Shown here piece by piece: positions 1 to 51,329 of a stretch of DNA of 51,329 nucleotides. The stretch covers positions 1 to 51,329 of the forward strand of contig JAGWRX010000123.1 of the NCBI GenBank assembly GCA_028876395.1. Direction: 5' to 3'. The notes under the pieces were generated by a model, which saw only the letters and a program-made list of their open reading frames with translations, had not been told where the DNA came from and did no database searches. Source of the stretch: Acidobacteriota bacterium (GTDB lineage Bacteria > Acidobacteriota > Terriglobia > Terriglobales > Acidobacteriaceae). The position numbers were made by a program, and so were the translations under genes. Numbering within the stretch: the first letter of the stretch is position 1; the number at the start of each line of letters is the position of its first letter.

Positions 1-91
1 GTGCGCAGCCCATTGCGCGGCCATGTTCCGGCTCGCCTTCGCATTCGCGGCATAGGCCACGCATGTTGCGCCAACGCGCTACCATTTCTGC

Positions 92-3000
92 GTGAGCACA
101 TTCTCGATCCAGGACAACCGTCAACCGCTTGCGCATGAAGGCTTCGCCGCCCACCGCGAACTGGAAGCCCGCCTCAAAGCCACCCTGCGCGGCGACGTCT
201 GTTTCGATCTCGCCTCGCGCGCGCTCTACGCCGCCGACGCCTCCAATTACCGCCAGCTTCCCGTCGGTGTCATCCTGCCCCGCGACGCCGCTTACGTCGA
301 AGCCGCCCTCGCCGCCTGTCGCGCCACCGGAGCCGCCGTGCTCGCCCGCGGCGCCGGCACCAGCCTCGCCGGCCAGTGCGCCAATGTTGCCGTCGTCTTC
401 GACTACTCGCGCTACATGAACGCGCTCACCGCGCTCGACCCCGCCGCCAAGCTCGCCACCGTCCAACCCGGCATCGTCCTCGACCGCCTCCGCGAAGCCG
501 CCGAGCTGCACCACCTCACTTACGCGCCCGATCCGGCCACGCACTCCCGCTGCACCCTCGGCGGCATGATCGGCAACAACAGTTGCGGCGTCCACGGCCT
601 CCTCGGCGGCAAAGTCGTCGATAACGTGCACTCCCTCGACATCGTGCTCTACGACGGCACGCGCATGACCGTCGGCCCCACCAGCCCCGCCGAACTCGAC
701 GCCCTCATCCGCGCCGGCGGCCGCGTGGGAGAAATTTATACCGGCCTGGCCCGCCTGCGCGACCGCTATGCTACACAGATTCAAGAAAAATTCCCACGCA
801 TTCCCCGCCGCGTCTCCGGCTATAACCTCGACGAGCTTTTGCCGGAGAACGGCTTCAACGTTGCCCGCGCGCTGGTCGGCAGTGAGGGCACCTGCGCCGC
901 CATTGTCTCCGCCACGCTCAACCTCACCGCCAGCCCGCCCTTCCGCGTGCTCACCGTGCTTGGTTTCCAAGACCCGTTTCAGGCCGCCGACGCCGTACCG
1001 CTCGCGCTCGATCACAAGCCCATCGGCCTCGAAGGCTTCGACCATCTGCTCGTCGAATTCATGCGCCGCAAGGGCTTGGCACTCAAAGATCTGGAGCAGC
1101 TTCCGCCCGGTGTCGGTTTCCTGTTGGTCGAGATGGGCGCATGGACCGCCGAAGAAGCCCAGGCCAAGGCCGAGGCCGTCGCCCGCGCCTCGCAGGCGTG
1201 GCCGCATCCGCCCGCAGCGCACATCTGCACACCCGCTGAGGCTGCCAGTGTATGGCATGTGCGGGAGTCGGCGCTCGGCGCCATGGTCTTTGTCCCCGGC
1301 GAGCCCGACCGCTGGGAGGGCTGGGAAGACGCAGCCGTGCCGCCCGACCAACTCGGCAACTATCTCCGCAGCATCACCGCCCTCATGGCCGAGTACGGTT
1401 ACCGCAGCCCGATGTATGGCCACTACGGCCAGGGCTGCGTTCACATGCGCATCAACTTCGACTTTCGCTCCGAGCAGGGCCTGCGCAACTTCCGCGAGTT
1501 CCTCGACCGCGCCACCGATATCGTGCTCAGCTTCGGCGGCTCGCTCAGCGGCGAGCACGGCGACGGACAAGCCCGCGCGGCCCTGCTCCCCAAAATGTTC
1601 GGCCCGGAGCTCATGCAGGCCTTCCGCGAGTTCAAGGCTCTCTGGGACCCCGACAACCGCATGAATCCCGGCAAGCTGGTCGATGCCGTGCGCGTCTACG
1701 ATCCGGTGGAGAACCTGCGCCACGGCCTGCCTGTCGAGCCCGGCCACGAGCACGCGCACACGGAGCTCGAAACGCACTTCGTCTTCGCGGCCGACGGTGG
1801 ATCCTTCGAGCGTGCCACCGAGCGCTGCGTGGGCGTGGGAGCATGCCGCAAGGCATCGGGCGGCGTCATGTGCCCCAGCTATCGCGCCACCGGCCAGGAG
1901 CAGCACTCCACCCGCGGCCGCGCCCGCCTGCTCTGGGAGATGCTCGCCGGAGCGCTGCGCGAAGAAGGATTCCAGAGCAAGGCCGTGCATGAAGCGCTCG
2001 ATCTTTGCCTCAGTTGCAAGGCCTGCAAATCCGAGTGTCCCGTGCAGGTGGACATGGCCGCATGGAAAGCGGAGTTCCTGGCGCAGCGCTACAAGGGCCG
2101 CCTGCATCCGCTGCAGCATTACGTCTTCGGCTTTGCTGACAAGCTTGCACGCATGGGCTCGCTCACACCCGCGCTCACCAACGCCCTGCTCACCGGCACC
2201 GTGACCAGCCCGCTCATCAAGCATATGGCAGGCGTAGCGCAGCAGCGCACACTTCCTCATCTGGCCAGCAAGAGCTATCAAAAGCAGAGAGCAGAAGCCG
2301 CGAGCAGTTCCACAACACTCGACCAGAACTACGCCGCATCGCAGGCGCCCGAAGGGCAGTTGGCCCCACCGCAGGTGGCGCAGGTGGCGCAGATGGTGCA
2401 GATGGTGCAGGTGGTGCAGATGGTGCAGGTGGTGGTGCTGTGGCCCGACACGTGGAACAACTACTACCATCCGCAGACACTTGTCGCCGCCGAGAAAGTG
2501 CTTACTGAAGCGGGCTTCCGCGTGGAGACGCCACGTGGCCACATCTGCTGCGGCCGCCCGCTCTACGATTTCGGACTGCTTGACGCGGCACGCATGTATC
2601 TGGGGCGCGTCCTTGAGCGCATGACTCCGCAGATCGATGCGGGCTTGCCGTTCATTTTTCTCGAGCCAAGCTGCGCCAGTGTTTTCAAAGACGAGCTGCT
2701 TGAACTTTTTCCCTACGAACCGCGCGCCAAACGCCTCAGCGCACAGGTGTGGCTCTTCGCCGATTTCCTCGCCGCTCACGCGCAGGAGGCCGTCGCAGGC
2801 AGCCTGCATGGCGCGCACATTCTCGTCCACGGCCACTGCCATCACAAAGCTGTCTTCGGCGGCCCCGCAAGCGAAATCGCCCTGCTGCGCCGCGCGGGTG
2901 CAACAGTCGAGTCCATTCAGGCGGGCTGCTGCGGCATGGCGGGACCGTTCGGTTTTGAGGCGGACAAGTTTGACGTCTCCAAAGCCATCGCGCAGGACGG

Positions 3001-3148
3001 GCTGCTTCCCGCAGTTGAAGCTGCCGGGCCCGCGACAATCGTGGTAGCCGACGGCTTCAGTTGCCGCGAGCAGATTGCCCAGCTCACGCACAAGCAGGCT
3101 GTGCACTTTGCCGAGGTGCTGGCGCGCAACTGCGGTTGTGGAGGGTAA
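92..3148 (+). CDS. FAD-binding and (Fe-S)-binding 2-hydroxyacid dehydrogenase (GlcD-GlpC fusion, YdiJ-like)
   Basis: Predicted flavoprotein of 1018 residues that oxidises a D-2-hydroxyacid (D-lactate, D-2-hydroxyglutarate or glycolate) and passes electrons through iron-sulfur clusters. The N-terminal half has the PCMH-type FAD-binding fold (GAGTSLAGQ near residue 90, GNNSCGVHG near 165) followed by an FAD-oxidase C domain (GEHGDGQAR near 490). The second half resembles GlpC: Cys-rich ferredoxin-like motifs near residues 580 and 640 (CLSCKACKSECP), then CCG-domain motifs HICCGRP, HGHCHH and GCCGMAG near 815, 914 and 945. Domain order and size match the E. coli YdiJ type. The start is GTG at 92. 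A nine-base repeat array (2372-2434) enlarges the linker just before the CCG domain. Substrate cannot be told from the sequence. Confidence 0.9.
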   Translation: MSTFSIQDNRQPLAHEGFAAHRELEARLKATLRGDVCFDLASRALYAADASNYRQLPVGVILPRDAAYVEAALAACRATGAAVLARGAGTSLAGQCANVAVVFDYSRYMNALTALDPAAKLATVQPGIVLDRLREAAELHHLTYAPDPATHSRCTLGGMIGNNSCGVHGLLGGKVVDNVHSLDIVLYDGTRMTVGPTSPAELDALIRAGGRVGEIYTGLARLRDRYATQIQEKFPRIPRRVSGYNLDELLPENGFNVARALVGSEGTCAAIVSATLNLTASPPFRVLTVLGFQDPFQAADAVPLALDHKPIGLEGFDHLLVEFMRRKGLALKDLEQLPPGVGFLLVEMGAWTAEEAQAKAEAVARASQAWPHPPAAHICTPAEAASVWHVRESALGAMVFVPGEPDRWEGWEDAAVPPDQLGNYLRSITALMAEYGYRSPMYGHYGQGCVHMRINFDFRSEQGLRNFREFLDRATDIVLSFGGSLSGEHGDGQARAALLPKMFGPELMQAFREFKALWDPDNRMNPGKLVDAVRVYDPVENLRHGLPVEPGHEHAHTELETHFVFAADGGSFERATERCVGVGACRKASGGVMCPSYRATGQEQHSTRGRARLLWEMLAGALREEGFQSKAVHEALDLCLSCKACKSECPVQVDMAAWKAEFLAQRYKGRLHPLQHYVFGFADKLARMGSLTPALTNALLTGTVTSPLIKHMAGVAQQRTLPHLASKSYQKQRAEAASSSTTLDQNYAASQAPEGQLAPPQVAQVAQMVQMVQVVQMVQVVVLWPDTWNNYYHPQTLVAAEKVLTEAGFRVETPRGHICCGRPLYDFGLLDAARMYLGRVLERMTPQIDAGLPFIFLEPSCASVFKDELLELFPYEPRAKRLSAQVWLFADFLAAHAQEAVAGSLHGAHILVHGHCHHKAVFGGPASEIALLRRAGATVESIQAGCCGMAGPFGFEADKFDVSKAIAQDGLLPAVEAAGPATIVVADGFSCREQIAQLTHKQAVHFAEVLARNCGCGG
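2372..2434 (+). repeat. In-frame 9-bp tandem repeat (7 units) inside the dehydrogenase gene
   Basis: Seven consecutive nine-base units of the form CAG-(G/A)TG-G(C/T)G, coding for the tripeptides QVA, QVA, QMV, QMV, QVV, QMV, QVV. The array starts on a codon boundary, so gain or loss of a unit keeps the frame. It lies in the linker directly before the conserved VVLWPDTW strand of the C-terminal domain. Confidence 0.9.
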
Positions 3149-3219
3149 GCGCGATAGCAGTGATCGCATCGTTGTAACCGTTTGCGCGTGCCCGCCGTGC
3201 CGATTTACGATGCGGGTCT

Positions 3220-4872
3220 ATGAAGAATCCGCTTCGTTGTCTGTCTCTGTTTCTCGTATTGGCCGCTCCGCTTGCATTTGCGCAAGCCCCGGCGCAGACG
3301 GCCGCGCCGAGTGCAGACCCGCTGGCGCCCACGCTGGGCGCCAAGTCCGCTGCAGAAATTGACCGCGAGTGGCAGCAGTCCGTCAGCAGGTACGACGCCG
3401 AGCGCAACCGCCTGTTGGCTGAGGCGGAGAAGCAAGCCAACGACGGCCCCTTCCGTCCCGACTGGGTTTCGCTGATGAAGTACCAGCAGCCGCAATGGTA
3501 CAAGGATGCCAAGTTCGGCATCTTCATTCACTGGGGCGTCTATTCCGTGCCCGCGGCGGAGAACGAGTGGTATCCGCGCAACATGTACCGGCCCAGCGAC
3601 GGCGCCTACAAGAACTTCCATGAGCACTTTGCCAATGGCGATCCCGCGCGCGGTTACAAGGATCTGATTCCTCTGTTTCGCGCCGAGCGCTTTGATGCCG
3701 CCGCATGGGCAAAGCTATTCAAGGAATCAGGCGCGCAATACGTGGTTCCCGTGGCCGAGCACCACGACGGCTTCTCGATGTATGACTCCGGCCTCAGCGA
3801 TTGGACCGTCGTCAAGATGGGTCCCAAACGCGACACACTCGGCGAACTGGCAAAGGCGATTCGCGCCGAGGGACTGCACTTCGGGCTCAGCTCGCACCGC
3901 GCTGAGCACAACTTCTTCTATGACGGCGGCCGCGCGATTCACTCCGACGTGAATGACCCGAAGTACGCGTCGCTCTACGGCCCCGCCCATCAGTGGATCA
4001 GCGAGTCGGGCGGCCTGACCAATGACTGGACCTACGTGAGCCCAGCGTGGACGCGCGACTGGCTGGCCCGCGACACCGAGTTGGTGGAAAAGTATCATCC
4101 TGAGGTCGTCTACTTCGACTGGTGGATTGGCCAGCCCAGCTTCCGCAACACCGTCGCGGAGTTCGCGGCTTTCTATTACAACTACGCCGCGGCCCACGGC
4201 TACACCGGCGTCATCGACTTCAAGGACTATTCGCTGAACTGGAAGGCCGGGGTGCGCGATTTCGAGCGCGGCCAGCAGGACCACATCGTCGCGGACCACT
4301 GGCAGACGGATACTTCCATCAGCAATGCCAGCTGGGGATACATCGAGCACGACACCTTCAAGTCCCCGGAATTCCTTGTCCATCAGCTCGTGGACATCGT
4401 GAGCAAGAACGGAAATCTGCTGCTCAACTTCGGCCCGCGCTCTGACGGCACGATTCCCGATGAGGTGCAGTCGACGCTCCGGGAGATGGGCGCATGGCTC
4501 AAGGTGAATGGCGAAGCCATCTACGCGACCACGCCGTGGAAGACCTTCGGTGAGGGGCCGACGCAGGTGAAGGCCGGCGCGTTTCACGATACAGATACCA
4601 AGCCCTACACGGCGGAGGATTTCCGCTTCACCGCCAAAGGCAGCGTGGTCTACGCCATCGGCATGGCCTGTCCAAAAGACGGCAAAGGCGTAATCCATTC
4701 GCTGGGCTGGGCGCATGAGGGCAGCACGCTGCCCATCGCCTCAGTGCAGATGTTGGGTTCGGCAGGGAAGGTCACCTGGACGCAGGGCGCCGACGCGCTT
4801 GAGGTTACGCTGCCTGCGGACGCCGCCTGCAAGTACGCCTATGTGCTCAAGCTGACGCCAGCGGCAAAATAA
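3220..4872 (+). CDS. Secreted alpha-L-fucosidase, GH29
   Basis: A 550-residue glycoside hydrolase family 29 enzyme, predicted to release L-fucose from fucosylated glycans in the periplasm or outside the cell. It has a clear Sec signal peptide (MKNPLRCLSLFLVLAAPLAFA, cleavage near residue 22). GH29 marks include GIFIHWGVYSVPA near residue 103, the HHDGF loop near 182 and YFDWWIGQ near 298, whose Asp is the expected nucleophile. A C-terminal beta-sandwich follows (about 430-550). The gene lies 71 nt after the dehydrogenase gene, on the same strand. Family assignment is firm; glycan specificity is inferred. Confidence 0.93.
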   Translation: MKNPLRCLSLFLVLAAPLAFAQAPAQTAAPSADPLAPTLGAKSAAEIDREWQQSVSRYDAERNRLLAEAEKQANDGPFRPDWVSLMKYQQPQWYKDAKFGIFIHWGVYSVPAAENEWYPRNMYRPSDGAYKNFHEHFANGDPARGYKDLIPLFRAERFDAAAWAKLFKESGAQYVVPVAEHHDGFSMYDSGLSDWTVVKMGPKRDTLGELAKAIRAEGLHFGLSSHRAEHNFFYDGGRAIHSDVNDPKYASLYGPAHQWISESGGLTNDWTYVSPAWTRDWLARDTELVEKYHPEVVYFDWWIGQPSFRNTVAEFAAFYYNYAAAHGYTGVIDFKDYSLNWKAGVRDFERGQQDHIVADHWQTDTSISNASWGYIEHDTFKSPEFLVHQLVDIVSKNGNLLLNFGPRSDGTIPDEVQSTLREMGAWLKVNGEAIYATTPWKTFGEGPTQVKAGAFHDTDTKPYTAEDFRFTAKGSVVYAIGMACPKDGKGVIHSLGWAHEGSTLPIASVQMLGSAGKVTWTQGADALEVTLPADAACKYAYVLKLTPAAK

Positions 4873-5015
4873 ATACGCAGCCCGCTTACCACCACGCGTG
4901 CAACCCGTCCAACTTCGAGACGCGAATCCGGCTCTGCCGGTATCGCGCATTCACACCGGTCGCACGCTGCGCTCCTGTTGCCTCGGTTTTCAATTCACGA
5001 TCTTGAGGTGATTGG

Positions 5016-5606
5016 ATGCTTCGGAAGTTCTTCTTTTTGCTCCTGACCATCTTCGCGGTGGCTGCCCCGGCCAGTCTTCTGGCACAAGCCGTACCGGCCC
5101 GCCGCAGTACGCTGAACTATGAGCTCTACGGCGGCTACTCCTATGTATTTCGCCCGTATGACCACACGCAGGACTTTCCCGTCAGCGGCGGCATGAACGG
5201 CTGGGAAGCCTCGCTGCGCGTGCCGTTCCCCATTTTCGGCTCCTGGCTCGGCATCAAGGGCGACGTGTCGGGCAGCTATCGCAATGACGCGCCCAACTTC
5301 AATCCGCATGCATATTTCTTTCTGCTCGGGCCGCAGGTCTCAGCGCATCTGGGCAGGTCTACGGTTTTTGTGCATGGGCTGGTGGGCAGCTCGCATCTCA
5401 ATGACACGGCCATTCCCAGCCTCAAGTCCAACTCAACATTCGCGGCAGCCGTGGGCGGCGGACTCGATTACGGACTCTCGCGCGCCCTGGCGTGGCGCCT
5501 GCAGGCCGACTACTACAACACCAACTTCCAATCGACCGACAATCAGATTCATCAGATTGTGAACTCCAACGGGCGCGTGTCCACCGGGCTCGTGCTGCGC
5601 TTCTGA
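5016..5606 (+). CDS. Small outer-membrane beta-barrel protein
   Basis: Exported protein of 196 residues with signal peptide MLRKFFFLLLTIFAVAAPASLLAQA. The mature part alternates polar and aromatic residues in strands (YGGYSYVF, AYFFLLGPQVSAH, GGGLDYGL, WRLQADYYN) and ends in GLVLRF. A terminal Phe in a last amphipathic strand is the usual signal for the BAM assembly machine. Length fits an eight-stranded OmpA-like or Opa-like barrel. It sits between the GH29 and GH32 genes, so a role in sugar uptake is possible but not shown. Confidence 0.75.
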   Translation: MLRKFFFLLLTIFAVAAPASLLAQAVPARRSTLNYELYGGYSYVFRPYDHTQDFPVSGGMNGWEASLRVPFPIFGSWLGIKGDVSGSYRNDAPNFNPHAYFFLLGPQVSAHLGRSTVFVHGLVGSSHLNDTAIPSLKSNSTFAAAVGGGLDYGLSRALAWRLQADYYNTNFQSTDNQIHQIVNSNGRVSTGLVLRF

Positions 5607-5664
5607 GGGGGTTGCAGCGCACGACCAGGAACGTGTTTACTGCGGCAGGGCCCGGCGGCTCGCG

Positions 5665-5670
5665 TATAGT
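5665..5670 (+). promoter_or_regulatory. Candidate -10 element (TATAGT) of the GH32 gene
   Basis: TATAGT lies 38 nt before the GH32 start codon. The amidase gene downstream has the same hexamer 36 nt before its start. No convincing -35 box is visible at 16-18 nt spacing, so this is a weak call supported mainly by its recurrence. Confidence 0.35.
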
Positions 5671-5708
5671 GAGCCGTGAGAAGTTCTCCATCCTGGGAGC
5701 CTTGCCGC

Positions 5709-7253
5709 ATGGAAATAGATCGTCGTGTCTTCGGTCGCCGCTCATTTTTGAGAGCCTGCACGCGTGCGGGCATCGCTTCTGCACTTCTGCCAGGCCTGGC
5801 CGGTGAAGGCTGGAGCCTTGCGGATTCTGTTACGCCGGAAACAAGCCACGATCCGGCGCACGACCCGCTGCGACCGCAGTATCACCTTCTGCCGCAGCAC
5901 AACTGGATGAATGATCCCAACGGGCCCATCTGGTGGAAAGGGAAGTATCACCTCTTCTACCAGCTCAATCCGCATGCCGCCGTGTGGGGAGACATGCACT
6001 GGGGCCATGCAGTCAGCACGGACATGGTGCACTGGCATCATGAGCCCATCGCGCTCGCGCCCACGCCCGGCGGACCCGACAGTGAAGGCTGCTTCAGCGG
6101 ATCGGCGGTCGTCTACAAAGGCGTGCCCACGGTGATTTATACCGGCGTCCAAAACGCTCCGCCGCAGAACGTCACGCTGCACGACGCAGCCAACAAGCTG
6201 CGCGAAACGCAGATGCTCGCCACCGCTGCAGACGACAACCTGCTGCGCTGGAAGAAACTTGATGCGCCTGTCATCGCCGCGCCCCCTGCAGGAATGGCCG
6301 TGACCGGCTTCCGCGATCCCTGCCCGTGGCAGGAGGCAGATGGCTGGTATCTCGGGGTCGGCTCGGGCGAGCGCGGTAAGGGCGGATGCGTGCTGCTTTA
6401 CCGCTCGCAGGATCTTCGGCACTGGGAGTATCTGCACCCTCTCGCGCAGGGCAAGCCCACTGGCAGCAGCGCGAATGACCCGGTAGACAGCGGCGACATG
6501 TGGGAGTGCCCGGACTTCTTTGAGGTCGATGGCCGCCACTGCCTGCTTTACTCCACCGAGCGCAAGGTCTACTGGACAACCGGCGACTACGATGTACGCG
6601 AGCACCGCTATACGCCCACGCGCCAGGGCATTCTGGACTACGGCGCCTACTATGCGCCCAAGAGCTTTCTCGCTCCCGACGGCCGCCGCATCCTGTGGGG
6701 CTGGATTCCCGAGCGGCGCCCGGAGGCGGAGTTTTCCTCGGCGGGATGGGCGGGCGCCATGTCTCTGCCGCGCGTGCTCGGAGTGGACGCGGATGGACAG
6801 CTCACGATGAAGGTCGCAGCCGAAGCGGAAAAATTGCGCGGAGCAAGCGTACGGCAGACGCTGAAGAGCGGCACGCATCGGCAGAAGCTGGAGAGCCTCC
6901 GCCAGGAGATTGCCCTGCGTCTCACGCCGCAGACGAAGACCGCAGCGGTTCGTCTGCTGGTGGCTGGCCAACCCGCGTGGCAGATGCAACTCGACCTGGC
7001 CGGACACACGGCGCACTGTGGCGACCGCTCGTTCCCGCTGCCCGCGCTAAAAGCGGATGAGCCCGCAGTGCGGCTTTTCCTCGACGCATCGGTCATTGAG
7101 GCGTTCGCTGGCGCAACGCAGGCCATCACCGGCCGCTGCTACACGGTTCAGTCTGGCCTCACGGAGCTGGAGGTTGCCGTGGATGCAGGTGGCGGCGGTG
7201 AGTTGACACGTTGGCCGCTTGCAGCCATCTCGGAGAACCGGCTCACGGCCTGA
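5709..7253 (+). CDS. Tat-exported GH32 beta-fructosidase (levanase/invertase/inulinase type)
   Basis: Family GH32 enzyme of 514 residues from the ATG at 5709, hydrolysing beta-fructofuranosyl links in sucrose, levan or inulin. All three signature blocks are visible: WMNDPNGP near residue 67 (nucleophile Asp), FRDP near 201 (transition-state Asp) and WECPDFF near 265 (acid/base Glu). The C-terminal beta-sandwich ends with VRLFLDASVIEAFA. The leader GRRSFLRACTRAGIASALL is a twin-arginine signal, so the enzyme should be exported folded. An upstream GTG at 5676 is possible but would bury the twin-arginine motif. The leader closely resembles that of the next gene, an unrelated amidase. Confidence 0.92.
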   Translation: MEIDRRVFGRRSFLRACTRAGIASALLPGLAGEGWSLADSVTPETSHDPAHDPLRPQYHLLPQHNWMNDPNGPIWWKGKYHLFYQLNPHAAVWGDMHWGHAVSTDMVHWHHEPIALAPTPGGPDSEGCFSGSAVVYKGVPTVIYTGVQNAPPQNVTLHDAANKLRETQMLATAADDNLLRWKKLDAPVIAAPPAGMAVTGFRDPCPWQEADGWYLGVGSGERGKGGCVLLYRSQDLRHWEYLHPLAQGKPTGSSANDPVDSGDMWECPDFFEVDGRHCLLYSTERKVYWTTGDYDVREHRYTPTRQGILDYGAYYAPKSFLAPDGRRILWGWIPERRPEAEFSSAGWAGAMSLPRVLGVDADGQLTMKVAAEAEKLRGASVRQTLKSGTHRQKLESLRQEIALRLTPQTKTAAVRLLVAGQPAWQMQLDLAGHTAHCGDRSFPLPALKADEPAVRLFLDASVIEAFAGATQAITGRCYTVQSGLTELEVAVDAGGGGELTRWPLAAISENRLTA

Positions 7254-7266
7254 TGCGAACTTGCTC

Positions 7267-7272
7267 TATAGT
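7267..7272 (+). promoter_or_regulatory. Candidate -10 element (TATAGT) of the amidase gene
   Basis: TATAGT lies 36 nt before the amidase ATG, at nearly the same distance as the TATAGT before the GH32 gene. A matching -35 box is not obvious. Confidence 0.35.
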
Positions 7273-7308
7273 GTCCAAAAGCACATCTCCTGCCGCAAAG
7301 GAAGGCAC

Positions 7309-9219
7309 ATGACACTGGATCGTCGAGGCTTTCTCGCCGCCTGCAGCCGCGCTGGCATTGCATCTCCGCTGCTGCCCGGTATTCTCTACACGCTGGCCGC
7401 GCAGGCGCAGGAGGCCGCGGGCACAGATCAGTCCAAGCCGCCCATGATCACCCCGGAAATGATTGACCAGGCCGCAGTGCTGGCCGGTGTGGGTCCATTC
7501 ACAGCCGCGCAGAAGCAAATGATGTTCGATGGACTCATCGACACCAACGGCTCCTGCAAAGCGATACGAAAGCTGAACCTCCCCAATTCTGTCGCGCCCG
7601 CCTTCGTGTTTCATCCTCAGCCTGCGGCGAAATCGCTCCCTGATGCGGACTGTCAGACGCTTCCGGCTCCCTCCGCCCACGAAACCATCGGCATCGATTC
7701 CGTTGGTGGTGCTTCTGCGGCTCCCGCGCGCATGGAAGACCTTGCCTTTGCCACCGTCTCCGAACTCGGCGCTCTTCTGCGCGCCCGCAAAATCACTTCG
7801 CTGGCGATCACGCAGATGTATCTTGCCCGGCTCAAGCGCTACGACCCGCAACTTTACTTCGTCATCACGCTCACTGAGGAGCGCGCGCTGGCGCAGGCCA
7901 AAGCCGCCGATGCGGAGATTGCCGCGGGCAAATATCGCGGGCCACTGCACGGCATTCCCTGGGGCGCAAAGGATCTGCTGGCGGTTAAAGGGTATCCGAC
8001 GACCTGGGGCGCGGGCGGCTTTGAGCATCAGGTCATTGACGAGGACGCCACAGTTGTCCAGCGTCTGGATGCGGCCGGAGCGGTGCTCGTGGCCAAGCTC
8101 ACGCTGGGCGCGCTGGCCATGGGTGATGTGTGGTTTGGCGGGCGCACGCGCAACCCGTGGAATCTGCGGCAGGGGTCGAGCGGCTCATCTGCCGGTCCCG
8201 CGAGCGCCGTGGCGGCGGGCTGCGTGGGCTTCGCCATCGGGTCAGAGACGCTGGGGTCCATCTCCTCGCCCTCCACGCGTTGCGGCGTCACGGGTCTGCG
8301 CCCCACCTTTGGATTTGTGCCGCGCACCGGCGCCATGGCGCTCAGCTGGACGATGGACAAACTGGGGCCCATTGCCCGCTCGGCGGAGGATTGCGCATTG
8401 GTGCTCAGTGCCATCTGCGGCCCGGATGGCAAAGACGCGTCCGTCGCGCCTGCGGCCTTCAACTGGCATGGTGCGGGCGACTGGCGCTCACTGCGCATTG
8501 GTTACTTGAAGAGCGGCTTCGATCCGATTGAACCGCTCGCCTCGCTCAAGCTGCCTGCCGCGCCCGCCGGCGAAACCGCTGAGCAGAAGGTCAAGCGCGA
8601 ACGCGGCAACGAAGAGCGCAGGGCCGCGCACGTCCGCCGCGCCTATGACCAGCGCTACGACGCGGCGGCGCTCGACAAGCTGCGCGCCATGGGCGTGAAC
8701 CCGATTCCGATGGAACTACCCAAGTTGCCCTACGACGCGATGGTTCCGCTGCTCACTGCGGAAGCCGCCGCGGCATTCGACGAGCTGACCATGACGGGCC
8801 GCGATCGCCTGCTCACCGCGCAGGGGCCGGAGGACTGGCCCAACGCCTTCCGCGTCGCGCGCTTCTATCCTGCCGTCGAGTACATCCAGGCCAACCGCGC
8901 CCGCACGCTGGCTGTCGAGCAGGTCTCTGCGCTCTTCCGTCAGGTGGACATCCTTGTAACGCCCACGCTGGGCAACCAGCTTGTGGCGACCAACCTCACC
9001 GGGCATCCCGCGCTGATTGTGCCCAATGGCCTGCGCGGCGCCGACGCACCCAGGCCGCCCGAAATCGACACGGGCGACGAAGACAATATTGGCGGGCCGG
9101 GCACGCCCGTCTCTCTCACGTTTCTTGCCGGGCACTATCAGGATGCGAAGCTGGCCGCCTTTGGCCGCGCCTATCAGCAGGCCACCGGCTTCGACAAGCT
9201 GCACCCGAAGCTCGATTAG
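7309..9219 (+). CDS. Tat-exported amidase-signature family enzyme
   Basis: Hydrolase of 636 residues from the ATG at 7309, which follows AAAGGAAG at good spacing. Amidase-signature (AS) enzymes cleave C-N amide bonds with a Ser-cisSer-Lys triad. The catalytic Lys is in HGIPWGAKDLLAVKG near residue 219 and the Gly/Ser-rich motif RQGSSGSSAGPASAVAAG lies near 288-305. The leader DRRGFLAACSRAGIASPLLPG is twin-arginine, so it acts outside the cytoplasm and is not the GatA subunit of the tRNA amidotransferase. About 110 residues between leader and AS core are unassigned. The gene is followed at 23 nt by an ABC ATPase, so it may act on a peptide or amide that is then imported. Confidence 0.88.
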   Translation: MTLDRRGFLAACSRAGIASPLLPGILYTLAAQAQEAAGTDQSKPPMITPEMIDQAAVLAGVGPFTAAQKQMMFDGLIDTNGSCKAIRKLNLPNSVAPAFVFHPQPAAKSLPDADCQTLPAPSAHETIGIDSVGGASAAPARMEDLAFATVSELGALLRARKITSLAITQMYLARLKRYDPQLYFVITLTEERALAQAKAADAEIAAGKYRGPLHGIPWGAKDLLAVKGYPTTWGAGGFEHQVIDEDATVVQRLDAAGAVLVAKLTLGALAMGDVWFGGRTRNPWNLRQGSSGSSAGPASAVAAGCVGFAIGSETLGSISSPSTRCGVTGLRPTFGFVPRTGAMALSWTMDKLGPIARSAEDCALVLSAICGPDGKDASVAPAAFNWHGAGDWRSLRIGYLKSGFDPIEPLASLKLPAAPAGETAEQKVKRERGNEERRAAHVRRAYDQRYDAAALDKLRAMGVNPIPMELPKLPYDAMVPLLTAEAAAAFDELTMTGRDRLLTAQGPEDWPNAFRVARFYPAVEYIQANRARTLAVEQVSALFRQVDILVTPTLGNQLVATNLTGHPALIVPNGLRGADAPRPPEIDTGDEDNIGGPGTPVSLTFLAGHYQDAKLAAFGRAYQQATGFDKLHPKLD

Positions 9220-9242
9220 CGCCGCCCATGTACCATTTGGGC

Positions 9243-10046
9243 ATGGCGCTGGTTGAGGTGGAAGCGGTCTCAAAAAGCTATCCCCGGCGGGTGGGGCTGC
9301 GCGCGGAACTGCGCACCGTGGTCGAGGACGTTTCGCTGACGATTGAGCCCGGCGAAACGCTGGGTCTCGTGGGCGAGTCGGGCTCCGGCAAGACCACGCT
9401 GGCGCGGATGATCCTGGGGCTGGTCGCGCCCACGCGGGGCAGCATCCGCGTGGAAGGTACCGATGTGGCGCGCGCCACGCCCAGTGAGCTGCGCGCCCTG
9501 CGCCGCCAGATGCAGCCCGTGTTTCAGGATCCATACGCCGCGCTGAATCCGCGCATGAAGGTGCTGGACATCGTCACCGAGCCGTGGGCGATCCACGGCG
9601 TTGAGCCGGGTATGAAAAAGAGCCGCACCGCTTTGCGCGCGTATGCCGCCGAACTGCTGGCCCAGGTGGGCCTCGACAACTCGGCGCTGAGCCGGTATCC
9701 GCATGAGTTCTCTGGCGGGCAGCGGCAGCGCATCAACATTGCGCGGGCGTTGGCGCTCAGGCCGCGGCTGCTGATTCTGGACGAGCCGGTCTCGGCGCTC
9801 GACGTAAGCGTAGGCGCGCAGATTGTGAACCTGCTGCGCGATCTGCAGCGCGAGCACGGGTTGACTTACCTGTTCATCTCCCACTCCATGCCGCTGGTGC
9901 GCTATCTCAGTACGCGCATCGCGGTGATGGAGCGCGGCCGGCTGGTGGAGACGGGCGAGGCCGAGGCGCTTTGCTCCGCGCCCCGCGAGGCCTACACGCG
10001 CCAACTGCTGGCGGCCACGCCGGAGTTGCCCGCCGGCGCCGCCTGA
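9243..10046 (+). CDS. ABC transporter ATP-binding protein, oligopeptide/dipeptide (OppF/DppF) type
   Basis: Nucleotide-binding subunit of 267 residues. It shows Walker A GESGSGKTT, Q-loop QPVFQDPYAALNPRMKV (typical of the Opp/Dpp/nickel group), ABC signature SGGQRQRINIARAL, Walker B LLILDEPVSALD and the H-loop His in YLFISHSM. ATG 9243 is preferred over ATG 9228 because homologues begin close to this point. No permease or binding protein is next to it, so it is an orphan ATPase, perhaps serving components encoded elsewhere. Confidence 0.88.
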   Translation: MALVEVEAVSKSYPRRVGLRAELRTVVEDVSLTIEPGETLGLVGESGSGKTTLARMILGLVAPTRGSIRVEGTDVARATPSELRALRRQMQPVFQDPYAALNPRMKVLDIVTEPWAIHGVEPGMKKSRTALRAYAAELLAQVGLDNSALSRYPHEFSGGQRQRINIARALALRPRLLILDEPVSALDVSVGAQIVNLLRDLQREHGLTYLFISHSMPLVRYLSTRIAVMERGRLVETGEAEALCSAPREAYTRQLLAATPELPAGAA

Positions 10047-10050
10047 GCAG

Positions 10051-10773
10051 CTAGTTGGGTTGAGCTGGCGGAGCCGGTTTTGCCGGCGTCGCCGGAGCCG
10101 AGGGAGTCACAGGCGTCACAGGTATGCGGCCCGACGGAAGCGTTGTTCCGGGGCGCACAATGTTGCCGCCGGGCATGACCGCCGGATGGTTCGGCGGCAT
10201 CATGATGTCGGCCATGCCCACGAGTTCGATATCAAAGATGAGGTCGGACTTCGGCGGAATGCCCGGGCGCCCCCGCTCGCCATAGGCCAGTTGCCAGGGG
10301 ATGAACAGGCGGCGCTTGCCGCCGATTCTCATGCCATAGAAGCCCTGATCGAAGCCGGGAATCACGCGGCCATAACCCTGTGGGAAGTTGATGGGCTCAG
10401 GTTCGCCCTGCTTCGGCTTGCCGTCGGCGTCCATCACCGGCTTGCCATCGGTGCCCATGACCGGGGGACGGGGGTGGTCGTAAGACGAGTCGAACTTGTG
10501 TCCATTGGCCGCGAGCCAGCCGGTGTAGTGCACCTTGTACACCTTGCCCGCTCCTGCGGGTTCGCCGGTGCCGATCCTGATGTCCTCATAGCGCAGCGAG
10601 AAGGCGGTCTTGACGATGCCTCGCACGGGAGGCACGCCCGGCGGCAGCTTGGTGCCCGTGGCCGCGCTGTGCGTCACGGCGGGCTTGGCTGCGGTGGCTG
10701 GTTTTACTGGAATTTGAGCCATCGCTGCAGTTGCGCTGGCCGCGACAAAAAGGATAATGGCAAATTGTTTCAT
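10051..10773 (-). CDS. Exported FKBP-type peptidyl-prolyl cis-trans isomerase
   Basis: Predicted periplasmic prolyl isomerase of 240 residues that assists folding of exported proteins. The chosen ATG (10773) has GGAG about 11 nt upstream and gives signal peptide MKQFAIILFVAASATAAMAQ. FKBP marks are VHYTGWLAANGHKFDSSYD, INFPQGYGRVIPGFDQG, RRLFIPWQLAYGERG and DLIFDIELV. About 25 extra residues holding two GKPVMDADGKP-like repeats are inserted in the loop after the FDSSYD strand, and the tail is Pro/Ala-rich. It follows the M20 peptidase gene on the same strand. Confidence 0.9.
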   Translation of the reverse strand: MKQFAIILFVAASATAAMAQIPVKPATAAKPAVTHSAATGTKLPPGVPPVRGIVKTAFSLRYEDIRIGTGEPAGAGKVYKVHYTGWLAANGHKFDSSYDHPRPPVMGTDGKPVMDADGKPKQGEPEPINFPQGYGRVIPGFDQGFYGMRIGGKRRLFIPWQLAYGERGRPGIPPKSDLIFDIELVGMADIMMPPNHPAVMPGGNIVRPGTTLPSGRIPVTPVTPSAPATPAKPAPPAQPN

Positions 10774-10813
10774 TGCGTGCGGTAACTCCGGTTTGTTTCT
10801 CATCGGGAGTGTA

Positions 10814-11974
10814 TCAGGCGCGGGTGGCCAGCAATCCCGCCAGAAGCGCCGTTCGCGGAGCAAGATGCTCAAGCAGGATGGACTCGTGGCTGGCGTGCGC
10901 TCCCTCGCCCACCGCGCCCATTCCGTCCAGCGTGGGAATACCCAGCGCGGAGGTGAAGTTACCATCGGAGGCGCCACCGGTCGCCGCTTCGCCCAGCGCG
11001 AAGCCCAGTTCCGCAGCCAGCGCGCGGGCCTGCCGGTAGAGCCGCACAGTGCCGCGGGTGCGCTCCATGGGCGGGCGATTGATGCCGCCGGTGACAGAGA
11101 GCGAGCAGCGCTTGTCCAACGCCTTGAGCGCGGCAAATTTGCGCTCGATGCGCGCGCCGTCGCCTTTGCGGGCGATGCGCACATCCACCTCCGCCCAGGC
11201 TTCGGCGGGAATCACATTCGTCTTGGAGCCGCCGCCGGCCAATCCCACGCTCACCGTCAGACCGCGCTTCAGATCGCTCCAGCCGCTGACTGTCTCCACC
11301 ACGCGGGCCAGTTCGCGCAGAGCGCTTGCGCCTTTCTCAAAGTCCACGCCCGCGTGTGCCGCCACGCCGCGAATGTCGATGCGCCAGTTGCCGGTGCCTT
11401 TGCGGGCCGTCTTGTAGGCGAGGCCCTGCGCCGGTTCCAGCACGTAAACAGCCGTGCATCCGGCTGCGAGCTTCTCTGTGATGGGCCGCGAGACGGGGCT
11501 GCCGATTTCTTCATCGCTGTTAAGCAGCAGCATGATTTCCCGCTCCAGCAGGCCGGCCTCGGTGAGCATCTCGATTGCGGTGAGCGCCATGGCGACGCCG
11601 GCCTTCATATCCAGCGTGCCCGGCCCCCACAGCCGGCCATTGCTCACGCGGCAAGGCATCATCTTGAGGGTGCCCAGCGGCCAGACGGTGTCCAGGTGGC
11701 CCAGCAACAGGACCCGCCCGGCCTTTGATTTCCGCCCGAAGCGCGCCTCAAGCACGTCGCCGAACCCTCGCTTTTTGTGTAACTTGACCCGTCCACCCAG
11801 CTCGCTGACGCGCGCCGCTGCCAGTGCCACGCAGGCGTCCACGGCGGCCTTGTCGTCACTGGGCGACTCGGCCAGCACCAGCTTTCGCGTCAGGTCCAGC
11901 AAAGCGGACTCCTTGCGCCGGGCCCCGGCAAGCAGGGCGCGCATCGGTACAGGAATCTCAGAAGCAACGGGCAT
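10814..11974 (-). CDS. M20 family metallopeptidase (carboxypeptidase G2-like)
   Basis: Cytoplasmic-looking zinc peptidase of 386 residues removing a C-terminal amino acid from peptides or acyl amino acids. The metal and catalytic motifs are intact: LLGHLDTVWP (His and Asp), GPGTLDMKAGVAMAL (bridging Asp) and NSDEEIGSP (catalytic and metal Glu). The lid/dimerisation domain occupies about residues 180-290, and GGASDGN near the end precedes the last metal His region. ATG 11974 has AAAGGA seven nt upstream; the TTG just before it is rejected. Closest to the glutamate carboxypeptidase/ArgE-DapE group; the substrate is not determined. Confidence 0.9.
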   Translation of the reverse strand: MPVASEIPVPMRALLAGARRKESALLDLTRKLVLAESPSDDKAAVDACVALAAARVSELGGRVKLHKKRGFGDVLEARFGRKSKAGRVLLLGHLDTVWPLGTLKMMPCRVSNGRLWGPGTLDMKAGVAMALTAIEMLTEAGLLEREIMLLLNSDEEIGSPVSRPITEKLAAGCTAVYVLEPAQGLAYKTARKGTGNWRIDIRGVAAHAGVDFEKGASALRELARVVETVSGWSDLKRGLTVSVGLAGGGSKTNVIPAEAWAEVDVRIARKGDGARIERKFAALKALDKRCSLSVTGGINRPPMERTRGTVRLYRQARALAAELGFALGEAATGGASDGNFTSALGIPTLDGMGAVGEGAHASHESILLEHLAPRTALLAGLLATRA

Positions 11975-12090
11975 CGCAAGTCCTTTCAATCAATATGCGC
12001 CGGCCATGCCGGAGACGTTCTGATTCTACGGGTTAGCAGGCATTTTTGCTTGCTGTTTCAGCGCCGAAAGGTGGCTTGCAATACGCAAAG

Positions 12091-12108
12091 TGTGGCAAAA
12101 ATGCCACA
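12091..12108. promoter_or_regulatory. Palindrome in the lpxC leader
   Basis: Perfect inverted repeat with seven-base arms TGTGGCA and TGCCACA around AAAA, centred 76 nt before the lpxC start. It could be an operator or a short RNA hairpin; no T-run follows, so it does not look like a terminator. Confidence 0.5.
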
Positions 12109-12175
12109 GGACGGACTTGCAGGTTAAAGGCTAATCTAACGCTTGCGTGCGTTTTCCTCAGGGGGAGAAGTTCAT

Positions 12176-13108
12176 TTGGCGCCATCAGCACACCTGGAAC
12201 AGACCATAGCCGAGCCGCTGGAATTTACGGGCGTGGGGCTCCATTCAGGCGCGCCGGTGACCATGAGACTGCTGCCCGCGCCCGCCGGTTCCGGTATCGT
12301 CTTTCGCCGCACGGATCTGGACAACTTCGAGATTCCCGCCATTGGCCGCAACGTGGCCAAGGTCAGCTATGCCACCAGCCTGATGCGCCAGAGCGTGCTG
12401 ATCTCAACGACCGAGCATCTGCTTTCCGCGTTGATTGGCATGGGCGTGGACAACGCGATTGTCGAACTGGATAATCTTGAGCTGCCCATCCTGGACGGTA
12501 GCGCCCTGCCTTATGTGGAGGCGTTCCTTCGCGTGGGCATCCGCACCCAGCGTCGCCGCCGTGAATATCTCCGCGTGCTGCGGCCGGTAGAGGTGCGCGA
12601 GGGCAACAAGTTCATCGGCGTCTATCCCGGCTCCGGCTATCGCATCGAATACACCATCGACTTTCCTGCCCCTATCGGCCAGCAGCGCGCCAGCGTGGAC
12701 CTGGCTGCCGAGACCTACGGCACCTTTATCGCCGCGGCTCGCACCTTTGGCTACAAGGCCGACGAGCAGCGCCTGCGCGACATGGGCCTGATCCGCGGGG
12801 CAAGCCCGGAGAACGCGATCGTGCTGGGGTCAAAGGGACCGGAGAACGGCCCCTTGCGCTTCAGCGACGAGTACGTGCGCCACAAGGTGCTGGACCTGAT
12901 CGGCGATCTCGCGCTGGCCGGGCGGCGCATTGAGGGCCACGTGGTGGCGGAGCGCGCCGGACACGCCATGCACACGGCGCTCGTGTCGCGCCTGCTCAAA
13001 GACAGGTCTGCCTGGGAGCTGGCCCATGTGCCCGTGACAGCCGCGCCAGCCGAGGCAGCAAGCCTGCGCGGAACGGCCATCGGCAGCCCCGCGCTGCTGG
13101 GCGCGTAA
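12176..13108 (+). CDS. lpxC: UDP-3-O-acyl-N-acetylglucosamine deacetylase
   Basis: Zinc deacetylase of 310 residues that performs the committed step of lipid A synthesis in the cytoplasm. Family motifs include FTGVGLHSGAPV near the N terminus, TEHLLSALIGMGVDN with the first zinc His, DGSALPYVEAF, and HKVLDLIGDLALAGRRIEGH with the other metal ligands. The start is taken as TTG 12176 because GGGGGAG stands eight nt before it; the upstream in-frame GTG at 12143 has no such site. LpxC is about 300 residues in most species, so this length is normal. Its presence shows a Gram-negative envelope. Confidence 0.95.
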   Translation: MAPSAHLEQTIAEPLEFTGVGLHSGAPVTMRLLPAPAGSGIVFRRTDLDNFEIPAIGRNVAKVSYATSLMRQSVLISTTEHLLSALIGMGVDNAIVELDNLELPILDGSALPYVEAFLRVGIRTQRRRREYLRVLRPVEVREGNKFIGVYPGSGYRIEYTIDFPAPIGQQRASVDLAAETYGTFIAAARTFGYKADEQRLRDMGLIRGASPENAIVLGSKGPENGPLRFSDEYVRHKVLDLIGDLALAGRRIEGHVVAERAGHAMHTALVSRLLKDRSAWELAHVPVTAAPAEAASLRGTAIGSPALLGA

Positions 13109-13150
13109 GCTCCTGCTGCGGCTCTCGCGGCCAGTGCCGGCCTTATAACT

Positions 13151-14281
13151 TCAAGCGAACAGAATGCACATGGGCGTGGGAGCAGGGAAGTTCCGTCCGT
13201 CGTTGGCCAGCTCACCCGTCTCAGGGTTGCGCGCAAAAACGCTCAGCAGATTCGAGTCCTGGTTGGCCACCAGCATCCAGCGCTCGGTGGGGTCCAGCGT
13301 GAAATTGCGCGGAATCTTGCCGCCGCAGTTGGATCGCTTCATCGGCGTCAGTGCGCCGGTCTGCGGGTTAGCCTTGAAGCTGTAGAGAAAATCGTTGTCA
13401 CGGTTGGCGAAGTAGACAAACCGCCCGTCGCGCGTGATGACCGTATCGCAGCCGCGGTTGGGACCGTGATAGCCCTCCGGCAGCAGGTTGAAGCGCGCCT
13501 GCATGGTAAAGCTTCCGTCGGCCTTGTGCCACTCCAGCACCTCGACCGCTGAGGCCAGTTCGTACATGCAGTAGGCGGTGTGGCCGTTGGGATGGAAGTG
13601 CAGTGTGCGCGGACCCGAGCCGGGCTGGCCATGATACGCGCCTGCCGGGGTTAGATGAGCAGTCGCCGCGTCAAGGCGATAGATGTGGATCATGTCGCCG
13701 CCCAGGTCGTTGAAGTAAGCGAAGCGGTTGTCCGGCGAAAACGAGCAGAAGTGCGCGTGCGCGCTCTCCTGGCGGTCCTTGTTGGGGCCGTGCACGGTGT
13801 AGTGCTCGGTCCACACGGCAGGGCTCAGCTTGCCGTCGGTGACAAGAAAACTGGCAGCGCTGCCGCCGCCGTAGTCTGCTGAGAGCAGCACGCGACCGGT
13901 GTGGTCGAGGCCCACGTGGCAGGTTCCCTTGCTGGCCGAGTTCTGCGCGGAAAGCGGATGCAGCGCGCCATTCCTTACGCTGAAGCTGGCCACTTCGCCC
14001 GTGGGCTTGCCGTTGAAGCTGTCCAACTCACAGGCGGCATAGAGATATTCTCGGCCGGGCGAAAAGGTGATCCAGTCAACGGTGCTGATGTGGGCGGCGA
14101 CGCCGGCGGGCGTGAGTTCGCCCTTCGCGGAGTCCCAATCATAGGCAAGAATGCCGGTGGGCGTGCCGGAAGCGACAAAGACGCGCTGGCGGCCCGGCGC
14201 GGCAAAGCCAGGCGAAGCGGCGGTGGCGAGGGTGGCGGCTGAGGCAGTCATAAGAAAGTCGCGGCGAGAGAGTTTGTCCAT
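13151..14281 (-). CDS. Tat-exported lactonase-like seven-bladed beta-propeller protein
   Basis: Protein of 376 residues resembling the 6-phosphogluconolactonase (Pgl/YbhE) beta-propeller family. Blade-like repeats recur, such as YLYAACELDSFNGKPTGEVASF, GPRTLHFHPNGHTAYCMYE and GRFVYFANRDNDFLYSF. The leader KLSRRDFLMTASAATLATAA is a twin-arginine signal, which argues against the cytoplasmic pentose-phosphate role and for a periplasmic lactonase or a sugar-acid enzyme. The ATG at 14281 places the RR motif at residues 6-7. It is convergent with lpxC. Confidence 0.85.
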   Translation of the reverse strand: MDKLSRRDFLMTASAATLATAASPGFAAPGRQRVFVASGTPTGILAYDWDSAKGELTPAGVAAHISTVDWITFSPGREYLYAACELDSFNGKPTGEVASFSVRNGALHPLSAQNSASKGTCHVGLDHTGRVLLSADYGGGSAASFLVTDGKLSPAVWTEHYTVHGPNKDRQESAHAHFCSFSPDNRFAYFNDLGGDMIHIYRLDAATAHLTPAGAYHGQPGSGPRTLHFHPNGHTAYCMYELASAVEVLEWHKADGSFTMQARFNLLPEGYHGPNRGCDTVITRDGRFVYFANRDNDFLYSFKANPQTGALTPMKRSNCGGKIPRNFTLDPTERWMLVANQDSNLLSVFARNPETGELANDGRNFPAPTPMCILFA

Positions 14282-14342
14282 GGCACCAGCGATTGTCGCC
14301 GATGGAGCGGTGCATGCGCCAGCCGTGCGCAGGCAGGCCATA

Positions 14343-14609
14343 TCAAGTTTCGATTTCCCGCACTTCCAGCCGCTCTTCCCGCTTCAGGTAGTCCTTGCGG
14401 CGGAACCAGTCTTCCATTGCAGGCTGAAGACGCGCGAGCGGCACGCGCAGCCCGGCTTCCATCAGACCGTCGGCGGCGGGCAGCGTGTCGTCGAAGATGG
14501 GCTCATTGGTAAAGTTGCGCATGGCAAAGTTGTCGATCCAGCGCAGGGGGCACGCGTGGCGGGCGCCGGTCGAGTCAATCCGCTCAATGGAAAGTCTGCG
14601 CGCGAACAT
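14343..14609 (-). CDS. Small uncharacterised protein
   Basis: Open frame of 88 codons beginning 4 nt after the stop of the upstream exported protein, so it is probably co-translated with it. The product is charged, with a C terminus of alternating Arg, Lys and Glu. I do not recognise a domain. The close spacing is the main reason to call it; a chance frame in GC-rich DNA cannot be excluded. Confidence 0.5.
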   Translation of the reverse strand: MFARRLSIERIDSTGARHACPLRWIDNFAMRNFTNEPIFDDTLPAADGLMEAGLRVPLARLQPAMEDWFRRKDYLKREERLEVREIET

Positions 14610-14613
14610 GCAT

Positions 14614-15447
14614 TCACTTTACAGCGGCGGCGCGGGACTCCTCCGTCTCCACCGTAAAGCGCTTGTAGTCGTAGTCGCGCTCGGTAAAGTGCTGGCGGAC
14701 GTTCTTCAGCAGCAGAAAGCGTGCCTGCACGGTTCCTTCGCCACCGGTGGGAAGCCACAACCCGTCCTTTACCGGTGCCTGGTCGAAACGGAAGCTGGAG
14801 CCCTTGTCGATTTTGGCAAAGAGCCCGCCGGCAATGCGAAAGTCGTCGATAAAGCGGACCTCGAGGTGCGCCACCTGACGGTCGGCCTCGTCAATCCAGA
14901 CGACGCCCTGCAGCTTCTTTGAGGCGTCTTCGGCCAGCCCGTGGGTCTTCGCGTCCTTGCGGCCCGCAAAGTCAAAGACGATAGCCGTCCGTCCGCGAAA
15001 AGTCTCGCGGCGCGGATTGCGCACGTCCATGATGTCCAGCAGGCGGCTGATGCTGACGCCGGAGTCCTCAAGCGGCTGGCCCGGCGGCGTTTTCTCCGCT
15101 TTCTCCACCAGCTTTGTCACGTGCCCGGTCTCTTTCTGCCGGGCCCCGGCGTCGAGGGGCTGGCCGTTCTTCTTCACGGTGCGCTGGATAAAATGCCCGT
15201 TCACAAAAAAGTCCTCGTACTCCGTGGTCTCGGTCTTCTTCACCTGCCCGCCGGCATCGATGTCCTGGGTGGTTTCAAGCGAGTTGAAGGTATAGGATTC
15301 GCGCACCTTGTCGAGCTGCCGCTGGTGCTGCTGCACCTCGCGCATCAGCTGGCGAATGTCGGGCGGCGGCGCGTTGGCTGCCGGTTGAGCTGGCAGCACG
15401 GGCACGAAGAACGCCAGAAACCAGACAGCGCTGCGAACCTGCATCAT
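14614..15447 (-). CDS. Exported protein of unknown function, possibly LolA/outer-membrane-lipoprotein-like fold
   Basis: A 277-residue protein with a signal peptide (VRSAVWFLAFFVPVLPAQPAAN). The mature part starts with a coiled, Gln-rich helix (REVQQHQRQLDKVRESYTF) and continues with beta-rich stretches such as YEDFFVNGHFIQRTVKKNG and RTAIVFDFAGRKDAKTHG, then WIDEADRQVAHLEVRFIDDF. Such strand patterns with WID..t..i.r.e recall the LolA/LolB half-barrel families, but this is shape only. It leads a two-gene unit with the 88-codon gene. Confidence 0.7.
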   Translation of the reverse strand: MMQVRSAVWFLAFFVPVLPAQPAANAPPPDIRQLMREVQQHQRQLDKVRESYTFNSLETTQDIDAGGQVKKTETTEYEDFFVNGHFIQRTVKKNGQPLDAGARQKETGHVTKLVEKAEKTPPGQPLEDSGVSISRLLDIMDVRNPRRETFRGRTAIVFDFAGRKDAKTHGLAEDASKKLQGVVWIDEADRQVAHLEVRFIDDFRIAGGLFAKIDKGSSFRFDQAPVKDGLWLPTGGEGTVQARFLLLKNVRQHFTERDYDYKRFTVETEESRAAAVK

Positions 15448-15644
15448 GGCTTTCCCCTGGAGACGGCTGGCTCCGCCGGTGGGCTGCGAAGCTGCCTGTT
15501 GGACCCGGAGTGTTCCGAAATGTCATGGGTGACCGGAAATAGTAACTTTCGTCCCCCGGACGAGTCATGCTATACGAAGAACTTTATGGCATCATGCATA
15601 TACCCGGTGCTGCCACTTTGGGCCTGTAACAGGAGACTCGCTGC

Positions 15645-15989
15645 ATGTTTCGAATGGTGATTCACTGGCTGCTCAGCGCGATTGCGCTCATGCTCGTGTC
15701 CAAGCTCGTCCAGGGCTTCTATGTGGACGGGCTGCAAGCGGCGCTGATTGCAGCCGTGGTGATTGGCTTCTTGAACGCGACGCTGGGATTCCTGCTCAAG
15801 CTGATTACCTTCCCGCTCGCCATCCTGACTTTTGGCCTGTTTCTGCTGGTCATCAACGCCGCCATGATTCTGCTTGCGTCGCGCTTTGTGGACGGTTTCT
15901 ACGTTTACGGGTGGCCGCCCGCGCTCTGGGGAGCAGCGGTGCTCTCCGTGATTGGCCTGCTCCTCCGCTTCTTCATGAAGGACGAGTAA
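15645..15989 (+). CDS. Phage-holin-4-like small integral membrane protein (YvlD family)
   Basis: A 114-residue protein almost wholly made of four hydrophobic helices (VIHWLLSAIALMLVSKLV, ALIAAVVIGFLNATLGFLLK, LTFGLFLLVINAAMILLAS, WGAAVLSVIGLLLRFF). The layout and the ITFPLAILTFGLFLLVIN core match the mycobacterial/YvlD 'phage holin 4' superfamily, which despite its name is a general bacterial membrane family. AGGAG lies nine nt before the ATG. No phage genes are near. Function unknown. Confidence 0.8.
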   Translation: MFRMVIHWLLSAIALMLVSKLVQGFYVDGLQAALIAAVVIGFLNATLGFLLKLITFPLAILTFGLFLLVINAAMILLASRFVDGFYVYGWPPALWGAAVLSVIGLLLRFFMKDE

Positions 15990-16003
15990 GCCGCAGAATC
16001 CTG

Positions 16004-16543
16004 TTACTGCGAGGATTCCTTCGCCGCCTTCCGTGCACGCCCCGCCTTGCCGACATCTGCGGGCTTCTTTCTGGCTTGAATGGCAGCTTTCGCAGCGCCC
16101 TGCGTCGCTGGCGCGGCGGCTGGCGAATGCCTGGGTGCCGGATGCTTGAGCACCGGGCCGTTCAGCGTCTGCGGCGTGCGAATGGCGTCTGCGCTTGAAA
16201 ACCCGCCGGGCGCGGCCACGTGGGGCACGGCGACCGCCTGGGGTGTCTGGGCCGGTTGAACGTGCGAGTACACGCTCCATCCGCCGCCAGCCACAACAAA
16301 AACGATCGCGGCCGCGGCGGCGCCCCGCGCCAGCGCGCTGTCCAGCCATCCCCGGCGATGCGCGGGCGCGGCAGGCCACTGCAGCAACCGGCCGGTGCGC
16401 GGAGCTGAGCGAAGCGCCGCCTTCACGCGGTCTTCGAGGCCGTCGGGGGCAGGCAGGCCGGCGATCAGGCGCAGGGTCCTTTCGGCTTCTTCCGCGCCGT
16501 CGGCGGCATGGGGAGTGCTTGTGTTTGGCATTGGGGACTTCAT
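16004..16543 (-). CDS. Membrane protein paired with an ECF sigma factor (possible anti-sigma factor)
   Basis: A 179-residue protein whose ATG overlaps the TGA of the upstream ECF sigma gene (ATGA). Residues about 1-55 are soluble and helical (EEAERTLRLIAGLPAPDGLEDRVKAAL), one membrane helix follows (AAAAAIVFVVAGGGWSVYS) and the C-terminal part is Pro/Ala-rich with a basic end. The layout and coupling fit an anti-sigma factor, but no zinc-binding HxxxCxxC motif is present, so that role is inferred from context. Confidence 0.75.
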   Translation of the reverse strand: MKSPMPNTSTPHAADGAEEAERTLRLIAGLPAPDGLEDRVKAALRSAPRTGRLLQWPAAPAHRRGWLDSALARGAAAAAIVFVVAGGGWSVYSHVQPAQTPQAVAVPHVAAPGGFSSADAIRTPQTLNGPVLKHPAPRHSPAAAPATQGAAKAAIQARKKPADVGKAGRARKAAKESSQ

Positions 16544-17133
16544 CTGAGACTCCTGGAATGATGGAGCAGGTCAGCCATCAGGTTGCGTGCGCGGAACAGC
16601 CGGGAGCGGACGGTGGACTCAGTTACGCCCAGAGCCGACGCAATCTCCACGCTGGAGAGTTCCTCAAATGCCGACAGCATCAGCACTTCGCGCTCCTTGG
16701 CCGGGAGCCGGTCAACGCAGGCAAGCACCTGGGCATGGTGCTGTGCCGCCGCGGCACGCTGCTCCGCCGTCAGTCCCGAGGCGGGCAGCACGCGGGCCAG
16801 TTCATCAATGTCGTCGGTTTCAGGGCGGGTCTTCGCGCGGCGCTTGCGGTCCAGCACGATGTTCCAGACGATGCGAATCAGCCAGACGCGGTGATCGCGC
16901 ACTTCGCCGAGAGTCTGGCGGTGGCGCAGGACGCGCACAAAAGCCTCCTGCACGGCGTCTTCAGCGTCTGCGGGATTGCGCAGCACCGAAAATGCGACCC
17001 GGTAGAGGGTGGAGGCGTACTGATCCACGAGCGCCGCCAGCGCATTTTCTTCAGCAAGCTGGCGCATGTCGTCCTGCACGGCGCTTGGCGCGATCTCCAT
17101 CCAACCTGCGAGTATGACATGGCTGGCGCTCAT
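16540..17133 (-). CDS. RNA polymerase ECF-type sigma factor
   Basis: A sigma-70 family extracytoplasmic-function factor of up to 197 residues. Region 2 spans about residues 25-95 (LYRVAFSVLRNPADAEDAVQEAFVRVLRH) and region 4 about 130-190 (LPAKEREVLMLSAFEELSSVEIASALGVTESTVRSRLFRAR), with a typical helix-turn-helix. An internal ATG at 17100 would give a 186-residue protein; no start has a good ribosome site. It is followed by a coupled single-TM protein that may control it. Confidence 0.92.
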   Translation of the reverse strand: MSASHVILAGWMEIAPSAVQDDMRQLAEENALAALVDQYASTLYRVAFSVLRNPADAEDAVQEAFVRVLRHRQTLGEVRDHRVWLIRIVWNIVLDRKRRAKTRPETDDIDELARVLPASGLTAEQRAAAAQHHAQVLACVDRLPAKEREVLMLSAFEELSSVEIASALGVTESTVRSRLFRARNLMADLLHHSRSLR

Positions 17134-17216
17134 ACCAGGACCAGACGCAGGATCCCGGGAAAATGCTCATCTCCGGTACCTCGCAGGACGCTGGTTCCCC
17201 GCGGTCGGCGTTAGCC

Positions 17217-17924
17217 CTACTGACCCGCGGCGAGCTTTTGCGCGGCAATGGCGCCGGCCGCGCCGTCCTTGTCTGCGTCCTTTACCTTGGCCCACAGGGC
17301 GCGCGCCTGGTCCTTCTTGCCGGTTGCGGCGTACAGGTCGGCCAGGTTCAACTGCGCCACGCCCGCTGACACCGTAGCGGACGGCTTGGCGGCGAGGGCG
17401 TTGTAGAGGTCGATGGCCTGGGCGTCACGGCCCATCTGGTGATAGAGGCCAGCCAGGGCAAGCTTGGCGAGGTTCGAAAGATTGTGGTTCCAGGAGTCTG
17501 CGGCAATCTTCAGCTCGGCCTCGGCTTGCTCGTTCTGGCCCAGATCCTCGTAGGTAACTCCCGCAAAATAGTGGGCCTTGGCGCCCGCAGAGAGCCAGCC
17601 GTACTGCCTGGCCACTTCCACAAACTGCTGGTTGGCCGCCTTGGCGCGCTCGCTCGCAGCGGCATAAATACCGGGCTGCGCGGGGGCGCCCGGCTCAGCC
17701 AGCGGCGCTGAATACGTGTCCAAAGCCGCGCCCAGCGCGGAGTTGGCGGCTGACGACCGCATGCTCCAGAAAATCAATGCGCCGATGCCCAGAACAAGAA
17801 CCACTGCGGCGCTGATCACCCAGCGCAAAACGTCGCTACGGTGACCGCTCAGCCAGCTCACGCTTGTCTTGGTGGCCTGGGCAAATTTGTCGCCCTTCAG
17901 GGCATGACGGGTTTGTGTGTCCAC
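17217..17924 (-). CDS. Membrane-anchored TPR protein (YfgM-like)
   Basis: A 235-residue protein with a cytoplasmic N terminus, one membrane helix (VISAAVVLVLGIGALIFWS, about residues 36-54) and a periplasmic helical part with TPR pattern, e.g. AHYFAGVTYEDLGQNEQAEAE, NLAKLALAGLYHQMGRDAQA and QLNLADLYAATGKKDQARALW. This matches the YfgM/TPR_21 family, which works with periplasmic chaperones at the Sec translocon in E. coli. The start is GTG 17924 with AAGGA upstream. Whether it shares that role here is inferred. Confidence 0.8.
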   Translation of the reverse strand: MDTQTRHALKGDKFAQATKTSVSWLSGHRSDVLRWVISAAVVLVLGIGALIFWSMRSSAANSALGAALDTYSAPLAEPGAPAQPGIYAAASERAKAANQQFVEVARQYGWLSAGAKAHYFAGVTYEDLGQNEQAEAELKIAADSWNHNLSNLAKLALAGLYHQMGRDAQAIDLYNALAAKPSATVSAGVAQLNLADLYAATGKKDQARALWAKVKDADKDGAAGAIAAQKLAAGQ

Positions 17925-18041
17925 GGAGTCTTTGTCCTTCGTCGATTGACTTGCAGGCGGGTCCGTACAGGAAGGGGCGCAACGACTGCAACCCTGTCAG
18001 TCTATCAGTGCGCCAAGAGCAGCGTCCACCGGACGCCGTTT

Positions 18042-18230
18042 CTAGTGCCCGGGCCTGGATACGTTGGCGCGCAGCGCCCGAATGCGCTCGATGGCGCTGG
18101 CGACGGCCGGATCGTCCTCGAGCGCCCGGCGGCCCCTGTCGACCAGCAATTCCACGTAATCAATCACCGGCATCTTGCGGGCTTCGGCCTCGCGACGCAT
18201 CTCGTCGGTGACATCAACAGATACCTGCAT
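18042..18230 (-). CDS. Small helical protein of unknown function
   Basis: A 62-codon gene starting at the ATG at 18230 with AGGGGG about ten nt upstream. The product begins with a strand-like MQVSVDVTDEM and continues in charged helices (EAEARKMPVIDYVELLVDRG). A short strand then two helices is reminiscent of ribbon-helix-helix proteins, but I cannot assign the family. No partner toxin is adjacent. It is divergent from the 125-residue gene at 18386. Confidence 0.5.
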   Translation of the reverse strand: MQVSVDVTDEMRREAEARKMPVIDYVELLVDRGRRALEDDPAVASAIERIRALRANVSRPGH

Positions 18231-18385
18231 GATGGACGTGCCCCCTGCGCGCATTATCGGCAAGGCCATGCGGCTGAGCGAGATTGCGCCAAAACGCACC
18301 ATCCGCTCCGGTTCGGCTCGACCCATGGAGGTCATTGAGACTCGGCGGGCTTGCCCTCGCCGGGCCGGAACGATAGGCTAATTGC

Positions 18386-18763
18386 ATGTACGAGGAATAC
18401 CACGTAACCGACCGCTGGAGCGGTGAAGACCTGCACTGCCGCTGGAAGGGCACCATGGTGGCCATTGCCACGCGCCACGCTGACGCCGTGGATGTGCGCT
18501 TTGACGTGAACAACCGTCCCATGTGGATCGCGCTGCCGTGCGAGGCATGGGTGGAGCAGAAGAAGCGCACGGGCATGGTGATTACCGACCAGATTGCCGC
18601 CCAGGTCGCCGGCCGTTACCTCAAGCATCTGGTCGAGGAGGGCTACGACGCGCGCCGAGAGATCTACACCATGACCGTCGCCGAGGTGCTGGAGCACCTG
18701 GATGTGGTGGTAGCCGAAGCCAGGGCGCAGGGCGCCATGCCCACGCTGCCCGTGGGCGTGTAA
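18386..18763 (+). CDS. Conserved-looking protein of unknown function
   Basis: Soluble 125-residue protein rich in charged residues, with an N-terminal beta-like part (WSGEDLHCRWKGTMVAIATRH, DAVDVRFDVNNRPMWIALP) and a helical C-terminal half ending in VAEVLEHLDVVVAEARAQG. No signal peptide or membrane helix. I do not recognise the family. Codon positions are GC-biased as in its neighbours, which supports coding. Confidence 0.65.
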   Translation: MYEEYHVTDRWSGEDLHCRWKGTMVAIATRHADAVDVRFDVNNRPMWIALPCEAWVEQKKRTGMVITDQIAAQVAGRYLKHLVEEGYDARREIYTMTVAEVLEHLDVVVAEARAQGAMPTLPVGV

Positions 18764-19009
18764 AGGCCCCGCGGCCTCCCTGGTTGAAAGTGGCTCTCGC
18801 CGCCGGCTTTCGCCTTGCGCCGCTCCCCGGAATCCATGCTTCCCGGCCGGACCGTGTTGGCCCCCCGGCTCCGTGAACGCAGCCATGCAATCCGGTAGGA
18901 GTTCTCCGTACGAAAAGATATGAAAGCAAATTGATTAGCGGGTTCTTTACCGGAGGTTACGGCGAGCCAGCCGGGGAGTGCTGATTGCTTCGCCTGAGAT
19001 GTGGCACGA

Positions 19010-19084
19010 TGGTGGGCGCTGCAGGATTCGAACCTGCGACTTCCACCGTGTGAAGGTGGCACTCTACCGCTGAGTTAAGCGCCC
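19010..19084 (-). tRNA. tRNA-Val (anticodon CAC)
   Basis: The complement folds as a full cloverleaf: acceptor GGGCGCT pairing with AGCGCCC, D arm with AGCGGTAGAGT, anticodon stem CCACC/GGTGG with loop TTCACAC (anticodon CAC, decoding GTG), and T arm GCAGG-TTCGAAT-CCTGC. The discriminator is A and CCA is encoded. No integrase or att-like duplication of its 3' end was seen within the window. Confidence 0.95.
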
Positions 19085-19210
19085 CGAAGAAGGGCCGGCA
19101 GAAGTAGCGCCAGCGGGGCATCCCGTAGGGTAGAGTAACACCAGTGGGGCTTTACGGCCAACCCCAGCCGCCCTGCCGCCGGGGCAAGCCGGAACCCAAC
19201 TTTATCACTG

Positions 19211-20080
19211 ATGCGCTGGAAAGCCAGATCGATCCGTAATGCGGGCGAGTCCGTCCCCGACGCCGAAGCGGCGTTGCGCCCTGTCCCCGGCCGGGGTGGC
19301 GCCGGCCTGGGCGGCGGTGCGTTTTCAGGCGCGGATGCGGACCTGATGGACGGTGAAAATTCCCCCGCGAAAATTTCCGAGGCGGCGCAACCTTCCAATG
19401 GGGATGGTGTTCGAGAAGGTATGGCTACCCTGGTCCTGGACAACCCGGCCCTGGGAAGAGGCCCGGCATCACGGCCGGAGGCGCATCGCGGGGTGAATCA
19501 CGCCGCAGACGAGTCAAGCGACGCTGCCATCATGTTGCGCGTGGCCGCGGGCGACGAAGCGGGCTTCAATTATCTGGCGGAAAAGTACCACCGGCCCATC
19601 ATTCACTTTCTGTTCAGGATGGTGCGCAATCAGGCCGTAGCCGAGGAACTGGCGCAGGAAGTGTTCCTGCGGGTATACCGCTCGCGCGAGAGCTACCGGG
19701 CTGAGGCAAAGTTCACCACCTGGCTTTACCGGATCGCGACCAACCTGGCGGTGAACCATGCGCGCGACACCCGGCACGAGAGGGCGGCGCAGACCGTTTA
19801 TCTGGACGCGCCCGACGAGGAAACCGGCGCGACCCCGGACGTGGCCGACGACGAGCCCTCGGTGGAGCAGCGCCTGGTGCGCGACGAGCGCATGGCGGCC
19901 ATCCGGGCCCAGGTAATGGCCCTGCCCGAGCGGCAACGCATTGCGGTGCTGATGCACAAGTATCAGGGAATGGATTACCGGCAGATCGGAGAAGTGCTCA
20001 AGTTGAGCGAATCGGCAACGAAGTCGTTGCTGTTTCGCGCTTACCAGACACTGCGAGACAAATTGAAAGGTTTTGTTTAA
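19211..20080 (+). CDS. RNA polymerase ECF-type sigma factor (RpoE-like)
   Basis: Sigma-70 family factor. Region 2 (AGFNYLAEKYHRPIIHFL, AEELAQEVFLRVYRSR, TWLYRIATNLAVNHAR) and region 4 (LPERQRIAVLMHKYQGMDYRQIGEVLKLSESATKSLLFRAY) are both complete. The start is unresolved: the long frame from 19211 gives 289 residues, but the first 70-80 are low-complexity and unlike sigma factors. ATG 19346 or 19421 would give 244 or 219 residues, the latter being a typical ECF length. It is followed 45 nt later by a zinc-type anti-sigma gene. Confidence 0.92.
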   Translation: MRWKARSIRNAGESVPDAEAALRPVPGRGGAGLGGGAFSGADADLMDGENSPAKISEAAQPSNGDGVREGMATLVLDNPALGRGPASRPEAHRGVNHAADESSDAAIMLRVAAGDEAGFNYLAEKYHRPIIHFLFRMVRNQAVAEELAQEVFLRVYRSRESYRAEAKFTTWLYRIATNLAVNHARDTRHERAAQTVYLDAPDEETGATPDVADDEPSVEQRLVRDERMAAIRAQVMALPERQRIAVLMHKYQGMDYRQIGEVLKLSESATKSLLFRAYQTLRDKLKGFV

Positions 20081-20124
20081 GTGAAAAACAGCCGGATGAA
20101 CCGGCGGGGATTGGGGTGGTACCG

Positions 20125-20613
20125 ATGGAATCGACCGTGAAAAATTGCACCGGAATGGATACGAAGCTGGCCGACCTGCTGCTCAATCCAGACGCGGCTC
20201 CTGCCAAGGTTGTTGCTCATGTTGTCGAGTGCGACTCCTGCCGTGGGGAGCTGGAGGAGCTGCGGGCGACCATGAATCTGCTGGATTCCTGGGAGGCGCC
20301 GGAGCCGAGCCCTTTCTTCATGACCCGCATGAATGCGCGGCTCGACGAGGAGCGCGCGGCGCCGCCGGCCGGATGGCTGGAGCGCCTGCGCGCGCGCTTT
20401 GCCTACGGGCCGTCGTTGCACGCGCGCCCGCTGGCTGCCATGGCGCTGACGGTTGTGGTGCTGCTGGGCGGAGGAGCCTATCTGGGCATCTCGAATTGGA
20501 CGCAGCCGGCCGCGACGCAAGGACAGGCAGCCGTGGTGCATGATCTGCAACTGTTGGACAATAACGCTCAGCTGCTTGACCAGCTTGAGTCGATTTCAGG
20601 CAACGAGAATTAG
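20125..20613 (+). CDS. Anti-sigma factor with zinc-finger (ZAS) motif
   Basis: Partner of the preceding ECF sigma factor, 162 residues. The N-terminal part carries HVVECDSCRGELEEL, a HxxxCxxC zinc anti-sigma motif (about residues 30-45). A membrane helix follows (AAMALTVVVLLGGGAYLGI, about residues 110-128), with a short periplasmic tail containing DLQLLDNNAQLLDQLESI. This is the usual plan for a membrane-held anti-sigma factor releasing its sigma on an envelope signal. The ATG at 20125 is preferred to the GTG three codons earlier. Confidence 0.85.
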   Translation: MESTVKNCTGMDTKLADLLLNPDAAPAKVVAHVVECDSCRGELEELRATMNLLDSWEAPEPSPFFMTRMNARLDEERAAPPAGWLERLRARFAYGPSLHARPLAAMALTVVVLLGGGAYLGISNWTQPAATQGQAAVVHDLQLLDNNAQLLDQLESISGNEN

Positions 20614-20665
20614 GGGCTCGCGGTTCGCATGGAGGAACCGTAACGGCAGGGGGCCGGGGGGCGCC

Positions 20666-21580
20666 ATGGTTGGGGAACATATTACGTGGGTTGTGAAAGA
20701 GGCGCGGCGCGCGGCTTTGACCGTAGCCGTGGCGGTGGTCTTGTGTCCGCCCGCGGCCATGATTCATGCCCAGCACGGCTCTTCCCATCAGGCCCCGGCG
20801 CCGCAGCCGCACTTTGCGCAGGCGCGACCCACGCGGCCCCAGTCTGAACGACCGCAGCAGAGGCGGGCGCCGGAGCAGAACCGTCGCCAGCCAGTGAAAC
20901 AAAATCAGCCTAATCACCAGAACCAGCCCTCCCGTCAGAACCAGCCATATCGAGGCGTGGCGCCGGAGAATCCCGGCCAGCATCCGGCTCCGATGACGCG
21001 CCAGATGCCTTCGAGTCCTCCCTCGGCGGCGCGCCCGGCTTATCCCGGGCCGACCTATCCGGGCTCTTCGTTTACTGGGCAGGGCAACGCAGGGCAGGGA
21101 CTGGCACGCCCCAGCTATCCCGGCAGCGTGCCGCAGATGTATGGCTCGCAGGGCCATCTGGGCGCCTGGCTCAACCAGCACCGCAGCGTTCCTCTGCAGG
21201 ATCAGGAGAAGATGCTGCGCCAGGACCCAAGCTTCAACCGGCTTCCCCAGTCTGACCAGCAGCGGCTGGTGCGCCAGTTGCACCAGGTGGACCAGATGCC
21301 CGAGCCGCAGCGTGAGCGCCGTCTTGCCCGCACGGAGGCGCTGGAGCGCCTGTCGCCGCAGGAGCGCTCGCAGGTCACGGACTCGGCGCGCCGCTGGTCG
21401 GCTTTGCCGCAGGACCGCCAGGTCATGATGAAGCAGGCCTTCAGGAGTCTCCGCGAGGTTCCGCCGGACCAGCGTGAGACGGTGCTGAACTCCAGGCGCT
21501 ACCAGAACAACTTCAGTCCGGAAGAGCGCGGCATCCTCTCCAATCTGCTGCGCGTCGAGCCCTACCAGGCGCCGCAGTAG
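20666..21580 (+). CDS. Exported Gln/Pro-rich DUF3106-like protein
   Basis: Third gene of the sigma/anti-sigma unit, 304 residues from the ATG at 20666. A signal-like segment (AALTVAVAVVLCPPAAMIHAQ) precedes a disordered region full of Gln, Pro, Arg and Asn (NQPNHQNQPSRQNQPYRG). The C-terminal half has repeated helices with LPQSDQQRLVRQLHQVDQMP, LSPQERSQVTDSARRWSALP and FSPEERGILSNLL, the L-P/S-x-E-R pattern of DUF3106 proteins. Its function is unknown; co-location suggests an envelope protein controlled by, or feeding into, the ECF pair. Confidence 0.75.
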   Translation: MVGEHITWVVKEARRAALTVAVAVVLCPPAAMIHAQHGSSHQAPAPQPHFAQARPTRPQSERPQQRRAPEQNRRQPVKQNQPNHQNQPSRQNQPYRGVAPENPGQHPAPMTRQMPSSPPSAARPAYPGPTYPGSSFTGQGNAGQGLARPSYPGSVPQMYGSQGHLGAWLNQHRSVPLQDQEKMLRQDPSFNRLPQSDQQRLVRQLHQVDQMPEPQRERRLARTEALERLSPQERSQVTDSARRWSALPQDRQVMMKQAFRSLREVPPDQRETVLNSRRYQNNFSPEERGILSNLLRVEPYQAPQ

Positions 21581-21600
21581 GTCCGCTCATGGCAGACAAA

Positions 21601-21631
21601 AGCGGCAGCGGAGAGGCTCTCCGCTGCCGCT
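21601..21631. terminator. Hairpin between convergent genes
   Basis: Perfect 14-bp stem (arms AGCGGCAGCGGAGA and TCTCCGCTGCCGCT) with a GGC loop, between the ends of the DUF3106-like gene and the GH3 gene. Only weak T-runs flank it, so its use as a bidirectional terminator is probable rather than certain. Confidence 0.7.
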
Positions 21632-21671
21632 TCATTGCAGCCAGATTTGCTACGGACTTCCTGCGCGCAAC

Positions 21672-23906
21672 CTACCGCGCCAGCGCCAGCGGAGCGCGCA
21701 GCCGGATGTCGCGTGACGACGCTCCCACCTGAATTTCAAACGTGCCGGGATCGGCCTGCCATGCCTTCGTCTGCGGATTCCAGTAGGAAAGCGCCGCGCG
21801 GTCCAGCGTATAGTGCACGGTCTGCGTTTCGCCCGGCTTTAATTCCACGCGGCGGAAGCCCTTCAGTTCATGCACGGGCCGGTCAATCTTCGAGTGCCCG
21901 TCGTGCACGTACAACTCCACGACTTCGGCGCCAGCGCGCTTGCCCGTGTTGCGCACCTTCAGGCTGACCTCAGCCACGCCGGCTTTGCCGCTGACGGGCT
22001 TCACAATCAGCCCGCTGTAATCGAAGGTTGTGTAGCTCAATCCAAAGCCGAAGGGGAACTGCGGTTCCACGTTCTTCGTGTCGTAGTAACGGTAGCCCAC
22101 GTAGATGCCCTCGGCGTAATTCACCACCAGGTTAGTGCCGGGATAATTCGCAGCGGCCGGGGAGTCCTCAAGCTTCTTCGGCAGTGTGACAGGCAGCTTG
22201 CCCGACGGGTTGGCATCGCCGAAGAGAATCGAGGCCAGCGCGTGGCCGCCCTCCTGGCCGCCGTACCACATGTCCACGAGCGCAGGGGTCTTCTCGATCC
22301 ACTTCGTCATCGTGACCGGATCACCGGTGTTCAGCACAACGACGGTGTGCGGATTCGCCTGCTCTACGGCGGCAATCAGCGCGTCCTGACCCGCGGGCAG
22401 GTCCATGGTCGCCACGTCGTGGCCTTCCGACTCCAGCTTCGAATAGCGCCCCACCACGACCACCGCGACATCGGCATGCGCGGCGGTGTCTGCTGCTTCT
22501 TTCAGCAGATTTTCGCGCGCTTCGGGCGTGTCCTGTGCGGGGTCTTCGCCCTCCATGCCCACGCCCAGCGCGCAGTTCACTTTCACAGTGTTCCCGGCTC
22601 TGGTGCGAATGCCGTCGAGCGGCGCGATGGCATACTTGGGCCGCACCAGCGAACTGCCTCCCCCGCCTGTGCGCGCCACGGCCGCGTTGGGCCCGATCAC
22701 GGCAATCGAGTGAATTTTCGTCGTATCCAGCGGCAGCAGCGCGCCGGCATTCTTCAGCAGTACGATGCCTTCGGTCGCGCCCTGCAATGCCACGGCCTTC
22801 TGCGCGGGCGTGTCGATTTCTCCGCCGCCTGCGTGGGGATGGTCGAAGATGCCGCTCAGGAAGATGACGCGCAGAATGCGGCCCACGTTGTCATTGATTG
22901 TGGCTTCGGTGATGTTGCCGGCCTTCACCTCGGCCAGCACCTTGTCTGCCGCCAGCCAGCCCGCGCCACTGCCGCCTGCCAGGAAGCGCTCGGACTTGGT
23001 CATGGCCACCATCTGCGGTCCGCCCGGCATCTCAAGGTCCATCCCCGCGTTCACGGTCGGCGCAGTGGAGTAGGTGCTGGCCCAGTCCGACACCACGAAG
23101 CCCCTGAATCCGAATTCCTTCTTCAGAATGTCGGTGAGCAGGTAGGTACTTTCGCCGCAGTGCACGCCATTCACCTTGTTGTAGGCCGACATCACTGTCC
23201 ACGCATTCGCATCCTCAACAGCGGCCTTGAAGGCGGGCAGGTAAATCTCGTGCAGCGTGCGCTCGTCGATGTGCGCGTCGATGCGGTGGCGCTCGAACTC
23301 CTCGTTGTTGGCGTCAAAGTGCTTCACCGAAGGGATGACGCCCTCGCCCTGCACGCCCTTGACGTAGGCCACGCCCAGGCGCGCGGAGAGATACGGGTCT
23401 TCGCCGTAGCCCTCAAAGTTGCGGCCCCACAGCGGCACGCGATTGATGTTGACCGTGGGTCCGAGGATCATGTCGCGGCCATGCGCCTTCACCTCCTGGG
23501 CAATGGCCTGGCCCTCGCGCTGCACCAGCACCGTGTCCCACGTGGACGCCATAGCCACGCCTGACGGGAACGCTGTGGACTCAATCTTGACCTGCGCATT
23601 GGCGGAGCTGGTCATTGCGGAACTGCCCATCCACGAGCGCACGCCCATGGGGCCGTCGGCCATCCTGATGGCGGGAATCCCCAGCCGCGCAATCGGCGCC
23701 GACTCCATCCAGCCTGAGCCGGAGAGCATCGTGGCCTTCTCTTCGAGCGTCATGCGGCTCACCAGGTCGGCCACGCGCTTCTCCACCGGCAGGCTTGCGT
23801 TCCTGTACGGCGCATTGGCCGGGATGGCAATCTGCGCGTGGAGTGCGGGGGGGATAAGGGTGGCGACAAGAAGGGTGCAACAGTACAGGACAGGATAGCG
23901 GCGCAT
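21672..23906 (-). CDS. Secreted GH3 beta-glucosidase/beta-xylosidase
   Basis: Glycoside hydrolase family 3 enzyme of 744 residues from the ATG at 23906, with CCGGAG nine nt upstream and a signal peptide (VLYCCTLLVATLIPPALHAQ). The N-terminal barrel contains GPTVNINRVPLWGRNFEGYGEDP and VKHFDANNEE, and FRGFVVSDWAST near residue 272 holds the nucleophile Asp. The alpha/beta sandwich and a fibronectin-III-like C-terminal domain (AGAEVVELYVHD, KPGETQTVHYTLD) complete the usual beta-glucosidase plan. Likely substrates are beta-glucosides or xylo-oligosaccharides; exact specificity is not visible. Confidence 0.93.
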   Translation of the reverse strand: MRRYPVLYCCTLLVATLIPPALHAQIAIPANAPYRNASLPVEKRVADLVSRMTLEEKATMLSGSGWMESAPIARLGIPAIRMADGPMGVRSWMGSSAMTSSANAQVKIESTAFPSGVAMASTWDTVLVQREGQAIAQEVKAHGRDMILGPTVNINRVPLWGRNFEGYGEDPYLSARLGVAYVKGVQGEGVIPSVKHFDANNEEFERHRIDAHIDERTLHEIYLPAFKAAVEDANAWTVMSAYNKVNGVHCGESTYLLTDILKKEFGFRGFVVSDWASTYSTAPTVNAGMDLEMPGGPQMVAMTKSERFLAGGSGAGWLAADKVLAEVKAGNITEATINDNVGRILRVIFLSGIFDHPHAGGGEIDTPAQKAVALQGATEGIVLLKNAGALLPLDTTKIHSIAVIGPNAAVARTGGGGSSLVRPKYAIAPLDGIRTRAGNTVKVNCALGVGMEGEDPAQDTPEARENLLKEAADTAAHADVAVVVVGRYSKLESEGHDVATMDLPAGQDALIAAVEQANPHTVVVLNTGDPVTMTKWIEKTPALVDMWYGGQEGGHALASILFGDANPSGKLPVTLPKKLEDSPAAANYPGTNLVVNYAEGIYVGYRYYDTKNVEPQFPFGFGLSYTTFDYSGLIVKPVSGKAGVAEVSLKVRNTGKRAGAEVVELYVHDGHSKIDRPVHELKGFRRVELKPGETQTVHYTLDRAALSYWNPQTKAWQADPGTFEIQVGASSRDIRLRAPLALAR

Positions 23907-24002
23907 GAGTATGGCTCCGGTGGCGAACTTCAGGATTCGCGGCCAATGGTAACGGATGAGAGTACTGCTGAACAAATGGCGCTGGCCGTTCGCGTGGAAT
24001 GC

Positions 24003-24956
24003 CTACCGGTTCAGGTTCAGCGACAGGTTGCTTGCCTCCGGGTCTTCTTCCGGCGCGAGCAGCAGCCAGCCGATGCCCCCGGCCACAAGCAGCAGGCCCA
24101 GCCAGGCGCGCAGGCCCAGGGCTGGCCGCACCAGCGTCGCCCCGATCACCAGCGCCATAAACGGCGCCAGCACAAAGCGGGTCGTCATGCGCGCCGCGGA
24201 CATGCGCCGCATGAGCCAGAAGAGCAGCAGGAGCGCCGGCAACTGCAGGACGGCGGACCAGGCCAGCTCTGACGCCAGCGCGCTGCCTCCCCAAACTGGA
24301 GACTCCATGAGCGCGCTTGCCGCCGCCAGGCCCACCGCCGCGGTTGCGCCGGCAATTGCCGCCAGCGGCGCATCCGGCCTGCCCGGCGTAGTGGTCACCA
24401 CGCGCACCGCCTGACAGTTGGCCGCGGCCACGCACACCGCTGCCAGAATCACCGCGCCAAAGGCAATGGCGGCCTCCCATGACTGCGGAATCTGCACGGG
24501 AAAAATGCACAGCGTACCCACCACGGCGGCAAGGGCCGCGGGCAGCCCACCCCTGGTCCTCGGACCCATCACGTGACCAATGTAGGGCTCAAGGACAACC
24601 GCGAACACGGGCACGAGGGAGAATAGCGCTACGCGCGTCAACTCGGGCACCCAATCCTTTGCGAGAGACAGCAGCACGGCAGGCGCGACAAACAGACCCA
24701 GCCCAACCAGCACAGGAGGCAACAAGCCGAAACCACGGGGCCATGCCGTCCTGCGCGCCAGGGCAAACAAGGCTGCCGTCACGGCCAGAAGGGCAAACGG
24801 CACGGCCTGCTTTTCCATAGCCGGCAGCGGATGCAGAGTCAGATTCTGCAACAGATCGGACCGCAGCGAGCCCAGCGACCACAGAAAGCACAAGAGGAGC
24901 AGCGCCACAATCGGGCCGGGCCTGGGCCTGGTTCGTGCCAACCGATGTGCTTTCAT
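24003..24956 (-). CDS. Ten-helix membrane protein, DMT/EamA-like transporter
   Basis: A 317-residue integral membrane protein with about ten hydrophobic segments, e.g. GPIVALLLLCFLWSLGSLRS, AVPFALLAVTAALFALARR, LLPPVLVGLGLFVAPAVLLS and AWLGLLLVAGGIGWLLLAP. The count, length and the pattern of two five-helix halves resemble drug/metabolite transporters. No sequence motif makes this firm and the substrate is unknown. It lies about 100 nt upstream of the GH3 gene on the same strand and may be co-transcribed with it. It is the last gene of normal base composition before the accessory island. Confidence 0.7.
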   Translation of the reverse strand: MKAHRLARTRPRPGPIVALLLLCFLWSLGSLRSDLLQNLTLHPLPAMEKQAVPFALLAVTAALFALARRTAWPRGFGLLPPVLVGLGLFVAPAVLLSLAKDWVPELTRVALFSLVPVFAVVLEPYIGHVMGPRTRGGLPAALAAVVGTLCIFPVQIPQSWEAAIAFGAVILAAVCVAAANCQAVRVVTTTPGRPDAPLAAIAGATAAVGLAAASALMESPVWGGSALASELAWSAVLQLPALLLLFWLMRRMSAARMTTRFVLAPFMALVIGATLVRPALGLRAWLGLLLVAGGIGWLLLAPEEDPEASNLSLNLNR

Positions 24957-25150
24957 GCCTTCAATCCAAGTCGGCCCGCACTCATGGCAGAGGCCGCGCC
25001 TTTTCCCGTAACCGGTGCTGTCTGAAAAGTGCGTTGATGCCTAAAAACGGCACAGCTAGGCGCCCGCAGTATGGAGCGGGATATGGCCAAGTCCTTTAGG
25101 GGATTATCACCTTTACGTTCAGCGGAAGCCAATGAGACGATTAAAGGCTA

Positions 25151-25513
25151 ATGATCCTCTACCGGAAAATTGCGGGCTCAATCGTATTGGTCTTTATTGG
25201 CCTGTTTGAGATCGCGGAACGCGCAGCATTCGTAAAAGAACATCTTCCGAGGTGGATCACTATGCATAGCGATGTGACCGTTATCTCCCTGCTGATGGTG
25301 CTTTGTTTTTATCTGATGTTCGGAAACAGGGAGAAAAATCAATCTACCAAGACGCTTCCAATGCCAAAGATTTCTAATGCTCCCGCTGGAGGATCGGCGA
25401 CAGCAACCGCAGAAGGGGGCAAAATTGTGCAACATCTGCATTTTCCCAATTCCCTTAGCATACCGCCGGAAAATGGAACCAAACATAAACACAATGTCCG
25501 ATACTGGATTTAG
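25151..25513 (+). pseudogene. Membrane protein, N-terminal part of a probably frameshifted gene
   Basis: A 120-codon frame coding for two membrane helices (KIAGSIVLVFIGLFEIAE and VTVISLLMVLCFYLMFG) and a soluble stretch ending KHKHNVRYWI. The next frame (from about 25473) overlaps it by 41 nt and carries a beta-rich domain without a clear ribosome site. Reading NVRY and then slipping back one base into TGFRQAGYSPKTALLCF would make one continuous protein of about 260 residues. I infer a one-base indel, or a programmed slip, splitting one gene. The product is a membrane-tethered protein of unknown function. Confidence 0.55.
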
Positions 25514-25940
25514 GCAAGCTGGATATTCTCCCAAAACGGCGCTGTTGTGTTTCCAAAATGTACTCATCCCGGGGGAATCTGTCGGGGAGTTTCGGTCTGC
25601 TCGACTGAAAATCACGTACTACGACACAAATGACAAAGAGATAGCGGAGATATTTCCCGCGTTATGGTGGGGGGATTCACAGGCGGTCGCCGTTGACATT
25701 GGCGCAACCACTAGCTGCGCCGTAGCCGCTTCATTCCTAGCGGGCAAATGGACTGCATGCCAGGTTATCGATGCGCCATTGAATTTCGGCACAGAGAACA
25801 GGCTTGAGCTGGTGGATCTTCCTATCGGGCAGGTCAATATTAGCGCAACTCTAATTGGAGAGCATAATTTGTCGATCAAGCCAATTGAGGGAATGCTATT
25901 TCTAGAAAAAGATGGCAGCGCATTATTTGTCGAATGGTAA
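25473..25940 (+). pseudogene. C-terminal part of the same probably frameshifted gene
   Basis: Frame coding for about 155 residues from the ATG at 25473 (the open frame extends back to 25377). It contains a beta-sandwich-like domain: SARLKITYYDTNDKEIAEIF, ALWWGDSQAVAVDIGATTSC, GQVNISATLIGEHNLSIKP and GMLFLEKDGSALFVEW. The reading frame is offset by -1 from the membrane-helix frame just upstream. If the two are separate genes, this one would be a cytoplasmic protein with an overlapping start. Confidence 0.55.
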
Positions 25941-25997
25941 GCACGCGCTACCAAAAGCCGCGCCCCTAGACATCGAATCACCCGGCTGGGTTCCAGA

Positions 25998-26231
25998 TTA
26001 TTGCATGGTGACGATATAGCATCGGGCCTGCACGCAGGAGAAGCCCAGATAACGCTCGTCCGGCGTCAGCGTCATCTTGTCCTTGGGCGTGATCTGCGTG
26101 ACCGTCACGATCCCTTTCTCATGGTGGTTTGGGTCTTTGGTGTCCTGCGCCCTCACTCCAAATGGACGCGCGATTAAAACTCCAATGACGACTCCGACCA
26201 GCAAAACAAGCAAATGTTTAAAAGGTTTCAT
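25998..26231 (-). CDS. Small exported protein coupled to a transposase gene
   Basis: A 77-residue protein with an N-terminal hydrophobic signal or anchor (HLLVLLVGVVIGVLIARPFGVRA) and a short extracytoplasmic domain ending LGFSCVQARCYIVTMQ, with two Cys that could form a disulfide. Its ATG comes 10 nt after the TAG of the IS1-like transposase and GGGTGG sits between them, so it is translated from the same message or from a promoter within the transposase gene. Function unknown. Confidence 0.65.
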   Translation of the reverse strand: MKPFKHLLVLLVGVVIGVLIARPFGVRAQDTKDPNHHEKGIVTVTQITPKDKMTLTPDERYLGFSCVQARCYIVTMQ

Positions 26232-26241
26232 GCCACCCAGT

Positions 26242-27231
26242 CTATGCGTGGATTGCCGGCTGCGCCAATAGTTCTTTGATCGTCCAAACGTGCCCAGCAA
26301 TTCCCGCTTCCATCGCCGGCGTAACGCGCAACGAGGAATGTACCCGGCAGAAGTTGTAATACGCGAACCAGAGCGCATAGGCCGCTTCCAGGTTCTCCCA
26401 CTTCTTCGAGAATCCATTGGTGAGCCGCGTCATACGCCGCATTCCCATGCGGATGCTGAGATTCTGGCGCTCGATGTAGCTGGTGCATATCCGGTCCCTG
26501 ACCGGCCTTCCCATGATCTCGACTGGGACCGCATCCACAACCTCGGCAGGGCTGTACCGCTGCTCGCCATCGCGCGGCGTGCCGTAAACCTTGATTAGTT
26601 GTGCGAAGTCCACCCGCCCACGCAGGTACAGCCCCACGGCGGAGACATACGGCGCGAACCCATCGGTCGTCAGTTGAAAGCGCTGGTCAGACGTGGCATA
26701 GGCCAGCTTGCCGATAAAAGCATCCGTAGAATTGGCCGTGCGCTTACCAAGGTGCCAGCAGAGAACCAGTTTCGTGTTCCGCTCCATGCCGATAAAGCAA
26801 TAGGCGTCGCCGATCTGGTGAGCGTCCTTTTCTTCCGGCAGCTTGTGGCCCTCTTTCTTCTGCACAAATCCCCAAACCTCATCAGCCTCCACATCGCAGA
26901 CGGGAAGGTTCTGGATCTTCGAGACCAGCAGCGTCTTCGAGCGCTCCCCGGCCAGCACCAGCAGACGCATGATCGTGTTGCGGTCCATGCCGGTAATCCG
27001 CTCTGTGCTGCGGATCGAGTTGCCCTCAAGCAAGAGCTGCAGGGTCAGGACGGCCCTCTCTTCGGAGATATACATCGAATCCAACACCCGCGAATGCGCT
27101 TCCGTAAAGGTCTTCTTGCAGCTCGGGCAGCGGAACCGGCGCAAGCCGTTCCGATGCCGTCCAAAGCATTGACAATCCACGCCGCATACCTCGCACATCA
27201 TGGCCTGATCGGACTGTTTCGTGTTCATCAT
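26242..27231 (-). CDS. IS1-like transposase (single-frame InsA/InsB type)
   Basis: A 329-residue protein from the ATG at 27231. An N-terminal zinc ribbon (MCEVCGVDCQCFGRHRNG, FRCPSCKKTF) and a helix-turn-helix (GNSIRSTERITGMDRNTIMRLL) are followed by a DDE core: DVEADEVWGF near residue 123, LTTDGFAPYV near 200 and SYIERQNLSIRMGMRRMTR near 260. This is the plan of IS1-family InsA plus InsB joined without the usual frameshift. No clear terminal inverted repeats were found at expected distances. A dyad at 27237-27265 stands immediately upstream, and a small gene begins 10 nt downstream. Confidence 0.88.
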   Translation of the reverse strand: MMNTKQSDQAMMCEVCGVDCQCFGRHRNGLRRFRCPSCKKTFTEAHSRVLDSMYISEERAVLTLQLLLEGNSIRSTERITGMDRNTIMRLLVLAGERSKTLLVSKIQNLPVCDVEADEVWGFVQKKEGHKLPEEKDAHQIGDAYCFIGMERNTKLVLCWHLGKRTANSTDAFIGKLAYATSDQRFQLTTDGFAPYVSAVGLYLRGRVDFAQLIKVYGTPRDGEQRYSPAEVVDAVPVEIMGRPVRDRICTSYIERQNLSIRMGMRRMTRLTNGFSKKWENLEAAYALWFAYYNFCRVHSSLRVTPAMEAGIAGHVWTIKELLAQPAIHA

Positions 27232-27236
27232 GCACA

Positions 27237-27265
27237 GACAATACAGCGAGCGCTTGCTGTTTGTC
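27237..27265. repeat. 29-bp near-perfect dyad upstream of the transposase gene
   Basis: Inverted repeat with outer arms GACAA...TTGTC, inner arms ACAGC...GCTGT and core AGCGCT; a one-base bulge and one mismatch are the only breaks. It starts 6 nt before the transposase start codon. It may be an autoregulatory operator, a transposase-binding end, or a hairpin limiting translation. Confidence 0.8.
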
Positions 27266-27402
27266 AATGGAAATGTGCGTTGATTCTTTCCCCTGCCGGG
27301 GATGCCAGTTTGGTGGTCCTCTGATTGTCTCCGGATGCCTCATGCCAACAACAGTAGGCGACCCCTCAATGCTGGACGCAAGGCAGGAAGACAAAGAAAA
27401 CT

Positions 27403-27474
27403 ATGCGGGAAAATGCGGGAATGCGGGAAAATGCGGGAATGCGGGAAAATGCGGGAATGCGGGAAAATGCGGGA
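27403..27474. repeat. Tandem array of four identical 18-bp units
   Basis: Four perfect head-to-tail copies of an 18-bp unit (ATGCGGGAAAATGCGGGA), each unit itself a near-duplicate of a 9-10 bp half. The array ends 8 nt beyond the stop codon of the minus-strand gene at 27483-28193. There are no unique spacers, so it is not a CRISPR. It resembles an iteron or VNTR. Confidence 0.95.
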
Positions 27475-27482
27475 ATTAACAA

Positions 27483-28193
27483 CTACGGCGTTGGCTTCAT
27501 GAACCCCTGAAAGTCTTCTGACGCAAGAGAAAGAATCCGATTGAAAGCCATGGACGCGGCTTTGTTACGACCGTCGCCCCGCTGAAATCGCTCGAACTCC
27601 GTTCGATCCGCGTACCCGGCTGCTTTCCAAATATCCTTGCGCTTGATCTTCAATCCCGCTAGGGCCATTTTTTGAATGAACTGCTCAATACGCTCTCGGT
27701 TCCCCAGTGGGACTTGCGGCGCCTCCAGTTGAACTGGCTGAGCTGGAATCTGGACCGGCGATCTGGACGCCTTCCATGAATATTCGTTCGCGGCCCGCAT
27801 TAATAGCGAATTGAGCCCAGCCCGCATCTCATCGACGGTCAAGCCGTGGTAACTGAGTTGCACATCTGGTCTCTGCTCAACCAGCGCGATTGTCTCGAAA
27901 ATTCGCGCAATTATTCGATCCTTAAGCCGGATCAGCCATCGCGAATAAGACTCATCGCGCTCGAATTCTCCGTACTGCGCCACCTCCGCAACGAACAGAT
28001 TGCTGGCATAAACTTCCAGGGCGTTCATCAATTTTCGCGGTTGTTTGGCTGGTGCACGCTTCCCCGGCGCAACTGCGGGGTTGACCGAAAAAGCCAAAAG
28101 CGATTGCTCGTGGCGCTCATCGATCTTTCGCAGTTGATCCTCGATCAACTCGTACATAATCGCGGGAAGTGGTGGCCGATCCTGATCGCTCAT
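27483..28193 (-). CDS. Island protein of unknown function with a C-terminal DNA-binding-like segment
   Basis: A 236-residue protein from the ATG at 28193 (a TTG at 28202 is also possible). The N-terminal 150 residues are helical and charged (PAIMYELIEDQLRKIDERHE, SYSRWLIRLKDRIIARIFET). After a Pro/Gln linker the C-terminal part reads LKIKRKDIWKAAGYADRTEF then RFQRGDGRNKAASMAFNRIL, a helix-turn-helix-like layout seen in small phage or plasmid-borne regulators. I cannot name a family. It closes a three-gene same-strand set and abuts the 18-bp array. Confidence 0.65.
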   Translation of the reverse strand: MSDQDRPPLPAIMYELIEDQLRKIDERHEQSLLAFSVNPAVAPGKRAPAKQPRKLMNALEVYASNLFVAEVAQYGEFERDESYSRWLIRLKDRIIARIFETIALVEQRPDVQLSYHGLTVDEMRAGLNSLLMRAANEYSWKASRSPVQIPAQPVQLEAPQVPLGNRERIEQFIQKMALAGLKIKRKDIWKAAGYADRTEFERFQRGDGRNKAASMAFNRILSLASEDFQGFMKPTP

Positions 28194-28236
28194 CGCTTGC
28201 AATCTTGAAGAGCGACCATTTTACCCGGAGAGGGCT

Positions 28237-28533
28237 CTATTCGGCTTTCTTAGTGCGGGGTCTACCGCCCGCCCGCGTTTTGCGCTTGGCCGCGAGCTGG
28301 CGGAAATAGTCGGAGCCCCGTTTGGCCGTCTCAGAGCCACCCTTACGCCCTAGGAGCGCTGCGGCCGGCATCTTCGCCTGGCTCAGAAGATCATCGGTAA
28401 GAGCTACTGCGGCTCCCAACAGTTCCCGACATCGGGCGGTGCGGTTCTCTGGCAGGTTGGCGGTCGAAAGGACCAGATCGGCTTCCGTCAGAAGCCGCTT
28501 GAGCGTCGCAAGTTCTACCCGAGTCGATGCCAT
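28237..28533 (-). CDS. Small basic protein of unknown function
   Basis: A 98-residue protein with a helical N-terminal half (LATLKRLLTEADLVLSTANL, RCRELLGAAVALTDDLLSQA) and a strongly basic C-terminal tail (GRKGGSETAKRGSDYFRQLA followed by KRKTRAGGRPRTKK). The tail suggests nucleic-acid contact. No known domain. The spacing to the genes on either side is about 45 nt, consistent with one transcript. Confidence 0.6.
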   Translation of the reverse strand: MASTRVELATLKRLLTEADLVLSTANLPENRTARCRELLGAAVALTDDLLSQAKMPAAALLGRKGGSETAKRGSDYFRQLAAKRKTRAGGRPRTKKAE

Positions 28534-28581
28534 GCTCTGACGATAGGGCTAGTCGAGAGAAAAAGCAAGCGGTTGCTGTTT

Positions 28582-28983
28582 TTATATTGTAATTCCGATA
28601 TCCGACAACCGCCGTTTAATTTCGGTAAGCATTTGTTTTGTCTTCTCCCGGTCGGCTATCAAATTCCACAGAGATTCCCCATCAAAATGCGCTCGCGAAA
28701 GACTGGCAACCGTATTCAGTCGCGGTCTATTCGGGAGATCATGATAGCCGGGAGGATAAGGGCGCAAGATGTCTAAATGCTTTTCTCCTGCCTTAAATAT
28801 GCTATCTCCCAAGTCCCCTTTATACCCATCGATCAGGACTATCCAAGAATCGGCCCTATCAATGAATTCGTTATCAAGTGCAAGAAGATGCTCCTTGAGA
28901 GCCTTCCCCCTCCGGATCGTATCGACAATCTTGGCTTTCTCTGCTTCCTCGGATTGAAAAAATGCGCCGTTTTGTTCAGACAT
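28582..28983 (-). CDS. Island protein of unknown function
   Basis: A 133-residue soluble protein in AT-rich DNA, with helical segments (AEKAKIVDTIRRGKALKEHL, ADREKTKQMLTEIKRRLSDI) and no signal peptide or membrane helix. Codon use differs sharply from the flanking chromosome, which points to transfer. First gene of the three-gene set 28983-27483. Function cannot be read from the sequence. Confidence 0.6.
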   Translation of the reverse strand: MSEQNGAFFQSEEAEKAKIVDTIRRGKALKEHLLALDNEFIDRADSWIVLIDGYKGDLGDSIFKAGEKHLDILRPYPPGYHDLPNRPRLNTVASLSRAHFDGESLWNLIADREKTKQMLTEIKRRLSDIGITI

Positions 28984-29176
28984 GACTTTATTGCATCATG
29001 ATCCTTTAAAAAATACCTTGATTCGCGTAAGGAAATTTTCAGGATTCCGCTCAACGCAGATTTAAGACAGTACCCCCGTAACCCGCCAAACTACGCCCGT
29101 AAGTTAAAATAATCAATGGGCCAAGGCCGATCTTTTTTGCGCAGTGAGCGCAAGCACAGCAAGGAGTTTTACCCTT

Positions 29177-29737
29177 ATGGCGATTCCCGCCACTCAAATG
29201 CGTCCGGGCATGATCATCAAGCACAACGACCAGTTGCACCTGGTCTTCAAGGTGGAGCACCGCACGCCCGGCAACCTGCGCGCCTTCATCCAGGCCAAGC
29301 TGCGCAACCTCAAGTCCGGCGCCATGTTCGAGCATCGCTTTCGCTCCGCCGACGCCATTGAGCGCGTGGTGGTGGACGAAGTGCCCATGGAGTTTCTCTA
29401 CTCCGACGGCGATGACTACTATTTCATGAATCCCGAGGACTATGAGCAGACCGTGCTCAAGGGCTCCACGCTGGGCGATGCCGTGGAATACCTCACGCCC
29501 AACCTGCAGATCAAGGTGAGCTATCACGACGGCCAGGCCGTGGGCATCGAACTGCCGGGAACCGTCGAGTTGACCGTCGTCGAGACCGAACCGGGCCTCA
29601 AGTCCGCCACCGCCTCCAGCGTCACCAAGCCCGCCAAGACAGAGACCGGCCTCGTGGTCCAGGTGCCGCCCTTCATCAACGAAGGCGAAAAGATCCGCGT
29701 GGACACCAGCGAAGGCGCCTACCTGAGCCGCGCGTAA
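29177..29737 (+). CDS. efp: Translation elongation factor P
   Basis: EF-P rescues ribosomes stalled at consecutive prolines. The 186-residue protein starts at the ATG at 29177 with AAGGAG upstream. It has the three usual beta-barrel domains: KOW-like (residues 1-65), central (70-125, YYFMNPEDYEQTVL) and C-terminal OB (130-186, VQVPPFINEGEKIRVDTSEG). The loop that reaches the peptidyl-transferase centre reads HRTPGNLRAF, so the residue at the E. coli Lys34 position is Asn33 instead of a modifiable Lys or Arg. The gene marks the return to chromosomal base composition after the accessory island. Confidence 0.95.
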   Translation: MAIPATQMRPGMIIKHNDQLHLVFKVEHRTPGNLRAFIQAKLRNLKSGAMFEHRFRSADAIERVVVDEVPMEFLYSDGDDYYFMNPEDYEQTVLKGSTLGDAVEYLTPNLQIKVSYHDGQAVGIELPGTVELTVVETEPGLKSATASSVTKPAKTETGLVVQVPPFINEGEKIRVDTSEGAYLSRA

Positions 29738-29760
29738 TCCTGCCTGCAAATCAAAATAGA

Positions 29761-29792
29761 AAAGGCCACCGCCCTCAAGCGGTGGCCTTTTT
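29761..29792. terminator. Bidirectional rho-independent terminator (efp / serA)
   Basis: Stem GGCCACCGC/GCGGTGGCC with a six-base loop, an A-run on the left and TTTTT on the right. It lies between the convergent ends of efp and serA and has a T-run for both directions. Confidence 0.9.
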
Positions 29793-29820
29793 CATGGATG
29801 CAGACATGAACGAGCCGCAG

Positions 29821-31635
29821 TTACAGCTGCACCAGCTTCGCCTCGATCAGTGCCTCGATCGTTCCCAGAGCCTCCAGCACCGTCGCGGAAACCGGCGCGT
29901 CCACCTGCACCACGGCCAGAGCCTTCACCGGCTTGGCGCCTGTGCGCTCGCGGCCCAGTGCAAAGTTGGCGATGTTCACTCCGTGCTCGCCCAGGATGGT
30001 GCCGATCTTGCCGATCACGCCCGGCACGTCGAGGTTGCGGCAGACCAGCAGGTTGCCTTCGAGCGGCGCCTCGATGTCGATGCCGTTGAACTCCAGCAGC
30101 CGCGGCTGTTCGCCGTGGATCACCGTCGCGCTGGCGTGACTTGTTCCCGCCGCCGCATGCAGCTCGATGGTCAACACCGTGCCTGCGCCGCCGCGAGCGC
30201 TCTCCTGCTTCTCTTCGTGCACACGGATGCCGCGCTCCTGGGCCACCGCCGCGGCGTTGATGCGGTTCACGTTCTCCGAGCCCTGCAGCAGTCCTTCAAT
30301 AGCCGCGTTTCGCACGAGGTCTGTCTTGGCCTCGGCCAGCGCGCCGCCATACACAAGGTCAATGGCCTCGATGCCACCCTTGCCCGTCTGCGCCAGGAAC
30401 GATCCGAGCCGCCCGGCCAGGTCGATATAGGGCGCCAGTTGCACGTATTCCTCATGGCTCAGCGAAGGCAGGTTCACGGCATTCTGCACCACGCCCAGCT
30501 TCAGATACTCGCGCACCTGCATGGCGATCTGCACGCCCACGGCCTCCTGCGCCTCGGCCGTGGAACCGGCGATGTGCGGCGTGAGCATCACGTTGTCGAG
30601 CCCGAAGAAGGGTGAGTCTTTAGGCGGCTCCACGGTCAGCACGTCCAGCGCCGCGCCGGCCACCTGCCCGCTCTTCAAAGCCGCCACAAGCGCGGCCTCG
30701 TCCACCAGCTCGCCGCGCGCACAGTTGATGATGCGCACGCCCTTCTTCATCGCCGCCAGCGTTTTGGCATTGATGATTCCCGTGGTCTGCGGCGTGAGCC
30801 CCACGTGCAGCGTCAGGTAGTCGGAACCGGCGATCAGCTCATCCAGCGTCACCAGCTTGATACCGCTTTCGCGCGCCACTGCGGCCGACACAAACGGATC
30901 GCTGCCGATGATTTCCAGCCCAAAGCCCCTGGCCCGCTTGGCAACTTCAAGGCCGATCCGGCCCAGACCCAGAATGCCCAGCGTCTTGCCGCGCAGCTCC
31001 GTGCCCTGCAGCGACTTCTTCTCCCACTTCCCGGCGTGCATCGATGCATTGGCCGCGGGCACCTTGCGCGCCAGATCGATCATCAGGCAGATGGTCAACT
31101 CCGCCACGGCCACCGCATTCGCGCCCGGCGTGTTCATCACTACAATGCCGCGCCGCGTGGCTGCATCGGCGTCAATGTTGTCCACGCCCACGCCTGCGCG
31201 CCCGATGACGCGCAGCTTGGGTGCGTGCTCCATCAGCGCATCGTCCACCTGCACGGCAGAGCGCACCACCAGCGCATCGGCATCGGCCAGGGCGCCGGTC
31301 AGTCCGTCCTTCAACTGGTCGTGCGTCAACACTTCCCACCCCGGCTCGGCCGCAAACACGGCCAGCGTCGCCGGAGACACCTTCTCCGCCAGAACAATCT
31401 TCATCTTTTCCCCTTTGCCTTGCTGCGCAGGTTCGTACTCGTCAAAGCGGATACCGTGCTTCTCGCACAGGAGCTCGAACATCCGCACCACCGCTGCATG
31501 CGGCTTGCCCTCGCCCCGCTCGTACTTGGTGAGCGAGTTGGGATGCACGCCCAGCCGCTCGGCCATCTCGTATTGGTAGAGGTCAAGCTGCCTGCGTGCA
31601 ATCAGCAGCTTTTCCCCAAAACTCAGTTCGGGCAT
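29821..31635 (-). CDS. serA: D-3-phosphoglycerate dehydrogenase with in-frame N-terminal HTH (XRE) domain
   Basis: First step of serine synthesis, oxidising 3-phosphoglycerate with NAD. Residues 78-604 match a full long-type enzyme of 527 residues: GRAGVGVDNIDADAA, the NAD loop GILGLGRIGLEVAKR, INCARGELVDEAAL with the catalytic Arg, MLTPHIAGSTAEAQE with the catalytic His, an intervening ASB domain and a C-terminal ACT domain (VQVDAPVSATVLEALGTIE). Residues 1-77 are a Cro/CI-type helix-turn-helix (YQYEMAERLGVHPNSLTKYE) in the same frame with no stop. AAAGGGG precedes both the ATG at 31635 and an internal ATG at 31404, so a fusion of 604 residues and a plain SerA may both be made. The first site lies inside the end of the upstream aminotransferase gene. 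Confidence 0.93.
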   Translation of the reverse strand: MPELSFGEKLLIARRQLDLYQYEMAERLGVHPNSLTKYERGEGKPHAAVVRMFELLCEKHGIRFDEYEPAQQGKGEKMKIVLAEKVSPATLAVFAAEPGWEVLTHDQLKDGLTGALADADALVVRSAVQVDDALMEHAPKLRVIGRAGVGVDNIDADAATRRGIVVMNTPGANAVAVAELTICLMIDLARKVPAANASMHAGKWEKKSLQGTELRGKTLGILGLGRIGLEVAKRARGFGLEIIGSDPFVSAAVARESGIKLVTLDELIAGSDYLTLHVGLTPQTTGIINAKTLAAMKKGVRIINCARGELVDEAALVAALKSGQVAGAALDVLTVEPPKDSPFFGLDNVMLTPHIAGSTAEAQEAVGVQIAMQVREYLKLGVVQNAVNLPSLSHEEYVQLAPYIDLAGRLGSFLAQTGKGGIEAIDLVYGGALAEAKTDLVRNAAIEGLLQGSENVNRINAAAVAQERGIRVHEEKQESARGGAGTVLTIELHAAAGTSHASATVIHGEQPRLLEFNGIDIEAPLEGNLLVCRNLDVPGVIGKIGTILGEHGVNIANFALGRERTGAKPVKALAVVQVDAPVSATVLEALGTIEALIEAKLVQL

Positions 31636-31641
31636 GCGCTC

Positions 31642-32817
31642 TTACCCCTTTGTGGCGTCCGCGTAGACCTGCTGCGCCGCCGCCACTGCCTGCCCATACT
31701 TCACTGGCAGCTTCAGTGTGTCCTTGGCGATGTGCTCCATCGCTCCAAGGAATGCGATCGTGTCCAGATAGTCAAAGAATCCGAGGTGCGCCACGCGGAA
31801 GATCTTGCCCTTCATCTCGCCCTGTCCGTTGGCGATCACGGACGCGAACCGCGTCTTGAGCGCCTTCACCACGTCGCTCGAATCCATCCCCTCGGGCACT
31901 GCCACCGCCGTGGCTGCCGCCGCCGGCGCCGTGGGCGCAAACAGCGTAAAGCCCAGCTCCACCAATCCTGCGCGCGTGGCCGCCGCGTTCACCTGCGCGT
32001 TGTCCACCAGCGCAATGCGGCCCTTTTCGAGGTCGCCGCCCGCCTGCCCGGCTATGTAATCCAGCGCCGCGCCGAGCCCGGCAATCAGCGCCACCGCTGG
32101 CGTGTAGGCGCTCTCGCCCTTCACCGCGTTCTTGCGCTCCTTGCGCAGGTCAAAGTAGTAGCGCGGATTCTTCGACTTCTCCATCGCCGCCCACGCCTTT
32201 TCGCTCACGCTCAGGTAGGCCAGCCCCGGCGGAATCATGACCGCCTTCTGCGAGCCGCCGATCAGGATGTCGATGCCCCAGCCGTCCACGTCGAAGTGCG
32301 TCGTGCCCAGCCCGGTGATGCCGTCCACTACAAGCAACGCCTCGCTGCCGGCTTCCTTGATGATTTTGGCGACCGCTTCCACGTCATGCCGCACCGCGGT
32401 CGAGGTCTCCGTGCCCTGCATGAAGACGGCGCGATGCTCCGGCTTCAGCGCCTTGCGCACCTGTGCCAGGTCAAACGTCTGGCCATAGGGAGCTTCAACC
32501 ACGTCCGCTTCGCAGCCAAAGGCCTTGGCCAGGCCCACCCAGCGCTCGCCAAATTTACCTGCCGTCAGCACGAGCACGCGGTCGCCCGGCGACGTCAGGT
32601 TCGATACCGCCGCCTCCATCGCTCCCGTGCCGGAAGAAGACAGCAGCAGCACGTCGTTCTGCGTACCCACAAAGACCTTCAACTGCGCCAGCACCTTCTG
32701 GTAGAGGGCGCGAAACTCAGGGGTGCGGTGGTGCATGTCGGCCGCAGCCATGGCGAACTGGGCGGCGGGAAGCAGCGGGGTCGGACCGGGCGTAAACAGG
32801 CGCGTTTTGCGAATCAT
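31642..32817 (-). CDS. Class V PLP aminotransferase (serine/alanine-glyoxylate aminotransferase type)
   Basis: A pyridoxal-phosphate enzyme of 391 residues. It begins LFTPGPTPLLP, typical of alanine-glyoxylate/serine-pyruvate aminotransferases, and shows SSGTGAMEAAVSNL for the phosphate, LLVVDGITGLG with the PLP Asp and IGGSQKAVMIPPGLA with the Schiff-base Lys near residue 193. It stands 6 nt before the HTH-serA gene, so it may serve as the phosphoserine or serine-glyoxylate aminotransferase of this pathway. GAGGAG precedes the ATG. Confidence 0.9.
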   Translation of the reverse strand: MIRKTRLFTPGPTPLLPAAQFAMAAADMHHRTPEFRALYQKVLAQLKVFVGTQNDVLLLSSSGTGAMEAAVSNLTSPGDRVLVLTAGKFGERWVGLAKAFGCEADVVEAPYGQTFDLAQVRKALKPEHRAVFMQGTETSTAVRHDVEAVAKIIKEAGSEALLVVDGITGLGTTHFDVDGWGIDILIGGSQKAVMIPPGLAYLSVSEKAWAAMEKSKNPRYYFDLRKERKNAVKGESAYTPAVALIAGLGAALDYIAGQAGGDLEKGRIALVDNAQVNAAATRAGLVELGFTLFAPTAPAAAATAVAVPEGMDSSDVVKALKTRFASVIANGQGEMKGKIFRVAHLGFFDYLDTIAFLGAMEHIAKDTLKLPVKYGQAVAAAQQVYADATKG

Positions 32818-32870
32818 TTTTCTCCTCGTTCTGGACTGGCGGCAGAGAGCAGGCCAGCCGTGACAATCAC

Positions 32871-32899
32871 AGAATACACATTATTGTGGTTTTTGTGAA
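32871..32899 (-). promoter_or_regulatory. Candidate sigma-70 promoter of the aminotransferase-serA unit
   Basis: On the minus strand TTCACA and TATTCT stand 17 nt apart, in an AT-rich stretch 54 nt before the aminotransferase start codon. Match to consensus is moderate. Confidence 0.5.
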
Positions 32900-33018
32900 T
32901 TACGAGCCTGTGCAAAACCGGACTGAATGGATGCGGCAGACGCAACGCGGCAGGGATGGGGAAATCGGATCGGGAAGGGGTTTTTGGTGTGGCTGGGCTT
33001 CTGGGGGGCAAAAGCATC

Positions 33019-33047
33019 GGGGGAATGCTGGCAAGCTGCATTCCCCC
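33019..33047. terminator. Terminator-like hairpin after the FecR-domain gene
   Basis: Perfect ten-bp stem (GGGGGAATGC/GCATTCCCCC) with a nine-base loop, 28 nt beyond the stop of the FecR-domain gene on the minus strand. A short T-run (CTTTTG) follows in that direction. Confidence 0.75.
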
Positions 33048-33074
33048 AATGTTAAACAATGCTAAAGGCGCTGT

Positions 33075-34190
33075 TTAGCGATGGCCGCCGCCGCCCCCAC
33101 CGCCGTGGAAGCCTCCGCCACCGCCGAATCCGCCTCCGCCGTGGAAGCCGCCGAAGCCACCGCCGCCACCCGCACGGAGTCCGCCGCCAAAGCTGCCGCC
33201 ATGGAAGCTGCCGCCATGGAAGCCGCCAAAGCCGCCGCCGTTATGCAGGCCGCCCACATGGATGGGGCCGCCACGAGGACGTACACCGAGCCCAGCCTGG
33301 GATCCGAACGAAGTGCCGTAGTTATGCATTCCGCCATAGCCGCCACCGCCATAGTATCCGCCGCCGTAGCCGCCATAGTAACCGCCGTAGAGGCCGCCGT
33401 AGGGTGGGTAGAAGCCGAAGCCGAACGGACTCCAGAACGGGCCGCCGCCGATGAATGTGTAATCCATGGCGTAGGGGTCCCAGTACCAGCCGGGATCGAA
33501 GTTCTGGTCATCGGCATACTGGCCGGCCACCTGCTGGTTATCTTCGGCCAGGTACTCCGAGCGCAGGCTGCTCCAGTTGTAGAGGTCATCCTTGGCGGTC
33601 TTCACGTTGAAGTTCGCCGGCTTTTCCTTGGCCAGCGGCTTGGCGTCCGGCCCGGGGGCAAGCAGGAGTTCGTGGTGATTCTTCACCACTCTGTACTTTC
33701 CCGGTCTCAGTTCCACCGCGGCTTTGCCTGTGAAGACCATGGCCATGGGGTTGTTGGCGTCAAACTCGTAGTACCCATTTTTGACCAACTGCGTTACGAC
33801 GCCGGCGTCAATGATTTCGAGATCGTTCTCCGGATGGATCTCGTCCACTTCCACGCCGGCGCGGCCGTGCAGCAGTTCGACCTGGGTCAGGGTGAGGCCG
33901 GGGGAAATCATCTTCACGGCGCTGTGGTCATCGAGGCGCAGGAACACGCCCGGCGTCAGTAGCAGCTCAACTTTGCCCGTATTGGTCGTCAGCACTTCGC
34001 CGGGATTGAGCTGGGTGTCGCCCACGCTCTTGGTGGTCAGTTGCTGTCCCTCTAGAAATGCCGAACCCTCAACGTAATTCAACGCGCCGGGCTGGGGCAT
34101 AACTCCGTTCTGGGGAGTATCGGCGCCGAAAGCCGGCGCACTGCAAATTCCAAGGCCAAGTAGCAGGATCGTCATCGATTTGAGATTCAT
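33075..34190 (-). CDS. Exported FecR-domain protein with Gly-rich C terminus
   Basis: A 371-residue protein with signal peptide MTILLLGLGICSAPAFGA. Residues about 35-190 have the FecR-like beta pattern: EGSAFLEGQQL, LNPGEVLTTNTGKVELLLTPG, FLRLDDHSAVKM, VELLHGRAGVEVDE. A Trp/Tyr segment (DPGWYWDPYAMDYTFIGGGP) leads into a tail of GGYGG, GGFHGG and GGSFHGG repeats with almost no other residue types. No ferric citrate genes are near, so a FecI/FecR signalling role is unlikely; surface or matrix binding is possible. A long opposite-strand frame here is a by-product of the repeats. Confidence 0.8.
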   Translation of the reverse strand: MNLKSMTILLLGLGICSAPAFGADTPQNGVMPQPGALNYVEGSAFLEGQQLTTKSVGDTQLNPGEVLTTNTGKVELLLTPGVFLRLDDHSAVKMISPGLTLTQVELLHGRAGVEVDEIHPENDLEIIDAGVVTQLVKNGYYEFDANNPMAMVFTGKAAVELRPGKYRVVKNHHELLLAPGPDAKPLAKEKPANFNVKTAKDDLYNWSSLRSEYLAEDNQQVAGQYADDQNFDPGWYWDPYAMDYTFIGGGPFWSPFGFGFYPPYGGLYGGYYGGYGGGYYGGGGYGGMHNYGTSFGSQAGLGVRPRGGPIHVGGLHNGGGFGGFHGGSFHGGSFGGGLRAGGGGGFGGFHGGGGFGGGGGFHGGGGGGGHR

Positions 34191-34482
34191 CGATTTGTAC
34201 CTCAGTCATGTAAACAGGAGTGGCAGGGAAAAGTTGTGGTGCAGCCGGAGCGGATGCCTGTCGTGTTGTGCAGGGTCAACAGAAAAATCAATTGAAATAA
34301 AACGTTTTTGCTTTTGAGTGCTCACCAAAACCAAAGGCGCGCAATGAGGCAGCATTGCTGCGGCAGGCGAGCCCCCGTTGGCCGTGCTGATTTTCAAATT
34401 GGATGATGCCGTCCCGTTGAAGGCGATAGACTTATCTACAGGTTCGGAACCGCACAGAGTTGCACGGAAGGCAGGAAACGCA

Positions 34483-34965
34483 ATGGCAGAAGCAGGCGCG
34501 CTCGAAGCTGTCGTCAATCAGCAGGTTATTACCGCCATGAAGGCCCACGACACTGAACGCACCGGCACGCTGCGTCTTATCAAGAACGCCCTCAAGAACA
34601 AGGCCATCGAAAAGCGCGCCATGCTTACGCCCGCCGAGGAGCAGCAGGCGCTGGCCACCATGATCAAGCAGCGCCGCGACTCCATTGAGCAGTTCACCAA
34701 GGGCAACCGCCCCGAGCTCGCCGCCAAAGAGGCCGCCGAAATTGTAGTCATCGAGGAGTTCCTGCCCAAGGCGCTCGACGAAGCCGGCCTCCGCGCACTG
34801 GTCGCAGAAGCCGTGGCCGGGCACGCCGCCTCTTCAGGCCAGAAGCCCACACCCAAGGACATGGGTGCTGTCATCAAGGCCGTTCAGGCAAAGCTGCAGG
34901 CGAGCGGCCTGCGCGCCGAGGGCCGCCTGGTCAGCGAAGCCGTGAAGGCCGCGCTGGCTGGCTAG
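34483..34965 (+). CDS. GatB/YqeY domain protein
   Basis: A 160-residue protein of the YqeY family, related to the tRNA-binding tail domain of GatB. Typical features are VNQQVITAMKAHDTERTGTL, RLIKNALKNKAIEK, EEQQALATMIKQRRDSIEQF and PKDMGAVIKAVQAKL. AGGAAA stands before the ATG at 34483; the longer frame from 34378 begins in non-coding-looking DNA. The cellular role of free-standing YqeY proteins is not settled, though amidotransferase-like tRNA contacts are assumed. Confidence 0.9.
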   Translation: MAEAGALEAVVNQQVITAMKAHDTERTGTLRLIKNALKNKAIEKRAMLTPAEEQQALATMIKQRRDSIEQFTKGNRPELAAKEAAEIVVIEEFLPKALDEAGLRALVAEAVAGHAASSGQKPTPKDMGAVIKAVQAKLQASGLRAEGRLVSEAVKAALAG

Positions 34966-35176
34966 GCCCGCTGCAGCAAATATCAGCCTGGAAATACGGG
35001 TGGATCAGCGCGCCTGCAATGGTGCGGCATGTCGTGTCGCACGCCTCTGCACGGCGCTTATTTTGGCATGACTAAAAAACACTGCCTCTTGTGTCATCCT
35101 CATGACAAGAAGGCTGATTTAGAGCGCCGTGGACACGGCGCTCTATGCGCAGACACATAAAATCGTTGTACGGAAT

Positions 35177-36385
35177 ATGAATATTTTCAAGCTGGTTCGC
35201 CTGCTCAAGACTATTTATGTGGATCGCGAACCGGACATAGCCTTGATCCAGCGGCTCGGGCTGCTCGCCGTCAAAATTGGCCAGGTGTACGCGCTTCGCC
35301 CCGACTTTCTCGGCGACGAACGCTGCCGCGCTCTCTCGCGGCTTTACAGCAATACAGAAAGTCTGCCGCCTGAAGACGCGGTCAAACTGATCGAAGCCTA
35401 TGCCGGGGCTGACTACCTCAATCATTTCACCTCATTCGATGCAATGCCGTTCGCCTCGGCATCCATCGGGCAGGTGCATCGCGCCGTCCTCAAGACAGGC
35501 GAGCAGGTTGCCGTAAAGCTGGTCAAAAGAGACTACGCCCGCAACTTCCGGCGCGATGTCAGCAGCGTTCGAAAGCTCTTTCGCTTTGCGATTCTCTTCT
35601 ACCCGAAACTCCGCGGCGTCGCCAACCCCGTAAGCCTGCTGCACGAGATTGAGAAGATGACGCTGGGCGAACTCGACCTGCGGAACGAGGTGAGGGGATG
35701 GAAACAGTTACAGGAGATTTATGAGTCCAATAAGAGCCGATTCGATCTCTCCCGGCTCCGCTTCAGGAGTGTCTTCGAGGAGTTGTCGAGCGAGAACATC
35801 CTTGTCTCCGAATACGCCGAGGGGCCAACGCTCGACGAGTTGCTGACTCAAGGAGAACTGAATTATGCATCCCTCCTTGAGCTCTTTCATTTGCACGGAT
35901 TCTTCATGTTTGCCATCGGCACGTTTCACGGCGATATTCACCCCGGTAACATCGTTCTCCAGGGCGACAAGTTTTACTTTCTTGACACCGGATATATTGG
36001 TTGCGTTCCAGATCGCATGAGAAAGAATCTTTTCGCTTTCTTTGAGGCTCTAAGTGAGGATGACTACAAATCATCGGCGCGCTGCCTGAACGCCATGGCG
36101 GAGCGCCCCATCGAGGGCGGGCAATTCGGCGCGTTTGAGAAGAAGTTTCTTGATCTCTATGCGGATTTTAAAGGCAAAACTGTGAGCCAGGTGAGTCTCA
36201 CGAAGAAAATGATGCAAACCATTCGGCTTGGTGTTCTTTGCGGCATGCACTTTGACGAGGGCATGTTCGACATTATTAAAAGCCTCATGTACCTGGACGG
36301 CATGGTGATTCGCGCAAATCCGCGTGCTGTGCTTTTGAAGGATATGCGCCGCTTCATCCAGGATTTCAAAGCCGTGATGGATTGA
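35177..36385 (+). CDS. ABC1/UbiB-type atypical kinase, short form
   Basis: A 402-residue atypical kinase of the ABC1/ADCK/UbiB family (an upstream GTG at 35129 would add 16 residues). The family-specific KxGQ motif (LLAVKIGQVYALRPDF), the Ala-rich loop SASIGQVHRAV, the VAIK-like Lys (EQVAVKLV), and the catalytic loop FHGDIHPGNIVL are present. The metal-binding DFG is DTG (FYFLDTGYIG), and the usual C-terminal membrane helices of UbiB are missing. The next gene, an FAD-dependent desaturase-like enzyme, starts 19 nt downstream, so the pair probably acts on one isoprenoid or lipid product. Base composition is lower in GC than in neighbouring genes. Confidence 0.88.
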   Translation: MNIFKLVRLLKTIYVDREPDIALIQRLGLLAVKIGQVYALRPDFLGDERCRALSRLYSNTESLPPEDAVKLIEAYAGADYLNHFTSFDAMPFASASIGQVHRAVLKTGEQVAVKLVKRDYARNFRRDVSSVRKLFRFAILFYPKLRGVANPVSLLHEIEKMTLGELDLRNEVRGWKQLQEIYESNKSRFDLSRLRFRSVFEELSSENILVSEYAEGPTLDELLTQGELNYASLLELFHLHGFFMFAIGTFHGDIHPGNIVLQGDKFYFLDTGYIGCVPDRMRKNLFAFFEALSEDDYKSSARCLNAMAERPIEGGQFGAFEKKFLDLYADFKGKTVSQVSLTKKMMQTIRLGVLCGMHFDEGMFDIIKSLMYLDGMVIRANPRAVLLKDMRRFIQDFKAVMD

Positions 36386-36404
36386 TGAGAAGGGGAAAGA
36401 GACT

Positions 36405-37907
36405 GTGGATCGCATATCGGCGAGCGGAAAGAAAAAAAAGATCGTCGTCGTCGGCGCCGGGCCGGGCGGGCTTACGGCTGCAATGGTCCTGGCGAAGAGG
36501 GGATTCGATGTCGAAGTGTTTGAGAAAGCCCCGGTGGTCGGCGGGCGCAATGCGGAGCTTGCCGTCGGAGACTTCCGATTCGATCTTGGTCCCACCTTTC
36601 TGATGATGAAGTTTGTTCTCGACAAGGCCTTTGAAGAGGCGGGAGTAAAAAGCGAGGACTATCTGGACTTCAAGCGCCTCGATCCGATGTACCGGCTGAT
36701 CTTTCCTGATTTCTCGATGGATGTCACAGACGATCGCGAGCGGATGAAGCGCGAGGTTGCACGATGCTTTCCGGGCGAAGAAGCCGGTCTGGACAGATTC
36801 TTCGCGCGCGAGAGCGACCGCTTCCGCCACATCTATGCCTGCCTTGAGAAGGACTACTCGTCGCTGTCAGACTTCTTCAAGCCGACATTCCTGCGCGCGC
36901 TTCCCTTTATTCCATTCGGAAGTTCCATCTATCAGTATCTTGGGAATTACTTCAATTCTGAAAAGCTGCGTCTCGCCTTTACTTTTCAATCGAAATATCT
37001 CGGCATGTCGCCCTGGGAGTGTCCAGGCTTCTTCGTCATCCTGCCTTATATCGAGCATGAGTTCGGCATCTTCCATGTGCAGGGAGGCTTGTCTGAAATA
37101 TCAAAAGCCATGGCCAGGGTCGCGAAGGAGCAGGGCGCTGCGATTCACCTCAACGCTCCTGTGAAACAACTCCTCGTCGAACAGCGAAGCGTCAAAGGTG
37201 TCGTTCTTGAGGACGGGCGCAGGGTTCATGCGGATGCAACCGTGGTGAATGCTGATTTCGCACACGCCATGCAGACGCTGATGCCGCCGGGCGCGCTTAA
37301 AAAATACTCCTCCGACAAACTGAAGAAGAAGAAGTTCTCCTGTTCCACATTTATGCTCTATCTAGGGCTCGACAAGGTCTTCCATGAGATGCCCCATCAC
37401 AACATCGTCTTCGCCCGCGACTACCATAAGAACACCGATGATATCTTCAGGACACTCAAGTTATCGGAAGACATTTCCTTTTATATAAGAAACTCCAGCG
37501 TCACGGATGACAGGGTTGCCCCAGTTGGGAAATCCGCCCTCTACATCCTTGTCCCTGTCCCGAACAATTCAAGCGGCATTGATTGGGCCAGGGAGAAATC
37601 CCGTTTCCGCAACATGGTGCTGGACATCATCGCTGCACGCACGCCCATGGGCGATCTGCGTCCTCACATAGAAGCGGAGCGGGTGGTTACGCCCGATGAC
37701 TGGGAGGATGCAGGCGTGTTTTATGGAGCCACGTTCAATCTGGCGCATACCATGAACCAGATGCTCTATTTCCGTCCTCACAATAAGTTTGAAGAACTCG
37801 ATGATTGCTATCTTGTCGGTGGCGGAACCCATCCGGGAAGCGGCCTTCCTACCATTTATCAGTCTGGTCTGATCGCTGCGCATCTGATTGAGAAGAGATA
37901 TGCGTGA
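36405..37907 (+). CDS. Phytoene-desaturase-like FAD oxidoreductase (CrtI/CrtN family)
   Basis: A 500-residue flavoprotein starting at GTG 36405 after AAGGGGAAAG. The dinucleotide-binding motif KIVVVGAGPGGLTAAMVLAK is near the N terminus, followed by GGRNAELAVGDFRFDLGPTF, GGLSEISKAMARVAKEQGA and the C-terminal FAD motif DDCYLVGGGTHPGSGLPTIY. These are the CrtI/CrtN/CrtO-type carotenoid desaturase or ketolase marks. No phytoene synthase is in the window, so the substrate may be a carotenoid or another polyisoprenoid. It forms a two-gene unit with the ABC1-type kinase. Confidence 0.88.
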   Translation: MDRISASGKKKKIVVVGAGPGGLTAAMVLAKRGFDVEVFEKAPVVGGRNAELAVGDFRFDLGPTFLMMKFVLDKAFEEAGVKSEDYLDFKRLDPMYRLIFPDFSMDVTDDRERMKREVARCFPGEEAGLDRFFARESDRFRHIYACLEKDYSSLSDFFKPTFLRALPFIPFGSSIYQYLGNYFNSEKLRLAFTFQSKYLGMSPWECPGFFVILPYIEHEFGIFHVQGGLSEISKAMARVAKEQGAAIHLNAPVKQLLVEQRSVKGVVLEDGRRVHADATVVNADFAHAMQTLMPPGALKKYSSDKLKKKKFSCSTFMLYLGLDKVFHEMPHHNIVFARDYHKNTDDIFRTLKLSEDISFYIRNSSVTDDRVAPVGKSALYILVPVPNNSSGIDWAREKSRFRNMVLDIIAARTPMGDLRPHIEAERVVTPDDWEDAGVFYGATFNLAHTMNQMLYFRPHNKFEELDDCYLVGGGTHPGSGLPTIYQSGLIAAHLIEKRYA

Positions 37908-37954
37908 GTAAATGCTGGAAGCAGTATGCAGACTGCTTCTCCGCAAACACAAAA

Positions 37955-37986
37955 ATGCCGGAGCCAGCGGATGCTGACCCCGGCAT
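37955..37986. terminator. Hairpin after the desaturase-like gene
   Basis: ATGCCGG and CCGGCAT arms enclose an 18-base loop, with an A-run on the left side. It lies between the convergent desaturase-like and lipoprotein genes; the A-run would serve as a T-run for the minus-strand gene. Confidence 0.5.
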
Positions 37987-38012
37987 GGAAGTGAGTTGCG
38001 GTTGAACGCGGA

Positions 38013-39416
38013 CTAGTTATCCTGCGAATCCACGTAATGCGCGACCAGGATTGCGCCGCCAGTGGTAGGGTCCTTCAGCAGCACGCCAACAACGCGCACG
38101 TTGGTCGTCGTATCGAGACCGCCCAGATCGGCCAGCCCATCACGGTATTCTGTTTCGCCCGCAATGTAGACCGTCACCGTTTCCGGAATCAGGATTCCGG
38201 CAAAGCCGTTCACCTGCATCTGGAACGTGTTGTTGCTGGTATTCACGCTGCCGGGAACGACCGTGCCATTAAAGCCCCAATTGCGAAGCACCACGCGGTT
38301 GACTGTAACGTTGGTCGGAGCGGCTGCGCCGCTTGCCGGCCCGCCCACGGCCACGTCCTGGCCCGGAAGCATGAGGCTGGAGTTGAAGAGGAACTGCGTC
38401 AACTCATCATGCAGCCAGTAGATGGAGAAGTTCTCGTTGCCGGTCAGGTTCACCTGTGCAATCTGCCCCAGCGTAAGCCCGGTGGTCGTCGGCAGCAATC
38501 CGCGCACGTACATGTCAAAGCTTGTGGCCGCACCCGATGCCGGTGTCACGTACGTTACCTGACCGCTTGCGTAGAAGCCCTGCTGCGAGAGGATTTCCAC
38601 TTCATCCGCGTCCAGGTCGCCGGTGGTCTTGTCCAGCTTGCCTGACACCTGCACGATGCTGCTCGTGGTCAGATCGTTCAGCGTGGCGTTGCCATCCCAT
38701 TCAGTCTGGCCGGTCACTGCCACGGTAATCTGGCCGCCATGCGGCCCCTGCAGCACGAAGGTCTGCGAGCCCGCATCCACGCTGACCACCGCGGCAGTGT
38801 ACTCGTCAATGTGCGCGCCGGCATCATCGGTGCCCACCGTGCCAACCTTGAACGTCGGCGTCACCTGCCCCGTGATCTGGCCGGTCGAGTCCACCTGGAT
38901 CGACTTGCGCAGGTTGAAGTCCACGTGCAGGCCCACCGGCGCCGCGGCATTGGCCACGATCAGCGGATTACTCAGCGTCACGTTGATGGTGTTTGAGGTG
39001 AGCGTTGCCGGCATGGTTTGAATCGTCGGCGCGCCGGTACCGCTGGTGTCAAGGTAGCCCAGGGTGGCGGCGCCCAGCGTGATGGTCACGTTGGTGTAGG
39101 TGCCCTCGGGCACATTATTCATGCTCAGCAGCGTCTGCAGTCCGTTGAAGCGCGCGAAGTCAACCGTAGGCGAGCCGCTGATCAGCTGCACGCTGTTCCC
39201 GTTGGCATCGGTCGCCGTGATGCTTTGTACTTGCACCGAAAAGGAGGTCACGGCATCCATGGGCGCGTCTGTGCCCACCACAAATGAAGTGCCGGTTTTG
39301 GCGCTCGACAAACCGCTTATCGAGCCGCCGCTGCTGCAGCCCGCCACAACCAGCGTGGCGGCGCTCAGCGCAAGAATTGAAGGGAGGACAAGTCTCTTGT
39401 GCATCCTGGTGCGCAT
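38013..39416 (-). CDS. DUF4382/DUF5666-type lipoprotein
   Basis: A 467-residue lipoprotein from the ATG at 39416. The signal LPSILALSAATLVVAGCSSG ends in a lipobox (VVAGC). The N-terminal domain matches the DUF4382 pattern (FVVGTDAPMDAVTSFSVQVQ, DFARFNGLQTLLSMNNVPEG, YTNVTITLG). Later parts repeat a small beta-domain (GQITVAVTGQTEWDGNAT, SIVQVSGKLDKTTGDLDADE, GETEYRDGLADLGGLDTTTN) like DUF5666. Such proteins are common in acidobacteria; their function is not known. A 15-base palindrome (39444-39458) stands 28 nt before the start. Confidence 0.82.
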   Translation of the reverse strand: MRTRMHKRLVLPSILALSAATLVVAGCSSGGSISGLSSAKTGTSFVVGTDAPMDAVTSFSVQVQSITATDANGNSVQLISGSPTVDFARFNGLQTLLSMNNVPEGTYTNVTITLGAATLGYLDTSGTGAPTIQTMPATLTSNTINVTLSNPLIVANAAAPVGLHVDFNLRKSIQVDSTGQITGQVTPTFKVGTVGTDDAGAHIDEYTAAVVSVDAGSQTFVLQGPHGGQITVAVTGQTEWDGNATLNDLTTSSIVQVSGKLDKTTGDLDADEVEILSQQGFYASGQVTYVTPASGAATSFDMYVRGLLPTTTGLTLGQIAQVNLTGNENFSIYWLHDELTQFLFNSSLMLPGQDVAVGGPASGAAAPTNVTVNRVVLRNWGFNGTVVPGSVNTSNNTFQMQVNGFAGILIPETVTVYIAGETEYRDGLADLGGLDTTTNVRVVGVLLKDPTTGGAILVAHYVDSQDN

Positions 39417-40129
39417 CTCTGATACATCGCTTTCTGCGAGCGTCCGTGGCCTCCACGGTAGCTTCGCGAGAGGGGGATTCAGACCAAGGCAGCTGGAGAG
39501 GAGCAAGGGTTGAGCCGCCGGGCCGTCGTTAACCATCAACCCGGCCACAGCAGAAAAAGTCGCGCACCAGACGATTATTTTTTTGCAGGGCTTTTGGTAA
39601 CCTGCTGCACTTGCTCGGTCCCTGTTTGCTTGAATGCCGTCGTCTTCAGTGCGAAGGAGAGCTCCATGCTTGTGTGACAGAATGCAGGGCGCTGATTTTC
39701 CGGTGCCCTGAGTCCATTGGACGCCGCGCATCGCAGACCGTGAGCGCGGAATCGTTTAAAAACGTGATTCTGAACCGCATATATATGAACGTATCATCTC
39801 TTAATACCTTAGTTGTTTGAACAAAGATTATTGTAAGGTTAAAGGCCGCTGAATGGAGGCTGGAACAGAGCCTCGCTGCCTTCCGGCGGACGGCGACCTT
39901 GTGTCAGGAGTCCGGGGAGAATCCATCTTTGACGATAGTAATCCAGCTGACAATCACGACCAGCACGCAGCCTGCCAGGCCCACAAAGAACATGGCCTCG
40001 AGCACGTAAAAAACCAGGGTATCAATCTACCCAGCATGGCGGTGAGCGCGATCATAGCCACGTGGGTATGGAACCGACAACTATCCCTTGGTAGAGTTGG
40101 GGAACACCGGTAAGCCCGCAACCCTGCCG
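39417..40129. other. Long region without a confident gene
   Basis: The part next to the lipoprotein gene holds the palindrome CCGTGG-CCT-CCACGG at 39444-39458. The middle (about 39770-39840) is AT-rich. Open frames on the plus strand here lack protein-like composition. On the minus strand a short hydrophobic frame (39904-40005) is listed separately. I see no riboswitch or RNA gene that I can name. Confidence 0.5.
39904..40005 (-). CDS. Possible short single-helix membrane peptide
   Basis: The minus strand reads from GTG 40005 to TGA 39904 for 33 codons: LEAMFFVGLAGCVLVVIVSW then ITIVKDGFSPDS. This is one clean membrane helix with a charged tail. The frame stays open upstream to a TAG at 40027-40029 (DTLVFY precedes the GTG), and no good ribosome site is seen. 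It could be a true small membrane protein with an unusual start, or the remnant of a longer one, since another frame supplies MLGRL just upstream. Confidence 0.4.
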   Translation of the reverse strand: MLEAMFFVGLAGCVLVVIVSWITIVKDGFSPDS

Positions 40130-41056
40130 TTAGAACAGGCCTATGTATCCCTCGGGCGCGGGAGCATGCTTAAGCAGCCCAAGTTCGCCGGCCAGCCGCT
40201 CCAGCCGTGCGCGGGTGGCAGCGGAGGGTGGCACCAGCGGCAGACGAACCACATCCGTGGTGCGGCCCATCAGGTTGAGCACTGTCTTCACCGGTCCGGG
40301 GTTTGACTCCCAGAAGTTGGCCTCAAACAGCCTTCCGTAGCGGCGCTCGAGCTCGCGCGCCTGCGTCCAGTCATTGCGAAGCGCCGCGCGTATCATGCGT
40401 CCAACCTCAGCGGGAGCCTCATTGGAAGCAACGCTCACGAGTCCGCATGCGCCCACTCCAATGGCAGCCAGAGCCAGGTTGTCGTCACCGGAGAAAATCT
40501 TGAAGCCGCGCGGCAGCATGTGCACCAGGGCAGAAATCTGGGGCAGCCTGCCGCTGGCTTCCTTGATCGCCTCGATATTGGGTGCGGCGTCCACCAGTCG
40601 CACAACCGTTTCCGGTTCCAGGTTCACGGCCGTGCGCCCCGGCACGTTGTAGAGCGCCACGGGCATGGGATCCACCGCCTGCGCCAAGGCAAGAAAGTGC
40701 TGGAACTGCCCCTCCTGCGAGGGCTTGTTGTAGTAGGGGTTGGCCGACAGCACCGCATCCACGCCGCGTACACGGCGCAGCAGCGCCGCCTGGCGCAGCA
40801 GCGTCCGTGTGGAGTTGTGCGTGCATCCGGCCCACACCGGCAGCCGCCCTGCCGCCGCGTCCACCACCACCTGGATCGCAAACAGCCACTCCTCTTCGTC
40901 CAGCGTCGCCGCCTCACCCGTTGACCCGCAGGCAACCAGGAAATCGATGCCCGAGTCAATCTGCCAGTTCACCAGCGCACGCAGCGCAGGCTCATCTATC
41001 GAGCCGTCCGCCCGGAAAGGCGTGACAATAGCCGTACCGCAACCTGTTGTTTCCAT
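40130..41056 (-). CDS. dapA: 4-hydroxy-tetrahydrodipicolinate synthase
   Basis: Condenses pyruvate with aspartate semialdehyde in lysine and diaminopimelate synthesis. The 308-residue TIM-barrel protein starts at the ATG at 41056 (METTGCGTAIVTPF). Active-site marks are CGSTGEAATL, the Tyr in VALYNVPGRTAVNLE and the Schiff-base Lys in IEAIKEASG near residue 163, followed by FKIFSGDDNLAL. The gene lies near dapB, lysC and asd on the same strand but is separated from them by a GNAT gene and an opposite-strand gene. Confidence 0.95.
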   Translation of the reverse strand: METTGCGTAIVTPFRADGSIDEPALRALVNWQIDSGIDFLVACGSTGEAATLDEEEWLFAIQVVVDAAAGRLPVWAGCTHNSTRTLLRQAALLRRVRGVDAVLSANPYYNKPSQEGQFQHFLALAQAVDPMPVALYNVPGRTAVNLEPETVVRLVDAAPNIEAIKEASGRLPQISALVHMLPRGFKIFSGDDNLALAAIGVGACGLVSVASNEAPAEVGRMIRAALRNDWTQARELERRYGRLFEANFWESNPGPVKTVLNLMGRTTDVVRLPLVPPSAATRARLERLAGELGLLKHAPAPEGYIGLF

Positions 41057-41140
41057 AACAGGAAAGTGTATAACGAGAGGCCCTGGAGGATGACGGCCTG
41101 CGTGGATAAAAGGGGCCAATCGCTGTAACCAACGCAGGCT

Positions 41141-41626
41141 CTACGGCTTCAGCGCCGCATATTCGCGGTCGAGCACAGACATCAGGCGCAGCGTGCAGTA
41201 CTCGCCGTTACGCAGCGCGGCTTCGCGCATCTTGCCCTCGTAGACAAAGCCGAGGCTTTCATAAAGATGGCGCGCTCGGGCGTTGTCCTCAAACACGTCG
41301 AGAAACAGCCGGTGCGCGCCGAGTTCGTCAAAGGCGATGCCCATCAGCTCCTGGAGCATTTTGCGACCCAGGCCGCGCCCGGGCGTTGCAACCACGATGC
41401 GTTTGAGCTCGATGGAGCGGGACGGCTCGGACAGGCCGCGCAGGATGGCGAAGGCCTGCGGCTCGCCGGATTCCGCCTCGCTGACGAGGTAACGGGCATC
41501 CGCGCTCACAAGGGTTGCCCGGTGGCGCTCCTCGCTCCACTGGCCGACGAATTGGCATGACTCGGGCAGGCGTTCCATGGCGATCATGGCAGGGAGATCA
41601 GCGAGCGTGGCGGGGCGCAGGAGCAT
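41141..41626 (-). CDS. GNAT family N-acetyltransferase
   Basis: A 161-residue acetyl-CoA-dependent acetyltransferase. The fold marks are the N-terminal LRPATLADLPAMIAME, strand SIELKRIVVATPGRGLGRKM with the Q/RxxGxG/A acetyl-CoA loop, and LFLDVFEDNARARHLYESLGFVYEGKMRE. This resembles RimJ/RimL-like and small-molecule acetyltransferases. The target is unknown. It lies 84 nt upstream of dapA on the same strand. Confidence 0.9.
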   Translation of the reverse strand: MLLRPATLADLPAMIAMERLPESCQFVGQWSEERHRATLVSADARYLVSEAESGEPQAFAILRGLSEPSRSIELKRIVVATPGRGLGRKMLQELMGIAFDELGAHRLFLDVFEDNARARHLYESLGFVYEGKMREAALRNGEYCTLRLMSVLDREYAALKP

Positions 41627-42057
41627 GAACTTCAGAGTAATGCAAACGCGCTTTTCGGGGTTTAATGGCCGAGGCTCAGGGCGCGCGGCTGGTCAAATAG
41701 TGACGAAAGGCACCCCCGCCTTGTACTGACGTGTTCTATTTGAATCAGAATGCGTATAGCATAATGCTTCAAGGGCGCTGGCAGCGGATGGCATTCGCGT
41801 TTGCCGGGGACCCCAGGATTCAGCGCATTGCATTGATTCAATAGGCCTCGACCTGCGACATCGGACAATCGATCAGCCGCAGGCGGCAGTCCTTCTTTCC
41901 CACAGATCTCCGTCGTCTTCACAGGACAAGCTGGCAAACGATGCCGCGGCTTGTGCTGGCGTGCCGTTTCGCTTCGCCCCGGCGACTGCCCCCGGAGTCG
42001 GAGTGAAAGTGGAATGCGACAGGGTTTGGACGAACCGTTACGAAGGACCAATGACCT
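41627..42057. other. Leader region of the pseudo-receiver/TonB gene
   Basis: No protein-like frame. A plausible sigma-70-type pair, TTGAAT (41740-41745) and TAATGC (41762-41767), is separated by 16 nt on the plus strand, which would leave a 5' leader of nearly 290 nt. AAGGA sits about ten nt before the ATG at 42058. I could not match the leader to a known riboswitch. Confidence 0.4.
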
Positions 42058-43929
42058 ATGGCCGCAAGTACTCAAGTGCCCATCACCCCGCAAGAAGCCG
42101 AGCCCGAGCTTTCTGGTTCTACTGGCATGTCGATCGCGCTCATCGGGCCCAACGATGCGCATCGCAGAATCGTGGCCAATGCCCTGGCCGGTTCAGACGT
42201 CCGCAGCGTGCGCGAGTTCCTGGACTATCCCGGCCAGATCACAGATCTGCCGCGCATGATAGGACAGAGTTTCGACGTCGTGATCATCGACGTGGACACT
42301 GACGAGAGCTACGCGATTGCACTCATCGAAAATATCGCCGCCATCGGCAAAGTGAGAGTGGTGGCCTATTCGATGAGGAGCAACCTTGACCTGGAAGCGA
42401 GATGCCTGCGAGCGGGAGCCCACGATTTTCTGCCGCTTCCATCGGATGACGATAAGGAGTCCATCCTGGTTGATCCATCCTTTGTGGAAGAAGCCGGACA
42501 GAGCGGGCCGGAAGACCTGTTTATTGCTGAAGAGCAGAGCGCACTGTACAACAGCATCGAGACGGATACAGTCGAGACGGATATCACGGAGACGAAACAA
42601 GACAAGGCTTCGTCGCCCGCGTCGCAGAACCCTGTTCGCGAACCGGAGCCTGATGCCTACGACTTTACTGAATGGGATGCCCGGTTCCTTCGCCGCGCTC
42701 GGCCGGCAAGCGCCGAAGTTCCTGAAACGAAGCCGAAGCCCGCACTTGCCCCTGAGCCGCCCGCGGAGATTGAGCCGCAGCTCGCCGCACCGGACATCAC
42801 TCCGCCAGTGGCGGAAATCGCTCCGCCTATGCCGGAAATCGCGTTGTCCGCTGCGGAAAGCACTCCGCCCGCAGCGGAGATCGCGCTGCCCGAGGTAAAG
42901 AGTGCTCCGCCCGCGATTGAGAGCCGCCCGCCTGCGGCTGAGAGTCGCACGTCACCAGTTGAGATCCGCCCTTCCGCGGTTGCGACTGCTCCACGTCCCA
43001 TGGAGAGCCATCCACCGGCGATCGCTCGGACACTTATACCGATCGACTGGGCCGACGACGAACTCCTTCCGGTGAGTAAAGAAGATGCGCCTCTCCCGGG
43101 GGGGGGGAAAGTCGAGATCTTCCGGGCCAGCAAATACAAGGCCGAAGCAGGCGAAGACGAGGACGATAGCGGCAAATCACGCCACAATTGGATCAAGCGG
43201 ATGTACATCCCGGCAGGAGTGGGTCTGGTTGCAGGATTGCTCTTCCTCATTTTCGGGCAGTCATTCCGGCAGGTTTTTCAGGCCGCGCTCGCGGAGCAGA
43301 GCGTCGCGCTACACGCCGTACCCTCCGCGCAGAACGTTGGACCTCTGGCGTGGACCCCTAACCCAGCGCCTAAGGTGACCAGTTCGACTCCCAAGTCATG
43401 GAAAACGATCTCGGATGCCAGCGTCGAGAACCTCGAAGAGCCGGAGCCTATGAAGCAGGTTTCGCCTGACATCATGGAGGCTCAGCTGACGGCGCCATCC
43501 AGGATCTCCGTCGCCGCGAAGAAACCCGCTCCTGTGGAGGAACCACCGGCCGCACTCTCGCCCGTGGCCATAGAGAGCGGCGCCAGCGTTCCCGGCGCAG
43601 TATTCGGTGGCGCGAGCCAGGTGAAAGTAGAGCCCGCTGCGTCCGCGATTTCAGCCGGCGTGGCAGAAGGCTTGCTGATCCACAGAACCGCGCCACTCTA
43701 TCCGGCGTTTGCCCGGGAGCACAACTTGAGCGGCACGGTGGTTCTGAGCGCCACAATCACTAGGACGGGAGCAATAGCCGGCTTACGCGTTCTCAGCGGG
43801 CCTTCCATCTTCCGCAACGCCGCCGTAGACGCGGTGAAAACCTGGCGCTACAAGCCCTACATGCTCGACAACCAGGCCGTGGAAGTGCAGACCACCATCA
43901 GCGTGGTCTTCAAGACCGGAGACCACTGA
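42058..43929 (+). CDS. Pseudo-receiver / TonB-C fusion membrane protein
   Basis: A 623-residue protein with an unusual domain order. Residues about 23-140 look like the receiver-type domain of CpaE/TadZ (SIALIGPNDAHRRIVANALA, FDVVIIDVDTDES, LRAGAHDFLPLPS), but the acidic pair and the Lys of true receivers are absent. Residues 200-330 are a Pro/Ala/Glu-rich linker of PPAAEI-like repeats. One membrane helix (YIPAGVGLVAGLLFLIFGQ) lies at 383-401 and a TonB C-terminal domain (LYPAFAREHNLSGTVVLSAT, AAVDAVKTWRYKPYMLDNQ) at about 538-620. A ten-G run (codons 347-350) lies just before the membrane helix. It interrupts the lysine gene group on the opposite strand. Confidence 0.85.
   Translation: MAASTQVPITPQEAEPELSGSTGMSIALIGPNDAHRRIVANALAGSDVRSVREFLDYPGQITDLPRMIGQSFDVVIIDVDTDESYAIALIENIAAIGKVRVVAYSMRSNLDLEARCLRAGAHDFLPLPSDDDKESILVDPSFVEEAGQSGPEDLFIAEEQSALYNSIETDTVETDITETKQDKASSPASQNPVREPEPDAYDFTEWDARFLRRARPASAEVPETKPKPALAPEPPAEIEPQLAAPDITPPVAEIAPPMPEIALSAAESTPPAAEIALPEVKSAPPAIESRPPAAESRTSPVEIRPSAVATAPRPMESHPPAIARTLIPIDWADDELLPVSKEDAPLPGGGKVEIFRASKYKAEAGEDEDDSGKSRHNWIKRMYIPAGVGLVAGLLFLIFGQSFRQVFQAALAEQSVALHAVPSAQNVGPLAWTPNPAPKVTSSTPKSWKTISDASVENLEEPEPMKQVSPDIMEAQLTAPSRISVAAKKPAPVEEPPAALSPVAIESGASVPGAVFGGASQVKVEPAASAISAGVAEGLLIHRTAPLYPAFAREHNLSGTVVLSATITRTGAIAGLRVLSGPSIFRNAAVDAVKTWRYKPYMLDNQAVEVQTTISVVFKTGDH
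43098..43107 (+). repeat. Ten-G homopolymer within the coding region
   Basis: Ten consecutive G on the coding strand, read as CCG-GGG-GGG-GGG. Gain or loss of one G would shift the frame before the membrane helix and the TonB domain. Confidence 0.95.
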
Positions 43930-44092
43930 GCCCTGTGGATCTGGTAGCAAGTGGAGAGCCGCTTCCAGCCACGAATGAGGCTCCAGACGCAGCGATGATC
44001 GCAGGCTATATTTGATATAAAGTGCGTGTCTTTCGAGAGATGTTCGACCAGACATCCAGGGAGGATAGGTAGAAATCTGTATATGCATTCCT

Positions 44093-44121
44093 GCAGGCAA
44101 GATTTAGAGAATCTTGCCTGC
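44093..44121. terminator. Hairpin between convergent genes (TonB fusion / dapB)
   Basis: Perfect 12-bp stem (GCAGGCAAGATT/AATCTTGCCTGC) with a five-base loop. It lies 11 nt past the dapB stop and about 165 nt past the plus-strand gene. No strong T-run. Confidence 0.75.
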
Positions 44122-44131
44122 GCATGCTCTC

Positions 44132-44809
44132 TTACAACTGATCGAATATCTCGCGGAACTCCCACGCGCCTTGTTTGCCGGCGAGCCACTCGGCTCCGCG
44201 GACAGCGCCCAGCGCAAAGCCGCGGCGCGAGTGCGCGTCGTGGTGCAGTTCCAGCGTGTCATATTCGCTGGTGGCTGTAACGATGTGCTCGCCTTTGGCG
44301 TCGCCCACGCGATGCGACGTGATTGGAACCTCGATGCCTGGCCGGACCGAGTGAATAATTTCCTTCAGCGTCAGCGCGGTGCCCGAGGGCGCGTCGAGCT
44401 TGGACGTATGGTGCGTCTCGCTGATGGAAAACTTGTAGTCGTCAAGCCGGGCCAGTTCCGCTGTCAGGCGAAAAAGCTTCTGCACGCCGATGGAGAAGTT
44501 GGTGCCGTATAAAAGCCCTCCGCCGCGGCGAGCGGCCAGCGCCTTCATGTCGTTCAGGTGGGCATACCAGCCGGTGGTGCCGACCACGATGCGCCCGCCC
44601 AGGGCTAGCACGGCGCGCATGTTTTCCACCGCCGCCTCGGGCGCGGTAAAGTCAATGACCGCGTCCACGCCTGCCAGGTTGGGCGCGGTGAGCGCGGAGG
44701 CGTTCTGGTTTTCAGTAATGTCGAGGGCGCGCACACCGTGGCCGCGCTCGCGCGCTACTTCAGCCACCAGGCTGCCGGTCTTTCCCTTGCCTAGAACGAG
44801 AAAAAGCAT
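44132..44809 (-). CDS. dapB: 4-hydroxy-tetrahydrodipicolinate reductase
   Basis: NAD(P)H-dependent reductase of lysine and diaminopimelate synthesis, 225 residues, somewhat shorter than the usual 240-270. The nucleotide loop is VLGKGKTGSLVAEVA, with AVIDFTAPEAAVENM and VVGTTGW. The catalytic region is SETHHTSKLDAPSGTALTL with the His pair and the Lys. The family's N-terminal GxxGxxG is slightly modified but recognisable. It is the last gene of the asd-lysC-dapB run. Confidence 0.95.
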   Translation of the reverse strand: MLFLVLGKGKTGSLVAEVARERGHGVRALDITENQNASALTAPNLAGVDAVIDFTAPEAAVENMRAVLALGGRIVVGTTGWYAHLNDMKALAARRGGGLLYGTNFSIGVQKLFRLTAELARLDDYKFSISETHHTSKLDAPSGTALTLKEIIHSVRPGIEVPITSHRVGDAKGEHIVTATSEYDTLELHHDAHSRRGFALGAVRGAEWLAGKQGAWEFREIFDQL

Positions 44810-44872
44810 GGTTCCCCCGGTTTGGTTCTCATCTCCCAGGTCTTCAATGCGAGACCTGGAGCACAGGCGCCG

Positions 44873-46309
44873 TCAGGACGATCGGGCGCCCGTCTGGCTT
44901 GCCGATTCAGTGGCCAGCTTGCGTGCTTCCACGTCGAAAATCTCCGGATCGGGATCCGTGAAGAAGGCTGCGTGTAAGGAACGCACCGCCTCGTCGGCGT
45001 CATCCTCGTCGATCATGAAGCTCATGTTGATTTCGCTCGCGCCTTGCGAGATCATGCGCACGTTGATGTGGCGGATGGCCGCAAAGACCTGCGCGGCGAT
45101 GCCGTTCTGTCCGCGAATGTCTTCGCCGACCATGCAGATGAGCGCCTTCTTGCCCTCGTATTTCACGTCGGCCAGCTGGCTCAGGTCGGCGGCGATGGCG
45201 GGCAGCTTGTCGTTCGAATCCACGGTGAGCGAGACCGAAACTTCGCTGGTGGAAACCATATCGACCGGGCATTTGTGCTTGTCGAAGATGGTGAAGATTT
45301 CCTTCAGGTAGCCGTGGGTCATCAGCATGCGGCTGGCCACCACGTCGATGATGCTCAGCTTCTTTTTCACCGCGATGGACTTGAACGGGCTCCTGCAGTG
45401 CGGGGCCAGCGAGATGATGCGCGTGCCCTCGTTCGACGGGTTGCGGCTGTTGAGCACGAGCACGGGAATGTTCTTTTTGACCGCCGGCAGAATGGTGGCC
45501 GGGTGCAGCACCTTGGCGCCGAAGTAGGCCAGCTCGGCCGCCTCCTCAAAGCTGATGACCTTCACGCGCAGCGCATCGGGACAGACGCGCGGGTCGCAGG
45601 TCATGATGCCGTTCACGTCAGTCCATATCTCGATGGCGTCCGCGTTGAGTGCGCCGCCGATGAGGGCGCCGGTAAAGTCAGAGCCTCCGCGGCCCAGCGT
45701 GGTGGTGATGCCGTCTTCGTTGGATGCGATGAAGCCGCCCATCACGGGCACCTTGTGCTGGTCCACCAGCGGGCGTAGCTTCTCCGCGGCGCGCTTCTCG
45801 ATGATCGCGTCCTGCGGCACGGCCTTCTGGAATTGCGAATCCGTGATAACCACGTCGCGCGCGTCCACGTGCGCGGCGTCGATGCCGCGTTCGCAAAAGG
45901 CCGCGGCGACAATGCGGCTGGAGATGCGCTCGCCGTAGCTGACGATCAGGTCAGAGATGCGGGGCGTGAGCTCCAGAATCGCCGCCAGCCCGCGCAGAAT
46001 CTCGTCGAGCGAATCGAACTTCTGGTCGATGTGGGTGACCAGCTCGGCCGGGTTCTTGACGAGCGCGGCAGCCGTGTCGCGGTGGCGCGAGCGCAGCCGC
46101 GAACTGATGGCGAGAGCGCCCGTTCGGTCTCCCTGCGCTGCCGATGCGGCGGCGCGCAGCAACTGGTCAGTCACCTTGGCCAGTGCGCTCACCACCACCA
46201 CGGGCTGCTTGCCCATGGCCACGCGTCCTGCCACAATGGCCGCCGTACGACTGATGGCTGCCGGATCCTCGACCGACGTGCCGCCGAACTTCATCACAAC
46301 CAGGCTCAT
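44873..46309 (-). CDS. lysC: Aspartate kinase (monofunctional, lysine-type)
   Basis: Phosphorylates aspartate as the entry to lysine, threonine and methionine synthesis. The 478-residue protein starts at the ATG at 46309 (MSLVVMKFGGTSVEDP) with GGGAAAT upstream. The kinase domain runs to about residue 300 (GFIASNEDGITTTLGRGGSD, EIWTDVNGIMTCDPR), then two ACT domains (KKLSIIDVVASRMLMTHGYL, ALICMVGEDIRGQNGIAAQV) that normally bind lysine for feedback control. It sits 50 nt after asd and 63 nt before dapB, so one operon is likely. Confidence 0.96.
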   Translation of the reverse strand: MSLVVMKFGGTSVEDPAAISRTAAIVAGRVAMGKQPVVVVSALAKVTDQLLRAAASAAQGDRTGALAISSRLRSRHRDTAAALVKNPAELVTHIDQKFDSLDEILRGLAAILELTPRISDLIVSYGERISSRIVAAAFCERGIDAAHVDARDVVITDSQFQKAVPQDAIIEKRAAEKLRPLVDQHKVPVMGGFIASNEDGITTTLGRGGSDFTGALIGGALNADAIEIWTDVNGIMTCDPRVCPDALRVKVISFEEAAELAYFGAKVLHPATILPAVKKNIPVLVLNSRNPSNEGTRIISLAPHCRSPFKSIAVKKKLSIIDVVASRMLMTHGYLKEIFTIFDKHKCPVDMVSTSEVSVSLTVDSNDKLPAIAADLSQLADVKYEGKKALICMVGEDIRGQNGIAAQVFAAIRHINVRMISQGASEINMSFMIDEDDADEAVRSLHAAFFTDPDPEIFDVEARKLATESASQTGARSS

Positions 46310-46359
46310 GCGAGATTTCCCATTGTTCCAGCCCATAAGCGGCCGGTAAAGGTTGCGCC

Positions 46360-47436
46360 TCAGGCGCGCGTGGCTGCCTCAGCCGCCGGTTCCAGTTTGC
46401 CCAGACTCGCCAGCAGTTCGGCGTTCAGAATGGCCGCTCCCGCCGCTCCGCGAATGGTGTTGTGCGAGAGCACGGTGAACTTCCAGTCCAGCACGTTGCA
46501 GGGGCGCAGGCGGCCCACGGTTACCGCCATGCCGCGGCCGCGATTGCGGTCCAGCCGGGGCTGCGGGCGGTCGCTCTGCGGAGCCCACTCGATGGGCTGC
46601 TCCGGCGCGGTGGGCAGCGCCTGACCTGCCAGAGGCTTGAACTCTGCCCATGCGGCAAGCAACTCGTCGTGTGTGGCGGGCTTCGCCAGCTTGATGCTGA
46701 CGCTCTCCATGTGGCCGTCTTCAACCGCCACGCGGTTGCAGTGGGCGCTGATGCGCGCGTTCAGGGGCGTCACCGCGTGGCCCTCCAGCCGGCCCAGCAG
46801 CTTGAGCGTCTCGGCCTCCATCTTTTCTTCTTCGCTGCCGATATACGGCACCACGTTGCCAAGGATGTCCATGGAGGGCACGCCGGGGTAGCCTGCCCCG
46901 CTGACGGCCTGCATGGTGGTCACCAGAATCTGCTCGATGCCGAAGCGTTCCTCGATGGGCTTCAGCGCCATCACCAGGCCGATGGTGGAGCAGTTGGGGT
47001 TGGTGACCATGTAGCCGCCCGTTGCGCGTCGCGAGGGCTGCTCCTCGATCAGGTGCAGGTGCTCGGCGTTGATTTCGGGAATGACCAGTGGCACGCTGGG
47101 CGCCATGCGGTAGGCGCTGGAGTTCGAAACCACGGCGCAGCCGGCCTCGGCAAAGCGCGGCTCCAGCTCGCGGGCAATGCCGGCGTCCAGGGCGGCAAAG
47201 ATGATCTTCGGCGCGCCTTCGGGGTCGGCGGGCGCGACGGTCATTCTGGCGATGCGCTCGGGCAGGGGAGTGTCCAGCCGCCACTTGGCGGCTTCGCCAT
47301 ATGTCTTGCCGCTGGAGCGGTCGCTGGCCGCAAGCCAGGCCACCTCAAACCAGGGGTGGTTCTCAAGCAGTTGAATGAAGCGCTGGCCGACCATTCCGGT
47401 CGCGCCAAGGATGCCGATGGGGTATTTTTTTTGCAT
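46360..47436 (-). CDS. asd: Aspartate-semialdehyde dehydrogenase
   Basis: Reduces aspartyl phosphate to aspartate semialdehyde with NADPH. The 358-residue protein shows GILGATGMVGQRFIQLLENH at the N terminus, MVTNPNCSTIGLVMAL with the nucleophile Cys near residue 150 and ISAHCNRVAVEDGHMESVSI with the catalytic His. The spacing resembles the archaeal/fungal-like subclass of Asd rather than the E. coli type. Codons 2-4 form an A8 run immediately after the ATG. It heads the asd-lysC-dapB unit. Confidence 0.95.
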   Translation of the reverse strand: MQKKYPIGILGATGMVGQRFIQLLENHPWFEVAWLAASDRSSGKTYGEAAKWRLDTPLPERIARMTVAPADPEGAPKIIFAALDAGIARELEPRFAEAGCAVVSNSSAYRMAPSVPLVIPEINAEHLHLIEEQPSRRATGGYMVTNPNCSTIGLVMALKPIEERFGIEQILVTTMQAVSGAGYPGVPSMDILGNVVPYIGSEEEKMEAETLKLLGRLEGHAVTPLNARISAHCNRVAVEDGHMESVSIKLAKPATHDELLAAWAEFKPLAGQALPTAPEQPIEWAPQSDRPQPRLDRNRGRGMAVTVGRLRPCNVLDWKFTVLSHNTIRGAAGAAILNAELLASLGKLEPAAEAATRA

Positions 47437-47543
47437 GGCCGTGAACTATCCAGTGTACAGGAGGATGGGTTCAGGCCAGCAAATTGCTCGCGGCGGAGGC
47501 CAATTTCCCGCCTTCGGAAGATCCCGGGCCCGCAGACCCGTGA

Positions 47544-47577
47544 GCGGCCTGACCCGGGTCCTGCCGCGTCAGGCCGC
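47544..47577. terminator. Hairpin overlapping the end of the M50-like gene
   Basis: Perfect ten-bp stem (GCGGCCTGAC/GTCAGGCCGC) with a 14-base loop that itself is GC-rich. The right arm contains the stop codon of the M50-like gene. No T-run follows. Confidence 0.5.
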
Positions 47578-47976
47578 CTTGCGGGGCCGCTCGGAAGATT
47601 GCGATGCTTCCTGGCCTTCGATTCGCATCTCGCGCCAGCATTGCAGCATGCGGTCGCCGTCCGAGCCCTGAATCGGCAGCAGGTTGGCGATACCGCAGCA
47701 GAAGTTGGCCAGGCCGAAAATCGGCCACCAGGGCCAGCAGAGGACGAGAATCAGATTGATCAGCGGACCGGCAAAGGAGATCAGCAGGTTCTTCACTGGA
47801 GGTCCGGCTTCCCTCACTGTGTACATGCCTTTCCAGCCGAAGCCGACACGCTTGACCCTGATGCCCACAGCCCGCGCCATCGCGATGTGCGCCGCTTCGT
47901 GCAGAGCCATCGCCAGCAGCCCAAGGAATAATCCCTGGAAAAACGGGAGGAACCACGCAAATCCGGGAACTGACAT
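47569..47976 (-). CDS. Small M50-type (site-2-protease-like) membrane metalloprotease
   Basis: A 135-residue membrane protein from the ATG at 47976, with a strong AAAGGAGG site six nt upstream. The first helix carries the zinc motif MALHEAAHIAMARAVGI (HExxH), and the third has NLLISFAGPLINLILVLCW with the G-P-L/N element of M50 peptidases. The second metal Asp is probably in LLPIQGSDGDRML, the counterpart of LPxPxxDG. The size is well below that of full site-2 proteases, so it may be a minimal member or a non-proteolytic relative. The target is unknown. Confidence 0.8.
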   Translation of the reverse strand: MSVPGFAWFLPFFQGLFLGLLAMALHEAAHIAMARAVGIRVKRVGFGWKGMYTVREAGPPVKNLLISFAGPLINLILVLCWPWWPIFGLANFCCGIANLLPIQGSDGDRMLQCWREMRIEGQEASQSSERPRKAA

Positions 47977-48356
47977 GCCAGCCTCCTTTCCTCTCACTTC
48001 CTAGTACGTTTTGATTCCGGTTTCTCGCAGAGGACATCAAAAGTCGATTTGATGCCGTCATAAAGCGCCCCAAGGCCCCGCTGCAGGCCACGGCAAAGAC
48101 CGGCAGGAGGCTTGCGGCAGAAGCCTGCTCTTTCCTTGTATCGGCAGCGGGCGGCATTTCAACAGTCGGTTGGGCCAGTCGCCTAGAGAAGCGCGCGATT
48201 CAGCCGATGGAGCACTTGAAGGGGTGACTTGATTCGAGCCGGGCGCCTCGCAAGGGCCTGATTTCCCAGCGGCGTCCGGCCGGATTGCGTTTCTGTTGCC
48301 CCCGTTGTGCTGCAGCGCTCCCTCATCGGGCCGGAGTCTGCCCTGGAGAGATACCT
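47977..48356. other. Divergent intergenic region
   Basis: Separates the M50-like gene (minus) from the EAL-HDOD gene (plus). I find no protein-like frame, RNA gene or strong promoter. GGAGAG just before 48357 is the ribosome site of the downstream gene. Confidence 0.6.
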
Positions 48357-49595
48357 ATGTCTCAACACGCCATCGAAGAAGCCATTGAGCCGGTCCTGTA
48401 TGCCACGCGCCTGCCGATTCTTGCCGCAAATCAGAAAGTCATTGGGTACAAACTTCTGTTTAGAGCGAGTATTCAGAGCTATCTGGCCGGCACCGGCTCG
48501 GGCGATGCCAATCGCACCGCCATTGACGTGTCCAGCCTGCTGGGCCTGACAACCTTGTGCGATAACCGCCTTGCCTTCATCAGCTGCGGGCGGGAGATTC
48601 TGCTTGAGAATCATCTTCTGCTTCTTCCGCCGGAAAAGCTGGTGGCGGAAATTGAAAAGACAGTCCGGCCCGACGACGATGTGCGGCAGGCTTGCAGCCG
48701 ATTGAAGGATGCCGGATACAAGATTGCGCTGGGCGACTTTGCGCTCGACGATCCGCGGGCGCCGCTTGCGGACTTCGCCGACTTCCTCAAGGTGAACCTG
48801 CAGGGCCCGTCCCGGGATGACGCAGCCAGCATTGTTGCCCGTCATCGCGGCAAAGACTGCCGCATGGTGGCCGAGAATGTGGAGACGCGCGAGGACTTTG
48901 AGCTGGCAAGAGAAGCTGGTTTCCGATATTTTCAGGGCTATTTCTTTCGCAAACCGGAGAAGGTGCGTGCGCGGGGCGTGTCGTCGAACCTGGCAATCTG
49001 CCTGCAACTGTTGAAAGCTGTCTGCAGGCCGGTGATGGACTGGCAGGAAGTGGAAGACATCATCAAGCGCGATGCCGCGATCTATTACCGCCTTCTGCGC
49101 TACCTGAACTCAGCCGCGCTGGGGCTTCGCGGCCAGGTGCGTTCGGTGCGTCAGGCACTGACGATCCTGGGCGAGGAGCATTTTCGTCGATGGTGCAGGC
49201 TTGCACTCATACTCGATGTGTCGCAGAACCAGCCATCCGATCTGATGCTCTCTGCGCTGGTGCGCGCCCGCTTCGGCGAACTGCTCGGTGAGAAAGTCGA
49301 ACACGGCGACTCTGACCTGTTTCTGCTCGGCCTCTTGTCCCTGATGGATGCAATCCTTGAGATGCCCATGGGCACGCTGCTTGAAGAGTTGCCGCTGGAT
49401 CCTGAGAGCAATATGCTCCTGCTGGGCCACGCAGGCCGGCTCGCCCCCATCTACACACTCATCTTTGCGGTGGAAGAGGGCCTATGGACTGTTGTCGTCA
49501 AGGCCTGCCGGCAGTTCGGCCTGGAAGAGCAATTCGTAGCCGATTCGTATCGCGAAGCCATGGAGTGGGCGCAGGCAATCGCCACCAGCGCCTGA
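48357..49595 (+). CDS. EAL-HDOD (YuxH-type) signalling protein
   Basis: A 412-residue protein from the ATG at 48357. Residues about 10-205 form an EAL-like domain (ATRLPILAANQKVIGYKLLF, LKDAGYKIALGDFALDDP, FDYFQGY-like RYFQGYFFRKPEKV). The EAL tripeptide and most metal ligands are replaced (GYKLLFR at its position), so phosphodiesterase activity is unlikely. Residues 210-400 are an HDOD domain (IIKRDAAIYYRLLRYLNSAA, SVRQALTILGEEHFRRWCRL). Proteins of this plan bind partners rather than hydrolyse cyclic di-GMP. The stop codon lies in a hairpin shared with the converging idh gene. Confidence 0.9.
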   Translation: MSQHAIEEAIEPVLYATRLPILAANQKVIGYKLLFRASIQSYLAGTGSGDANRTAIDVSSLLGLTTLCDNRLAFISCGREILLENHLLLLPPEKLVAEIEKTVRPDDDVRQACSRLKDAGYKIALGDFALDDPRAPLADFADFLKVNLQGPSRDDAASIVARHRGKDCRMVAENVETREDFELAREAGFRYFQGYFFRKPEKVRARGVSSNLAICLQLLKAVCRPVMDWQEVEDIIKRDAAIYYRLLRYLNSAALGLRGQVRSVRQALTILGEEHFRRWCRLALILDVSQNQPSDLMLSALVRARFGELLGEKVEHGDSDLFLLGLLSLMDAILEMPMGTLLEELPLDPESNMLLLGHAGRLAPIYTLIFAVEEGLWTVVVKACRQFGLEEQFVADSYREAMEWAQAIATSA

Positions 49596-49614
49596 GCCCT
49601 TGCACGGGCTCAGG
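49591..49614. terminator. Symmetric hairpin containing both stop codons
   Basis: Nine-bp perfect stem CCTGAGCCC/GGGCTCAGG with a six-base loop. The left arm holds the TGA of the EAL-HDOD gene (49593-49595) and the right arm holds the TGA of the converging dehydrogenase gene (complement of 49610-49612). No T-runs, so termination would not be classical. Confidence 0.65.
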
Positions 49615-50626
49615 CCCCCATCGCGGCCAGCACGGCATCGGCAAACTCGCTGGTGCCGGCGTGGCCGCCCACGTCGCGGGTCAGCGTCTTGCGCTCGGCA
49701 TAGACAGTCTCTATCGCCTTCTGCACCTTGTTCGCGGCGTCTTCTTCGTTCAGATGGTGCAGCATCAGCACCGCCGACTGCAGCAGTGCCGTGGGGTTGG
49801 CGATGTCCTGGCCCGCAATGTCGGGCGCCGACCCGTGCACCGCTTCAAAAATCGCGCACTCGTGGCCGAGGTTCGCGCCGGGCACCAGCCCCAGGCCGCC
49901 AACCAGCCCCGCGCACAGGTCGCTCACGATGTCGCCGTAGAGGTTCTCCAGCAGCAGCGTGTCGTACTGGTAGGGATTCATCACCAGCTGCATGCAGGTG
50001 TTGTCGATGATGTGCTCGCCATAGAGCACGTCAGGAAATCCCTCGGCCACCTTGCGCGCGCAGCGCAGGAACAGGCCGTCGGAGAGCTTCATGATGTTGG
50101 CCTTGTGGATGGAGTGAATCTTCTTGCGGCCGTGCTTGCGCGCGTAGTCAAAGGCGAACTTGGCGATGCGCGTGGAGCCCTTCTCCGTGATGACTTTGAT
50201 GCTTTCCACCACGCCGGGCACCACTTCGTGCTCCAGGCCCACATACTCGCCCTCGGTGTTTTCGCGGACGATGATCAGGTCCACGCCGGGCCATTTGGTG
50301 TCCATGCCGGGCAGGTTCTTGATGGGGCGGAAGTTGGCAAAGAGGTCGAACTTCTTGCGCAGGGTCACGTTGATGCTTTTGAAGCCCCCGCCCACGGGCG
50401 TAGTGACGGGCCCCTTGAGAGCCACCTTGTTGCGCTCGATGGACTCGTACAGCGCGGTGGGAATGTATTCCCCGAAAATCTCAAAGGCCTCAGCGCCGGC
50501 GGCAAACCGCTCCCACTCGAACTTGACGCCGGTCGCCTCCAGAATGCGAACCACCGCCTGGGTGACTTCGGGGCCAATGCCGTCGCCCGGAATTAACGTA
50601 ACCTTGTGCGTCTTCGTCTCTGCCAT
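49610..50626 (-). CDS. NAD-type isocitrate / isopropylmalate dehydrogenase family protein
   Basis: A beta-decarboxylating dehydrogenase of 338 residues from the ATG at 50626, with AAGGA upstream. Marks are VTLIPGDGIGPEVTQAVVRI, IIVRENTEGEYVGLEHEV (substrate loop), KANIMKLSDGLFLRCARKVA, GDIVSDLCAGLVGGLGLVPG and HGSAPDIAGQDIANPTALL. The ENTEGEYVG loop and length are those of the NAD-dependent isocitrate dehydrogenases; LeuB and tartrate dehydrogenase are the alternatives. It follows nrdR by 13 nt on the same strand. Confidence 0.9.
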   Translation of the reverse strand: MAETKTHKVTLIPGDGIGPEVTQAVVRILEATGVKFEWERFAAGAEAFEIFGEYIPTALYESIERNKVALKGPVTTPVGGGFKSINVTLRKKFDLFANFRPIKNLPGMDTKWPGVDLIIVRENTEGEYVGLEHEVVPGVVESIKVITEKGSTRIAKFAFDYARKHGRKKIHSIHKANIMKLSDGLFLRCARKVAEGFPDVLYGEHIIDNTCMQLVMNPYQYDTLLLENLYGDIVSDLCAGLVGGLGLVPGANLGHECAIFEAVHGSAPDIAGQDIANPTALLQSAVLMLHHLNEEDAANKVQKAIETVYAERKTLTRDVGGHAGTSEFADAVLAAMGA

Positions 50627-50639
50627 CACGTGTCCTTGT

Positions 50640-51116
<477 letters not shown>

Positions 51117-51329
51117 ACGTGTTTGATTCTACTCGGATGAGTGCCCAAATTGCAGAGGCTCTGAGGTTTGCGTTCCTCGGGATGTAGCTATGTGGCCAGT
51201 GCGGCGCGCAGCAAATCCACTGTAGGGATGTGCAAGTGGGTAAGGCGGAGAGGCCTTTGGGTGTCCACTCCGCGTGAGCATGCGCTCGTGCCTATTTCTC
51301 GCGGTTGTTTTGACCGCCGGCGATCTGCA

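Follow-up and report, generated by a model that had tools for sequence, protein, structure and literature searches.

Synthesis of serine is usually described as being controlled by feedback on the phosphoglycerate dehydrogenase SerA and by separate regulators. The locus studied here, which lies in a 51,329-nucleotide stretch of acidobacterial DNA (the window), raises the question of whether SerA itself could act as the regulator of its own operon. An earlier note, made from the letters alone, had claimed that an XRE-type helix-turn-helix (HTH) domain is fused in frame to a full-length SerA at this locus. A single open frame of 604 codons (31635..29821, minus strand) joins the HTH without a stop codon to a complete type 1 SerA, and the surrounding features are as follows:

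31642..32817, minus strand: class V aminotransferase, first gene of the operon (Pfam Aminotran_5)
31435..31635, minus strand: XRE-type HTH domain, residues 1–67, with the recognition helix at about residues 32–39 (profile, constraint and model)
31405..31434, minus strand: variable linker, residues 68–77 (omega about 0.46 for residues 67–77; pLDDT below 50)
29821..31404, minus strand: type 1 phosphoglycerate dehydrogenase SerA, with an internal ATG at 31404 (TIGR01327 and Pfam domains)
29760..29791, minus strand: hairpin after serA resembling an intrinsic terminator (sequence)

Pfam HTH_3 (PF01381) matches residues 13–50 of the fusion with 30.0 bits as compared to a cut-off of 23 and is followed by 2-Hacid_dh, 2-Hacid_dh_C, PGDH_inter and ACT. 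The phosphoglycerate dehydrogenase model TIGR01327 spans residues 79–604 from one end of the model to the other (569.7 bits, cut-off 454). According to these profiles, the substrate, NAD, ASB and ACT domains of a type 1 enzyme are present on the same chain, and the combination of an enzyme with a DNA-binding domain within one intact chain corresponds to the layout of a trigger enzyme. The nearest solved structure to the SerA part, by sequence as well as by fold, is the Mycobacterium tuberculosis enzyme. No other SerA was matched in the source genome at E ≤ 0.001, this genome being 87% complete.

To look for relatives, GTDB species genomes were scanned with an alignment of the HTH; the search patterns derived from the source HTH, so that near relatives were reached. 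The scan yielded 80 loci for analysis out of 85 relatives found. Reading proceeds from the HTH into SerA in frame across the junction in all 80 loci, including 70 intact genes, five that stop at a contig edge and five that are interrupted farther down in SerA (L117, L130, L153, L162 and L167; L030 is the same gene as L130). The latter interruptions are probably assembly gaps, because the genes concerned contain unresolved bases (N), and all ten edge-cut or interrupted loci were kept in the junction count. Thus, profile matches and the open junction bear out the claimed fusion, the same HTH–SerA order recurs throughout the relatives, and the case that would have spoken against it, namely a stop codon or a base shift separating the HTH from serA, occurs in none of them. 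A frameshift or assembly artefact at the junction is thereby ruled out. Together, the comparison supports a long SerA with a predicted direct regulatory role.

The fusion was found in Terracidiphilus, Occallatibacter and Acidicapsa, mostly in genome bins assigned to Acidobacteriaceae or Acidobacteria but also in the named strains Terracidiphilus gabretensis S55, Occallatibacter savannae AB23 and Acidicapsa dinghuensis 4GSKX. Of 250 sampled genomes of the family, 25 possess the HTH and fall into 3 of 79 genera, and some of the 225 scored as lacking it are incomplete. In a sample of the phylum outside the source genus, SerA matches mostly begin at residues 60–80, which corresponds to the start of SerA, with few extending further up and some beginning later. 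The surroundings of 27 head-less SerA loci, drawn from 10 further genera of the family, showed no separate HTH gene within about 1.5 kb on either side of serA, the best weak HTH matches having E values of 0.28 or worse. In a quick tree, 77 fused SerAs form a single clade as compared to the 27 head-less ones (SH-aLRT 99). The fused genomes probably share one ancestor, and genome counts are therefore not independent events; moreover, many of the genomes are bins, and the genome sets of the separate scans overlap in species. The fusion is old and has been kept.

The enzyme part is predicted to have retained its function. Residues R307, E336 and H354, which we take to be catalytic, and glycines 223, 225 and 228, presumably of the NAD site, are invariant in 67 fused proteins, and the fusion should therefore still be an enzyme. 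D536 and N554 are likewise invariant in the 67 proteins. According to our reading of the alignment, they correspond to Asp463 and Asn481 in the serine site of the M. tuberculosis enzyme, whereas the third side chain of this site, Tyr461, is replaced by Asn534. The M. tuberculosis protein (1ygy, 3dc2) shares all four domains with the fusion but differs in this residue and in having no DNA-binding head. The kept residues make sensing of serine by the ACT domain possible, and serine is the likely signal.

The same gene could give rise to two proteins. The earlier note had pointed to AAAGGGG in front of both the first and the internal ATG, and both motifs are confirmed at the following positions:

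31645..31651, minus strand: AAAGGGG, ribosome-binding site of the long form, within the last codons of the aminotransferase gene, 9 nt before ATG 31635
31410..31416, minus strand: AAAGGGG, internal ribosome-binding site, 5 nt before ATG 31404

The longest exact Shine-Dalgarno match separates the internal start poorly from its surroundings, with 66 of 87 distinct genes having only 4 nt, and a codon test and pairing energies were therefore used. Across 82 of the 87 genes (five containing N were excluded), the internal start has a median energy of pairing with a generic anti-Shine-Dalgarno tail of −8.4 kcal/mol, compared with −6.5 for the long start and −2.5 for the remaining in-frame ATGs, although in 40 of the 82 genes at least one other in-frame ATG pairs equally well. 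The linker varies in length and sequence, and an A/G-rich motif resembling AAGGGAG is kept at a constant distance from the internal ATG. Glycines within the last four codons before this ATG are encoded by GGA or GGG in 88 of 93 cases as compared to 1145 of 4811 elsewhere in the genes (Fisher p = 2e-47, uncorrected for relatedness). The remaining five glycines use GGC, four of them in the Acidicapsa group, which has a weaker motif, and one being the second glycine in L127.

Alternatively, only the long SerA might be made, the ribosome-binding site at the junction being a relic of the former start of serA. In agreement with this, the joint Met-Lys-Ile/Val coincides with the SerA start in head-less relatives, and in the source gene pairing is slightly stronger at the long start (−8.0 kcal/mol) than at the internal start (−7.8 kcal/mol). 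However, over the 82 genes the median favours the internal start, and the purine motif and the A or G in the third position of the glycine codon have been kept despite a strongly variable linker. In addition, the internal codon is ATG in all 87 genes, whereas 6 of 27 head-less relatives have TTG or GTG at the aligned position. We therefore regard a relic as unlikely. The internal start looks real and under selection, and the idea of two starts for one gene has gained from the invariant ATG, the purine motif, the codon bias and the median pairing energy taken together.

Whether a long SerA could bind DNA depends on its head. Omega values calculated over 936 pairs are 0.119 for the HTH and 0.128 for the catalytic part, as compared to 0.457 for the linker. 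Across 47 sequences, V30, H31, N33, S34, Y38, E39, E42 and G43 do not vary, and K37 hardly does. AlphaFold2 models the head as a four-helix domain with a pLDDT of 94, which together with the profile match places it among XRE/HTH_3 domains. Judging from these substitution patterns, selection has kept the head as a DNA-binding domain. Among the 50 folds listed by Foldseek for the head are P22 c2, C.BclI, SinR and MqsA, with weak E values of 0.005–0.05. The modelled head is a bare four-helix XRE domain that has no extra dimerization part, from which we infer that the heads would be brought together by the SerA oligomer. In the full-length model, the packing of the domains is unreliable (pTM 0.62; pLDDT below 50 for linker residues 66–75), and the model superposes poorly on known structures.

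Among solved structures, the HTH of MqsA (PDB 3fmy, 3gn5 and 3o9x) comes closest to the head in sequence. N33 and K37 of the head align with N97 and R101 of MqsA (numbering matched by us), the residues through which MqsA binds its operator ACCT-N3-AGGT, according to PMC4901048. That is, the asparagine is kept and the arginine is replaced by a residue of like charge. The operator of MqsA differs from the candidate site of the fusion, which has CACA/TGTG (see below), and the match is limited to the HTH. The fusion is not an MqsA antitoxin, since PF15731 (27.3 bits, cut-off 30) and TIGR03830 (33.7 bits, cut-off 61.8) remain below their thresholds and match in the HTH part only.

The earlier note had proposed the region upstream of 32817 as a place for binding, and a candidate operator is indeed found there:

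32865..32900, no strand assigned: candidate operator, 36-bp palindrome with its core at 32868–32897 (conservation, genome scans and position)
32871..32899, minus strand: TTCACA-17 nt-TATTCT, a sigma-70-like promoter lying within the candidate operator and agreeing with 9 of 12 consensus bases

The core comprises four half-sites, CACA-N5-CACA-N4-TGTG-N5-TGTG. Its consensus form, ATTCACAwAAAyCACAnnnnTGTGTATTmTGTGATT, is present in 72 of 72 upstream regions (the source and 71 of the 80 loci), a count that is not independent, as the consensus was read by eye from these regions and then scored on them. Nine loci were excluded because the start of the aminotransferase gene was unaligned or was preceded by at most 150 nt. 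Regarding the 16 fixed bases, 55 sites have all of them, 16 miss one and one misses two. The central gap measures 4 in all 72 regions though 2–7 was allowed, and base conservation drops outside the 36 bp. As the promoter lies inside the candidate operator, a bound protein would block RNA polymerase. Two sigma-70-like sites occur in 29700–33100 versus a mean of 0.4 in shuffled sequences, the second one being on the plus strand at 32860–32887. A CRP site has the form TGTGA-N6-TCACA; here the half-sites are oriented oppositely (TCACA...TGTGA), which rules out a CRP-like site.

A whole-genome search of the 250 family genomes detected the exact 16-base pattern in 23 of 25 genomes with the HTH versus 1 of 225 without it. 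The two exceptions with the HTH (G001 and G032) both have the operator with one mismatch. Many of the genomes in this search and in that of the genus belong to the same species. Of 51 sites fetched from the family and genus searches, 50 lie 24–125 nt before the start of an aminotransferase gene, and the exception is the match in the HTH-less genome. Within the genus, the operator with at most one mismatch is present in 74 of 80 genomes and in 42 of 42 good ones, and the six genomes without a site are at most 84% complete; a reversed-pattern control gave zero matches. A single site occurs in 73 of the 74 genomes; G588 carries two, on contigs C190 and C152, the second site being 74 bases from the start of its contig. 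In two genomes (G219 and G288), operator and fusion are on separate contigs, the break falling within the aminotransferase gene or directly behind it. A first sample contained five same-genus genomes without a whole fusion (G003, G014, G024, G029 and G030; 73–88% complete), in which only pieces of SerA or of the HTH, or none, were found; the operator is present in all five with at most one mismatch. At L167 (also L055, genome G007), where SerA of the fusion is interrupted by unresolved bases, the operator deviates at 2 of the 16 fixed bases. By comparison, no operator was found in the 128–220 nt before the serA-adjacent aminotransferase gene of seven head-less relatives, at least 6 of the 16 bases being wrong. 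In the source genome, there is no second site with at most one mismatch, and allowing two mismatches adds one further site, L242 (contig C29:2527-2556 of genome G000), which is about the chance expectation (roughly estimated as about one). Thus, a wider regulon was not found among full sites with up to two mismatches in the source genome. The upstream regions, the family and genus scans and the position of the site suggest this conserved candidate operator as a putative specific DNA target of the head.

It could be argued that the operator is the target of a different transcription factor common to the clade, and that the HTH of SerA has a different role or weaker targets. Indeed, the contrast of 23/25 with 1/225 may represent a single gain in evolutionary terms, in which case the weight of the evidence rests on the retention of exact half-sites and spacing, and fusion and site could be independent gains in one ancestor. 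However, about one site per genome, located at the HTH's own gene pair, is the trace expected of a dedicated autoregulator, and the HTH has retained DNA-contact positions under strong constraint, so that we consider another owner of the operator rather improbable. That the HTH instead serves oligomerization or stability, having lost DNA binding, and that only the short form is enzymatically active, has no direct support and is very hard to reconcile with a near-invariant recognition helix, a matching candidate operator and the invariance of the presumed catalytic and NAD-site residues in the fused proteins.

We therefore favour, as the probable explanation, an autoregulating single-target trigger enzyme, in which the long SerA would repress the aminotransferase–SerA operon and a short SerA would be made from the same mRNA. 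Sequence comparisons support the elements on which this scheme is built, namely the fusion, the constraint on its head, the candidate operator, the position of the latter and its link with the head, and apparent selection on the internal start. According to the scheme, one mRNA would be translated into the long SerA with its XRE head and, from the internal start, into a SerA of normal length. The long form would have a single target in each genome, namely the palindrome that overlaps the operon's promoter. There it would block RNA polymerase, and the enzyme would thereby repress its own synthesis. The heads would be paired via the SerA oligomer. For type 1 SerA of M. tuberculosis, a tetramer as well as a dimer and an octamer are described in PMC6300728, and four heads of a tetramer would be a natural fit for the four half-sites. 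Affinity for DNA would be set by the occupancy of the enzyme, most likely by serine at the ACT interfaces and possibly by substrate or NADH. The proportion of long and short chains would adjust the number of heads on each tetramer, with the short SerA keeping up the supply of enzyme while diluting the heads. Binding, repression, formation of two products, the match of tetramer and operator and the nature of the signal are what we infer for this system. More tentatively, and with somewhat less confidence than doubt, we suggest that a SerA tetramer reads the four-part operator with four heads whose number is set by the two starts. If so, repression would depend jointly on the level of the enzyme, on ACT-bound serine and on the ratio of long to short chains.

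Among proteins for comparison, NadR and BzdR carry DNA-binding heads of the XRE type and PutA carries a ribbon-helix-helix, and we know of no HTH fusion of human PHGDH. Enzymes doubling as transcription factors are referred to as trigger enzymes, and PMC8249747 names five of them in Escherichia coli (BirA, NadR, PepA, PutA and PyrH), none of which is from the serine pathway; PutA is described there as a single-target repressor of its own locus. Like NadR and PutA, the fusion is an enzyme that is also, by prediction, a transcription factor, but enzymes and pathways are different. BzdR consists of a DNA-binding head on a shikimate-kinase-like domain without remaining activity (PMC3602430). The likeness to the fusion lies in an N-terminal DNA-binding domain that is connected via a linker to a metabolic enzyme or former enzyme. 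In contrast to the inactive enzyme part of BzdR, the fusion keeps the residues presumed to be catalytic and is the only SerA found in its genome. It does not belong to the BzdR family, as it has SerA domains instead and no shikimate kinase match is among the Pfam matches listed. Human PHGDH has been described as a nuclear transcription factor (PMC13028801). No description of an HTH–SerA fusion was found in the literature searched, in which subscription journals were thinly covered, and neither 'helix-turn-helix' nor 'DNA' occurs in the review on phosphoglycerate dehydrogenase that was searched for these words. Thus, while trigger enzymes are already known, HTH–SerA would be a new form among them. 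Sensor, enzyme and repressor are apparently combined in one chain with one target, which has been kept across a clade of soil bacteria. HTH–SerA may therefore provide a compact case of enzymes becoming transcription factors while still active, and it bears on the questions of how a repeated operator is recognised by an oligomeric enzyme and of how one gene with two starts can yield a mixture of regulator and enzyme.

The partner gene in the operon ends 6 nt before the start of the fusion. An aminotransferase gene precedes the fusion in 79 of the 80 relatives, and the remaining locus begins 77 nt from a contig edge. None of 40 genomes of the genus had a match above the cut-off of either of two SerC models; in the source genome, the sub-threshold match is the aminotransferase encoded by 31642–32817. 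Since each of these models passed its cut-off in just 4 of 14 well-known control genomes, absence of SerC is suggested rather than proved. The aminotransferase is probably a phosphoserine transaminase that substitutes for SerC. Its closest relatives of solved structure are annotated as putative aspartate and serine-glyoxylate aminotransferase.

Downstream of serA and convergent with it, the gene for elongation factor P (29144–29737, plus strand) encodes all three EF-P Pfam domains, and the terminator-like hairpin is situated between the two genes. In several relatives (L118, L115, L146 and others), aminotransferase and fusion genes are separated by 100–290 nt, and these long gaps contain short, imperfect repeats, for example AGCTAGAAGCTAGGAGCTG or CACTGTTCACTG. 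In some of the relatives with long gaps, GGAG of the repeat stands as the ribosome-binding site of the long form.
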